Source: Pirellulales bacterium
GTDB lineage: Bacteria; Planctomycetota; Planctomycetia; Pirellulales; JAICIG01
Assembly (NCBI GenBank): GCA_035533075.1
Contig: DATLUO010000212.1
Location: forward strand, 1-47,734
Length of the DNA: 47,734 nucleotides
Direction of reading: 5' to 3'
In this document: piece by piece, positions 1 through 47,734 of the stretch
Layout: each line of letters begins with the position of its first letter
How positions within the stretch are numbered: the stretch's first letter is position 1
The notes under the pieces: model-generated
The model's input: only the letters and a program-made list of their open reading frames with translations
Database searches by the model: none
Told to the model about the DNA's origin: nothing
Translations under genes and position numbers: made by a program

Positions 1-284
1 AATTTATCAGCCACGCGGGCTGACCAAGCCGACGCGAGCTCTGTCTCGCGAATTACGGCTCAACGACTGCTGTTTTGCCGCCGCACCCAACGCGACGGCC
101 GGCTCGAACTATGTCCGGAAACCGCGAAACTTGAACTTAGAGACCGTCTTACTTAAGTCTAGCCGGCATAGCATCTGCGTCGACAGGTCAACCACGCGAC
201 ATGGTGTTCGACCACTTCATCGTCTGGTAGCAGGCAGGCTACCGAATCGGGTGGTGCTTGCAAGGAAGAGGCTTGGCATCGCCT

Positions 285-559
285 ACCCCTGAACGACCGA
301 ATTCACCAGCGTGCCAATGCCGTCGATGGTGATGTTCACGATGTCGCCCGCCTTGAGACGGAAATCGTCGTCGGGCACGATGCCTGTGCCGGTCAGCAAG
401 ATCGCACCATAGCGAAACGTGTTGTCGCGGCCGAGATAGTCGATCAGGTCGCGAAATGTGCGGTGCATCTGCGCCGCGTTGGTCCGCCCCTCGAACACGA
501 TCGCGTGCCGGCGAAGCACGGCCAAATGGATGCCGATATGGATGCCGATGTCGGCCGGC
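285..559 (-). pseudogene. 3'-terminal fragment of a fumarylacetoacetate hydrolase-family gene (duplicate of 8406-8670)
   Basis: Translation on the minus strand gives the last ~85 residues of an FAH-family enzyme, from ADIGIH to the end (TIDGIGTLVNSVVQG), almost identical to the C-terminus of the intact gene at 8406-9266. At DNA level the block matches 8408-8670 with few substitutions and one 12-bp tandem duplication (ATGGATGCCGAT twice, around 529-552), which adds four residues (IGIH repeated). Upstream (560-835) the frame stays open but reads as unrelated, low-quality sequence, so no start or N-terminal domain exists. A shorter homologous piece (166-192 versus 8378-8405) continues past the stop, separated by about 90 bp present only in this copy. 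It is a relic and presumably not functional. Confidence 0.85.
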
Positions 560-835
560 GTCGCCGTTGGCAACGCTGGGCCTGGAACCGGCCGCGTCTT
601 CCTTTGTGCCGCTGCAGCAGAATCCGGAAGAATTCTGACGGTGTCGGCGATCATTCGCGGCCGCGCCGATGCGCAGGAGTTAGTCAAGACTCCGGCGCTC
701 CTGAAGCGGCGCGAAAAAGAACGGCCGCGTGCAACGCGGTTGATGATACGCGTAGGGAACGTGTCAAGGAACTGGGTCAACACGAGAATCATTACAAATG
801 CGTAATGTCTGGAATAGGCCCAGGCCCGACCACCG

Positions 836-2626
836 CTACGGTCTAGTTGCGCGTGGTTGGACTCGGTAGATGTAGATCGAATAACCGGCCCTTGAAACCG
901 GCAATAGTCGCAAGAATTGGCTGTCGTCGGGATTGCCTCTTGCCTGCCAGTGCCGATAGGCACGGAGATGGTTGACGCTGATGGCGTACCAGCCCGGCTT
1001 CAGCGGACCGGCGATCGCTGCCGTCGCGAATGGCATTCCAGGGGCCGTGGCCTCGTGCGGAAGCGGCATGGCCTCGATGCCGGCGGTTTTGGGATCCACA
1101 GTGCCAAAATATGAGACGTAGAGAGGAACTGCCGCCGAATGCGCCTGCGTCCAACGCGCGAGGTACAAGAGATCCTGGCCCCAATCGATGTTGGCGTCGA
1201 CGAGATGCGAATGGCCGCGCATCGGCCCGCCGACGGTCTCGTTGAAGTAGGATAAGCAGTGGGGATACACCGCCATTGCGCTGATGATCGACCAGCTGAG
1301 GCAGGCGGCTGAAACAAGGCCCAGCGAACGATGGCCAAGTGGGACCGCGCGGGCAGTTTTGCTGACCGAAACAAAGGCAAATGGAAAGGCCGGAAGGAGG
1401 TATCGAAAGTGCCGGCTGAATCCCGTTTGCGAACTGACTATCAGCAGGACGATGATTGCCGGAGCCACGACGACCGCTTCGTTCATGGCGCCAGCCGAAT
1501 AACCTCGGCGCGCTGTGAGCCCGGCCGCCAACAACGCCAGAACCAAGGTGCCGGATGGCACCTTGATCGTGAGTGCATAGAGATAGTAGTGCCACCATCC
1601 GCCCAGGCGCTGTTCTCCGCGCAGGAAAGAAAGCTTGCCGCGCTCGAAGTCCGATTTCTGGATATCGATGCCTTCCAAATAGCTCGATGGGAGCGGGACC
1701 GCGAGACACCCGAGCCAACTCCCGGCAAAACGGTTGCCCCCCCGGACTTCCACCTCTGGACCGGCGAGAAGGCTGCTGACGAATTTGAAATCGCGTAACC
1801 GTCGAAACGACCCCTCAAAACCGTAGCCGAGATTGATTAAGTACACCGCCGTCAGCAAGGCAGCCGACAACTGACGCGCTTCGGGCCACCGGCTTCGCCT
1901 CGTCCGCGTCCGGTGGTTGACCAAAGCCCAAACCAGCCACAGTGCGGGCAGCAGAGGGAACAGCACGATCCAGGTGGTTTTTGCCAATTCAGCGAATCCG
2001 AGGGCGGCTCCGGTCGTCAACGCGCGAAGCCAGCATGGATCCGCAAGCCAGCGATGAAAGCAGTAGCCGCACATGACGCCCAAGGCCGCCGCACCGGCGT
2101 CTGGCGTGATCATCGCCGCGTTGCCTAAGATATTGGGTGAGAACGACCAAAGCGCCGCGGCCACAATGCCCGGCGCCGGCCCGTAAAGCCATCGCGCCCA
2201 CCGATAGCAGAAATAACCGCCGACCAGGCTAAACGGGATGCAGGCCCAGCGCGCCAACGTGAAATACCAGAAGACTTTGGCGCCGTTAGCTTTGACGAAC
2301 GCGTCGCCAACCGCGAATTCGGCACGGTTGCCCGGATCGAAACTGTATGATGACCAATCGGTTTTCGCGCCGGCAACAACCACCGGGATCGCGGCGACCG
2401 ATCGCACCAGCGGAGGGTTCACGCGATAAAGGTCGAACCGTGCGAAAAGCAAGTGGCTGATGCCCGCGGGGAGATGGGCCACTTCATCGATCGTGGGGCT
2501 GTTGCGATAATCGATCCATGCTAAAAGCAGGGCGTGCGTGGCGAGGATTGCTGCGACAACGCATGAAGCTCGGTCCCCAAAGCCACGGCGGGCGTCACGA
2601 AGCGCCGAACGAACATGCCCGACCAA
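836..2626 (-). CDS. GT39-like polytopic membrane glycosyltransferase (PMT/ArnT-type)
   Basis: 596-residue integral membrane protein. A first hydrophobic helix (about residues 22-40) is followed by a periplasmic loop with the acidic pair D47-E48 in NSPTIDEVAHLPAG, the position of the catalytic Asp-Glu of GT-C glycosyltransferases of the PMT/ArnT family. About ten further hydrophobic segments follow, and near residues 474-486 comes DANIDWGQDLLYL, a motif common in planctomycete members of the family. It probably transfers a sugar from a polyprenyl-phosphate carrier on the outer face of the membrane; acceptor unknown. The only in-frame start is TTG at 2626, because a stop lies two codons upstream. 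The gene is divergent from the OpgC-like gene, with about 45 bp between if that gene starts at 2672. Pairing with OpgC suggests a joint role in surface glycan decoration (inference). Confidence 0.8.
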   Translation of the reverse strand: MVGHVRSALRDARRGFGDRASCVVAAILATHALLLAWIDYRNSPTIDEVAHLPAGISHLLFARFDLYRVNPPLVRSVAAIPVVVAGAKTDWSSYSFDPGNRAEFAVGDAFVKANGAKVFWYFTLARWACIPFSLVGGYFCYRWARWLYGPAPGIVAAALWSFSPNILGNAAMITPDAGAAALGVMCGYCFHRWLADPCWLRALTTGAALGFAELAKTTWIVLFPLLPALWLVWALVNHRTRTRRSRWPEARQLSAALLTAVYLINLGYGFEGSFRRLRDFKFVSSLLAGPEVEVRGGNRFAGSWLGCLAVPLPSSYLEGIDIQKSDFERGKLSFLRGEQRLGGWWHYYLYALTIKVPSGTLVLALLAAGLTARRGYSAGAMNEAVVVAPAIIVLLIVSSQTGFSRHFRYLLPAFPFAFVSVSKTARAVPLGHRSLGLVSAACLSWSIISAMAVYPHCLSYFNETVGGPMRGHSHLVDANIDWGQDLLYLARWTQAHSAAVPLYVSYFGTVDPKTAGIEAMPLPHEATAPGMPFATAAIAGPLKPGWYAISVNHLRAYRHWQARGNPDDSQFLRLLPVSRAGYSIYIYRVQPRATRP

Positions 2627-2671
2627 AAGTCAACCTCAACAGTCAGTGAAAACGTCGCGAGCGGATGCTCC

Positions 2672-3832
2672 ATGATAGCCGGTTCGAACGCAACGGGAAA
2701 TACGCCGGCCATTGGCTTGTGCGACGCTTCTTCGATTCGCGACCGGCGGGTCGATTTTATTCGCGGAGCCGCATTGCTGCTGATCTACAGCGACCACATA
2801 TCCGGAAACCTGCTCGCTGAGTATACGCTCTACTCGGTGGGCTTCGCCGACATGGCGGAGGTTTTCGTCTTCATATCAGGGTACGTAGGCGGAATCGCCT
2901 ATTACAGACGGATGTCGGCGAAGGGCTTTTGGTCATGTCAAAAGAAGGCGCTCTATCGGGTTGGCCAACTCTATTTTGCTCATTTGGCGTCGGTGGCTGT
3001 TCTGATTTTGGTCTTGGCACTCCACCAATATGCACGCTCCCCCGGCGGCGCCGTTGTCCCGTGGTATCGCAGCGTCGAAGCGACGCCCGCGCAATCCTTG
3101 ATTGATCTTGCGCTCCTACGAGGCTACCCACAGCACTTGGCAATCCTTCCGCTCTACATGGTCTTGCTGCTGGTCTTGCCCTCGGCGCTCGCCGCCGGCC
3201 GAAGGTCTATTGCGATCCCGGTCACCGTCTCGCTTCTTCTTTATCTCGCGGTTCCGGTATTTCCGCGATTGTTTGGCGTCCCGCGTCGCTGGGAGGCCGC
3301 CTGTTTTTTCAACCCATTCGCTTGGCAGCTTCTCTTTATGACGGGTGCGTTGCTCGGCACCTCCCCCGCGGCGAAACGGTTTATTCCGCGGAGCCCACTC
3401 GCATTCTTCTTAGGGGTCGCACTCATCCAGGCGTCGCTACTCATGCAAATCGCCTACCCGCGGCATTTAATTCCCTTGATCGACAAGCAGGACATGCAAC
3501 CACTCCGCCTTGTGTTTTTCTTCTGCATGCTGGTCGTGGGGCGCTGCCTGCTTCGGGGCGAGCGACCGGCCCCCAACTTCTGGGATAGCCCTCTCGCACG
3601 ACCGATCGTTCGGTGCGGCGAAAGCCCGTTGCCGGTATTTTGCGCCGGTGCCGTCCTGTCAACCCTGGCTAGTTGGCTGATCAACATGCACCAGCTTGGC
3701 CTTGTGGCGCAGATGCTGATCAACTTCGCGGGTTGGTTGGCGTGCTTCGCCGTCGCCACCGTGGCGAGTCGCGCGCGTTTGTGGCTGCGAGGCGAGGCAC
3801 GACACGCAGCCGCAGTCCCGCTTCACGTCTAG
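2672..3832 (+). CDS. opgC: OpgC-like membrane acyltransferase
   Basis: 386 residues from ATG 2672; an alternative ATG at 2615 would overlap the divergent gene by 12 nt and adds only polar residues, so I prefer 2672. Residues 23-42 (RDRRVDFIRGAALLLIYSDH) are the characteristic first block of the OpgC family, with Arg-Asp and the membrane His conserved in acyltransferase-3-like enzymes. Around ten transmembrane segments follow, including FADMAEVFVFISGYVGG, which is also typical. OpgC proteins succinylate or otherwise acylate periplasmic glucans in proteobacteria; in planctomycetes the substrate is not known. The gene ends just before the inverted-repeat element at 3853-4046. Family assignment is strong, substrate is inference. 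Confidence 0.82.
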   Translation: MIAGSNATGNTPAIGLCDASSIRDRRVDFIRGAALLLIYSDHISGNLLAEYTLYSVGFADMAEVFVFISGYVGGIAYYRRMSAKGFWSCQKKALYRVGQLYFAHLASVAVLILVLALHQYARSPGGAVVPWYRSVEATPAQSLIDLALLRGYPQHLAILPLYMVLLLVLPSALAAGRRSIAIPVTVSLLLYLAVPVFPRLFGVPRRWEAACFFNPFAWQLLFMTGALLGTSPAAKRFIPRSPLAFFLGVALIQASLLMQIAYPRHLIPLIDKQDMQPLRLVFFFCMLVVGRCLLRGERPAPNFWDSPLARPIVRCGESPLPVFCAGAVLSTLASWLINMHQLGLVAQMLINFAGWLACFAVATVASRARLWLRGEARHAAAVPLHV

Positions 3833-3852
3833 CATCTTGAGTTCGCACGCTA

Positions 3853-4046
3853 ATCGGTTTTGACAAACGAAACGCGCACGAAGTCTTCTGGAGAGCGGGA
3901 CGCGTGAGCGTCCCGGTAAGCCCACGATACGAAGAGGCTATTTGGTGCGATGCCGCTCTGCGATCATTGTATTACCGGGAGGCTCACGCATCACGCATCC
4001 CGCTCGCGTGCCGGTAGGACTACGCGCCTAGTTTCTCAAAACCGAT
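3853..4046. repeat. 194-bp imperfect inverted-repeat element between two genes
   Basis: The outer arms ATCGGTTTTGACAAAC (from 3853) and the complement of GTTTCTCAAAACCGAT (to 4046) pair, followed inward by GCGC motifs. A second pair of arms, GCGGGACGCGTGAGCGTCCC (3895-3914) and the GC-rich block 3973-4002 ending CATCCCGC, also matches in inverted orientation. The left inner arm is itself a small hairpin (GGGACGC / GCGTCCC). It lies between convergent genes (stop at 3832, stop at 4107), so it could act as a bidirectional terminator or be a MITE-like element; it fills the gap between them and I see no gene in it. Confidence 0.7.
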
Positions 4047-4106
4047 CAGGACGGCGCAGATCGAGCAGACAATCGCCGCTCAGTGGCGGGATGGCCGGGC
4101 AGCGCG

Positions 4107-5885
4107 TCACGTCTCTATAACTTGGTGATCGGCGCGAGAACCAAATTCCTGGCCTCCTCGAGTCCGGTAACGCCATACCGAACCAATTGATATGAGCGTC
4201 AAACCAAGTGCGAGCAAAACAGTCGGCCTTGCAACCGAATGTCGCCGTGGGACGAGAATGTATCCGGAAAAATCCGAGACGAAGCCGCGTTCTGGATCCC
4301 ACTGGAATGTTTCACGCATCGGGTCGATGGTCGCCAAGTTCTGCTTTACGCTGTCGCGCCCGACGACCACGACGAAATGCCCTGTTTTTGCTTTCAGTCC
4401 CGAGATGCCGTGAAGAATGAAGGGGAACGGAACGTCGGCTAACTCATTCGGATGGACGAAACGAACGTCCGCTGGCACGTCAAATGCGCTTGCCGCGTCC
4501 GACAGATCTGCCATGGTGCATCCGCGGACGGGGTCGCACTTCACTCGGTCCTTTACCTGGTCCAAGGTGACGTTCTTTCCGAGCAGCTTAAGGAGCACGA
4601 AGAGCGAGTTTGGCCCACAGGCGTTCATCTCCAGCCATGCTGGCTTCCATAACCACTCGCCTTTATCGTCCACCATTTTCGCATGATCGCGCGCGGGCCA
4701 CATGACAGCATGTTCCCGGGCGGTGGCGCCAGCGGCGAAGTTGCAGATAGCGACCAGGACGGCCGCGGCGGCCTTCTTGCGACGCAAGAAAACGTAGATC
4801 GCCACCAAAGCAAGGAGAAGCGCGTTAACAATGATGATTGGACCGATGATGCCGGTCCGCCGCGTCACGCGTGCGGACTCCTTTGCCTCGCCCAACGCTT
4901 TCTCAAACGGGTCACCTTGCTCATCCGTTACCGTGTAGTTGATTTTTCGAATTTGATCGGTCACGTGCGTACCAACCGGGAGTTGTACGGAGATAAGGCC
5001 TTCTGGGGCCCGGGAAAGGTCAATGTGGCTTACTTCGTACGTCGACCGGTTGGCGACCGTGTCCCATTCTGCCTCGGTCACTGTTTCCGGCGCCACGTAG
5101 CTATCGACGACTTGCCGAAAGCACAACCAAAGGCCCGGTTTGATCTCCCTAAAGTCGGAATTATCTACTTGTCGCGCGCGGGGTCCATTCACCTTCCAAC
5201 GAAAAATTCGGCGATGCACCGCGAAACCGTGGTCTACGTCGACCCAGATTTTGTCCATGCCGGGCCATTCGATGACCCAGCAAGTGTTGCCATCAACCGG
5301 CTCTGGTTCCCGGAGCACCTTGTACTCTGCTGCGTTCGCGCTCAAGAAATCTGGCAACAGGGGCCTGCGCAAGAACTGATGAAGCATCGATTTCTTATCG
5401 CGCGCTGCCTCGTCGTATGACCTACCAATCGACTCAATGACCTGCCGGTAAGGGTTAAACCCGGCGTTCTCGAGGTGGTGCCAGCCGTGGAGGACATTGA
5501 AATTGTCCTTGGGTGCAAGAAAGACATATCGGTTCTCTTGCGTCCAATCCAACGACACGCCGCCTCTTAAGATATACACGCGCGGCTCAGCGGACACCGA
5601 TACCTCTGGGGTTTCCATCGGATCCAAGGATCTCGCCTCTTGATACCATGCGCTGCCGTTGCGACCAAGGAGCCATTCGACGCGTTGCAGCGCGCCCGTA
5701 GCTCCCATGTTAAGCGATTCGATACGCGTGTATCTCAATGTGAGCTTGCCGGACTCAAAGAAGGCACGCTCGGCACGGCTCAGGCCGTCGGTTATGAATT
5801 CGACGCTCGGCGGCTCAACGTCACGTCCGTACACAGCATACGACATTATTACCAACACTATCACCGGCACGCTACTGATTCTCAT
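4107..5885 (-). CDS. Membrane protein with C-terminal C39-like peptidase domain
   Basis: 592 residues beginning with a hydrophobic signal or anchor (MRISSVPVIVLVIMSYAVYG). Residues about 25-330 form a large extracytoplasmic region I do not recognise. A transmembrane helix (about 343-366, GIIGPIIIVNALLLALVAIY) is followed by a second hydrophobic stretch, then a C39-like papain-fold domain. Its triad is visible: Cys about 423 in NACGPNSL, His about 502 in TGHFVVVVG and Asp about 520 in ATIDPM. A last helix sits near 560-578. C39 peptidases usually trim double-glycine leaders in ABC exporters; here there is no ABC ATPase, so it is a stand-alone membrane peptidase or peptidase-like domain. The neighbour downstream of its 5' end is a small secreted Cys-rich protein on the same strand, a conceivable substrate (inference). 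Confidence 0.7.
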   Translation of the reverse strand: MRISSVPVIVLVIMSYAVYGRDVEPPSVEFITDGLSRAERAFFESGKLTLRYTRIESLNMGATGALQRVEWLLGRNGSAWYQEARSLDPMETPEVSVSAEPRVYILRGGVSLDWTQENRYVFLAPKDNFNVLHGWHHLENAGFNPYRQVIESIGRSYDEAARDKKSMLHQFLRRPLLPDFLSANAAEYKVLREPEPVDGNTCWVIEWPGMDKIWVDVDHGFAVHRRIFRWKVNGPRARQVDNSDFREIKPGLWLCFRQVVDSYVAPETVTEAEWDTVANRSTYEVSHIDLSRAPEGLISVQLPVGTHVTDQIRKINYTVTDEQGDPFEKALGEAKESARVTRRTGIIGPIIIVNALLLALVAIYVFLRRKKAAAAVLVAICNFAAGATAREHAVMWPARDHAKMVDDKGEWLWKPAWLEMNACGPNSLFVLLKLLGKNVTLDQVKDRVKCDPVRGCTMADLSDAASAFDVPADVRFVHPNELADVPFPFILHGISGLKAKTGHFVVVVGRDSVKQNLATIDPMRETFQWDPERGFVSDFSGYILVPRRHSVARPTVLLALGLTLISIGSVWRYRTRGGQEFGSRADHQVIET

Positions 5886-6021
5886 GATTCCGAGAGCGCA
5901 AAGGTCGATTCACACCTTACACCACCCAACCGCTCACGATCGCTCGAGGCGCCGCCAACTTCTGCCAGCACGGCCGGAGCGTAGCTGAGCCGTGCCGGCA
6001 GCGAACATCAGCGCTCAGTGA

Positions 6022-6330
6022 TCAACTGCCCGCACAATGCTTGGTCAGGTTGAGCGGCGTGTACAAGCACTTATTCCCCACGATGCAGGGAATCGGTCTA
6101 CCCTCAGGCGAACCCAGCGGGTAGTCATAGATTGATGGGACCATGACGATGATTCCGCAGTCGGTGCAAGCTGTAGTGGTGTTTGACTCATTAGGGGTAT
6201 AGCACTGACCGCCCCAAACATTTGCCGCCTCGACAAGTGAAACAGCACGACCTGGATTAGCCGAAGGGAGCAGTCCCGCGCATAGAGGCGCCACAATACA
6301 GCAAAGGCCTATGGTGCGAATTCGTTTCAT
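6022..6330 (-). CDS. Small secreted cysteine-rich protein, function unknown
   Basis: 102 residues from ATG 6330, which has a good ribosome site (GGAG followed by AGAAAGT); an upstream in-frame ATG at 6378 is less likely. Residues 1-27 form a signal peptide (MKRIRTIGLCCIVAPLCAGLLPSA). The mature part has six cysteines (QCY, ACTDC, PCI, KCL, HC), suggesting three disulfides or a metal site. No family recognised. It lies upstream of the C39-like membrane protein on the same strand (136 bp gap, 5886-6021), so the two could be co-transcribed. Confidence 0.6.
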   Translation of the reverse strand: MKRIRTIGLCCIVAPLCAGLLPSANPGRAVSLVEAANVWGGQCYTPNESNTTTACTDCGIIVMVPSIYDYPLGSPEGRPIPCIVGNKCLYTPLNLTKHCAGS

Positions 6331-6416
6331 ACTTTCTCTCCAAAACAAATGATCAAAGCTTTCGTACAGAAACTTCATAGTCGTCTATGTGCGGTGTGTG
6401 CGGTGTTGCCTCCTTT

Positions 6417-7770
6417 TCACTTGGATGTGGATGGAATGCCCCCGCCCTCAGAACGCCTCGGAACTCTGACTGCATTGAACGTCCAGCCCCCACCCCTGGA
6501 ACGGCAAATTTTTCCGGCCTCCCAACAACGGGTCCACAGCGCATACGGGTCAACGCCGCGCAGTAGACATATCGCCCTCGCAGCATGGCTGCATGGTAAA
6601 AGCGATTTGATTGAACGCAGCCGCATTTCTGGCTGAGCGTTGATATCGGCGATTAGGGCTGCCGCCGCGCGTTTTACTACATCGCGGCTGGGGCGAGCCG
6701 ATGAGGGCGCCAGCGCGATCCATTCAAGGTGGTGGCCCGCAATGGTAATCCTATCCATAACGTCGTCCCACCAAATGCGGTTGCACTCGTAGGCGCCGGG
6801 CCACGACAAATCCCAGCCGCCCTCAGGGCGCTGGGAGCGCTCCAGCAGCTTCGACAGGCGCGCGAGCCATTGCAGCGCCGCGCGGCGTGATGAGATTCGA
6901 CAGAATTGGGCAATGGTCATCGCACCGCAGGATGACTGTTACGGCATAGGGTGTGTGGCACCCCCCACATGCACCTTTACCGTACGGCTGCAACAACAAC
7001 TCGCCGAGGAGATCGTCAAACGAATGTATGGCGCCGAGTCGGTCTGTCCACGCACTCTCCGGAGCCAGCCAAAACGCAAGTGCAACCGCCATAAACTCTC
7101 CCTCGCCCGACAGCGTGAACCGAACGGTTGCGTCGCGCAATAGATCAGCTACTGTGCCTAGTCGTCCCGATTCCGTCTCTATCGGCGTCGACAGCGGCAG
7201 CCGAGCCTCGCCGAGCACCATTAGAAGCTGGCCGTGGTGCCCCTCACCGCCCGATCCCGCCGCATCTGCGGAGCCTGCCCTGACAACGCGGATGCCAAAG
7301 GGCGAATCAAGCAGGTAACTACCGCCGCCTGGAACGGTAGATGCATTGCAGAGCTTGTCGCTCAACAGGATCTGCGTTGCTGCCGCGCCGGACCAAGGTA
7401 TCCCGAGCACTCGATCGGAGAAGGACGCGGCCGGTCCCCACAAGCGCAATTCGTGGAGCAGCAAGGTGACTGTCGGCGGGTTCCAGTTAGGGAGACTCGC
7501 GCACAGCGCCTCGACCGCTTGCGATTCGGTCACAACGTCCTCGAGCCCGGGAATTGGGTCGATCCTGAGCGGCTGCTCACGGGCCTTGACCTCGACGGTT
7601 CCAGCTATCGCTGCCGGGATGCTCGTCGCGGCATCTCCGCGCGTCCCATGAGCCAACCGCAGATCAACTATAAATCCGCGAGCGGCCACCGCAACTAAGC
7701 CCACGCCACAGGCAGCGAGGGCAGCCTGCAAAAGCGATCGCACCTCTTTTTTCAACGTGCTCGGGAACAT
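6417..7770 (-). pseudogene. Frameshifted gene for an exported protein with a CXXCH motif
   Basis: The 5' part runs from ATG 7770 (ribosome site GGAGG eight bases upstream) and encodes a membrane anchor (about residues 10-35), a long unrecognised region, and ACGGCHTPYAVTVILRCDD (CXXCH at about 267-272). In this frame the sequence then degrades into Ala/Pro-rich residues. The -1/+1 neighbouring frame continues sensibly from about 6885 as RRAALQWLARLSKLLE and on to QRPEGGWDLSWPGAYE, ending at the stop at 6417. Joined, the product would be about 450 residues. The break lies in a GC-rich CGCCGCGCGGCG run near 6872-6885, where a one-base indel would restore the frame. The C-terminal part with QRPEGGWD recalls alpha-toroid repeats of prenyltransferase/cyclase-like proteins (weak). 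CXXCH may bind haem c or be fortuitous. Either a pseudogene or a sequencing error. Confidence 0.6.
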
Positions 7771-8407
7771 CCCTACGGCCTCCGCCGAAAAGTCCGGTCC
7801 TCGCCGAGATAATGAACTCCGGAAAAATCTGGGTGCCACCACCCGAAAGCGGTCGGCAAGCGATCCGGCAAAACACCGCCAACCTAACAAAAGGGAGCGC
7901 GGCAGGGAACCGCCGGGCAAGGCCAAAAGCATTAATAATTCGTAAGGTGCCGGTGGCGCGATTCCGTCCCGCGCGAGAGGAACTGCAACAAGACTTTGTG
8001 GCCCACAAGCCGCCGCTGATCTATCGCCGCCGCGACAAGGCCGACGACGCTCGCTATTTCCCGCCGCTCGTCGCCCCACAGCGGATCGCCGGTTTCGTCG
8101 TGGGCTTGAAAAGTCGCTCGACGCGCCTGAGTTTGGCGCATGGCTCGCGAAGACGACGGGCGGATCCGGCGCGTGCGAACCGCCGGACGAAGGTCGCCCC
8201 GAGGAACGTTGCGAGGCAGAACGGATGTGCGGAGAGGCTCTGCCTGGGCCACCGCCCAGGCGCTCGAAACGTGAAATCTTTCATCGTCGGCCGCGCGAAG
8301 TAGAACGATCAGTTGGTGCGTGTGTCGTCTTCGGCACGGTTCATCGACGGGACCAATTGAGGATCCGTGTCTCGTCAGCATAGCATCCCGATTCGACGGG
8401 TCAACTC
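7771..8407. other. Gap of about 640 bp with no supported gene
   Basis: Open frames exist on both strands, but their products are Arg-rich with no recognisable motif or ribosome site, as expected for stray frames in GC-rich DNA. The right edge (8378-8405) is homologous to 166-192 and belongs to the duplicated FAH flank. Confidence 0.6.
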
Positions 8408-9266
8408 ACCCCTGCACCACCGAGTTCACCAGCGTCCCGATGCCGTCGATGGTGATGTTCACGATGTCGCCCGCCTTGAGGCGGAAATCGTCGTCGGGCA
8501 CGATGCCCGTGCCGGTCAGCAAGATCGCACCATAGCGAAACGTGTTGTCGCGGCCGAGATAGTCGATCAGGTCGCGAAATGTGCGGTGCATCTGCGCCGC
8601 GTTGGTCCGCCCCTCGAACACGATCGCGTGCCGGCGAAGCACGGCCAGGTGAATGCCGATGTCGGCCGGCTCCGGCATGGCCTGAGCCAAGGTAATGCAA
8701 GGCCCCAACGAACACGATTGATCGTAGACCTTGGCTTGCGGCAGATAGAGCGGGTTTTCGCCTTCGATGTCGCGCGAGCTCACGTCGTTGCCGATGGTGA
8801 AGCCGGCCAACATCATCCGCGAATTGAGCACCAGGGCCAGTTCCGGCTCCGGCACGCTCCAGGCCGCGTCGAGCCGGATCCGCACCGGTTTATCCGGCCC
8901 GACCACACGGTACGGCATGGCCTTGAGGAACAACTCCGGCCGCGGCGCGTCGTAAACCTTGTCGTAACAGGCCGCGGCGCTGGTCGATTCTTCCATCCGC
9001 GCCGTCCGGCTGCGGATATACGTGACTCCCGCCGCCCAGACCTCCTGCCGATCGATGGGCGGCAAGAGCGTCACCGCGTCCAACGCCAGCCGGCCGGTGT
9101 CGGGATCGGCAAGCAAGTCGATCACGCCCAGCGGATCGTCGGCTTCCAGGATGTCGGTGAGCGTCTGATATTGGCCGGCGGTGGAAACCAGCGGCACGAT
9201 CTCATCGCCGTCCAGCCGGCCCATGCGTTCGCCCTCGCCGTGCTGGGTGTATTTTACAAGCTTCAT
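8406..9266 (-). CDS. Fumarylacetoacetate hydrolase-family protein
   Basis: 286 residues from ATG 9266. An N-terminal segment (residues 1-70) is followed by the FAH fold. EPELALVLN (about 125-135) and SSRDIEGENPLYLPQAKVYDQS (about 150-175) carry the conserved acidic residues that bind the divalent metal, and the C-terminus (DDFRLKAGDIVNITIDGIGTL) is canonical. The family cleaves or isomerises beta-keto or acylpyruvate acids in aromatic and sugar-acid catabolism; the size and sequence fit bacterial 2-hydroxyhepta-2,4-diene-1,7-dioate isomerase or ketodeoxy-sugar-acid dehydratase annotations, so the substrate cannot be set. Its 3' third is duplicated at 285-559. It stands alone between repeats. 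Confidence 0.85.
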   Translation of the reverse strand: MKLVKYTQHGEGERMGRLDGDEIVPLVSTAGQYQTLTDILEADDPLGVIDLLADPDTGRLALDAVTLLPPIDRQEVWAAGVTYIRSRTARMEESTSAAACYDKVYDAPRPELFLKAMPYRVVGPDKPVRIRLDAAWSVPEPELALVLNSRMMLAGFTIGNDVSSRDIEGENPLYLPQAKVYDQSCSLGPCITLAQAMPEPADIGIHLAVLRRHAIVFEGRTNAAQMHRTFRDLIDYLGRDNTFRYGAILLTGTGIVPDDDFRLKAGDIVNITIDGIGTLVNSVVQG

Positions 9267-9305
9267 GGCAGTCTCTGCGCGTGGGTGGTTCTACGTGGCG
9301 AAAGA

Positions 9306-9395
9306 GGCGTTAGGCGATAGGCGTTAGGAAATGGGAGTCGCTCTAGGGATACTCAATACCTAACGCCTAACGCCTAACGCCCAATGCCTAACGCC
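9306..9395. repeat. GGCGTTAGG-type inverted repeat (copy 1)
   Basis: The left arm 9306-9328 is built of GGCGTTAGG units and the right arm (about 9358-9395) of CCTAACGCC units, so the block can fold on itself. The same units recur at 31919-32006. It lies just upstream of the FAH-family gene start, between that gene and rluD. Dispersed intergenic repeat of unknown role. Confidence 0.75.
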
Positions 9396-9430
9396 TTGCC
9401 TCATGATTTGACAATCAAACGCGGCTGCAA

Positions 9431-10429
9431 TCAATGGGACCGCGCACTTCGCCAGCGGCGCAGCGCTTCGATGACGCGCTCCAAATCGACCGGCAGCGGG
9501 GCGACAATCTCCAAGGGCTGACCCGTGTCGGGATGGGCCAGAGCCAGGCGTCGGGCGTGCAGGGCCTGGCGGTCGATGAGCACTTCGTCGTCGTCGGACA
9601 CGCGACGCAGCTCGCCGCGCGTAAGCTTCGACCGACCCCCGTAGGCCCGATCGCAAAGCACCGGGCAGCCGATCGCCGCCAGGTGTACGCGAATCTGGTG
9701 CGTCCGGCCGGTCTTCGGCAGAATCCGCACGCTGCTGAAACCGTCGAACCGCTGGAGCACCTCATAGAAGCTCTGGGCGGGACGGCTGGCAGGGTCGGTC
9801 GGCCGGATGGCCATCTTTTCGCGCTGGTGCGGGTGAAAACCGATCGGCAGGTCGATGAGATCGCGGTCGCGGTCGGGTTGCCCCACGACGATGGCGAAAT
9901 ACTCTTTCGTCACGGTGCGGGCCTCGAACTGGTCGGCCAGGGCCTTGTGGGCGCGGTCGTGCTTGGCCACCACAATCACGCCGCTGGTATCGCGATCGAG
10001 CCGGTGTACGATGCCCGGCCGCGTCGGGCCGCCAAGCCCACTTAGGCGGTCGAAATGAAACTGCAACGCGCTGGCCAGCGTGCCGCGCCAATTGCCTTTG
10101 CCGGGATGGACCACCATGCCCGGCGGCTTGTTGATGGCCGCCAGCGCCGGGTCTTCGTAAAGGATTTCGAGCGGGATGTCGGCCGGCTCCGGCCCCTCGC
10201 GCGGCAGTTCGGGCAAAAAGACGGTGATTCGCTCGCCGGGGGCCACGCGGTGGCTCGCCCGCACGCGCTTTCCATCGACCTTGGCCGCGGCGGCGTTGAT
10301 CACGCGGCGCAGGAACGTGCGGCTATAGCGGGGAAACTGCTGCGCCAGGAACCAGTCGAGTCGAGCGTCGGCCTGCGCGTCGGAAACGACAATTTCGATC
10401 GGCGCGGAAGAAAGTTCATCTGGCGGCAT
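9431..10429 (-). CDS. rluD: RluD-type 23S rRNA pseudouridine synthase
   Basis: 332 residues from ATG 10429. Residues about 20-80 are an S4 RNA-binding domain; residues 87-310 are the RluA-family catalytic domain, with the signature HRLDRDTSG at 142-150 and catalytic Asp145. KTGRTHQIRVH and the final PLPVDL region are also typical. RluD converts uridines of the helix 69 loop of 23S rRNA to pseudouridine; the S4 domain favours RluC/RluD over RluA, and I cannot separate RluC from RluD firmly. The 5' end is preceded directly by the long palindrome at 10456-10554. Confidence 0.88.
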   Translation of the reverse strand: MPPDELSSAPIEIVVSDAQADARLDWFLAQQFPRYSRTFLRRVINAAAAKVDGKRVRASHRVAPGERITVFLPELPREGPEPADIPLEILYEDPALAAINKPPGMVVHPGKGNWRGTLASALQFHFDRLSGLGGPTRPGIVHRLDRDTSGVIVVAKHDRAHKALADQFEARTVTKEYFAIVVGQPDRDRDLIDLPIGFHPHQREKMAIRPTDPASRPAQSFYEVLQRFDGFSSVRILPKTGRTHQIRVHLAAIGCPVLCDRAYGGRSKLTRGELRRVSDDDEVLIDRQALHARRLALAHPDTGQPLEIVAPLPVDLERVIEALRRWRSARSH

Positions 10430-10455
10430 TGTTCGCTATGGACGGCCCCGCTCCT

Positions 10456-10554
10456 GTAGGGTGGGGCCAGCGAGCTTGCGAGCGCCGGCCCACCCTAAGG
10501 GACGTCGTCGCTTTCGGTGGGCCGGCGCTCGCAAGCTCGCTGGTCCCACCCTAC
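10456..10554. repeat. 39-bp-arm palindrome of the GGGTGGGGCCAGCGAGC family
   Basis: The arms 10456-10494 and 10516-10554 are inverted copies with a single mismatch and a 21-bp loop. The arms contain GCGAGCTTGCGAGC, itself palindromic. The right arm carries the stop codon of the TPR gene (10551-10553). A shorter relative is at 14493-14530 and a partial arm at about 32014-32030. Very stable hairpin, likely terminator-like or a mobile REP/MITE sequence. Confidence 0.88.
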
Positions 10555-11369
10555 GGTTGCACCTCGCCGCCATCGGCTTTCGCGTCTGGGACGTCCTCTT
10601 TCGGTGCATCGTCCTTCGGCTTGCTTTCCGGCTTTTCTCCGCCCAGGGTCATGCCCGACTGAAAGGGATGTTCCGGAAACTTGTTGAGGTCGAAATCGGG
10701 CTTGATGCCCGGAGTGCCCGGCCCTTTGGGCAATTTCGTCTCCGGCGATTGCTTGGCGAACCAATCATAGAAATCCTTCGTCGACTTGCGGTCGAGATCG
10801 GCCAGCCGGCTTTTGGCGAGCGAACTGAAGGCGCCGTCGGGCCAGTTGGCCAGCAAGGCGCGATATTGATCGCGCGCCGAGTCGAGTTCGTCCTTCGATT
10901 CGTAGGCTTCCGCCAGGCCGAAAGTGGCCCGTTCCGCCAGCAGCGATTCACCGGGCGCCTTTTCCAGCACGGCCCGATAGAGGTCCACCGCTTCTTCCAG
11001 CGCCTTGCGTGCGGCCGCGCGGTCTTTGAACAAATCGTCGACGCCCTTCGCGAGCTGGGTATCGGCCAGGCTCAACCGCGACCATTGCCCGGCGGGCGAG
11101 TCGGCCTGGTAATTGTTGGCCACTTCCTCCAGCCGCTCAAAGGTTTTGTTCGGGTCGGGCTGTTCCAGGGCCGAAAAATACTCTTCCCAGGCCTGGTTGG
11201 CGGTCGCTTCCCGCTTTTGATACCACAGGACCGAGGCAAATACGAGCACGGCCGCGGCCAGCACGCTCGCCGAGACGGCGGCGGAATAAGGCTTGAGGGC
11301 TTCGATTTTTTCACCGAGCCAGTCCGCCAACACATTCGTGGCCAGCTCGTGCCGGCGCTCGGTTTTCAT
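10551..11369 (-). CDS. Membrane-anchored tetratricopeptide-repeat protein (YfgM-like)
   Basis: 272 residues from ATG 11369. The frame stays open 45 codons further upstream, but MKTERRHELATNVLADWL is the natural start for this family. Cytoplasmic N-terminus, one transmembrane helix (about 29-50, AAVSASVLAAAVLVFASVLW), then TPR-like helical repeats (about 60-215) and a Lys/Glu/Pro-rich disordered tail. The layout (short N-terminus, TM, TPR) matches YfgM/TPR_21 proteins, which act as ancillary partners of the Sec translocon in proteobacteria; role here is inferred only. The last codon and stop fall inside the palindrome at 10516-10554, so the tail end may have been set by insertion of the repeat. 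Confidence 0.75.
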   Translation of the reverse strand: MKTERRHELATNVLADWLGEKIEALKPYSAAVSASVLAAAVLVFASVLWYQKREATANQAWEEYFSALEQPDPNKTFERLEEVANNYQADSPAGQWSRLSLADTQLAKGVDDLFKDRAAARKALEEAVDLYRAVLEKAPGESLLAERATFGLAEAYESKDELDSARDQYRALLANWPDGAFSSLAKSRLADLDRKSTKDFYDWFAKQSPETKLPKGPGTPGIKPDFDLNKFPEHPFQSGMTLGGEKPESKPKDDAPKEDVPDAKADGGEVQP

Positions 11370-11500
11370 AGCGTGATCTTCAAAGGAGGGCGGCGAAAGT
11401 TCGCGAAAAACAAAAGTCGGCAGCTCACCGCGGTCCAGCGCGCGACGGGCTTTCCGGCACATCGTCCAGCGCGGAGTATAGGCCGTGCGACGGAAAGCCG

Positions 11501-11782
11501 TCAAGGCGTCGCTTGGCGCTTCGCCTTTTGCACGTCGGCGGGCGCGACGCGCAGCCCTTCCAACTCGAACATGGCGACGATTTCCTTTACGCTTGCCCGT
11601 GGATAGAGCCGCACCTTTTCGCGGATGGCCCGGTCTCGCCCCAGCGGAGCGCCCACCTCGTCGCTATGGAACAGCGGTGGCGCTGAAGGCGGCTTGATGG
11701 TGCTCAACCGGCGCCCAGTCGCCTCTTTTTTTCCTGATCGGGTGGAAGCGTCCTTTCTCGTTACCGCTTTTTTCTTGGCCAT
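11501..11782 (-). CDS. Small basic protein with helix-turn-helix-like C-terminus, unknown function
   Basis: 93 residues from ATG 11782. The first 35 residues are Lys/Arg/Ser-rich and disordered (MAKKKAVTRKDASTRSGKKE); the C-terminal half (IREKVRLYPRASVKEIVAMFELEGLRVAPADVQKAKR) predicts a small winged-helix or HTH-like fold seen in planctomycete hypotheticals. A nucleic-acid-binding role is plausible. Same strand as its neighbours, 131 bp before the TPR gene start. Confidence 0.55.
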   Translation of the reverse strand: MAKKKAVTRKDASTRSGKKEATGRRLSTIKPPSAPPLFHSDEVGAPLGRDRAIREKVRLYPRASVKEIVAMFELEGLRVAPADVQKAKRQATP

Positions 11783-11896
11783 TGGTCTGGGTTTCCTGTG
11801 CCAAAACGTTCGCGCTGAGCGCGCCGGAAAGTCACAGCGAACAATTATCGTGCCAGCGGCGTGCCAAATGGGGCCTTGCGGCGCAGCTTTCCCGTT

Positions 11897-14377
11897 TCAA
11901 GAAGTCGCCGTCGGATACGACGTCGTTTCAGCGACGCCTTGCCACCATGCTTGCCAATTCGCGATGGCCGATCCAAGAGACTGACCAGAGATCCACTCCT
12001 GCGACCAAACGGCTTCGCGGCGAAGTTCTTCGTCGTGGCCATCGAGCAAGGCGATCAACCGATCGGCACCCAGCAAGTAGCCGTGCTCGCCCAGTTCTCG
12101 GATGGCGGTCACGCGTTCGCCCGGAAGTGTGTCGGTGGAAGCCAGCCTGGCAATTGGCCCCTCCATGAGATACGTCGCCAAATGCGCCGGCGGCGGGTAA
12201 TGCTCGCCGGTTCCTTGTTCGTCGACCCATGTTTGCCACCTGTTAAGGAGTTCCTCGAAGGGACAGTCGAAGTGCCGGGCGAAAGCTTCGGCCGGTCGCT
12301 TGCGGCGATCGGGGTCGTTGAAGAACCGCTGAAACGCCAGCCGTCTTTCGGGCGTCGCCCCGCGTCCGCAAAGAAATTCCATCACCGACCACGTCTGGGC
12401 CGCGAACTGCTGGCTCCAGGCGAAGTGCTTGAGATCGTTATGACGCAGATGTTTTCGCCAGTTGCGATTGACGGTGCCGGCGAGGAATTCGCCGGCGCCA
12501 ATGGTCCGACCTGAGGCGCGGCCGGCCAGCACCCGTCGCTGCAGCCGCGCAAGCTCGTGATACTCGTTGTCGTGCGACAGCGCCGCCGCCAGCCCCTGGT
12601 CGATCCAGGCCGCGGGCGATCGGCCGTCCAGCGATTCGAGCAGATGATAGGTGAGCAGCCATCGCAACGTGACCCGCGGATCGGCGCTGTGCTGTCGTAG
12701 CGGGCTTTCGGCGACGAGCAGCCGCCGACCCGGCGCCCGCAGATAAACGCTCTTGCTGAGAAAGTGCGGGGCAAGCTGTATGCCCAGTCCTGCCAAATAG
12801 CTCGCCAGCGCCTGACCGTCTTCAAAGAAGAACGTGCGGACCGTCGGTGGGGGCGGACTAAGGCCGACCACGGACCGCAATCGATCGCGGGCGGCTTCGG
12901 CCTCCCTTTCCAGCATCTCGACCAGCGAGGTGCCGGGTGCCGACCAAGTCAGCATGTCGCCGATTTGCCGTGTTGTGCCCTGTGTGCCGGCGGCCCGTTC
13001 TGCGATCGCAAAATCGCGCGCCGGATTGGCGGCGCGCGCCAACTTCCATCGCAGCCTTGCGTAGACGATGCCGATGCCCAGGGCGATCGATCCCGCTAAG
13101 ACCCCAAGGGGCAGCGGCGCGACTTCCCGGAGCTTGGCACCGTTACCGGACCTCACGACCACCATCAATACAAAGCCTAGCATCAGTGCCATGAAATAGC
13201 CGACAACGCTTGCTCGTTTCTTTTTGCGTTGCGAGCCGGGCGTGAGCGTTTTCGCTTGCTCGAAGCGAAGGCGGACCTTTTTTCGCGCACGTCGAAGGGC
13301 AAACACGATGAGCCAGATCGTCATTCCCGCCAGCGCCGGCCAGAGGGGCGGCTCAGGCATTTTCTCGAAAAGTCTTTTGCGCAGCCGGAACGTGCCGCCG
13401 TCCCAAAGATCGATCCTGCCGACGCCCTCCGTCAATAAGCTTTCGCCTCGCACGTCCGCGGCCAGGTGAAGCGTCGGCCCCATCGACAGCGGTTCGAACC
13501 GACCGCCGCCGTGTACGAGTCCGGTCCGACTGCCGGCGACGGCGAGCGTTCGCCCGTCGGCAACGAAGGTCAGGGCAGCAAAGGCCGCATCGTCGGGCAG
13601 CGTCTTCGTTTCCCGCTGGCCCGACTTCCATTGCCAGGTTTCAATGGTCGTGTTCGAATCATCGACGTCCTCGGATGTTCCGCGCAGGATCGCGATCGTT
13701 TGTCCGTCAGGCGACCAGGCCATATCCTGACACCAGCACTCGTCACCGCCGACGTCCGTTTGCGCCACGAGCGCCAGGGTGGCCGCGTCGTAGACTTTCA
13801 ACTCGTTGGCCCCCGTGGTGACGGCAAGCACCGTTCCGTCGGGCGAGAATTTGGCGCGGAGGCCTTCGCTGGCGATGGTCCGCGGGGGGCGGTCGTTGTC
13901 GAGAGAGTGGATGGCCGTTCCGCGCCTGCGGTCTTGCACGAGCAGCAGATGTTGCCTGGGCGAGAAGGCGATTTGTGCCCCGAGCGTCGCCGCTGGAATG
14001 GTCTTGAGAACCTTGACGGCGCCGACGTCCCACAGGTCGATTCCGCGGCGCGGCCGGTTCCCCTTGCGTTGCCAACCGCGTGTAACGACGGCCTGTTTTC
14101 CGTCGGGCGAGAGGGCGAGTTGACCGGCAAGACCAAAACTACCCCGCGTCCGCAATGTGGCCTTGAACATGCCCGATGTGTCCCAGATAAGGACCTTTCC
14201 GTCACCCATCAATGCCCCGCAGGTCGAGCCGTCGGCCGAGACCGCGAGAGAAACAACCATGTCCTGACGGGCGGCCAGTCGGTGCGTGCGCCGATAGATC
14301 GGCACCACGATCGCCAACCCCAGGGCGGCGAACGTGACCCAAAACAGCAAACCGGCGAGTGTGAAACGACGAGCCAT
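11897..14377 (-). CDS. WD40-repeat membrane protein with peptidase-MA-like C-terminal region
   Basis: 826 residues from ATG 14377. N-terminal helix RFTLAGLLFWVTFAALGLAI is a recurrent planctomycete anchor. Residues about 40-340 form WD40-type blades (VSLAVSADGSTCGALMGDGKVLIWD, SPDGKQAVVT, FSPDGTVLAVTT, AWSPDGQTIAIL). Three membrane segments follow between about 345 and 450. The C-terminal third resembles DUF1570/peptidase MA-like proteins (SPAAWIDQGLAAALS; SVMEFLCGRG; FDCPFEELLNRWQTW), but the HExxH zinc motif is replaced by YHLLES, so catalysis is unlikely. Role unknown; a scaffold or sensor is a guess. Confidence 0.72.
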   Translation of the reverse strand: MARRFTLAGLLFWVTFAALGLAIVVPIYRRTHRLAARQDMVVSLAVSADGSTCGALMGDGKVLIWDTSGMFKATLRTRGSFGLAGQLALSPDGKQAVVTRGWQRKGNRPRRGIDLWDVGAVKVLKTIPAATLGAQIAFSPRQHLLLVQDRRRGTAIHSLDNDRPPRTIASEGLRAKFSPDGTVLAVTTGANELKVYDAATLALVAQTDVGGDECWCQDMAWSPDGQTIAILRGTSEDVDDSNTTIETWQWKSGQRETKTLPDDAAFAALTFVADGRTLAVAGSRTGLVHGGGRFEPLSMGPTLHLAADVRGESLLTEGVGRIDLWDGGTFRLRKRLFEKMPEPPLWPALAGMTIWLIVFALRRARKKVRLRFEQAKTLTPGSQRKKKRASVVGYFMALMLGFVLMVVVRSGNGAKLREVAPLPLGVLAGSIALGIGIVYARLRWKLARAANPARDFAIAERAAGTQGTTRQIGDMLTWSAPGTSLVEMLEREAEAARDRLRSVVGLSPPPPTVRTFFFEDGQALASYLAGLGIQLAPHFLSKSVYLRAPGRRLLVAESPLRQHSADPRVTLRWLLTYHLLESLDGRSPAAWIDQGLAAALSHDNEYHELARLQRRVLAGRASGRTIGAGEFLAGTVNRNWRKHLRHNDLKHFAWSQQFAAQTWSVMEFLCGRGATPERRLAFQRFFNDPDRRKRPAEAFARHFDCPFEELLNRWQTWVDEQGTGEHYPPPAHLATYLMEGPIARLASTDTLPGERVTAIRELGEHGYLLGADRLIALLDGHDEELRREAVWSQEWISGQSLGSAIANWQAWWQGVAETTSYPTATS

Positions 14378-14492
14378 CGATGATGCCGACCAGGAGCGTT
14401 TGGGGCCGCTGACAAGCTGGGCCGCACTTAGTTATCCCCTGGCGGGTGCCATTTGACAATCCGCGACGCTGCATCCTTTTGCGACGTAGTAG

Positions 14493-14530
14493 GCGTAAGG
14501 TGGGGCCAGCTCGCTGGCCCCACCTTACGC
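14493..14530. repeat. 18-bp perfect palindrome, short member of the GGTGGGGCCAGC family
   Basis: GCGTAAGGTGGGGCCAGC (14493-14510), two-base loop, then its exact complement (14513-14530). It contains the stop codon (14525-14527) of the permease gene upstream. Related to 10456-10554; may terminate transcription of the usp-permease operon. Confidence 0.85.
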
Positions 14531-15658
14531 ATACCTTTGCCGCATCGCTTCGACCGGCCGCAGGCTGGCGGCGAGGTATGCCGGGTAAATCGCGCCGACG
14601 ACGCCCATCGACAGTGCAATGGCGATTCCCTTGACGACGATCGCCGGAGAAACGCGGCCTTCAATCACGCCGGCCGCGGAGCGGACGTGAGACAAGACAA
14701 GCGGCATGGCCACCCCGGCCACCGATCCGAGCAAGGCGCCAAACAAAGCCAGAAGAAGCGCCTCGGAAAGAATCATCGTCAGAATCCGTCCGCGCCGCCA
14801 ACCGACCGCGCGGAGTACGCCAAACTCCTGCGTCCGCTCGAAAACCGACATCGCCATCGTGTTCAGCACGCCGATGCCGCCCAAAACGAGCGCCACGGTC
14901 GAGGTGAGCCAAGCCATGGCCCGTGCCGCGCGAATCTGGGCGATGCTGCTCACAAAGTCGGCTGTCGAGAGGACCGACAGCCGTGGTTCGAGCCTCTCGA
15001 TGCGCCCTTTCAATTCGTCGATCGCTTGCTTGGGAGCGCCGGGTTCGGCCTCGACGGTGAAACCGCTCACTTCACCGGCGCGGTCCGTCTCCTTTTGCAG
15101 CACGTCGAGCAGCATCACGACGGCCCCGTTGTCGTAAACGTTATGGCTCTCGAAGATTCCCACGACTTTGAACGCCCGGCCATAAAGCTCAATCGAGTCT
15201 CCCACCCGCTTGTCCAGATTGCCGGCGAGCACTTTGCCAAGCAAGACGCCCCGCCGGTCGGACGAAGTCAAACTTCGCCCGGAGAGGAACGTCAGACGGT
15301 CGAAGAGCGGACACTCCGCCGGCCAGCCGTTGACAATCACCATCATTTGGTCGGCCTCTTCCAGCGACACCACGTCGACCATGCCCCCGATGACCTCACG
15401 CACGCCGGGCAACCGGCGAATTCGCTCGCCCAGCCGCTGGTCGAGGCCGCTGGCAAGCTGTTCGCTGCGGCCCGATCGCTGAACGACCAGATCGATTCCG
15501 CGCTGGGCGTAAAGATCAAAATACGATTGCTCGAAGCCGTTGGAGATCCCCACCAGCGAGACCACTGCGGTCACGGCCAGGGCGATGCCCAGCGTCGTCA
15601 GCAACGAACGCTGACGCCGGCGGAACAGGTTTTTGATGACGAGCGTCAGAAACCACAC
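14525..15658 (-). CDS. FtsX/MacB-type ABC transporter permease (first of a pair)
   Basis: 377 residues from a GTG start at 15658 (MWFLTLVIKNLFRRRQRSLLTTLGIALAV). One N-terminal helix (about 17-40), a large periplasmic MacB_PCD-like domain (about 45-240) and three C-terminal helices of the FtsX domain (about 250-370), with RTQEFGVLRAVGWRRGRI as the conserved coupling segment. Such permeases work with a cytoplasmic ATPase in lipoprotein release, efflux or cell-wall control; none is encoded nearby. Homologous to the next gene upstream (15679-16830), 20 bp away, so the two arose by duplication and may form a heterodimer. The stop codon lies in a palindrome. Confidence 0.85.
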   Translation of the reverse strand: MWFLTLVIKNLFRRRQRSLLTTLGIALAVTAVVSLVGISNGFEQSYFDLYAQRGIDLVVQRSGRSEQLASGLDQRLGERIRRLPGVREVIGGMVDVVSLEEADQMMVIVNGWPAECPLFDRLTFLSGRSLTSSDRRGVLLGKVLAGNLDKRVGDSIELYGRAFKVVGIFESHNVYDNGAVVMLLDVLQKETDRAGEVSGFTVEAEPGAPKQAIDELKGRIERLEPRLSVLSTADFVSSIAQIRAARAMAWLTSTVALVLGGIGVLNTMAMSVFERTQEFGVLRAVGWRRGRILTMILSEALLLALFGALLGSVAGVAMPLVLSHVRSAAGVIEGRVSPAIVVKGIAIALSMGVVGAIYPAYLAASLRPVEAMRQRYA

Positions 15659-15678
15659 GCGAGTGCATCTCCTACGGG

Positions 15679-16830
15679 CTATTCATACCGCAGCGCCTCC
15701 GTCGGCTGCAAGTTCGCGCCGCGATAGGCGGGATAAATCGCGGCGATCAAACCCACGACGACCGCCAGGGCAAATCCTGCCAGCACGGTCGCCGCCGAAA
15801 CGTTGCCGCGAATCAGCCCGCGGGCCACGGTGAATCGGCTGAGCACCGCCACGAGAACGCTCCCCAGCCCCGTACCCAGCACCGCACCGGCCAGGCTCAG
15901 CAGGCACGATTCAGACAAAATCATCTCCATCACGCGCGACTTTCGCCAGCCGAGCGCCCGCAGCACGCCGATTTCCTGCGTCCGTTCCATCACCGACATC
16001 AGCATGGTGTTGAGCACACCGACGCAGCCGATCACCAGGGCGATGAACGAAGTGCCCCAGGCCATTTCGTCTGCAAGCTGAATCTCCATGTCCTGGCTGA
16101 CGTATTGTTCGGTGGCCAGCGCGGTCAGCCTCAGCGGATCGCCGCCGTCGTCGGTCAACTGGTCCACCTGCTGCTTGACGGCTTCGATCGCGTCCTTGCG
16201 GTCCGACTCATCGGCGGCCAGCATCACCAGGAACTCGGAGACCTGCCCCTTGCGGTCCATGAGTTTCTGCAAGTCGGCCAGCAGGACCACGGCCGCCCCG
16301 CTTTCGAACGGGTTTGCGCTTTGATACACGCCCACGACGCGAAAACGCCGCAACTCGATCTCGACCGTGTCGCCGACGCGTTTCTTGAGATTCTTGGCGA
16401 GCCCATTGCCGAGCAAAACCCCGTTGTGGTCATCGGCCGTAAGGCGGCGCCCTTCAATCAATTTCAAGTTGTTCCAGACCGGCGATCCGGCCGGCCAGCC
16501 GTGTACCGGCAGGCCGACCACGCCGCTGCCGCTGAGCGAAATCACATCCGTCAGCGCCGGCACGACGTCGCCCACGCCCGGCAAAGCGGCAATTCGCCGG
16601 GCCAAACGCTGGTCCAAGCTGCTCGACGTCCTTTGGACCGCCCCCGCGCGGACGACCACCAGATCGACGCCCTGGTTCTTATAGGCCGCCGCGGCCGATT
16701 GACGCAGGTTGCGCGCCGCCCCGACAAGCGTCACCACCGTGGCCACGGCGATCGCCAAGCCCACGACCGTCAGCGTCGAGCGAAGCTTGCGCCGCAGCAG
16801 GTTCTTCAGCACCAAGTCGATCAATCGCAT
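15679..16830 (-). CDS. FtsX/MacB-type ABC transporter permease (second of a pair)
   Basis: 383 residues from ATG 16830 (MRLIDLVLKNLLRRKLRSTLTVVGLAIAVATVV). Same architecture as its neighbour: N-terminal helix, periplasmic domain (about 45-255), three C-terminal helices, and RTQEIGVLRALGWRKSRVMEMIL. It starts 4 bp after the stop of the universal stress protein gene, implying one transcript usp-permease-permease. No ATPase in the window. Confidence 0.86.
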   Translation of the reverse strand: MRLIDLVLKNLLRRKLRSTLTVVGLAIAVATVVTLVGAARNLRQSAAAAYKNQGVDLVVVRAGAVQRTSSSLDQRLARRIAALPGVGDVVPALTDVISLSGSGVVGLPVHGWPAGSPVWNNLKLIEGRRLTADDHNGVLLGNGLAKNLKKRVGDTVEIELRRFRVVGVYQSANPFESGAAVVLLADLQKLMDRKGQVSEFLVMLAADESDRKDAIEAVKQQVDQLTDDGGDPLRLTALATEQYVSQDMEIQLADEMAWGTSFIALVIGCVGVLNTMLMSVMERTQEIGVLRALGWRKSRVMEMILSESCLLSLAGAVLGTGLGSVLVAVLSRFTVARGLIRGNVSAATVLAGFALAVVVGLIAAIYPAYRGANLQPTEALRYE

Positions 16831-16834
16831 CCCA

Positions 16835-17857
16835 TCACCAACGCCGGTGCGCGACGGACGCCGCGCCCACGGGCAGCAGTTGAGGCTCCGCGGCCACTTC
16901 GGCCTTCGTGGGCAGCGTTACCGCAAAACCTTCCGGCTTGACTACGAGCAACGAACGGTCGGACGTGTGCAGGACTTTTTCGGCGGTGTTGCCGATCAGC
17001 AGCCCGGACAGGCCGCTCCGGCCGGTACTCCCCATCAGGATCAGGCCGACGTCGAGCTTGCGCGCGGTGGCGTTGATTACTTGGTGAGGAATTCCTTGCG
17101 TCACATGGAGCGTGGCCGTGCCGTGATCGAGTCCCATGGCTTCCAACGATTGTTCCAGCTTTTCCAGCGCCAAGCGGCGTGCTCGCCGCCGGTAATAGCT
17201 TAGCTCCGCGCGGGTATCGTCGGAAATAGGCGGCACGCCGTAAAGCTCTTCGATGTCATAAACGTGCAGCAGGTGCAGCTTGGCACGCAGCGCCTTGGCC
17301 AACACGGCCGCCGTCGCCAGCAGGCGGTCTCCGATCGGCGAAAAGTCGAGCGGAACCAGGATCGATTGGGTCTCGCCGGGCAGCCCCTGGCGAGCGATCC
17401 AGACCGGCACCGGGCACGCCCGTGCCAGCCGCGTGGCCGTGCTGCCGACAAACACGCGCTTGACGGCCGACATGCCGCGCGTTCCCACCACGACCAAGTC
17501 GAAAGCGTTCTGTGGTACCGCCTCGATCAGGGCGATATAGGGAACGCCCACGAGAACCTGGCTGGCGATCTCGACGCCGGTCTGGCGATGATCGGCGACG
17601 AGCGATTGCAAACGCTGTTCGGCGTCGTCGCGCAGCTCGTTTTGCAGCCGCCCCAGGTCTTCGGGCAACGCCTGCCAGGCGGTGCCATAGTCGAGCATCG
17701 CAAACGAGACCGAGACATCGCGGATGACATGCGCGACCGTCAGTTTTGCCCCACACTGGCGGGCCAGCGAAATGGCCGTTTCCAGCCCCGTGGCCGCCGA
17801 CTCTGAAAAGTCGGTGGCCAACAAAATGTTTCGAAAGCGCTCGGGTGTGGCATTCAT
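16835..17857 (-). CDS. Tandem universal stress protein (two UspA domains)
   Basis: 340 residues from ATG 17857. Two UspA domains: residues about 7-155 with the ATP-binding signature GTRG-x9-GST, and about 163-312 with GSTG-x9-GN, where the last Ser/Thr is Asn. Each domain ends with the usual VLxxSxxPVLVV-like strand (ARACPVPVWIA; LHTSDRSLLVVKP). UspA proteins bind ATP and help cells survive stress. It is the first gene of an apparent operon with two permeases and is divergent from alaC; promoters for both should lie in 17858-18108. Confidence 0.88.
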   Translation of the reverse strand: MNATPERFRNILLATDFSESAATGLETAISLARQCGAKLTVAHVIRDVSVSFAMLDYGTAWQALPEDLGRLQNELRDDAEQRLQSLVADHRQTGVEIASQVLVGVPYIALIEAVPQNAFDLVVVGTRGMSAVKRVFVGSTATRLARACPVPVWIARQGLPGETQSILVPLDFSPIGDRLLATAAVLAKALRAKLHLLHVYDIEELYGVPPISDDTRAELSYYRRRARRLALEKLEQSLEAMGLDHGTATLHVTQGIPHQVINATARKLDVGLILMGSTGRSGLSGLLIGNTAEKVLHTSDRSLLVVKPEGFAVTLPTKAEVAAEPQLLPVGAASVAHRRW

Positions 17858-18108
17858 GGCGTGGCTCCTGCGAAATCGTGTACTGCCCTAGCAATCGAAA
17901 GGCAGTTCACGTGCCAAACGTTCCGACAAGCCCTGCCGCACCTAGGCGGACCTGTATTCGGCGAAACTGTCGGGCTGCACGGCGGCGATCGGCGTGCTTT
18001 TCCGCACTCGGCGAGCGAAAAGGCACGGGGCGTCATCGCCCGTTTCCCTCGCCGGGCCCGCACGGTATCCTGTAGGTTTCGCTCCGCTGCCGTGTCTTGC
18101 TCCGACCA

Positions 18109-19416
18109 ATGTCTCAATCCACCGATCACCGTTCGTCCGACGAGCCGTTCAAGATCGTGCTGGCCGACCGCATGCACCGGTTGCCGCCGTATTTGTTTGG
18201 GCGGATCAACGCCATCCTCTACCAGAAACGCCGGGCAGGCGATGATGTGATCGACCTGGGCATGGGCAATCCCGCCGAGCCGCCGCAAGAAGTCGTGATC
18301 GAAAAACTCGTCGAGGCGGCCCGCGACCCGCGCAACCACGGCTACAGCCAGTCGATCGGCATTCTCAACCTGCGGCGCGAGGTGGCGGGCAAATATCTTC
18401 GCAAGTACGGCGTGCGGCTCGACCCCGAACGCGAAGTCGTGGTCTGCCTCGGCTCGAAGGAGGGCTTCAGCCACATGTGCCTGGCGCTGACGGGGCCGGG
18501 CGACACCGCCATCGTGCCAGCCCCGTATTTCCCGGTTCACGTGTACGCGGTGGCCTTGGCCTCCGGCAACGCCATCGCCCTGGAGGTGGCCGACAGCGAG
18601 CGGTTTCTGGCCAACATCGCGCACACCTGCGAGCGGCTCTATCCCAAGCCGAAGCTGCTGATCCTCAACTACCCGCACAATCCGTCGACCGTGACGGTCG
18701 AGCCGGAATTTTACGTCGAGGTGGTCAAGCTGGCGAAGCGGTACGGTTTCATGGTGATCAGCGATTTCGCCTACGCCGACGTGGCCTTCGAGGGCTATCA
18801 ACCGCCGAGCTTTCTGGCGGCGCCGGGGGCGGCGGAGGTGGGCGTCGAGTTCACCACCATGAGCAAGGGCTACAACATGGCCGGCTGGCGCGTCGGATTC
18901 TGCGCCGGCAACGCCGAGATGCTTAAGGCGCTGGGCACGATCAAGGCTTACTACGATTACGGCATGTTCCAGGCCATCCAGATTGCCGCCATCGTCGCCT
19001 TGCGGCAAACGGAGGCGGCCGTGGAAGACCAGGCGGCAATTTACCAGCGGCGGCGGAATGTGTTGTGCGAAGGCTTGCGGCGGATCGGTTGGGAAGTGAC
19101 GCCGCCGCGGGCCGGCATGTTTGTGTGGGCCAAAATCCCGGAAGTCTGGCAACGCCGCATGGACACCATGCAGTTTGCCATGAAATTGCTGGAAGAGGCC
19201 GACGTGGCGGCCAGCCCAGGCAGCGGCTTTGGGCCGGCGGGCGAAGGTTATTTGCGGATGGCACTGGTCGAAAACGAGAACCGCTTGCGGCAAGCCGTGC
19301 GGCAGATCGGCCGCTGCCTGGGGCAGGAACACAAAGCGGGACCCAGCCCCTCGGAAAACGGCGCGTCTGCCCGTGTCGAGCCGGTGCCCGGACGCGAGAG
19401 CAAAGTGGGCGGGTAA
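18109..19416 (+). CDS. alaC: AlaC-like PLP-dependent aminotransferase
   Basis: 435 residues from ATG 18109; a TTG 12 bases upstream is less likely. Fold-type I aminotransferase closely resembling glutamate-pyruvate aminotransferase Ala[14 protein letters not shown] at the start, [48 protein letters not shown] (Asn binding PLP), [13 protein letters not shown] (Asp and Tyr), and the Schiff-base Lys253 in [16 protein letters not shown]. The final ~30 residues are an extra polar tail not needed for the fold. It makes alanine from pyruvate and glutamate; some homologues are annotated as LL-diaminopimelate aminotransferase, so specificity needs a test. Confidence 0.88.
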
Positions 19417-19494
19417 GAGCGTGAAATCTCCGGGCGATTACGATAGACTGAATAGTCCTGCCACGGATGCCCGCCTACTTGTAAGACGCCCCGG

Positions 19495-22017
19495 ATGCTC
19501 CGCATCGCCTTTGCTTGCACGGCCTTGATCTTCGCACCGTTGCCCTTTGGAGCCACGGCGAGCGAGGCTGCGTCTCCAGCCGCACAGCCGGTCCACTTTG
19601 GCCGACAGATTTTGCCGATTCTTTCCAACCACTGCTTCCAGTGCCACGGACCGGATGCCAAACAGCGGCAGGCCGATTTGCGGCTCGATGACGAGGCGAG
19701 CGCCAAACAGGTCCGCGAAGGCCACGCGGCCATCGTGCCGGGCAAGAGCGAAGCCAGCGAGCTTTATCGACGCATCGCCGTCGCCGATGCTGACGAGCGA
19801 ATGCCGCCGGCGGATTTCCAGCGGCCGTTGTCAGCCGAGCAGATCGCCTTATTGAAGCGGTGGATCGACGAAGGCGCGCCTTGGGGCGGCCACTGGGCCT
19901 TTGAGCGGTTGACGCGCCCCTCCATCCCGCAAGCAACCGCCGCCGCCGATCGCCTCCAAAATCCGATTGACGCGTTCGTGTTCGCCCGGCTGGCGCGCGA
20001 GCGACTCACGCCGTCGCCCGAAGCTCCGCGAACAACGCTCATTCGCCGGCTGTCGCTTGACCTGCTGGGCCTGCCGCCGACGCTCGCCGAGACGGATTCT
20101 TTCGTGAGCGATTCCGGCCCCGATGCCTACGAGCGGCTGGTTGATCGGCTGCTGGCTTCACCGGCCTTCGGCGAGCGAATGGCCTGGGAGTGGCTCGACG
20201 CCGCCCGGTATGCCGACTCGAACGGCTATCAAGGCGATGGCGAGCGGACGATGTATCCCTGGCGCGATTGGTCGGTGCAGGCGTTCAACTGCAACCTGCC
20301 CTACGACCAGTCTACCGTCTGGCAACTGGCCGGCGATCTGTTGCCCGACGCGACGCAGGAGCAGACGTTGGCCACCGGCTTCTGCCGCAACCATACGATC
20401 AACGGCGAAGGCGGTCGCATCCCCGAAGAGAACCGCGTCGATTACGTGATGGACATGACGGAAACCGTGGGCACGGTCTGGCTGGGACTGACGCTCAACT
20501 GCTGCCGCTGCCACGACCACAAATTCGATCCGCTCACGCAGCGTGATTACTATTCGCTGTTCGCCTTCTTCAATCAGACGCCCGTGGACGGCGGCGGCGG
20601 AAATCCACAAACGCCGCCCGTGATCGAGCTGCCGACCGAAGAGCAACAGTCGCGTCGGCCGCAACTTGCCGCGGCGGTCGAATCGGCAACTGGCGAGCTC
20701 GACGCCTTCGAGATCACCTTCTTTCCCAGGGGCGAGGGACAGACGGCGGACCAATCGGAAAAAGCGGCCGGTCTGCCGGACGCGATCAAGGCCGTTCTCA
20801 AGCTCCCTGCCCGGCAACGCAACCGCGGCCAATTCGAACAGCTCGAAAAGCACTGGGAAAAGGATGCCGCCGACTATGTCGCGCAGGTGCAAAAGGTGCG
20901 AGGGGCAATCGATGCCCGCGATGCGCTCAACCGCTCCATCGCCCGCGTGATGGTGATGGCCGATACGCCGCAGCCTCGGCAAACCTTCATCCTGGAAAAG
21001 GGGCTGTATGACAAGCCGCGCGGGTCGGTGACCGCCGCGGTGCCGACCAAACTGCCGCCGTTGCCGGCGGGCGTGCCGGTCAATCGGCTTGGCTTGGCCC
21101 GCTGGCTCGTCGCGCCCGACCACCCCCTCACGGCCAGGGTGACCGTGAACCGAATCTGGCAGCAGTTCTTTGGCGTCGGCCTGGTGAAAACGCCGGAAGA
21201 TTTCGGCGTGCAAGGCGAGCTGCCCCCGCACCCGGAGCTGCTCGATTGGCTGGCGGCGGAGTTTGTCGAGTCAGGCTGGGATGTCAAACGGCTTTGCCGG
21301 TTGATCGTCAGCAGCGCCGTCTATCGCCAATCGTCGGCCGTCTCGGCGGCACTGGCCGAGCGCGATCCGGCCAACCGCCTGCTGGCGCGGGGGCCGCGGT
21401 TTCGCATGCCCTCCTGGATGATCCGCGACCAGGCGCTCGCCGCGGCGGGATTGCTCGTCGGCCGCGTGGGCGGGCCGCCGGTCAATCCTTATCAGCCGGG
21501 CGACCTGTGGGCCGACATCACATTCGACCGCAAGCACTTTCAGCAGGACCACGGCGAGGCGCTCTACCGCCGCAGCCTCTATACTTTCTGGCGGCGGATT
21601 GTGGCGCCCAGCCTCTTCTTCGACAGCGCGTCGCGGCAGATTTGCACGGTGAAGCACCTGCGGACCAATTCGCCCTTGCACGCCCTGACGACGCTCAACG
21701 ACGTGACGTACATCGAGGCCGCCCGCGCGCTGGCCGAGCGGGTTTTGACAGCCGGGCCGGGCGACATCAACGAACGCGTGAGCAATATCTTTCGCCACGT
21801 GCTGGCCCGGCGTCCGACTGCCGAGGAACTCGGCGTGCTCACCGCCAGCGTCGAGCGGCTAACGCGCGAGTTCGCCGCCGATCCGTCGGCCGCGGCCGAG
21901 CTGCTGGCCGTGGGCGAATCGAAGCGGAACGAATCGCTCGACCCGATCGAACACGCCGCGTATACCGCGCTCGCCAGTGCGGTGCTCAATCTCGACGAAA
22001 CGCTAAACAAGGAGTGA
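19495..22017 (+). CDS. PSCyt1-DUF1549-DUF1553 cytochrome-type protein
   Basis: 840 residues from ATG 19495. Signal peptide (MLRIAFACTALIFAPLPFGATA), then PSCyt1 with haem motif CFQCH (about 47-51) and downstream Met-rich MPPADFQ. DUF1549 spans about 155-370 (LLASPAFGERMAWEWLDAAR; CCRCHDHKFDPL, a second CXXCH; LTQRDYYSLFAFFNQT), and DUF1553 about 540-800 (HPLTARVTVNRIWQQFFGVG; GVQGELPPHPELLDWLA; TLNDVTYIEAARALAERVL). These exported proteins are hallmarks of planctomycetes and usually sit before a DUF1501 gene; none is here. Function unproven, suspected redox partner in polysaccharide breakdown. Convergent with nadB, 11 bp apart. Confidence 0.9.
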   Translation: MLRIAFACTALIFAPLPFGATASEAASPAAQPVHFGRQILPILSNHCFQCHGPDAKQRQADLRLDDEASAKQVREGHAAIVPGKSEASELYRRIAVADADERMPPADFQRPLSAEQIALLKRWIDEGAPWGGHWAFERLTRPSIPQATAAADRLQNPIDAFVFARLARERLTPSPEAPRTTLIRRLSLDLLGLPPTLAETDSFVSDSGPDAYERLVDRLLASPAFGERMAWEWLDAARYADSNGYQGDGERTMYPWRDWSVQAFNCNLPYDQSTVWQLAGDLLPDATQEQTLATGFCRNHTINGEGGRIPEENRVDYVMDMTETVGTVWLGLTLNCCRCHDHKFDPLTQRDYYSLFAFFNQTPVDGGGGNPQTPPVIELPTEEQQSRRPQLAAAVESATGELDAFEITFFPRGEGQTADQSEKAAGLPDAIKAVLKLPARQRNRGQFEQLEKHWEKDAADYVAQVQKVRGAIDARDALNRSIARVMVMADTPQPRQTFILEKGLYDKPRGSVTAAVPTKLPPLPAGVPVNRLGLARWLVAPDHPLTARVTVNRIWQQFFGVGLVKTPEDFGVQGELPPHPELLDWLAAEFVESGWDVKRLCRLIVSSAVYRQSSAVSAALAERDPANRLLARGPRFRMPSWMIRDQALAAAGLLVGRVGGPPVNPYQPGDLWADITFDRKHFQQDHGEALYRRSLYTFWRRIVAPSLFFDSASRQICTVKHLRTNSPLHALTTLNDVTYIEAARALAERVLTAGPGDINERVSNIFRHVLARRPTAEELGVLTASVERLTREFAADPSAAAELLAVGESKRNESLDPIEHAAYTALASAVLNLDETLNKE

Positions 22018-22028
22018 CCGCCGGAACA

Positions 22029-23657
22029 TTAGCCCTTCACAAATGCCAGGTGCTTCCGCCAGTGGGCGTTGTCGAGAGAGGGAAAATCGGTGCGAAGATG
22101 GACGCCGCGGCTTTCCTGACGCATGGCGGCGGCGGCGATCATCATCCGGGCCACCCAAAGCATGTTCTGCAACTGCCAGCCCGCGGGATCGTCGAACTGG
22201 CGATTGAGCACGTAGCCGCACCAATGGCCCACCGTTTCTTCGGCCTCGCTCAGACCCGAGGCCTCGCGACGCACGCCCGCCGCCCGCCACATCAGGCTCT
22301 TCAGCGAGTTGCGGATGTCGTCCAGATCGAGCGTCTCCGGGGCGTCGTCCTGCAATGGATTCTCTAACGCCAACGCTCTAAAATCGTCGGGCATATCGAG
22401 CGCCAGACGCGAGGCAGCCTCGCCGGCGCGGGCGCCGTAGACAAGCCCTTCCAGCAGACTGTTCGAGGCCAGCCGGTTCGCGCCGTGCAGGCCGCTGGAG
22501 CTGACCTCTCCGGCGGCCCATAAGCCGGGCAGCGTCGTGCGGCCTTCGAGATCGACGGTCACGCCGCCGACCATATAATGCGCGCCCGGCCGGACCGGAA
22601 TCCAATCGCGCGTAATGTCGATGCCGAACTCCGCACAGGTGGCGGCGATGCCCGGAAAGCGGCCGCGGACGCGCCGCGGATCGAGGTGCGAAAGGTCGAG
22701 ATAGACGTTGGGGTGCCGCGTCTTTTCCATCTGCTTGACGATGGCTTGGCTCACCACATCGCGCGGGGCCAGCTCGGCGCGCGGATCGTAGTCGGGCATG
22801 AAACGATCGCCCCCGCGGTCGACCAGCCGGGCCCCTTCGCCGCGCATGGCCTCGGTGATCAGGCTGCGGCTGCTGCCGGCGATGTAGAGCACGGTGGGGT
22901 GAAACTGCATGAACTCCATGTCGCGCAGCTCGGCCCCGGCGCGAAAGGCCAGGGCATGGCCGTCGCCGGTGGCCACGGGCGGGTTGGTGGTTTCGCGATA
23001 GATTTGCCCCGCCCCGCCGGTGCAAAGCAGCGTCTGCTTGGCCCACACGAGCGTCTTGCCGTGCCGCGGATTCCAGACCAGCGCCCCGCGGCAAGCGCCC
23101 TCGTGCGTCAGCAGGTCGAGCGTGAACGTGTCTTGCCAGGTGGTCACGTGCTCGAGCGTTTGCACGCGGTCGATGACGGCCCGCATCACTTCGCGGCCGG
23201 TGGCGTCGCCCAGGGCGTGGACGATGCGGTCGTGGCTGTGCCCGCCTTCGCGGCCCAGGGCCAGCTCGCCCGATTCTTCGTCGAACCGCGCTCCCCAGGC
23301 AATCAGCTCGCGGATGCGATCGGGCGCCTCGCGCACCACGAACTCGACGACTTCCGGATCGCACAAGTCGCCGCCCGCGCGAAGCGTGTCGTCGATGTGG
23401 TTCTCGAAGCGGTCTTCCGGATCGAGCACGCCGGCGATGCCGCCCTGGGCATAGCTGCTGTTCGACTGCAACAGGCTCTCTTTGGTGACCACCAGCACGC
23501 GCAGCCGCGGATCGACGGCCAGCGCCGCCCGCAATCCCGCCAGCCCGCCGCCGACGATCAAGACGTCGGTAAAATGGTGCGGCATCCGCTTGGGATGGAA
23601 GGGAACCAGGTAACGCGGTTCATCGGCGCCGAAGCGGGTGGTGACGGTGGGATGCAT
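22029..23657 (-). CDS. nadB: L-aspartate oxidase (quinolinate pathway of NAD synthesis)
   Basis: 542 residues from ATG 23657. FAD-dependent oxidation of L-aspartate to iminoaspartate, first step of de novo NAD synthesis. Dinucleotide motif VLIVGGGLAGLRAAL (about 33-47), SSYAQGGIAGVL with the substrate-site residues, EGGHSHDRIVHALGDATGREV, RDVVSQAI, the active-site region PGAHYMVGGVTVDLEGRTTLPGLWAAGEV, and SSSGLHGANRLASNSLLEGLVYG, which are all diagnostic for NadB rather than SdhA. The C-terminal helical domain (about 430-540) is intact. nadA and nadC are not in the window. Confidence 0.93.
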   Translation of the reverse strand: MHPTVTTRFGADEPRYLVPFHPKRMPHHFTDVLIVGGGLAGLRAALAVDPRLRVLVVTKESLLQSNSSYAQGGIAGVLDPEDRFENHIDDTLRAGGDLCDPEVVEFVVREAPDRIRELIAWGARFDEESGELALGREGGHSHDRIVHALGDATGREVMRAVIDRVQTLEHVTTWQDTFTLDLLTHEGACRGALVWNPRHGKTLVWAKQTLLCTGGAGQIYRETTNPPVATGDGHALAFRAGAELRDMEFMQFHPTVLYIAGSSRSLITEAMRGEGARLVDRGGDRFMPDYDPRAELAPRDVVSQAIVKQMEKTRHPNVYLDLSHLDPRRVRGRFPGIAATCAEFGIDITRDWIPVRPGAHYMVGGVTVDLEGRTTLPGLWAAGEVSSSGLHGANRLASNSLLEGLVYGARAGEAASRLALDMPDDFRALALENPLQDDAPETLDLDDIRNSLKSLMWRAAGVRREASGLSEAEETVGHWCGYVLNRQFDDPAGWQLQNMLWVARMMIAAAAMRQESRGVHLRTDFPSLDNAHWRKHLAFVKG

Positions 23658-23674
23658 CGAGACGGTCGCCTATT

Positions 23675-24331
23675 CTACTTGATGGACCGCACCAGTTTTT
23701 CGGCGTCCTCTTCGGAAAAGTCGTCGGCCTTGAGCTGCGCGACGATCATGGCCGTTCCCTGCTTGCCCTGGAATGTCCCTTCCACCTGCACGTATTTTTG
23801 CTTGTTCTGCCGGTCTTCGGCTTTTTGGATTTGAAACGTCGCCGGTTCGCCGCGGATTTCCAGCTCGACGTCGCGCGTTTCGAGCACCCGCAGTTGTTTG
23901 GCCTGCCGTCCCTGCGCGTGCATCTGCACGTCCATTTGCTGCCTAAACTCAGTGATGTCGCCCATCGCCTTTCCCGCGCTCATCAGGAAGATGCCGCCGT
24001 CGCGTTTCGGCGCTTGGTAGGCGACCATCGTCATGAAAGCGTCGCCGCTGAACGGGTTGTTCATGGAGATTGCGACTTCGGGCTTGAAACCTTGGGGCAC
24101 GTCGAAATCGGCAATTTCACGGCTCTTTTGCGCCACCTCTGCGGGATCCTGAGTCGGTATGAAGGTCCTCTTGCCAAGCAGGTACATGGCTATTCCGCCG
24201 CCGCCGCAGCAAACGAACAGCATCAGCAGACAACCGACGCCCAAATACAGCCACACGCTCGTTCTGCTGGATGAGGGCGGCATGGGCGTACGATACGGAT
24301 CGGAGGCGTTCGGATCGCTCGACATGTTCAT
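23675..24331 (-). CDS. Single-pass membrane protein of unknown function
   Basis: 218 residues from ATG 24331 (MNMSSDPNASDPYRTPMPPSS; an ATG two codons on is equally possible). Cytoplasmic Pro/Ser-rich N-terminus, one helix (about 25-48, VWLYLGVGCLLMLFVCCGGGGIAMYLL), then a periplasmic beta-rich domain (PQGFKPEVAISMNNPF to the C-terminal ADDFSEEDAEKLVRSIK). Typical of small planctomycete hypotheticals. 17 bp upstream of the nadB start on the same strand, so possibly co-transcribed with nadB. Confidence 0.65.
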   Translation of the reverse strand: MNMSSDPNASDPYRTPMPPSSSRTSVWLYLGVGCLLMLFVCCGGGGIAMYLLGKRTFIPTQDPAEVAQKSREIADFDVPQGFKPEVAISMNNPFSGDAFMTMVAYQAPKRDGGIFLMSAGKAMGDITEFRQQMDVQMHAQGRQAKQLRVLETRDVELEIRGEPATFQIQKAEDRQNKQKYVQVEGTFQGKQGTAMIVAQLKADDFSEEDAEKLVRSIK

Positions 24332-24433
24332 GTTTCCAAAGGAATCCAAAAGTGCCGGAACTGCCCATTCGGGGCGAACGACCAGCGTGCAGCAAATTGT
24401 CGAATGCCCGACGCCGCGTGTCAATCGAGCGAA

Positions 24434-25699
24434 CTATCGCCGCGTGGGAACGGCCATCAGCACGTTGCTCACCCAGGGCGCGGCAATCGCGCCCCAGATG
24501 AAGAGCTGAACGCAGTTGAGCGATAGTCGAAACGCCGTTTCCGGAGCGATCAACAGCGGCAAGAAACCAAGTGTGCCGATGAGCGCCAGGCCGGCCGTGA
24601 ATAGCGCCATCAGCCGGCGGGGCTTGCCGGGCTGGCAACGGTAAATCGCCGAGATCGGTATGCACAACACGCCGAATACGACCGCGGCGAAATAGACTTC
24701 TTCCCGGCCGCTGGCCAGCGCCCAGCCGAGCATGCCGATGCCCGCTGCCAACGAGGCCCCCAGCCAGTTCGATGCCACCACCTGCTCGCGCGAAAGAGCC
24801 AGCCGCCCGAAGCGGTTCAACCGCAGCAACAGATTGAACAGCGGATCGGCAACCCAGGTCATCAGGGCGAAGACCACGTAGACGATGATCAGGGGCGTGA
24901 CCCAGGCCGACCATTCAGGGTTCGCCACCTCGAGATTTCTCAGGCCCCGCACGCCCAAGTAGCCGCCGATCACCACGCCCCATTGGAACCGCGGCGGCAG
25001 GCGGGCCATCCAGAAAAACCAGATCAGCATCCAACGATACACGCCGTGCCGGGCCTTCATCGCCTCGACGATGCCCCGCCGCGCCCACTCCAATTCCGGG
25101 TCGATGCGGAGCGCTTCGCGAAAGTGCTCCATCGCTTTTTGCGGCTGCCGTTGTTCGAGCAGGGTCCAGCCCTGGTTGGCGTGCGTCAGGGCCACATCGG
25201 GATTGCGCGCCAGCGCGGTGTCGATCGTGGCGCCTGCCTCCGCCCGGCGTCCGAGCTTCACCAGGCTCATGGCCCGCAGGTTGGTGCAGGCCACGTGCTC
25301 GGGATCGCAGGCCAGGCCCTCCGTCGCGGCGTCGAGCGCCTGGCGCCAGCGGCTTTGCGAAAAGTGGATGCGGGCCAGCAGGGCGAAGTAACTGGCATCG
25401 TCGGGATCGAGACGCAGGGCCTCGCTCGCCGCCGGCAGCGCCTCCTTGGGCCGGTTTCGGGCGTAAAGCACTTCGGCCAGGGCGTAGTGCGAAAACGACT
25501 GGTCGGGGCCCAAGTGGATCGCCAGCCGTGCCTCGTCCATCGCCTCCGCGTACTTCTTCAGCTCGCACAGGCAGAGCGCCAGTTGCGCATGCACGAGGGG
25601 ACTGTTCGGTTCGGCAGTCAGATGTTGCTGCAATTCGCCGATCGCGTCTTCATAGCGCGACCGCTCGATGAGCAATTGGGCCCGCGCGAAGTGACTCAT
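24434..25699 (-). CDS. TPR protein with polytopic membrane C-terminus
   Basis: 421 residues from ATG 25699, chosen because it overlaps the stop of the AAA+ gene (ATGA). Residues 1-205 hold about six TPR units (RYEDAIGELQQHLTAEPNS, KKYAEAMDEARLAIHLGPD, RPKEALPAASEALRLDPDD, SRWRQALDAATEGLACDPEH, QPQKAMEHFREALRIDPE). Residues about 220-420 contain five or so transmembrane helices. It may anchor and recruit clients for the coupled AAA+ ATPase (inference from overlap and shared TPRs). Confidence 0.75.
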   Translation of the reverse strand: MSHFARAQLLIERSRYEDAIGELQQHLTAEPNSPLVHAQLALCLCELKKYAEAMDEARLAIHLGPDQSFSHYALAEVLYARNRPKEALPAASEALRLDPDDASYFALLARIHFSQSRWRQALDAATEGLACDPEHVACTNLRAMSLVKLGRRAEAGATIDTALARNPDVALTHANQGWTLLEQRQPQKAMEHFREALRIDPELEWARRGIVEAMKARHGVYRWMLIWFFWMARLPPRFQWGVVIGGYLGVRGLRNLEVANPEWSAWVTPLIIVYVVFALMTWVADPLFNLLLRLNRFGRLALSREQVVASNWLGASLAAGIGMLGWALASGREEVYFAAVVFGVLCIPISAIYRCQPGKPRRLMALFTAGLALIGTLGFLPLLIAPETAFRLSLNCVQLFIWGAIAAPWVSNVLMAVPTRR

Positions 25700-27042
25700 C
25701 CGAGTTTCATGTGTTTGAGAATGTCGTCGTAGATGCCGCCCTGGTTCGAGTAGAGGGCGTAGTTGCGGGCGGTCGAAAACCACTCGCGGGCCGTCGGCTT
25801 GACGGCGCCGGCGGCGGCCAGCAGGTCGGCGGTGCCCAGCGGCTTGGGCACGCCCTCTTTCATCGCCAGCCGCAGCTTGCTTTCGATCGCCACGTCGACC
25901 AGCCCCTTCAGGTCGGCGCCGGAGAAATGGTCGGTCTTCTTGGCCACGTGGTTGAAGTCGATCTCGGCCACGGGCTTGCCGCGGCAAAGGATGCGCAGAA
26001 TCGCTGCCCGTGCCGTCAGATCGGGCGGCGGCACGAACAAGATGCGGTCGAAGCGGCCAGGCCGGCGGAATGCCGGATCGAGGTGCCAGGGAGCGTTTGT
26101 CGCCGCCAGAATCAGCACACCTTCGTTGGAGGTTTCGACTCCGTCGAGCTCGGCCAGAAACTGGTTGATGAGCTGCCGCCCCGCGCTGTGCTGCATGTCG
26201 GACCGGCGCGCCCCCAAGGCGTCGACTTCGTCGAAGAACAGCACGCAGGGCCGGTTGTTGCGGGCCTGCTCGAACAGCTCGTGCAGGTTCCGCTCGCTGG
26301 TGCCGATCCACATGTCGAGCACGTCGCTGATGCCGACGGCGATGAAGCCGGCTTTGATTTCGCCCGCCGTGGCGCGGGCCAGGTGCGTCTTGCCGCAGCC
26401 GGGCGGGCCATACATCAAAATGCCGCCGCCGATCGCTTTGCCGTAGGCCTGATAGATTTCCGGGTGTGTCAGCGGGTAGATGATTTTCAGGCGGATCTCT
26501 TCTTTGAGCGCGTCCATGCCGCCGACTTCGTTGAACGTGACCCTGGGCCGCTCGAGTTGCTGCGGCATGCCGCGGGGCACGTCGCCCCAGGCCTCGCGCA
26601 GCCGGCCATCGACCACGTCGGAATTGGACGAGTCTGCCCCCACGCCCAGCCGCGTGGCCAGCTCGACGTCGGCCACGGCCGCATCGGTCTCGACGGCCAG
26701 CTTGTACTGGGCCACCGCCCTTTCGACTTCGCCCGACCGCAGCAGCAGCCGGGCTTGGAGCAGATAACCCGCGGCGGGCGGGTTGCGGTCTTTGGCCAGG
26801 TCTTCGACGATCACCAGGGCCGCGCTGTCTTTGCCCTGTTGATAAAAGGCCCGTGCCAGGCCGAGCTTGAGCTGCACGTCGTGCGGCGCCATTGAGAGGG
26901 CCTTGCGATACTCGGTCTCTGACTCTTCGGCATGCCCGTGACTGAGCAACGTCTCGGCCAGATGCCGCCGCAAAGGCAGATTGTCGGGCGACAACCGCAG
27001 CGCCTCGCGCAGCGATTGCAGGGAATCATCACCGCGAGCCAT
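25696..27042 (-). CDS. AAA+ ATPase with N-terminal TPR domain
   Basis: 448 residues from ATG 27042. Residues 5-130 are TPR helices; residues about 165-400 are a classic AAA module of the Cdc48/spastin/FtsH type: Walker A GPPGCGKTH (about 210), Walker B VLFFDEVDALG (about 265), second region of homology AATNAPWHLDPAFRRPGRFDR with two arginine fingers, and sensor 2-like FSGADLKGLVD. Such ATPases unfold or remodel proteins. No protease domain is attached. The stop overlaps the start of the TPR-membrane gene by 4 nt, so the two are translationally coupled. Confidence 0.87.
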   Translation of the reverse strand: MARGDDSLQSLREALRLSPDNLPLRRHLAETLLSHGHAEESETEYRKALSMAPHDVQLKLGLARAFYQQGKDSAALVIVEDLAKDRNPPAAGYLLQARLLLRSGEVERAVAQYKLAVETDAAVADVELATRLGVGADSSNSDVVDGRLREAWGDVPRGMPQQLERPRVTFNEVGGMDALKEEIRLKIIYPLTHPEIYQAYGKAIGGGILMYGPPGCGKTHLARATAGEIKAGFIAVGISDVLDMWIGTSERNLHELFEQARNNRPCVLFFDEVDALGARRSDMQHSAGRQLINQFLAELDGVETSNEGVLILAATNAPWHLDPAFRRPGRFDRILFVPPPDLTARAAILRILCRGKPVAEIDFNHVAKKTDHFSGADLKGLVDVAIESKLRLAMKEGVPKPLGTADLLAAAGAVKPTAREWFSTARNYALYSNQGGIYDDILKHMKLG

Positions 27043-27272
27043 GAGTGTGCCCTGGAAGCTTGAGCCTGGAAATACGAGTGGTGTCGAGGAACGATCAATC
27101 GTAGGGCGGGTGGGTTTGCGCTGTCAAGGTTCGCGAGCGGGCCGAATGCGGTAGCGTGTTTTACTCTCTGCCGCTAGCATAGAGCGAAACTGTGGCGGCG
27201 AAGGGGTCAAGGGGGAACGGTTTGTAGCGGAGACCGTACATCAGCTCAATCGGGAGTGAAGGAAACAGGAAC

Positions 27273-27536
27273 ATGAATAAAGACGAAATCCTGGCCAAGG
27301 TGGCGGCCGGCGAGTTGCCGGTCGAAGAAGCGTCCAAGCTGCTGGCCGACAAAGAGCCGAAGCGCGGCCAGCTCTATTGCAAGGTGAGCGAGAAAGGCGC
27401 CGTCAGCGTGTACGGCCTGCAACGCATGCCGGTCACGTTATACGTCGAACAATGGGAACGGTTGCTGGACTTCGGCGACGAAATCCGCACGTTTCTCAAA
27501 GAGAACGACTCGCGGCTGAAGCGGAAAGAGCGATAG
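27273..27536 (+). CDS. Small protein with SHOCT-like N-terminus
   Basis: 87 residues from ATG 27273 with AGGAAC before it. N-terminus MNKDEILAKVAAGELPVEEASKLLADK resembles the short helical 'SHOCT/DUF2089-type' oligomerisation segment, followed by a beta-rich part (YCKVSEKGAVSVYGLQRMPVTLYVEQWERLL) and a Lys/Arg tail. No known function. 24 bp before the ATP-grasp gene, so it probably leads the operon. Confidence 0.65.
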   Translation: MNKDEILAKVAAGELPVEEASKLLADKEPKRGQLYCKVSEKGAVSVYGLQRMPVTLYVEQWERLLDFGDEIRTFLKENDSRLKRKER

Positions 27537-27560
27537 CGGCTATCGCCCAACGCCTCTTCA

Positions 27561-28559
27561 ATGAAGATGTTTGTTTACGAATACTTGACCGGCGGCGGCT
27601 TGTTGGCTGATGCGGGCATGTCCGCCGGAATTGATTCGCTGGCCCGCGAGGGTCGGGCAATGTGCGCGGCGCTGGCCGCCGATTTTGCCGCGGTCGGCGG
27701 TATCGAAGTGATGTGCTTGCACGATGCACGACAGGCCGGGCTGCACGCGCCGAACGTTTGCTGGGCTGATGTACGAAGCGCGGCTGAACACGACGTGGCC
27801 TTCGACCGCGCCGCCGCCGATGCAGATCGGACGGTGGTGATCGCTCCGGAAATCGGCGGCGTTCTTTTAGAGCGCTGCCGGCGGGTGATCGCCGGCGGCG
27901 GCCGATTGCTGGGAAGCTCGCCCCGGCTGGTCGAATTGGCCGGCGATAAGCACGCGACTGCGGTGCAGCTTGCCGAAGCTGGCGTGCCGGTGCCGCGCGG
28001 CATGCCCTTCGTGCCGGGCGAACCTTGGCCGCGCGATTTTCCTTACCCTGCAGTCTGGAAGCCGCTCGACGGCGCCGGGTCGCAGGGATTGCGATTCATC
28101 GAACACAGCGAGGTTCCATGCGTTGATGCGAGTCGCCGCCGCGGCCGTTTGGAAGCGTTTTGTCCCGGCATGGCGGCGAGCGTCGCGTTGCTTTGCGGGT
28201 CGAACGAGCAGGTCGCTCTGCCCCCCTGTCGCCAGCGGCTCAGCCGAGACGGTCGGTTCCATTATCTGGGCGGCGCATTGCCGCTTCCGCCGCCCTTGTC
28301 AGACCGCGCCACACGCCTGGCGCGCCGCGCCATCCAATCGCTTCCCGGACCGCTGGGCTATCTCGGCGTCGACCTCGTGTTGGGCGAGTCCGACGACGGC
28401 AGCCGCGACGTGGTCATTGAAATCAATCCGCGGTTGACGACCTCCTACATTGGCTTGCGCGCCGCCTGCCGGCAGAACCTGGCCGCCGCCATGCTGGCCA
28501 TCGCCTCGGACGGACCGTATAACTTGTCGTTCAGTGACGAGATGATCGAGTTTCCATGA
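27561..28559 (+). CDS. ATP-grasp ligase, MfnD-like (tyramine-glutamate ligase type)
   Basis: 332 residues from ATG 27561. ATP-grasp fold: DKHATAVQLAEAGVPVPRG, FPYPAVWKPLDGAGSQGLRFI (nucleotide-binding strand), and the magnesium site EINPRLTTSYIGLRAA near the C-terminus. N-terminus FVYEYLTGGG is characteristic of ATP-grasp proteins associated with methanofuran/methylofuran synthesis. In methanogens MfnD ligates glutamate to tyramine. The two genes that follow overlap by 4 nt and match the MfnF-like hydantoinase fold and the MfnE-like kinase fold, which supports this reading more than similarity alone. The exact substrate in planctomycetes is unproven. Confidence 0.75.
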   Translation: MKMFVYEYLTGGGLLADAGMSAGIDSLAREGRAMCAALAADFAAVGGIEVMCLHDARQAGLHAPNVCWADVRSAAEHDVAFDRAAADADRTVVIAPEIGGVLLERCRRVIAGGGRLLGSSPRLVELAGDKHATAVQLAEAGVPVPRGMPFVPGEPWPRDFPYPAVWKPLDGAGSQGLRFIEHSEVPCVDASRRRGRLEAFCPGMAASVALLCGSNEQVALPPCRQRLSRDGRFHYLGGALPLPPPLSDRATRLARRAIQSLPGPLGYLGVDLVLGESDDGSRDVVIEINPRLTTSYIGLRAACRQNLAAAMLAIASDGPYNLSFSDEMIEFP

Positions 28560-29563
28560 ATCTTCTGGCTTTCGACGTTGGCGGAGCAAACCTGAAGGCG
28601 GCGGACGGCCGGGGCTTCGCCGTGAGCGAGCCATTTCCGCTCTGGCAAAGGCCGGCCGAATTGCCGGCCGCCCTGCGGGAAATCATCGCACGGGCGCCGT
28701 CCGCGGAGAAGATCGCCGTCACCATGACCGGTGAGCTGGCCGATTGCTTTGAGACCAAGGCCGAGGGCGTTGCCCACATCGTCGAGGCAGTGTGCCAGGC
28801 GGCCGGCCAACGTCCGGTGCTTGTTTACCTGACGGACGGCTCGCTCGTGCCGCCCGAACTCGCCTGCCGGCAACCATTGTTAGCGGCCGCCGCGAACTGG
28901 CATGCGCTGGCAAGTTTTGCCGGCCGGTATTGCGCGTCCGGTGGTGCGTTGCTGGTCGACGTCGGCTCCACGACCACCGACATCGTGCCGCTCGTCGATG
29001 GCCGCGTTGCCGCACAAGGCAAGAACGATCCGGAACGGCTTGCGGCGGGCGAGTTGGTCTATACCGGTGTGGTCCGCAGCCCGGTCTGCGCCGTCGTCGA
29101 TGCGCTGCCTTGGCGAAAGCAACAGGTGCCGGTGGCCGCGGAGTTGTTTGCGACCACGCGCGACGCCTATCTGCTGCTCGGCGATCTTGCCGAAGACCCG
29201 ACCGATTGCCAGACGGCGGACGGCCGTCCGGCCACGAAGTCTGCCGCCCGCGACCGCCTGGCGCGGATGATTTGCGCCGACCGCGACCTGTTCAGCCAAG
29301 AAGACGCCCTGGCGGCCGCCGTCGCCGTCGCGCGTGGCCAATTGTCGCAGCTCGGCCTCGCCGCCCGAAACGTGCTGCGACGATTGCCGGAAGTGCCGGG
29401 AACAATTGTCATCTCAGGCCAGGGAGAATTCATCGCCCGGCAACTTTGCCAGCGTCTGCAAGTGCCGGCACCGATCGTTTCGCTGGCCCAAGAACTGGGT
29501 GCGACCGTCTCGCAAGCGGCGGCGGCGCATGCGTTGGCCGTAATCGCCGGGGAACGCACGTGA
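28556..29563 (+). CDS. Hydantoinase-like H4MPT-linked C1-transfer protein (MfnF-like)
   Basis: 335 residues; start ATG 28556 overlaps the stop of the ATP-grasp gene (ATGA). Actin-like ASKHA fold shared with hydantoinase/oxoprolinase: LLAFDVGGANLKAAD at the N-terminus and LLVDVGSTTTDIVPL (about 139-151), the second phosphate-binding loop, followed by ELVYTGVVRSPVCAVVDALPW. This matches the family annotated as H4MPT-linked C1 transfer pathway protein, which includes MfnF, the enzyme that joins the furan and tyramine-glutamate parts of methanofuran. Function is inferred from family and context. Confidence 0.78.
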   Translation: MNLLAFDVGGANLKAADGRGFAVSEPFPLWQRPAELPAALREIIARAPSAEKIAVTMTGELADCFETKAEGVAHIVEAVCQAAGQRPVLVYLTDGSLVPPELACRQPLLAAAANWHALASFAGRYCASGGALLVDVGSTTTDIVPLVDGRVAAQGKNDPERLAAGELVYTGVVRSPVCAVVDALPWRKQQVPVAAELFATTRDAYLLLGDLAEDPTDCQTADGRPATKSAARDRLARMICADRDLFSQEDALAAAVAVARGQLSQLGLAARNVLRRLPEVPGTIVISGQGEFIARQLCQRLQVPAPIVSLAQELGATVSQAAAAHALAVIAGERT

Positions 29564-30153
29564 ACCAGCTCGCCGGCCCACCGGTCCGTGTCGTCAAACT
29601 GGGCGGCAGTCTTCTTGATCTGGCCGATCTGGCCGACCGGCTGCGGCGCTGGCTTGGCGAGCAACCCGCCGCAGCCAACGTGCTGGTCGTGGGCGGCGGA
29701 CGTATGGCCGACGTGGTGCGTGACTTCGACAGGCGGCATGGTCTTCGTTCAGCCGATGCCCATTGGCTGGCCATTGCCGCGATGGCGTTGAATGCACGAC
29801 TTGTGGCTGCATTGCTGCCCGAGGCCCTGTGGTTGGAATCGCTGCTCGACAACGGCATTCGCGACGCACCTTTGTCTATCCTCAATCCGGCACGCTTCCT
29901 TCGCGAGGACGAGGCCGCTGGATCGGCTGGTCGGTTGCCGATGAGTTGGCAAGCGACCAGCGACTCGATCGCCGCGCGCGCGGCTGAACTGCTGGCCGCC
30001 GACGAGTTAGTGCTGCTGAAATCAACGTCCCCGCCCGAACCGGCGACGGTTGAGGTTCTGCTCGCGGCGGGATACGTCGACGCCTTCTTTGCCAAGGCAA
30101 GCGGAGGCGTGGCGCGCGTTCGATACTGCAATTTGCGGGACGGAACCAGCTAG
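29560..30153 (+). CDS. Amino-acid-kinase-family protein (MfnE-like)
   Basis: 197 residues from GTG 29560, which overlaps the previous stop (GTGA). Short amino-acid-kinase fold: VRVVKLGGSLLD, VLVVGGGRMADVVRDFD, ADAHWLAIAAMALNA, WQATSDSIAARAAELLAADELVLLKST and a C-terminal YVDAFF. MfnE in methanogens phosphorylates the aminomethylfuran alcohol phosphate to a diphosphate for MfnF. Third gene of a tightly coupled operon. The shortness compared with aspartate kinases (about 200 versus 400+) fits the MfnE/archaeal type. Confidence 0.75.
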   Translation: MNQLAGPPVRVVKLGGSLLDLADLADRLRRWLGEQPAAANVLVVGGGRMADVVRDFDRRHGLRSADAHWLAIAAMALNARLVAALLPEALWLESLLDNGIRDAPLSILNPARFLREDEAAGSAGRLPMSWQATSDSIAARAAELLAADELVLLKSTSPPEPATVEVLLAAGYVDAFFAKASGGVARVRYCNLRDGTS

Positions 30154-30197
30154 CCGCAAAAGGCATTCAGCACGATGGGTGCCGGATGTTTTTCGCG

Positions 30198-30845
30198 CTA
30201 TTTTTTCTTCGGCTTGGCGAACAAGGGCCGCAAGGGCATCGAAAACCCCGGCAGCACATCGCCGCCGGACAAGGTCGCGTTTTCATCGAGCACGGTCGAT
30301 TCGTCTTTGCCAGTAAACACTTCGACGGTTTTCTTACGCGGCTCGACGAACCACACCAGGCGGACGCCGGCGCCGAAATAGTCGTCCAGCTTGCGGTCCA
30401 TTTCCGGTTTCGTATTGCCCTCGCTGAGCACCTCCACGGCCAAATCGGGCACGATGTTGGGAACCGGTTCTTCAGTGATGCCGTCGGGAAATTCTTTCCA
30501 TGAGGCGAAGGCCACGTCGGGAATCCGCACCATTCCCGGAAAAAGTCGCATCATGCCGCCCTCGCCGCTCACGACACCCAGATTATGAGTCTCGACAAAA
30601 TCTCCCAACCGCCGCGCAATGGCCACCGCGATAACGCTCTCGTAGAATCCCACGGTTTTCTCCACCAAAACGCCCTCGACCAATTCACAAAGGCGGTTCT
30701 CATGCTCCTCAATGTCGATCACGTCTTGTTCCGTGGCGGTGCCCGGAACGGGCACACTCCGAATGCGCCAGGCGGGCATGGGACCGAACAGTTCGGCCAG
30801 ATCGGTCAGCGTCATCGCGTTGGGAGGGTTTTCGACTTGTGCCAT
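30198..30845 (-). CDS. Uma2-family (DUF820) putative restriction-type nuclease
   Basis: 215 residues from ATG 30845. PD-(D/E)XK fold of the Uma2/DUF820 family: RIPDVAFASWKEFP (Asp), VPDLAVEVLSEGN (Asp and Glu), DRKLDDYFGAGVRLVWFVEP. The family is hugely expanded in planctomycetes and cyanobacteria, and its biological role is unsettled; no methyltransferase accompanies it here. C-terminal Lys tail. Confidence 0.85.
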   Translation of the reverse strand: MAQVENPPNAMTLTDLAELFGPMPAWRIRSVPVPGTATEQDVIDIEEHENRLCELVEGVLVEKTVGFYESVIAVAIARRLGDFVETHNLGVVSGEGGMMRLFPGMVRIPDVAFASWKEFPDGITEEPVPNIVPDLAVEVLSEGNTKPEMDRKLDDYFGAGVRLVWFVEPRKKTVEVFTGKDESTVLDENATLSGGDVLPGFSMPLRPLFAKPKKK

Positions 30846-30954
30846 AACGACTCAGGAAAAACGCGGTCACTTGTAATTCTGACACGTTCGGCGCCGAGCG
30901 GCAAGCGCGATGGCTTGTGCCATCGAAGGCCAGCGCGACTCGATCGTAATGCGG

Positions 30955-31911
30955 TCAGGGTTTGCCCCAGCCACAGCGGAACAGATCGCCGGGATTGAGG
31001 ATGAGCGTCGCCTCGGCGGTCACATACGCCGTGCCGCGGATGCGTGGAATGATCTTGCCGTCTTCGACGCGCACCGATCCTTCGAACACGCTGCCCACGA
31101 TGCTCTCTTGCCGCCAGGTTTGTCCCTCGCGCAGCTTGCCGTCGGCATAGAGGCAGGCCAGCTTGGCGCTGGTGCCGGTACCGCAGGGCGAACGGTCGTA
31201 AGCCTTGCCTGGACAAAGCACGAAGTTGCGGCTGTCGGCATCGGGGCGGCCCGGCGGACCGAACAGCTCGATATGGTCAATTTCCTGGCCGTCGGCGCCG
31301 GTGATGCCCTGCTCGGACAACGCGCGGCGAATCCGCCACGTGACGTCGGTCAACCGTTCGACGTTGGTCAACTCGATCTGCTCGTCGTGGTCACGGACGA
31401 GAAAAAACCAGTTTCCTCCCCAGGCGACGTCCCCCACAACGGGGCCCAGGCCCGGCACATCGAGGACCACGGCAGCCGCGTGGCGATAACTGGCTACATT
31501 GTCGAGCGAGACCTGGTTGGCGCCGTCGTATTCGACGGTCACGGCGCCGACGGGCGTGTCCAGTCGATGCCGGCCGGCGCCGATGCGACCCAGATGGCCC
31601 ATCGCCACCACCACGCCGATCGTGCCGTGCCCGCACATGCCCAGACAGCCGACGTTGTTGAAAAAGATCACCCCGGCGGCACAACTCGGATCGACGGGCG
31701 GCACGAGCAGAGCGCCGACCATCACGTCGCTTCCCCGCGGCTCGTTGACGACGGCCGAGCGAAACGCATCGAACTGCTGGCGAAAGCGATCGCGGCGGGC
31801 GGCCAACGACGTCGAGCCGAGATCGGGTCCACCGGCGATCACTACCCGCGTCGGCTCGCCGCCGGTGTGCGTGTCGATGACTTGGATGCGCTGGAGTCGG
31901 GCGTCGGGCAT
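30955..31911 (-). CDS. 4-hydroxyproline 2-epimerase (proline racemase family)
   Basis: 318 residues from ATG 31911. Both catalytic cysteines are present: Cys93 in GMCGHGTIG and Cys243 in [12 protein letters not shown], which separates an epimerase/racemase from the Thr-containing 3-hydroxyproline dehydratases. [12 protein letters not shown] at the N-terminus and the C-terminal [19 protein letters not shown] are family hallmarks. It interconverts trans-4-hydroxy-L-proline and cis-4-hydroxy-D-proline in collagen or plant-wall hydroxyproline catabolism. Other pathway genes are not adjacent. Confidence 0.85.
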
Positions 31912-31918
31912 GGGAAGA

Positions 31919-32006
31919 AGGCGTTAGGCGTTGGGCATTGGGCGTTAGGCATTGGCCGGCAGAGCGCAATTGGAATACGGCGCCTAAAGCCTAACGCCCA
32001 GCGCCT
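31919..32006. repeat. GGCGTTAGG-type inverted repeat (copy 2)
   Basis: The left part (31919-31955) repeats GGCGTTAGG/GGGCATTGG units; the right part (31980-32006) carries complementary CCTAAAGCCTAACGCC units. Matches the block at 9306-9395. A partial GCAAGCTCGCTGG arm of the other palindrome family follows at about 32017-32029, so two repeat families abut here between the epimerase start and the cytochrome gene stop. Confidence 0.72.
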
Positions 32007-32044
32007 CGACGACGTTCGCAAGCTCGCTGGTTGGGTGTCACACG

Positions 32045-35000
32045 TTACGGCACATAAACAAATTCCGCCAAGTTGAAAATCACGTGCGCCATATCTGCCC
32101 ACAGCGATTGGTTCTTCAGCGTGTCGGCCTCGGCAACCTGGTGCAGCTCGGCAAACTGCCGCACCGCCTTCGCGAAACGCTGCTGCTCGGCGTCGCTCGG
32201 CACGCGGCCCAAGGCCGTCTCGAACATGGAAGCGATCCGCTCAGCCACGCTGCCGGCCGGTTGCTGAACGAGCCGGCCAGCCCAGACGTTTGCCTGGCCC
32301 AGCACAAACGGGTCGTTGAGCAAGGCGAGCGCCTGGGCCGGCACGTTGGTCACGTCGCGCCGGCCCTGCGTCACCTTGCCGCCGGGAAAATTGAACGCGC
32401 CCAGAAACTGCGGCGCCTCCATCAGGTTGTTCTTGATGTAAACACTGCGGCGGCCGTTCCCGTCGAGCGGCCCGGCGAAAAGACGGCGGTCGGCGATATC
32501 CTGCTGCCGATAAGGCTGCACGCTCATGCCAAACAGCACCGGCTCCAGTCGCCCCGATGCCGCCAGAATGCTATCGCGAATGGCCTCCGCTTCAAGGCGA
32601 CGGGCAGGATAGTGCGAGAGGAGCCGATTCGCCGGATCGAACTGTTGAGCGGGGGGCAATGCCTCGCTCGATGCTTGAAATGTGCCGGAAAGCACGATCG
32701 TGCGAATCAACCGCTTCAACGACCAGCCCTCGGCCGCGAATCGGGCGGCCAGATAATCGAGCAACTCCGGGTGCGACGGCTGCTCGCCGATATGGCCGAA
32801 GTCGTCGACTGTTTGCACAATGCCCGTGCCGAACAGATGGTGCCAGACGCGGTTGACCATCACACGGGCCGTGAGCGGGTTTTCGCGGCTGCCAATCATG
32901 TGGGCCAGTTCCAGCCGCCCGCTGCCGGCGGCCGTGAACGGCGCGGGCGCGCCCGATAGCACTTCCAAGTAGCGCCGCTCGACGGTCTCGCCGGGCCGCC
33001 GGCAATCTCCGCGGACAAACACCGCTTGCTCGATGCCCGGTCCCCCGTCGGCCGCGCCGGGAACAACCCGCGGCAGCGTCAAGCCGCCCTCGATCTGCCG
33101 ATATTGCTGCGCGAGCGTCGCCAGCCGCGGCGATGCCGAGGGACTATTTGTCAGCAGCTCGCGGCGCAGCAAGGCATCGACCCACTGCACGTCGTCGTCG
33201 CCGGCCTGCTCCGAAGCCCAGGCATCGATCGTCCGATCAAGCAGGGCCGCATAGCGCTCGACGACTTGATTGAAGCTCTGCGGTTCACTTCCCGCGAAGA
33301 GCGGCAGCAGATGCTTCAGCTCGGCTTTGGGCGGCTCGGCCGCGTCGTGCAGCACGACGCGCGTCACGCCGAAATACGAGCGCGGATCTTCCGCGGCTTT
33401 CTCCCACGGCAGCTTGTAGTTCGCCTTGTCGCCGCCCAGCGCGCTCAACTGGTCGGGGAACTTGGGGTTGTCGAACATGGTCATCAGTTCGGCGTAGGTC
33501 CGCAAGCGGTCGCGGTCGTCGGGCGGCGAAAAAGTGATCCACTGCCAACCATCGGAGGTCAGGGCGCGGTAGTTCACATAGTTGAACTGGCAGTTATTCG
33601 AGACCAACCGCACGGCGCTCGACCGCTCGCCGACAACGCGAAAGCTGATCTTTTTCTTACCCGGCGGCAACACGGCCGAACGCAGCGTGCCGTTGAGCTT
33701 TTCGGAAAGCGCGTTGGTGTAAAGGCCCGCCGGCAGCACGGACTTGACGAGCAGGTCGCCTTGGGCATGGAGCGCGAACTCGCCGCTGCGGGCCGGCCCT
33801 TCCTTAAGTCCCTGCCCCCCGATCTGCCAGTCGGCCGAAACGCCAGTGCGAAAATCGGCGAAGGTGCTGAATTGCGTCTGGTTGTATTGGCTCCGCTCGC
33901 GGTCTTGCTGCGTATACTCTTCAGAGAGTTTCCGCCAGGCCGCGGAGAAGGCCGCCGGATCGTCGCCTGCGGCGGCCATCCGCCGGGCCGGCTCGAACGG
34001 ATCTTCCAGCGGGGCCTTCTCGACCGCCAGCGCCGCGACCCACTTTTCCAGCCGACCGGCGTCGAGGCCCATTGCCAACTGTTCGGCATACGGATGATTG
34101 GCCCGCTTGGCACGGGCGGCCTGCAGGTAGCGGGCGATTTGCTGGGCGTCGCTCTTCCAGGCGGCGGCCAACTCCTTGCGGATTTCGGCCTTCAGGTCGC
34201 GAAGCTGGCGCATCGGCCCGGCGTTGGCCTCGGGCGCGTCGATGGTGTGGCTGACCATTCGCGAGCTGCGCAGCACGCCGAGCAGGGCGTAGTAGTCGCG
34301 CATCGAGACGGCGTCGAGCTTGTGATCGTGGCACCGGGCGCAGGCCACCGTCGTCGCCTGAAACGCCTTGCTCAGCGTGTCGATCTGGTTGTCTTCAATG
34401 TCGTAGCCGATGTCGGGCAGCGAGATGCAATCGTCATGGTTCGCCTCGCCGAAGCGGTAAAAGGCCGTGGCGATGACCGCCTCGTTGAACCGCTCGGCTT
34501 CGTTCCAGCGCGGCGGCAGGAGGTCGCCCGCGATGTGCTCGCGCACGAACTGGTCGTAGGGCAAGTCGGCGTTGAATGCCCGGATGAGATAGTCGCGGTA
34601 TCGCCAGGCATGATGGACTTCATAGTTCCACTCGTTGCCGTGCGTCTCGCTGAAACGCACCACGTCCATCCAGTGACGCGCCCAACGTTCGCCGAAATGG
34701 GGCGACGCCAAGAGCGAGTCGATATAACGCTCGACGGCGGCCGAAAGCTCGCGATCACCCTTGGCGGCGGTGAGCCGGGCGACTTGCTCCGGCGTGGGCG
34801 GCAATCCGGTGAGCAGCAGCGCCAAGCGCCGCGCCAAAGTGGCGGGCGTAGCGCGAACGCCCGGCCGCAGCCCCTTGGATTCGAGCGCGGAGAGAATAAA
34901 GCGGTCGATCGGTTGTTGGGAGTAGCCGGCGTCGTTCGTCGTGGGCACGGCGGGTTCGACGACGGGCTTCAAGCTCCACCAATCGCGGCGACCGCGGAGG

Positions 35001-35416
35001 ATGTCCGGCCAATCGCCGCCGGCCTTGTTGCCAGGCGAAGCCGTGATCCGCGGATCGGGCGCTCCAAGCTTCACCCAGGTTTCCAAGTCGGCGATGGCCG
35101 CGGCTGAGAGCTTGCCTTTGGGCGGCATCTGCGGGGCGTCGTCGCTGTAACGCACGGCGCGGATCAGCAGGCTCGCATCCGGTTTGCCCGGCTCGATTGC
35201 GGATCCGGTTTCGCCTCCCGTGCGCAGTCCGTCGCGGCTGTCGAGCAGCAGCTCGCCGCCGAGTTTCTTGGCACCGGCCGAATGGCACTCGTAGCAATGC
35301 TTTGTGAGAACCGGCCGCACGCGCTTCTCGAAGAACTCGACGCCGCCGTCGTCGGCGCGCACTGCCGATAGGGCGAGGCCGGCGAAAAGCAGACTCAGGG
35401 CCAGGGTGCGTCGCAT
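32045..35416 (-). CDS. Large PSCyt1-DUF1549-DUF1553 protein with inserted domain
   Basis: 1123 residues from ATG 35416. Signal peptide (MRRTLALSLLFAGLALSAVRA); PSCyt1 with CYECH (about 41-45) and MPPKGKLS; DUF1549 (about 165-390, with ERWARHWMDVVRFSETHGNEW, DLPYDQFVREHIAGDLL, CARCHDHKLDAVSMRDYYAL); a beta-rich insertion of about 250 residues (about 510-740, FADFRTGVSADWQIGG onward) that looks like a carbohydrate-binding or lectin-like module; and DUF1553 (about 840-1085, NPLTARVMVNRVWHHLFGTG; VPAQALALLNDPFVLGQA). The first haem motif is CXXCH; CARCH is the second. Longer than the 840-residue copy at 19495 because of the insertion. No DUF1501 partner next to it. Confidence 0.88.
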   Translation of the reverse strand: MRRTLALSLLFAGLALSAVRADDGGVEFFEKRVRPVLTKHCYECHSAGAKKLGGELLLDSRDGLRTGGETGSAIEPGKPDASLLIRAVRYSDDAPQMPPKGKLSAAAIADLETWVKLGAPDPRITASPGNKAGGDWPDILRGRRDWWSLKPVVEPAVPTTNDAGYSQQPIDRFILSALESKGLRPGVRATPATLARRLALLLTGLPPTPEQVARLTAAKGDRELSAAVERYIDSLLASPHFGERWARHWMDVVRFSETHGNEWNYEVHHAWRYRDYLIRAFNADLPYDQFVREHIAGDLLPPRWNEAERFNEAVIATAFYRFGEANHDDCISLPDIGYDIEDNQIDTLSKAFQATTVACARCHDHKLDAVSMRDYYALLGVLRSSRMVSHTIDAPEANAGPMRQLRDLKAEIRKELAAAWKSDAQQIARYLQAARAKRANHPYAEQLAMGLDAGRLEKWVAALAVEKAPLEDPFEPARRMAAAGDDPAAFSAAWRKLSEEYTQQDRERSQYNQTQFSTFADFRTGVSADWQIGGQGLKEGPARSGEFALHAQGDLLVKSVLPAGLYTNALSEKLNGTLRSAVLPPGKKKISFRVVGERSSAVRLVSNNCQFNYVNYRALTSDGWQWITFSPPDDRDRLRTYAELMTMFDNPKFPDQLSALGGDKANYKLPWEKAAEDPRSYFGVTRVVLHDAAEPPKAELKHLLPLFAGSEPQSFNQVVERYAALLDRTIDAWASEQAGDDDVQWVDALLRRELLTNSPSASPRLATLAQQYRQIEGGLTLPRVVPGAADGGPGIEQAVFVRGDCRRPGETVERRYLEVLSGAPAPFTAAGSGRLELAHMIGSRENPLTARVMVNRVWHHLFGTGIVQTVDDFGHIGEQPSHPELLDYLAARFAAEGWSLKRLIRTIVLSGTFQASSEALPPAQQFDPANRLLSHYPARRLEAEAIRDSILAASGRLEPVLFGMSVQPYRQQDIADRRLFAGPLDGNGRRSVYIKNNLMEAPQFLGAFNFPGGKVTQGRRDVTNVPAQALALLNDPFVLGQANVWAGRLVQQPAGSVAERIASMFETALGRVPSDAEQQRFAKAVRQFAELHQVAEADTLKNQSLWADMAHVIFNLAEFVYVP

Positions 35417-35475
35417 GTGACGATTTCAGGAAGGAACATGAGGCAGGTGTAATTATAGCATCAACGGTATTGCGG

Positions 35476-37089
35476 TTAAACTTGGAACACGCCCAGCTTG
35501 AAAGGCTCTAACTCCGCGTGGCGCGTGGCGATCTCCAGCGCGAAGATCAACTCCTCGCGCGTGCGGGCAGGGTCGATGATCTTGTCGACCCAGCCGCGGG
35601 CCGCCGCGTAACGCGGGTCCATCTGCCGGTCGTAACTTTCCTTGACCTCGGTCTTCAGACGGGCCAGCTTTTCGGGATCGACCTCCTCGCCTTGCCGCTG
35701 GAGACTCTTGATCGTGATGTCGAGCAAGGTCGACGTGGCTTGCTCGCCGCCCATCACCGCGCAGCGCGCCGTCGGCCAGGCGAAGAGGAAACGCGGGTCG
35801 AAGGCCTTGCCGCACAAGGCGTAGTTGCCCGCCCCGTACGATCCGCCCACGATCAGCGTGATTTTCGGCACGCGGCTGTTGCTGATGGCGTTGACCAGCT
35901 TGGCGCCCGCCTTGATGATTCCCTCGCGCTCGCTGTCGCGGCCGACCATGAAACCGTTCACGTCCTGGAAGAACAGAATCGGCAGCCAGTCCTGGTTGCA
36001 ATTCATCACAAACCGGGCAGCCTTCTCGGCGCTGTCGACGTAGATCACGCCGCCGAACTGCACCGGCCCACTCGCTGGCCGTACCTGGTGATGCTGATTG
36101 GCCACAATGCCCACCGGAAAGCCTCCCAGGCGGGCCGTGCCGCACACCAGCGATTGGCCATACTCGGCTTTGTATTCGTCGAACGTATCCGCATCGACGA
36201 TGCACCGCAGCAGCTCGCGAACTTCATAGTCGCGCCGCGGATTGCCGCTGACGATCGTATCGAGGTCTGCCGGCGGCCGGGCAGGTTCCGCGGATGCCAG
36301 CCGCGTGAAAGGCGGCCCCGGCTGCGGCGGACCGGCCGCCACGGCGGACACCAGCCGCCGCAGCCGCGCCAGGCACGACTCGTCGTCGGCATCGCGGTAG
36401 TCGATGGTGCCGCTGACTTGGGCGTGCATCTCGGCGCCGCCCAATTCCTCGCTCGACACGGTCTGGCCGATCGCGCTTTTGACCAAGGCCGGCCCCGCCA
36501 GATACAGCCCGGAGCCGTCGGTCATCAGCAGCTTGTCGCAGAGCACCGGCAGGTAGCCGCCGCCGGCCACGCAGTTGCCCATGATGGCGGCGATCTGGCC
36601 GATGCCCGCCGCCGAGAGCACCGCGTTGTTGCGGAAGATGCGGCCGAAATCGTCTTCGTCGGGGAACACGTCTTCTTGCAACGGCAAAAACACCCCTGCC
36701 GAATCGACCAGGTAGACGAGCGGCAGCCGGTTCTGAAAGGCGATCCGCTGGCAGCGCAGCACTTTCTTGGTGGTGGCCGGAAAGAAGGCACCGGCCTTCA
36801 CGGTGGCGTCGTTGGCGATGATCATTTGCCTTCGCCCGGCGACGGTGCCGATGCCGCAGACCACGCCGGCGGCCGGCGCTCCGCCCCACTCGGCATACAT
36901 TTCCCAGCCGGCCCATAGCCCGATCTCGAAGAAGGCCGTACCGGGATCGACGAGCCGCTCGATCCGTTCGCGGGCCGTGAGGCGGCCTTTGGCGTGTTGC
37001 CGCTGAATGGCCGCTTGGCCGCCTCCGACCGCGATTTCGGCTTCGAGCAACGAAAAACTTTGGACGATTTCGGCAAGCGTGGCGGGCAT
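35476..37089 (-). CDS. Acyl-CoA carboxylase carboxyltransferase (MCC-beta/PCC-beta type)
   Basis: 537 residues from ATG 37089; the frame stays open upstream but MPATLAEIVQSFSLLEAEIAV is the natural start. Two crotonase-like halves: N-terminal (about 30-260, HAKGRLTARERIERLVDPG, AGVVCGIGTVAGRRQMIIANDATVKAG, LPLVYLVDSAGVFLPLQEDVFP, GNCVAGGGYLPVLCD) and C-terminal (about 290-520, SLVCGTARLGGFPVGIVANQ, FQDVNGFMVGRDSEREGIIK, IVGGSYGAGNYALCGKAFDPRF). Sequence is nearest to methylcrotonyl/geranyl-type beta subunits. It moves carboxyl from biotin to an acyl-CoA; the biotin carboxylase subunit is not in the window. Confidence 0.88.
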   Translation of the reverse strand: MPATLAEIVQSFSLLEAEIAVGGGQAAIQRQHAKGRLTARERIERLVDPGTAFFEIGLWAGWEMYAEWGGAPAAGVVCGIGTVAGRRQMIIANDATVKAGAFFPATTKKVLRCQRIAFQNRLPLVYLVDSAGVFLPLQEDVFPDEDDFGRIFRNNAVLSAAGIGQIAAIMGNCVAGGGYLPVLCDKLLMTDGSGLYLAGPALVKSAIGQTVSSEELGGAEMHAQVSGTIDYRDADDESCLARLRRLVSAVAAGPPQPGPPFTRLASAEPARPPADLDTIVSGNPRRDYEVRELLRCIVDADTFDEYKAEYGQSLVCGTARLGGFPVGIVANQHHQVRPASGPVQFGGVIYVDSAEKAARFVMNCNQDWLPILFFQDVNGFMVGRDSEREGIIKAGAKLVNAISNSRVPKITLIVGGSYGAGNYALCGKAFDPRFLFAWPTARCAVMGGEQATSTLLDITIKSLQRQGEEVDPEKLARLKTEVKESYDRQMDPRYAAARGWVDKIIDPARTREELIFALEIATRHAELEPFKLGVFQV

Positions 37090-37267
37090 AAGGCGAACAA
37101 CCTGGTGTGTTGGCGAGCGAGCATCATAGCAGCCTTTGCCGCGAAGATGGAGAAGTGCGGCAAGCCGTGTCAGCCGCCGGCAAAAAATCCGTGCCGGTCC
37201 CGCGGTTAGGGCGAAGAATACAGAGACATCCACGAGCAGCCACCACTCAGACCGCCGGAGGAACGCT

Positions 37268-37672
37268 ATGCGAGCACGGGCACATGCAACGTGGATTTTG
37301 GCGATGGCCGCCTTCTGCTGCGGCCCAGCCCAAGCCGGTCCGCCGCCCTTCTTTGGTGCGAAGCCTGCGCACTCTGCCATCAAGTCGAGCCATTACTACC
37401 CATCGCCCAAATGGCCGGGCAAGGGATACGGCTGGGCCGGAAAGAGCGCCCGCAAGTGGAACGGCTACGGCCCGCTGGGAACCGGCGCCTATCGCGGGTA
37501 CGGATACGGGTTCAATGGTTATCCCTTTCCATATCGCGCCTATAAATTCGGCTACCCGCAGAACCTTTTGGGACCGGGCAACGTCGGCAACGGCTACATT
37601 GTTTACACCTACTTCGGCGAAGGCTACCCAGGCTGGAAGTATTGGCCGGGCCGTCTCGGGCAAAATTGGTGA
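37268..37672 (+). CDS. Secreted Gly/Tyr-rich protein, unknown function
   Basis: 134 residues from ATG 37268, with GGAGG five bases upstream. Signal peptide MRARAHATWILAMAAFCCGPAQA, then a Gly/Tyr/Pro-rich mature part (YGWAGKSARKWNGYGPLG, GYGYGFNGYPFPYRAYKFGY) without known domains. Such proteins are common in planctomycete cell surfaces. Divergent from the carboxyltransferase gene (178-bp gap). Confidence 0.68.
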   Translation: MRARAHATWILAMAAFCCGPAQAGPPPFFGAKPAHSAIKSSHYYPSPKWPGKGYGWAGKSARKWNGYGPLGTGAYRGYGYGFNGYPFPYRAYKFGYPQNLLGPGNVGNGYIVYTYFGEGYPGWKYWPGRLGQNW

Positions 37673-37825
37673 GGGAGAGGCGGAGCGACGGAGAGAGGGA
37701 GAGAGGGAGAGGAAACGAGCGCGACGTGGACGCCTCATTTCGTTCACTCCCTCCCTCCGTCTCTCCGTCACTCCCTCCCTCCGTCGCTCCCTCTCTCCGT
37801 CGCTCCCTCCCCCCGTCTCTTCCCC
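37672..37825. repeat. GAGGGAGAGG / CTCCCTCC simple-repeat inverted array
   Basis: 37672-37723 is nearly all purine (GAGGGAGAGGCGGAGCGACG and GAGAGGGAGAGAGGGAGAGG), and 37745-37825 nearly all pyrimidine (CTCCCTCCCTCCGTCTCTCC, repeated with CGTCACTCC variants). The two halves are inverted copies with about 20 bp between, so the region can form a long hairpin or a triplex/H-DNA. It may terminate the upstream gene; no gene. Confidence 0.75.
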
Positions 37826-37930
37826 TAGGCCGGGCGTTGAATTACAACCATGTCTGGCCGGCGGCGCATCGCGCCGCCCGGCACGCCCGTTTTTCCATCG
37901 CTCGCCCGACGAACTCCGGAGATCGACACC

Positions 37931-39478
37931 ATGCGCCCTCGTCTATTCTGGACGGTTGCCGCGACCGCCATCCTCGCCACCAGCCGGCTTCCAGCCGCCG
38001 ACGCCGACTCGAAACGGCCCAATATCGTCTTCATCTTCTCCGACGATCACGCCTACCAGGCCATCAGCGCCTATGGTCACAAGCTGAACCAGACGCCCAA
38101 CATCGACCGCATCGCCAACGAGGGAATGCGGTTCGACCGCTGCCTGGTGACCAATTCGATCTGCGGGCCGAGCCGGGCGGTGATTCTCACCGGAAAATAC
38201 TCGCACCTCAATGGCTTCTATAACAACACCAACAGCCGCTTCGACGGCTCGCAAACGACCTTCCCCAAGCTCTTGCACGGGGCCGGCTATCAGACGGCGA
38301 TGATCGGCAAGTGGCACCTGGTGAGCGACCCCACCGGATTCGATTATTGGGAGATCCTGCCCGGCCAAGGGCAGTATTACAACCCGCCGATGATTCGCAA
38401 CGGCCAGCGCGTCAAGCACGCCGGTTATACGACCGACATCATCACCGACCTGGCCCTCGATTGGCTGAAAGGCCGCGACAAAGACAAGCCCTTTCTGTTG
38501 ATGTGCCAGCATAAGGCGCCTCATCGCGAATGGGAGCCGAACACCAAGTACCTCGAAGAATACGACCGCGAGTATCCGGAGCCGGAGACGCTGTTCGACG
38601 ACTATTCCGGACGTGGCCTGGCCGAGAAAACCCAGGACATGACGATCGCCAAGACGATGAACGACAAAGACCTGAAATTCACCACGCCCGCGGCGCTGAC
38701 CGCCGAGCAGCGAAAGGCCTGGGACGCTTTTTACGCGCCGCGAAACGAGAAGTTCCGCCAGGCCAAGCTTGAGGGCCGCGACCTGGTGCGTTGGAAGTAT
38801 CAGCGCTACATGCACGACTACCTGGCCTGCATCGCCTCGGTCGACGAGAGCGTCGGCCGTGTGCTCGACTATCTGAAAGAGGCCGGCCTGGAGAAAAACA
38901 CGATCGTGGTTTATTCGGCGGACCAGGGTTTTTACCTGGGCGAGCACGGCTGGTTCGACAAGCGGTGGATCTTCGAAGAGTCGCTGCGCACGCCGCTGTT
39001 GGTGCGCTGGCCGGGCGTGGTCAAGCCCAAGAGCGTCAACGACGACCTTGTTTCGAACCTCGATTTCGGCGAGACGTTTTTGCAGGCCGCGGGCGTCGAT
39101 GCGCCGGCCGAAATGCAGGGCCGCAGCCTGGCGGGCATTTTGAAAGGCCAGACGCCCGACGACTGGCGCAAGAGCTTTTACTACCAATACTACGAATATC
39201 CCGGCCCGCACAACGTGCGGCGGCATTACGGCGTGGTGACCGACCGCTACAAGCTGGTTTACTTTTATGAGCCGGAGGTCAACTATTGGGAGCTGTTTGA
39301 CCGCAAGAGCGATCCGCACGAGCTGACGAGCGTCTACGGTAAGCCCGACCATGCGGCCGCGCAAAAGGAGCTCGAAGCCGAGGTGGGCCGACTGCGCGCG
39401 CAGCTCAAGCTGCCGGAACACGACCCGCCCGAAGCGGACATCAAGCGCAGACCGGCCGCCAAGCGCACGGGCACGTAG
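37931..39478 (+). CDS. Sulfatase (type I, formylglycine-dependent)
   Basis: 515 residues from ATG 37931 (an upstream in-frame start adds low-complexity residues). Signal peptide [25 protein letters not shown], then the alkaline-phosphatase fold: [12 protein letters not shown] (calcium Asp), CGPSR with Cys78 as the residue converted to formylglycine, [17 protein letters not shown], and [26 protein letters not shown] toward the C-terminus. Periplasmic or secreted removal of sulfate from carbohydrate or aryl sulfates. Anaerobic or aerobic maturase is not encoded in the window. Followed by a 26-bp perfect hairpin at 39571-39629. Confidence 0.9.
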
Positions 39479-39570
39479 TGCTGTGTCAGTCGTTCCTTCA
39501 TCGATCGACCGCGAGGCAGCGGCGGTGGCTGGGGCAGAGCTTGGCCAGGACCGGCCCGGTTTGAGGACAC

Positions 39571-39629
39571 GCTCCGCGGCCAAGCGATGCCCCGGTGCGT
39601 CAAACCGGGGCATCGCTTGGCCGCGGAGC
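39571..39629. terminator. 26-bp perfect hairpin downstream of the sulfatase
   Basis: GCTCCGCGGCCAAGCGATGC begins the left arm (39571-39596); the right arm (39604-39629) is its exact complement; 7-bp loop. No T-run follows, so it is either a Rho-type or structural terminator or a dispersed GC-rich palindromic repeat. It separates the sulfatase from the toxin-antitoxin pair. Confidence 0.7.
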
Positions 39630-39674
39630 GCATTCTGAAGGTCGCGGTCGAGCAGCGTATGGACCACGCTTTCC

Positions 39675-39688
39675 AGACTTGTTAGTCT
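39675..39688. promoter_or_regulatory. Small palindrome before the antitoxin start, possible operator
   Basis: AGACT-TGTT-AGTCT lies 7 bases before ATG 39695. ParD-type antitoxins repress their own operon at palindromes in this position; no direct evidence here. Confidence 0.4.
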
Positions 39689-39694
39689 AACGGA

Positions 39695-39973
39695 ATGGCA
39701 TACGAACTTTCGCCCCAAACTGAGCAGTACCTCGCTGGCGTGGTGGCCGGCGGCCTCTATCCCTCGAAGGAAGCCGCGCTGGAAGCGGCCGTGGAAGCAC
39801 TGCGAGACAAAAGCGGGCCGCCGCCTTCGGTGCCCGAAGTACATTTGGAATTGGTCGAGGAGGCAATTGCATCCGTTCAGGCTGGGCGGCTACGCGAACT
39901 CACCGCGGCCGATTGGTCGCGGCTCCGACAGCATGCACATGACGTATCGGCGCGCGGAGCTGGTGGTCGCTGA
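39695..39973 (+). CDS. ParD-like antitoxin
   Basis: 92 residues. The N-terminal half (MAYELSPQTEQYLAGVVAGGLYPSKEAALEAAVEALRDK) is a ribbon-helix-helix of the ParD/CopG kind; the C-terminal half is a disordered toxin-binding tail. The stop shares one nucleotide with the next start (TGATG), a usual antitoxin-toxin arrangement. Confidence 0.72.
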   Translation: MAYELSPQTEQYLAGVVAGGLYPSKEAALEAAVEALRDKSGPPPSVPEVHLELVEEAIASVQAGRLRELTAADWSRLRQHAHDVSARGAGGR

Positions 39974-40263
39974 TGCGCCGCGTCCTTTACAGTGTCCAAG
40001 CGGAGCAGGATCTGCGGCAAATCGTCGAGCACATTGCGCTCGACGATCTGACTGCGGCGATAGACTGGCTCGACGCAACCGAGGCCTTGTTCGGTTTGCT
40101 CGCTACGCACCCGGCGCTTGGTCAACGGATGGAAACACCCCGATGGGGCGAAGTGCGGCAACATACCGCGGATAGCTACGTCATTTACTACCGCTTCGAC
40201 GACGACGGCTTGCAGGTCTTGCGCGTGCTACACGCTGCCCGCGAGCAAGATCCTTTGCTTTAA
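39973..40263 (+). CDS. RelE/ParE-family toxin
   Basis: 96 residues. ParE/RelE fold: RRVLYSVQAEQDLRQIVEHIA, ATEALFGLLATHPALGQRM, VRQHTADSYVIYYRFDDDGLQVLRVLHAAREQ. The YVIYYRFDDDGLQVLRVLH strand pattern and the final Arg-Glu are typical. ParE toxins block gyrase, RelE cut mRNA; the family cannot be split here. Directly followed by the hydrolase gene with no gap. Confidence 0.78.
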   Translation: MRRVLYSVQAEQDLRQIVEHIALDDLTAAIDWLDATEALFGLLATHPALGQRMETPRWGEVRQHTADSYVIYYRFDDDGLQVLRVLHAAREQDPLL

Positions 40264-40284
40264 ATGTGCTCCTACCCTGGACCA

Positions 40285-41631
40285 ATGTGCCGACTCGTCA
40301 TCATCTTCTTCATTGCCGCGCTGGCTGATCTTCCGGCCCTCTTTGCGGACGAACAACCAAGCGAGCCGCTGGAAGCGGCGAAGCTGCTTGTCGCGCGCAT
40401 GGCAGCGGGCCAGTTCGACAAGGCGATCGAAGCTTTCGAACCGACCATGAAACAGGTCATGCCAGAGGCGAAACTAAAGGACGTCTGGGACGGTCTGACC
40501 AGCCAGTACGGCCCACTGCTGCGGGCGACTGAAACCCGAGCGACGAAGGCAAAACAATACGAATTGGTTTTCGTGACCTGCGAGTTTCGCCGGGGAAAGC
40601 TCGCAGCCAAAGTTGTCTTCACCGCCGACAACAAGATCACCGGACTGTTCTTCGTACCATCAGGCACATATAAGCCGCCCCCTTATGCCGACCCCTCAAA
40701 ATTCGAGGAACAGGAACTTCCAGTTGGCCACGGGCTTTGGAGTGTCCCCGGCACGCTTTCGCTTCCCAAAGGTGATGGGCCTTTCCCGGCGGTGGTTCTT
40801 GTGCATGGTTCCGGTCCCCAGGATCGAGACGAAACCATCGGCCCGAACAAACCGTTCCGCGACCTTGCTCACGGTCTAGCACCCCAAGGAATCGCCGTTC
40901 TGCGTTATGAGAAGCGCACCAAGGAGCACCCGACCTTGATGGCGTTGTCCGCAAACACGATCACGGTCAAGGAAGAGACGATTGACGATGCCCTGGCCGC
41001 CGTCGAGGCTTTGTCGTCCGAGAAGAAGATCGACACGAGCAGGATCTTCGTGTTGGGGCACAGCCTCGGAGGGTCGGTCCTGCCCCGAATCGGACAGGGC
41101 AATCCTTCCGTTGCGGGCTTCATCAGCCTCGCAGGCTCGACACGGCCATTGGAGGAGATTGTGCTGGAACAAGTCCGCTACGTTCTGTCATTGAATGGAA
41201 CGTTGACCGACGAAGACCAGAAGAAGCTCGATGACCTGGAACGGCAAGTCGCCAACGTCAAATCGCCAACCCTATCCGAGAAAACGCCGAGCAGCGAATT
41301 GCCGCTGGGGATTCCGGCGAGCTATTGGCTCGATTTGCGAAAATACGACCCCGCCACAGCGGCCACCGAATTGATGAAACCCATGCTGTTCTTGCAGGGC
41401 GAGCGGGATTATCAGGTGACCATGGAGGATTTTACCGGTTGGAAGAAAGCGCTCGCACAACGAAAGGACGTGGCGTTCATTTCGTATCCCAGGCTCAACC
41501 ACCTGTTCATCGAAGGCGAAGGGAAGAGCACACCGGCCGAATACTCGACTCCCGGCAACGTGGCGAAGGTAGTCATCGACGACGTTGCCAAATGGATCGA
41601 AGCTTTCGCGGCACGGGCAACGGACCGCTGA
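40285..41631 (+). CDS. Exported alpha/beta hydrolase with N-terminal DUF3887-like domain
   Basis: 448 residues from ATG 40285; an ATG at 40264 lies right after the toxin stop and is a possible alternative. Signal peptide MCRLVIIFFIAALADLPALFA. DUF3887-like region (about 25-120, AKLLVARMAAGQFDKAIEAF), then an alpha/beta hydrolase: oxyanion loop VHGSGPQDRDET, nucleophile Ser260 in GHSLGGS, Asp in GERDYQV and His in LNHLFIEG. Likely an esterase; close to the widespread family annotated 'alpha/beta fold hydrolase with DUF3887'. Confidence 0.82.
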   Translation: MCRLVIIFFIAALADLPALFADEQPSEPLEAAKLLVARMAAGQFDKAIEAFEPTMKQVMPEAKLKDVWDGLTSQYGPLLRATETRATKAKQYELVFVTCEFRRGKLAAKVVFTADNKITGLFFVPSGTYKPPPYADPSKFEEQELPVGHGLWSVPGTLSLPKGDGPFPAVVLVHGSGPQDRDETIGPNKPFRDLAHGLAPQGIAVLRYEKRTKEHPTLMALSANTITVKEETIDDALAAVEALSSEKKIDTSRIFVLGHSLGGSVLPRIGQGNPSVAGFISLAGSTRPLEEIVLEQVRYVLSLNGTLTDEDQKKLDDLERQVANVKSPTLSEKTPSSELPLGIPASYWLDLRKYDPATAATELMKPMLFLQGERDYQVTMEDFTGWKKALAQRKDVAFISYPRLNHLFIEGEGKSTPAEYSTPGNVAKVVIDDVAKWIEAFAARATDR

Positions 41632-41709
41632 CAACAGAGTGACCTGGCTGGACCGCGGCCCTGACCGAGGTAAACTGAAATCAACAGCCTTAACAAGAGG
41701 TGCCGTTCG

Positions 41710-41775
41710 ATGACCGAAGCGAACTTCAAAAAGAGCCTGCTGGCGACATCCGGCCGCTGGAGCAGATCGAGATAA
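41710..41775 (+). pseudogene. Start of a gene truncated by a rearrangement
   Basis: ATG 41710, with AGAGGTG well placed before it, opens MTEANFKKSLLATSG then stops within 22 codons. The sequence from about 41739 belongs to a Gfo/Idh/MocA fragment on the other strand. The ribosome site suggests a real former gene start whose body was lost. Confidence 0.35.
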
Positions 41776-42050
41776 TTCTCGAAGATTCGCGGCGTGCTGC
41801 CGAAGCTGGCCCGCGCTTGCTCGCGCACGTTCCGGTCGACGTCGGCAATGGCCACCACGTCGCCGTACAGTCGGGCCTTGTCGGCAATGACCGACCCTTG
41901 ATATCGCATGCCGACGGCGCCGATACCGAGGCGTTCGACTTTATGCCGCGGCTTTTGCTCAGCGGCGGCCGCTTGCGGAACGACTGCCACGCCTGCCGCC
42001 AATGCGGAGGTGGCAAGAAACGGCCGGCGACCAACTGAACTGGTTGGCAT
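41739..42050 (-). pseudogene. 5' fragment of a Gfo/Idh/MocA-family oxidoreductase
   Basis: From ATG 42050 the frame encodes a Tat-like export signal (SSVGRRPFLATSALAAGVAV), then the start of a Rossmann fold (RLGIGAVGMRYQGSVIADKA, GDVVAIADVDRNVREQA, IFENYLDLLQRPDV). Similarity stops at about residue 104, where the conserved DAVVIGTPDHWH-type segment should follow, and the frame becomes unrelated. A secreted sugar or inositol dehydrogenase-like gene has lost its 3' two thirds. Confidence 0.7.
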
Positions 42051-42067
42051 AATTGCCTCGTCGGCGC

Positions 42068-42295
42068 TCAGGGCGCCGCAGCGGCTGTGGACGGCCCGAT
42101 GCCTTCCAGGATGACTTGCTGGAGCGTAGACGGATCGCCGAAACGTTTGGCCGCGTCCAGGATCTCCAATCCAACCAACTGTCCTTGGGCGTCGTATTCC
42201 GCGCCGAGCCCATCGGCCAACTCCTGCGTTGTGACCGTCGTATCCCGAAAGGAGATGTTCAGGGCATCCACCTCCTGATCGTAGCTGATTCGCAT
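42068..42295 (-). CDS. DUF2283 protein
   Basis: 75 residues from ATG 42295 (an ATG nine codons upstream is possible). MRISYDQEVDALNISF, ELADGLGAEYDAQGQLVGLEILDAAKRFGD is the full DUF2283 pattern, seen in many bacteria, often near toxin-antitoxin genes. Function unknown. It lies just left of the transposon. Confidence 0.78.
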   Translation of the reverse strand: MRISYDQEVDALNISFRDTTVTTQELADGLGAEYDAQGQLVGLEILDAAKRFGDPSTLQQVILEGIGPSTAAAAP

Positions 42296-42380
42296 AGGAA
42301 CGTATCTCTGTGGGCGTTCCAAAAGGCTTTTGCATTTTCAGTGAATTCTACTCCGCCTGGCTCGTGAGCGACAGCCGGTC

Positions 42381-42388
42381 CAGCTTAG
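42381..42388. repeat. Target-site duplication, left copy
   Basis: CAGCTTAG, identical to 47592-47599, directly abuts the left end of the transposon. 8 bp fits the IS1 range. Confidence 0.88.
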
Positions 42389-42416
42389 GGTAGTGTCGTC
42401 ACAGTTAGTTGGGCGC
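42389..42416. repeat. Left terminal inverted repeat of the transposon
   Basis: 28 bp, exact inverted match to 47564-47591. Positions 42405-42407 also serve as the vsr stop codon. Confidence 0.93.
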
Positions 42417-42833
42417 TGACTGGCCACGCTCCTCGATGAGGCCGCGCAATCGTTCTTTCAGCTTATCGACTTGCGCCAATTCGCACTGCCAAACGACCAG
42501 CACCCGCCACCCGGCGGCTGCCAATTGCCGCTGATTTCGCCTGTCCCGCTTGCGGTTGGTGCGGAACTTTTCTAGCCAAAAAGCGGAGTTAGTCGCTGGC
42601 GTTGTCGCCAAGCGGCATCTTGGGTGCCTATGCCAGAAGCATCCATGAACGAATATCGCTAGCTTGAAGCGAGGGAGCACTAAATCGGGGCTACCTGGCA
42701 AATCCCGTCTGTGGAGACGGAATCGGTAGCCCATGCGGTGCAGAAGCCGGCGGAGGGCCAATTCGGGCTTCGTATCTTTGCCACGAACTCGACCCATCAG
42801 GGCCGATCGTTGAGCGCCGGTAAGCATGTCCAT
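42405..42833 (-). CDS. vsr: Very short patch repair endonuclease
   Basis: 142 residues from ATG 42833 (a second ATG two codons later). Vsr recognises T:G mismatches arising from deamination of 5-methylcytosine and nicks the T strand. MGRVRGKDTKPELALRRLLHRMGYRFRLHRRDLPGSPDLVLP contains the catalytic Asp in GSPDLV; FVHGCFWHRHPRC holds the zinc Cys/His cluster; the end (WRVLVVWQCELAQVDKLKERL) is canonical. It follows dcm by 15 bp, the classic partnership. The stop lies within the left terminal repeat, so the last residues (APN) are written by the transposon end. Confidence 0.93.
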   Translation of the reverse strand: MDMLTGAQRSALMGRVRGKDTKPELALRRLLHRMGYRFRLHRRDLPGSPDLVLPRFKLAIFVHGCFWHRHPRCRLATTPATNSAFWLEKFRTNRKRDRRNQRQLAAAGWRVLVVWQCELAQVDKLKERLRGLIEERGQSAPN

Positions 42834-42848
42834 CGATGAAACGGAGCC

Positions 42849-43883
42849 TCATTTAATCGCCTTCAGGCTCGCGATTAGGCTCGCAGCAACCCACTCCGCT
42901 AAGCGGACAGGTACGGCGTTGCCGATCAGCATGCCCATTGTGCTGAACTTCGGGACATGTCCTTCGGGCACGAAGCGATAGGAGCCTGGAAACGTCTGGA
43001 GAATTGCCGCTTCTCGCAACGTGATTGCGCGGTTCTGCTCAGGATGGCCGAATCGCCCGTTTCCGTAGCCAAAGCATTGCGTCGTGATTGTGGGTGACGG
43101 GGCATCCCATTCCATTCGCCCATAAACGCTCGGATAGGTCTCTCCCGTCCTTCGCCGATGACACTTGGCGATCAATGATCGATCCCAGTCCCGCCACGAA
43201 CCACCAGGCTTAGACGCCTTGATTCTTTTGAGGTTCAATGCACTAAGGCGGCATGCGGAATGCATCCTGTCTGAGTTATCATGCTGGCCGGCTTTCAGTT
43301 TCGGTAAATGGCAGATAGCCTTTCGGACGGTTGGTTTCGACCGCTCATCGATGAGAGGCGGGGGCAGCATCTTGATCGGCCCGAGGCGGGACGCAAGCAA
43401 GACCAGTCGTTTCCTTGTCTGCGGGATTTCGTAATCGGCACATTCGATAACGCCGTGCCATAGCTCGTATCCGGTAAGCGATGCAAGGAACGTCTCGAAA
43501 ACCGGATGATCTGCAAGCTGCGGAACGTTCTCCATCGTCACTAAATCCGGCGACGACTCATCAATGAGCCGAGAAAAATCGGCAACCAACTCCCATTTGG
43601 AATCGCTCGTAGATGGGCGATATTTTCTGCTGTACGTAGAAAACGATTGGCATGGAGCACACCCTGCCAACAATTTAACGGCATCGTCGGCCCAAAGAGA
43701 CCGGAGCGAGTGGCCGTCAAGGCTTTTAACGTCCTGCTCAATGAACTTCGACTTGTTGTTCGACTCGTAGGGGAAACGGCAGTTGGGATCGAGGTCGATG
43801 CCGGCAGCAACATCAACGCCGCCCCGAATCAGGCCGTGTGTCAGGCCGCCTACGCCGCAAAAAAGATCGATCCCCGAGATCAT
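42849..43883 (-). CDS. dcm: DNA (cytosine-5-)-methyltransferase
   Basis: 344 residues from ATG 43883, overlapping the HEPN gene stop (ATGA). All C5-methyltransferase motifs are in order: I (FCGVGG, 8-13), IV (PCQS with catalytic Cys78), VI (ENV, 118-120), VIII (QTRKR, 155-159), a variable target-recognition region (about 185-270), IX (REAAILQTFPGSY) and X (GNAVPVRLAEWVAASL). Target sequence unknown. No restriction endonuclease gene accompanies it; instead it sits in one operon with DUF262, HEPN and vsr. Confidence 0.93.
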   Translation of the reverse strand: MISGIDLFCGVGGLTHGLIRGGVDVAAGIDLDPNCRFPYESNNKSKFIEQDVKSLDGHSLRSLWADDAVKLLAGCAPCQSFSTYSRKYRPSTSDSKWELVADFSRLIDESSPDLVTMENVPQLADHPVFETFLASLTGYELWHGVIECADYEIPQTRKRLVLLASRLGPIKMLPPPLIDERSKPTVRKAICHLPKLKAGQHDNSDRMHSACRLSALNLKRIKASKPGGSWRDWDRSLIAKCHRRRTGETYPSVYGRMEWDAPSPTITTQCFGYGNGRFGHPEQNRAITLREAAILQTFPGSYRFVPEGHVPKFSTMGMLIGNAVPVRLAEWVAASLIASLKAIK

Positions 43884-44623
43884 ATAGGTTTCCCAGGACT
43901 CGGGCGGCGCTCAGGTGCTATGAAGCCGAAATCCGCAATGTACCGCTCGAATGCTGCTATTACTTCCCGCAGATAGCCTGCGGTCCTGTCTTTGATGTCC
44001 ACCAAGTCAGGTACGGTTACACCATCTCCGCATTCCTCAAACGAAATTTGTCCGTGCGCAAGCCGGTTGCGAAGATATTTTACGAGCCGAAGCGAGCCCA
44101 TGTCTTCGCGAATCCTTCGCTTGGCGGCCGCCTCGATTGGTCGCGAGATGCTCAATTCACAGCCAATTCGTTCCGAAATTTCCTCGATTTCTCGGTCGTC
44201 CCAGTTGCCCCCTCCCCCCTTCTCTACGTTCCAGGCGCCTATGGGACTTGCTTTGATGATTCCATCGCAGAACGCGATAGCGGTAGTCAGGCGACTATCG
44301 TAGCCCATGTCCACATGCGTCCTTGCGGTCGTCCGAACCCATTCACGGCGCAAGCGCGAGTCGAGGTCAGCAGCCGTCCACCTGGCACCATCGGCCGCTG
44401 CCGCTGTGACCGCATTTATGCACCAGTTTGCCGTCGCTTCGACCAGATTATAGAGCTGCAAGTACACGGACGAATAGAGGATTTTCTGTTGCTGGGCGGT
44501 GATCGGCGCGCCGCCGATGATCGGGGGGCCAAGCTGAACCTGCCTCTCCAGTGCCTCAAGCAACTGCAAGTAGGCTTCTATCTCTTGCAGCCGTTCGTCG
44601 AACGAATCGGATAGAATGGCCAT
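43880..44623 (-). CDS. MAE_28990-like HEPN-domain protein (putative RNase)
   Basis: 247 residues from ATG 44623, which shares one base with the DUF262 stop (TGATG) and is preceded by GGGGAAG; a GTG just before would give a 4-nt overlap. All-helical: RLQEIEAYLQLLEALERQ, then QQKILYSSVYLQLYNLVEATANWCINAV, and near residues 183-189 RNRLAHG, the R-x4-6-H motif that is the RNase active site of HEPN toxins. Sequence resembles the MAE_28990/MAE_18760 HEPN family, often found next to DUF262 genes. Likely the effector that cuts RNA when the system is triggered (inference). Confidence 0.8.
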   Translation of the reverse strand: MAILSDSFDERLQEIEAYLQLLEALERQVQLGPPIIGGAPITAQQQKILYSSVYLQLYNLVEATANWCINAVTAAAADGARWTAADLDSRLRREWVRTTARTHVDMGYDSRLTTAIAFCDGIIKASPIGAWNVEKGGGGNWDDREIEEISERIGCELSISRPIEAAAKRRIREDMGSLRLVKYLRNRLAHGQISFEECGDGVTVPDLVDIKDRTAGYLREVIAAFERYIADFGFIAPERRPSPGKPI

Positions 44624-45690
44624 CACTCTTCCCCAAGAAGCTTGTCACGGACGAAATTCAATCGGCCGCCGAGCGCTGCCTTCGGATTGGCACCCCCGGA
44701 TTTCGTCCATCGCATGAAGTCCTCGCCTTCGATCCATCCGCTGACATCGGGGGTTTGCTCTTTGAGGCTCGGCCGTTCCTTTAGTGCCAGGTAGGCACCG
44801 ATCGCCAGTGCCTCGTATCGCGTTTTCGGCGTGTCAATGCCCCTTTTCGTCTTCTTGAACCCAAGCGGAAAGGCTCGCTTGCAAAATGCCATCGTAGAGG
44901 CAAACCGTTCCCGATACTTCTTGATGGCCGCTGGGTGCTTCTCGAAATATGAGTTCATATTCTTTGTGTATTGGAACAAGAACTCGGCCGGACGGTCCTT
45001 GTAGTCTTCAAGCCCATCGCCGTAAGCGAAGAAGCGAGTAACCAATTCCTCTCGCATTCGTCGGTTGACGGACGGTTCCGGAACGGGCGCGAGCTCGATG
45101 AATAATGCGTCCCGCGATAGCTCGATCACCAAATCGGTGAATTTTCCTACAAGCGCGCCGCGTCGAACCTCGGCCTTAGTCGCGATCTTGCTTCCGGTGT
45201 TTATGCGCTCGAACATGTCGAAGCGGGCCACTTCGTCGGCGTGTTCGTTCAGAATAATACCGCGAATCGAGCGGTTCTTGATCTTCTTTTGTCGTGATAG
45301 TGGCAGATCCTTGAAACATAGACCGGCAACCTCAGTCAATTGGGAAAGTTCACCGAGGCGAAGATCGCCCAACACGAATTGGTCGATTGTTCTGAGGCGT
45401 TGAGAGCCATCGACGATTTCCAGCGATCCAGATGGCTTTTCCCAGAAAAAGAGAAAGGGAATAGGCAACCCCATCAGAAGCGACTCGATAAATCGAGACT
45501 TTCTTTCTGGCTCCCACGTATCCTCTCGCTGATACCAAGGGATCTCGAAGTCGCCGTTGTGCATCTTGTTGGCAAGCAATTCGACCGAGTATTCCGTCAG
45601 GTAAAACTCGATTCGCTTGGATTGCTCGACAATCTGGGCTTCGGCTCGCTCGACCTGTTCTGGAGTGACCTCTGGTAGTTTCTTGCTCAT
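44623..45690 (-). CDS. DUF262-family protein (ParB-like nucleotide-binding domain)
   Basis: 355 residues from ATG 45690. The N-terminal ParB/Srx-like fold has the DUF262 motifs: IPWYQREDTWEPERKSRFIESLLMGLPIP (about 50-78) and IVDGSQRLRTI (about 92-102), and RFDMFERINTGSKIATKAEVRRGA. In GmrS, BrxU and SspE this domain binds and hydrolyses NTPs and senses modified DNA, and is normally joined to a DUF1524 HNH nuclease. That nuclease is missing: the C-terminal half is helical with no HNH motif. The nuclease part may be replaced by the HEPN protein of the next gene (inference). First large gene of the defence operon. Confidence 0.87.
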   Translation of the reverse strand: MSKKLPEVTPEQVERAEAQIVEQSKRIEFYLTEYSVELLANKMHNGDFEIPWYQREDTWEPERKSRFIESLLMGLPIPFLFFWEKPSGSLEIVDGSQRLRTIDQFVLGDLRLGELSQLTEVAGLCFKDLPLSRQKKIKNRSIRGIILNEHADEVARFDMFERINTGSKIATKAEVRRGALVGKFTDLVIELSRDALFIELAPVPEPSVNRRMREELVTRFFAYGDGLEDYKDRPAEFLFQYTKNMNSYFEKHPAAIKKYRERFASTMAFCKRAFPLGFKKTKRGIDTPKTRYEALAIGAYLALKERPSLKEQTPDVSGWIEGEDFMRWTKSGGANPKAALGGRLNFVRDKLLGEE

Positions 45691-45869
45691 TTGCCACCAT
45701 CTTGCCAGCGCGAACCAGCATGGGGGGTAATGCGTCTTGTTGACCAGTTGACATGGAAGGTTGCCCGCGCGTTGGTCGCGCAGCGGTCTATATAAACCGC
45801 CCTAGGGTCCGGCTCGCCCGGCTGGGTTCGATTCCCGTGCCTTCCGCTCGTGCCATGATACAGCTTCAT
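45687..45869 (-). CDS. 60-codon ORF coupled to both neighbours, antisense to a tRNA-like sequence
   Basis: Starts at ATG 45869, overlapping the regulator stop by 4 nt, and ends on TGA 45689-45687, overlapping the DUF262 start by 4 nt. Product begins MKLYHGTS, a segment typical of ADP-ribosyltransferase-like toxins with an RHH partner, then turns into GRHGNRTQPGEPDPRA, which is what the complement of a tRNA 3' half reads as. Either a truncated toxin gene whose body was replaced, or a translated spacer that keeps coupling. Uncertain. Confidence 0.35.
   Translation of the reverse strand: MKLYHGTSGRHGNRTQPGEPDPRAVYIDRCATNARATFHVNWSTRRITPHAGSRWQDGGK
45755..45846 (+). tRNA. Class-II tRNA-like sequence with an 8-nt anticodon loop
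   Basis: Acceptor arms GGAAGGT (45755-45761) and GCCTTCC (45839-45845) pair with one G-U. The T arm CTGGG-TTCGATT-CCCGT (45822-45838) has the universal TTCGA loop and pairs at four of five positions. Anticodon arm GCGGT / ACCGC (45783-45787, 45796-45800) closes an 8-nt loop CTATATAA instead of seven. The D region contains GCGCG-TTGGT-CGCGC, and a long variable arm with CCGG/CCGG fits the Leu/Ser/Tyr class. No CCA is encoded. I see no clear promoter. Could be a divergent tRNA, a suppressor-like tRNA or a relic. Confidence 0.45.
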
Positions 45870-46090
45870 GTCAGGAATGGCACCTCACGGCCAGCACTGT
45901 GAAGCTCTTTGGCCGCAATCGCCCGCAGGCGCTCGCGTATCCAGACGCAAAGCGGGGCTCCAGCAAGGTGCGCGGCATCGGTGAACCCGCGCTTTTCGCT
46001 AGGTGCCATTCGGACCAAGACACCTTCGCTCTTGGACTGTTCTGAACCTTTGCGGGGCCTGCCCGGTCCCTTTTTTTTTGCGGTCTTCAT
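45866..46090 (-). CDS. Small ribbon-helix-helix regulator or antitoxin
   Basis: 74 residues from ATG 46090. Starts with a basic AT-hook-like MKTAKKKGPGRPRKG, followed by VLVRMAPSEKRGFTDAAHLAGAPLCVWIRERLRAIA, the RHH pattern of DUF1778/CopG-type antitoxins. The start codon sits about 7 bases after the -10 box, so the mRNA would be leaderless. Likely binds the inverted repeat at 46097-46168 and controls both the defence operon and the transposase. Confidence 0.7.
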   Translation of the reverse strand: MKTAKKKGPGRPRKGSEQSKSEGVLVRMAPSEKRGFTDAAHLAGAPLCVWIRERLRAIAAKELHSAGREVPFLT

Positions 46091-46096
46091 ACCGCA

Positions 46097-46168
46097 ATCG
46101 TATATCCGAAAAATATCTACGTCAAGTCCAGATAGCCCATTGACTAAGATATTTGTAGGATATACAAT
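46097..46168. promoter_or_regulatory. Mirror-image divergent promoters within an inverted repeat
   Basis: Left-facing: TTGACG (complement of 46120-46125), 17-bp spacer, TACGAT (complement of 46097-46102). Right-facing: TTGACT (46140-46145), 17-bp spacer, TACAAT (46163-46168). Both halves share GTATATCC...AAATATCT...GTCAA in inverted orientation (46100-46125 versus 46140-46165), with about four mismatches. The AT-richness stands out from the GC-rich surroundings. The left promoter reads into the RHH/defence operon and the right one toward the transposase. An RHH dimer-of-dimers would suit as the binder. Confidence 0.72.
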
Positions 46169-46183
46169 AATGGCATGGAAAAG

Positions 46184-46214
46184 CCCCGCGTCAACGGCTA
46201 ATCGGTGCGGGGCC
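46184..46214 (+). promoter_or_regulatory. Hairpin in the transposase leader
   Basis: GCCCCGC (from 46184) and GCGGGGC (to about 46214) can pair around a 17-nt loop, between the right-facing promoter and the transposase start. Without a T-run it is not an ordinary terminator; it could limit transposase expression. Confidence 0.45.
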
Positions 46215-46292
46215 AACAATTAGGCCGGTCGCCCAATCGTCTGTGGTAAGTCAATTGTAGCGACCAGCCGTAACCCAACAAGGGAAACGGCA

Positions 46293-47320
46293 ATGATGAT
46301 GGTCGCTTGTGCCCACACGTCTTTTCAAAAGTACGGCAAGACGGCAAAGAGCGAGCAGCGGTATCGCTGCAATAACTGCGGGCACGTTTGGTTCGATGCG
46401 GCTTACCGCCCCCTCGGCGATATGCGGCTGCCGGTTGCGGATGCCAAGCGAGCGCCCATTTGCTCGTTGAGGGATCGTCGATTCGGGCCACCGAGCGGCT
46501 AATTGGCATCGGCCGGAACACGCTTTGCCGGCTGCTGGTCTATTTCGGCGATGCCTGCCGGCGGTTCCTGGATAACCGCATGCGCGGGCTTAAGCTCGAC
46601 CACTTGGAATTCGACGAGCAGTGGACGTTCGTTGCCAAAAAGCAGGCCCGGTTGACCGTGACGGAGCGCGAAACCTGCCACGACAAGGGCGACATCTACC
46701 TGTGGACCGCCGTTGACCAGACGACGAAGCTGATGCCCAGCTTTTTGATCGGCAAGCGGCCGGGCGACAACGCCCGGCGGTTCATGCTCGACGTGGCCGG
46801 GCGCCTTGTGTTCCCGAAGCCCCACGCCAGCGACGACCACGCGTTCGCGGCCGGAGCCTATCGGCGCGTCATTCAAATCTCGACCGATGCCTTCGCGGCT
46901 TATCCCGAAGCGGTTGACCTGGCTTTCGGGGCATACGTTCGATTCGGCACGATACGCGAGGAATATAAAAACGCCAAGATCATCTACACCCCCTCGGAAA
47001 TGGTCGGGACGAAGCGAACTCCGCGCCGTGACATGACGAAGGCCGATCGCTGGACGATATGCACGTCGCACGTCGAGCGGCTGAACGGCACCCAACGCCT
47101 GATGTTGAAGCGGCTGAACCGGCTGACCTATTGCTTCTCCAAAAAGCTCCGCAACTTGGAGGCAGCTTTCGCGATCTTCGTCGCCCATTACAATTATTGT
47201 TGGCGAACCCGGAAGCCAGGAAAGACTGGCAAGCGTCGCCCGACCGCTGCGGTCATGGCCGGCCTAGCCGGCCATACCTGGACGTTCGATGAACTGTTCG
47301 CGGCGGTGCTGGCACGATAA
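46293..47320 (+). CDS. IS1-family DDE transposase, read in two frames
   Basis: The first frame (46293-46502) opens ATG ATG ATG after AAGGGA and encodes a zinc-ribbon, CAHTSFQKYGKTAKSEQRYRCNNCGHVWF. The second frame (open from 46388, -1 relative to the first) picks up at about LLVEGSSIRATERLIGIGRNTL and runs to 47320. DDE residues: Asp in HLEFDEQWTFV, Asp in QISTDAFAAY, Glu in TSHVERLNGTQRLML, with an IS1-type C-terminus (LEAAFAIFVAHYNYCWRTR). IS1 itself uses -1 frameshifting between insA and insB, so this may be programmed; no clear slippery heptamer is visible, so an inactivating indel is also possible. Confidence 0.82.
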
Positions 47321-47344
47321 TGTCCCCCAATCAGAGCGATAAAA

Positions 47345-47575
47345 ATGAGCTACGTAACGCATGAAATTAAGTGCCCTGGCTGCCATGAGCCGCATTCTCT
47401 GGCGATCGAATTCCCGTTTAGCGTGACCGCCATTTACGGCTTTATCTGCCCGGCGACAAAGACAGAAGTGTTTTTCAATATGGCGCCTGAGGCGAAGGTC
47501 TTGCATCACAACCTCCCCTCGGAATGTATTAAGGTCAAGCAATGGGACGGCAAGTCACCGCTCGCGCCCAACTAA
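47345..47575 (+). CDS. Small zinc-ribbon-like cargo protein, unknown function
   Basis: 76 residues from ATG 47345. IKCPGCHEPHSL and FICPATKTEVFF provide a Cys pair plus a lone Cys, a partial zinc-ribbon. The rest is beta-rich. Its stop TAA is within the right terminal repeat and the C-terminus (LAPN) is encoded by the repeat, mirroring vsr at the other end. Not needed for IS1 transposition as known, so a passenger or a helper. Confidence 0.6.
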   Translation: MSYVTHEIKCPGCHEPHSLAIEFPFSVTAIYGFICPATKTEVFFNMAPEAKVLHHNLPSECIKVKQWDGKSPLAPN

Positions 47576-47591
47576 CTGTGACGACACTACC
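47564..47591. repeat. Right terminal inverted repeat of the transposon
   Basis: Exact inverted copy of 42389-42416, 28 bp. Contains the stop codon of the gene at 47345. Confidence 0.93.
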
Positions 47592-47599
47592 CAGCTTAG
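47592..47599. repeat. Target-site duplication, right copy
   Basis: CAGCTTAG, identical to 42381-42388, directly abuts the right end of the transposon. Confidence 0.88.
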
Positions 47600-47734
47600 A
47601 GGCTATCCGAAAACTTTTCGCTTGTTTTTCCGTAGAATTCAAGCAGCGCCGGCGTAGTGGAATTCGGGCTGAGCGACCGGGGCAAGCCGGCGCAGCATCA
47701 GATGCACGTTACTGATTTGGATCATGGCCGCGCT
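47599..47734 (-). mobile_element. End of another insertion sequence (continues beyond the window)
   Basis: GAGGCTATCCGAAAACTTTT at 47599 onward looks like a terminal inverted repeat of IS4/IS5-type elements. The minus strand then encodes the last 31 residues of a protein, ending HLMLRRLAPVAQPEFHYAGAA at stop 47639-47641, which resembles transposase C-termini. The cargo transposon has inserted directly at this IS end. Confidence 0.6.
47639..47734 (-). CDS. C-terminus of a transposase (partial)
   Basis: 31 residues visible, SAAMIQISNVHLMLRRLAPV and the tail QPEFHYAGAA; the 5' part lies outside the window. The LHLMLRRLA-like motif is common at IS4/IS5-type transposase ends. Family assignment is tentative. 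Confidence 0.55.
   Translation of the reverse strand, partial: SAAMIQISNVHLMLRRLAPVAQPEFHYAGAA

Follow-up and report, generated by a model that had tools for sequence, protein, structure and literature searches.

A putative methylofuran biosynthesis operon, mfnD-mfnF-mfnE, in a planctomycete of the order Pirellulales

Results

The window (the whole 47,734-nucleotide stretch of planctomycete DNA that we analyzed) carries a plus-strand unit of three overlapping genes at 27561-30153, preceded at a distance of 24 bp by an 87-residue open reading frame (ORF; Table 1). According to both the sequence and the ORF list, the mfnD- and mfnF-type genes overlap by 4 bp at ATGA and the mfnF- and mfnE-type genes by 4 bp at GTGA, exactly as the original prediction had described these overlaps and the 24-bp gap. 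None of the three genes contains an internal stop, and their motifs are intact. The divergent upstream neighbor is a minus-strand TPR/AAA ATPase gene (25696-27042), and the ORF that comes after it overlaps this gene and contains TPR-like and membrane stretches (24434-27042 for the pair). Downstream, the minus strand encodes a Uma2 protein and a 4-hydroxyproline epimerase-like protein (30955-31911; 427 bits vs. a cut-off of 450). Because these flanking genes lie on the opposite strand, the unit can include at most four plus-strand genes. A sigma-70 promoter scan returned a single match, at ~27.1 kb on the minus strand, that was not above chance.

Table 1. Genes at the window locus and related pathway genes elsewhere in the source genome
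Feature	Location	Strand	Description
Conserved 87-aa ORF	27273..27536	+	24 bp 5' of the mfnD-like gene
mfnD-like gene	27561..28559	+	332 aa; ATP-grasp amide ligase; ATG at 27561; PF02655, PF18301
mfnF gene	28556..29563	+	335 aa; Hydantoinase_A family
mfnE-like gene	29560..30153	+	197 aa; GTG start; short amino-acid-kinase family; PF00696
fae	C173		239 bits
mtdB/C-type methylene-H4MPT dehydrogenase	beside fae		Mpt_N PF09176, 108.5 bits
MyfA-like ATP-grasp ligase	beside fae, C173		closest to Azospirillum MyfA
mch	C12		392 bits
ftr/fhcD, two copies	C4, C75		205 and 140 bits
fhcA, two copies	C257, C194		743 and 697 bits
fhcB, two copies	C112, C234		489 and 432 bits
fhcC, two copies	C97, C60		253 and 246 bits
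mfnB	C154		PF04476, 184 bits

In Pfam, the 332-aa protein matched ATP-grasp_3 (PF02655, 2.4e-25) and preATP-grasp_3, the 335-aa protein Hydantoinase_A (PF01968, 3.3e-21), and the 197-aa protein AA_kinase (PF00696, 1.3e-10). In NCBIfam, MfnD_Meth was the best model for the first (62 bits, next best 35) and MfnE for the last (53.9 bits, next best 30), while the 335-aa protein exceeded the cut-off of TIGR03123, "H4MPT-linked C1 transfer" (307.3 vs. 244.1 bits, over residues 6-330 of 335). The original assignment to the MfnD, MfnF, and MfnE families was therefore upheld, as the named model was the best specific family for each protein and TIGR03123 was passed. All three proteins fell below their equivalog cut-offs: MfnD with 62 vs. 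400 bits (NF040722), MfnF with 187.8 vs. 520 (NF040623), and MfnE with 53.9 vs. 300 (NF040622). Proteobacterial counterparts scored similarly, with 68 bits in Azospirillum and 50 in Thiodictyon on the MfnD model, both below 400, 106 bits on NF040623 for Azospirillum MfnF, which comes from a complete fhc/mch/fae cluster, and 65.7 bits for Thiodictyon MfnE. Because these tested counterparts also fall short, we infer that the cut-offs mark methanogen enzymes and their close archaeal relatives rather than function. Since MfnD and MfnE lie far below thresholds trained on methanogens, their exact substrates rest on context.

Further comparisons characterized each protein. The 332-aa protein shares 39% identity with Azospirillum mfnD (E 2e-36) and was not matched by MyfA (OrfY), which instead matched the ATP-grasp protein beside fae (E 1.5e-39), whose MfnD score is 17. 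The window protein is thus distinct from MyfA and is predicted to be a tyramine/tyrosine--L-glutamate ligase (orf1 of methylotrophs); a PDB search with it returned general ATP-grasp proteins only. For MfnF, the alignment to the archaeal structure 3c0b/3cet spans 327 residues (E 6.5e-39), and the predicted role of the protein (orf9 of methylotrophs) is to join furan pyrophosphate to the Glu-tyramine/tyrosine unit. In MfnE, the motifs KxGGSL, GGG, TSDS, and LxK are invariant in nine aligned sequences (the window protein and eight homologues), and the first three also occur in PDB 7qrh. The protein (orf21 of methylotrophs) is a predicted kinase of 5-(aminomethyl)-3-furanmethanol phosphate.

The source genome (8.5 Mb, 99% complete) encodes fae, mtdB/C, mch, and fhcABCD, the genes that the original prediction had listed for a search (Table 1). 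Its statement that Planctomycetes hold H4MPT-dependent C1 enzymes was thus borne out in this genome by fae, an mtdB/C-type dehydrogenase, mch, and fhcA/B/C/D. Because fhcABCD and mch, whose absence had been named as counter-evidence, are both encoded, the cofactor interpretation stands. Within this genome, mfnD-mfnF-mfnE is not near the remaining pathway genes, and mfnB lies on another contig. About 4 kb separate the fhcD copy on C4 from a gene for the large subunit of a NiFe hydrogenase (PF00374, 82 bits; L009 6872-7774 and 11865-13370), which a maturation-protease-like ORF adjoins.

To place the operon within its order, we compared the source genome with 56 relatives (57 genomes in total). 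We detected mfnF in 49 of the 57. Among 29 other genomes, mfnD was directly upstream of mfnF in 24, mfnE was directly downstream in 21, and the full mfnD-mfnF-mfnE order was kept in 18, so the grouping is not due to chance. Some named Planctomycetota genomes have the same arrangement, and the best matches among named genomes come from Planctomycetota (mostly metagenome-assembled genomes), at no more than 59% identity.

The presence of mfnF also tracked that of fhcC. Both genes occurred in 46 genomes and neither in 6, with mfnF alone in 3 and fhcC alone in 2 (Fisher p 6e-5, in a test that treats the genomes as independent despite their shared ancestry). Both genomes with fhcC alone are incomplete. 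In the three with mfnF alone (G014, G030, and G049), fhcC was not recognized, which may reflect assembly gaps; G014 and G030 belong to one genus, and both carry a selenocysteine-type fmdB (see below). In family f18, one genome has both genes (G043) and two have neither (G018 and G034), and both genes are missing from all four genomes of family f17. This distribution makes at least two joint losses of mfnF and fhcC within the order likely.

The genome search also yielded a side result on fhcB/fmdB. The copy on C112 (4134-5387) contains one in-frame TGA at the Mo/W-ligand position (TSL-U-HGP; L079 position 1825); in the C234 copy, this position is Gly. A TGA occupies the same site in nine relatives (G001, G003, G008, G014, G021, G027, G030, G035, and G043), and related fmdB genes of other genomes encode Cys. 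One copy in G009 (C156, L103) has Ala at this position (AASV-A-HGP), a third state beside Sec/Cys and Gly. Upstream of the C112 fmdB lies fmdD (PF01568, 45.6 bits); between the two, at ~1250-1399 of L079, is an ORF of ~49 aa that ends in MPRRVRGSCQGRALG and has no Pfam match. The gene order in the relatives is fmdD-fmdB-fmdA-fmdC, and their fmdA and fmdC are closest to the C194 fmdA and C97 fmdC of the source genome. In G001 (C286, L129), the Sec-fmdB/fmdD pair adjoins fhcD, linking the selenocysteine set with a formyltransferase.

The source genome encodes a tRNA-Sec with anticodon UCA, and in G035 such a gene lies ~3.3 kb from fmdB. Strong tRNA-Sec matches were found in 9 of the 10 genomes with a TGA-containing fmdB vs. 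11 of the 47 others (p 1.5e-4). Located ~20 nt beyond the UGA is a conserved hairpin, whose changes are all one-sided and which weakly suggests a SECIS element. Together, the C112 FmdB and its relatives are probably selenoprotein formylmethanofuran dehydrogenases found in several families of the order. A Sec-type fmdB with the same operon, including fmdD, was reported in one planctomycete in 2016 (PMC4807772), and our result is an extension of that case, not a discovery.

Discussion

We observed the gene identities, the operon layout, the listed pathway genes, and their co-occurrence directly, and we consider it about 90% probable that window positions 27561-30153 hold an mfnD-mfnF-mfnE operon making part of methylofuran, the bacterial formyl carrier and a furan-based C1 carrier of a type originally discovered in methanogens. 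By analogy with work in Methylorubrum, Methylobacillus, and methanogens, MfnB, encoded elsewhere in the genome, would make furan phosphate, which a putative transaminase (MfnC) would aminate and MfnE would then phosphorylate to the pyrophosphate. MfnD would join glutamate to tyrosine or tyramine, and MfnF would couple this half with the furan pyrophosphate half. The MyfA-like ligase beside fae probably lengthens the glutamate chain. The finished methylofuran would take the formyl groups of formyl-H4MPT in the Fhc/Fmd complexes of this genome, a transfer that would complete the route by which formaldehyde is oxidized (fae, mtdB/C-type dehydrogenase, mch, ftr/fhc).

MfnA is a tyrosine decarboxylase required solely for the tyramine-type cofactor. 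None of the 57 genomes had an MfnA match (TIGR03812) above the cut-off of 299.4; the best in the source genome reached 51 bits, among weak PLP-decarboxylase matches. Bacteria make methylofuran, whose core is tyrosine or tyramine and which carries a polyglutamate chain (PMC8141765). Given this bacterial product and the missing MfnA, the original label of a "methanofuran-type" cofactor was too wide. Several methylotrophs encode MfnD homologues, among them the tyrosine-type producer Methylomicrobium album, and tyramine-type producers without an MfnA homologue have also been reported (PMC8141765). Because such producers exist, the absence of MfnA does not settle the core type, and we lean only weakly toward tyrosine. 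The LC-MS survey of methylofuran in that study covered proteobacteria only (PMC8141765).

The operon resembles several known systems. In Azospirillum, mfnB, mfnD, and mfnF lie in one cluster with fhcC, fhcD, fhcA, fhcB, RFAP synthase, mtdB, a MyfA-type ATP-grasp, mch, a RimK-type (MyfB-like) ligase, and fae; in both Azospirillum and Thiodictyon (annotated plasmid clusters), mfnB, mfnD, and mfnF stand side by side. With these clusters and the methylofuran genes of methylotrophs (orf1/orf9/orf21/orf22, myfA, myfB; PMC8141765), the planctomycete genes share the position of mfnD directly upstream of mfnF, membership in the same families at similar scores, and the companions fae, mtdB, mch, fhcABCD, and mfnB. 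Unlike in these systems, mfnE directly follows mfnF here, and the remaining pathway genes are scattered. The methanofuran pathway of Methanocaldococcus jannaschii (MfnA-MfnF) shares homologous MfnB, D, E, and F, with MfnF aligning at full length to 3c0b, but the planctomycete lacks an MfnA above cut-off, and its MfnD and MfnE are distant. In contrast to archaeal methanofuran, the glutamate chain may be of the bacterial type, as the MyfA-like ligase encoded next to fae suggests.

In its own genome, the 87-aa gene shares the strand of mfnD at close spacing, and the protein is strongly conserved, with 31 of 88 alignment columns invariant over 12 sequences. These features could suggest a new pathway component, as the original prediction had proposed, for example a regulator or assembly factor co-expressed with mfnD. 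However, none of the 29 other mfnF loci has this gene within 1.5 kb. Its homologues in 10 other genomes (60-89% identity) have unrelated neighbors each time, for example a two-component system, a transporter, or a glucose-6-phosphate-dehydrogenase-like gene (names read from sequence), and even in G001, a member of the same family, the 89% identical homologue is on a different contig from mfnF. Two genomes that lack mfnF and fhcC keep it (G017 and G033), and it occurs in only 8 of the 49 genomes with mfnF (absent from 41) vs. 3 of the 8 without, an association in the negative direction (p 0.17). The AlphaFold2 model (pLDDT 84, pTM 0.50) contains two helices, three strands, and a long helix and matched nothing in the PDB with an E below 0.66; the earlier "SHOCT-like" label is also weak, at 13.4 bits vs. 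a cut-off of 27. On synteny, occurrence, and neighborhood, we therefore reject the gene as a methylofuran-pathway component, a role that we regard as very improbable. With neither mfnF synteny nor a positive association elsewhere, it is most simply, and probably, a chance neighbor of the operon, although read-through transcription may occur.

The three operon genes themselves could be read in two other ways. They might be look-alikes from unrelated ATP-grasp, hydantoinase, and amino-acid-kinase pathways (e.g., 5-oxoproline, arginine, or UMP metabolism), to which the low equivalog scores of MfnD and MfnE lend some weight. This is highly unlikely given that Mfn models were the best specific match for all three proteins, that the TIGR03123 cut-off was exceeded, and that the gene set co-occurs with fhc. 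Alternatively, the cofactor genes might persist as relics of an H4MPT/methylofuran pathway that has gone out of use, as the scatter of unclustered pathway genes over many contigs might suggest. The uninterrupted genes with intact motifs, the full-length duplicated fhc genes, and the correlated presence across the order argue against such decay, which we judge to be the least probable of these readings.

The two fhcB/fmdB copies raise the tentative possibility, which we put at somewhat short of even odds, that a single planctomycete uses two methylofuran-dependent complexes, one a hydrolytic Fhc whose metal-ligand residue is Gly, the other a redox-active formylmethanofuran dehydrogenase with selenocysteine (UGA-containing FmdB with FmdD, A, and C). 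If so, the cofactor would connect the oxidation of formaldehyde with formate as well as with CO2 and electrons, or would permit CO2 reduction. The fmdD of this genome contradicts the claim that Planctomycetes lack fwdD, but fmdD had already been reported in one (PMC4807772).

H4MPT/methanofuran genes have been known in planctomycetes since 2004, and the reports cited in PMC5020050 (Chistoserdova 2004, 2013) share with our genome the phylum and the C1 gene set. We are highly confident that the operon serves methylofuran biosynthesis, and it is a further example of such genes in a phylum already known for them (PMC5020050). The sole claim of novelty in the original prediction, which concerned the 87-aa gene, is unsupported, and that gene is dropped as a pathway candidate. 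What the pathway does in non-methylotrophs has been termed enigmatic (PMC5020050). What emerges is a planctomycete order in which most methylofuran genes accompany the cofactor-dependent enzymes and the two sets tend to be lost jointly, which predicts that methylofuran would be found in cultured members of the order.
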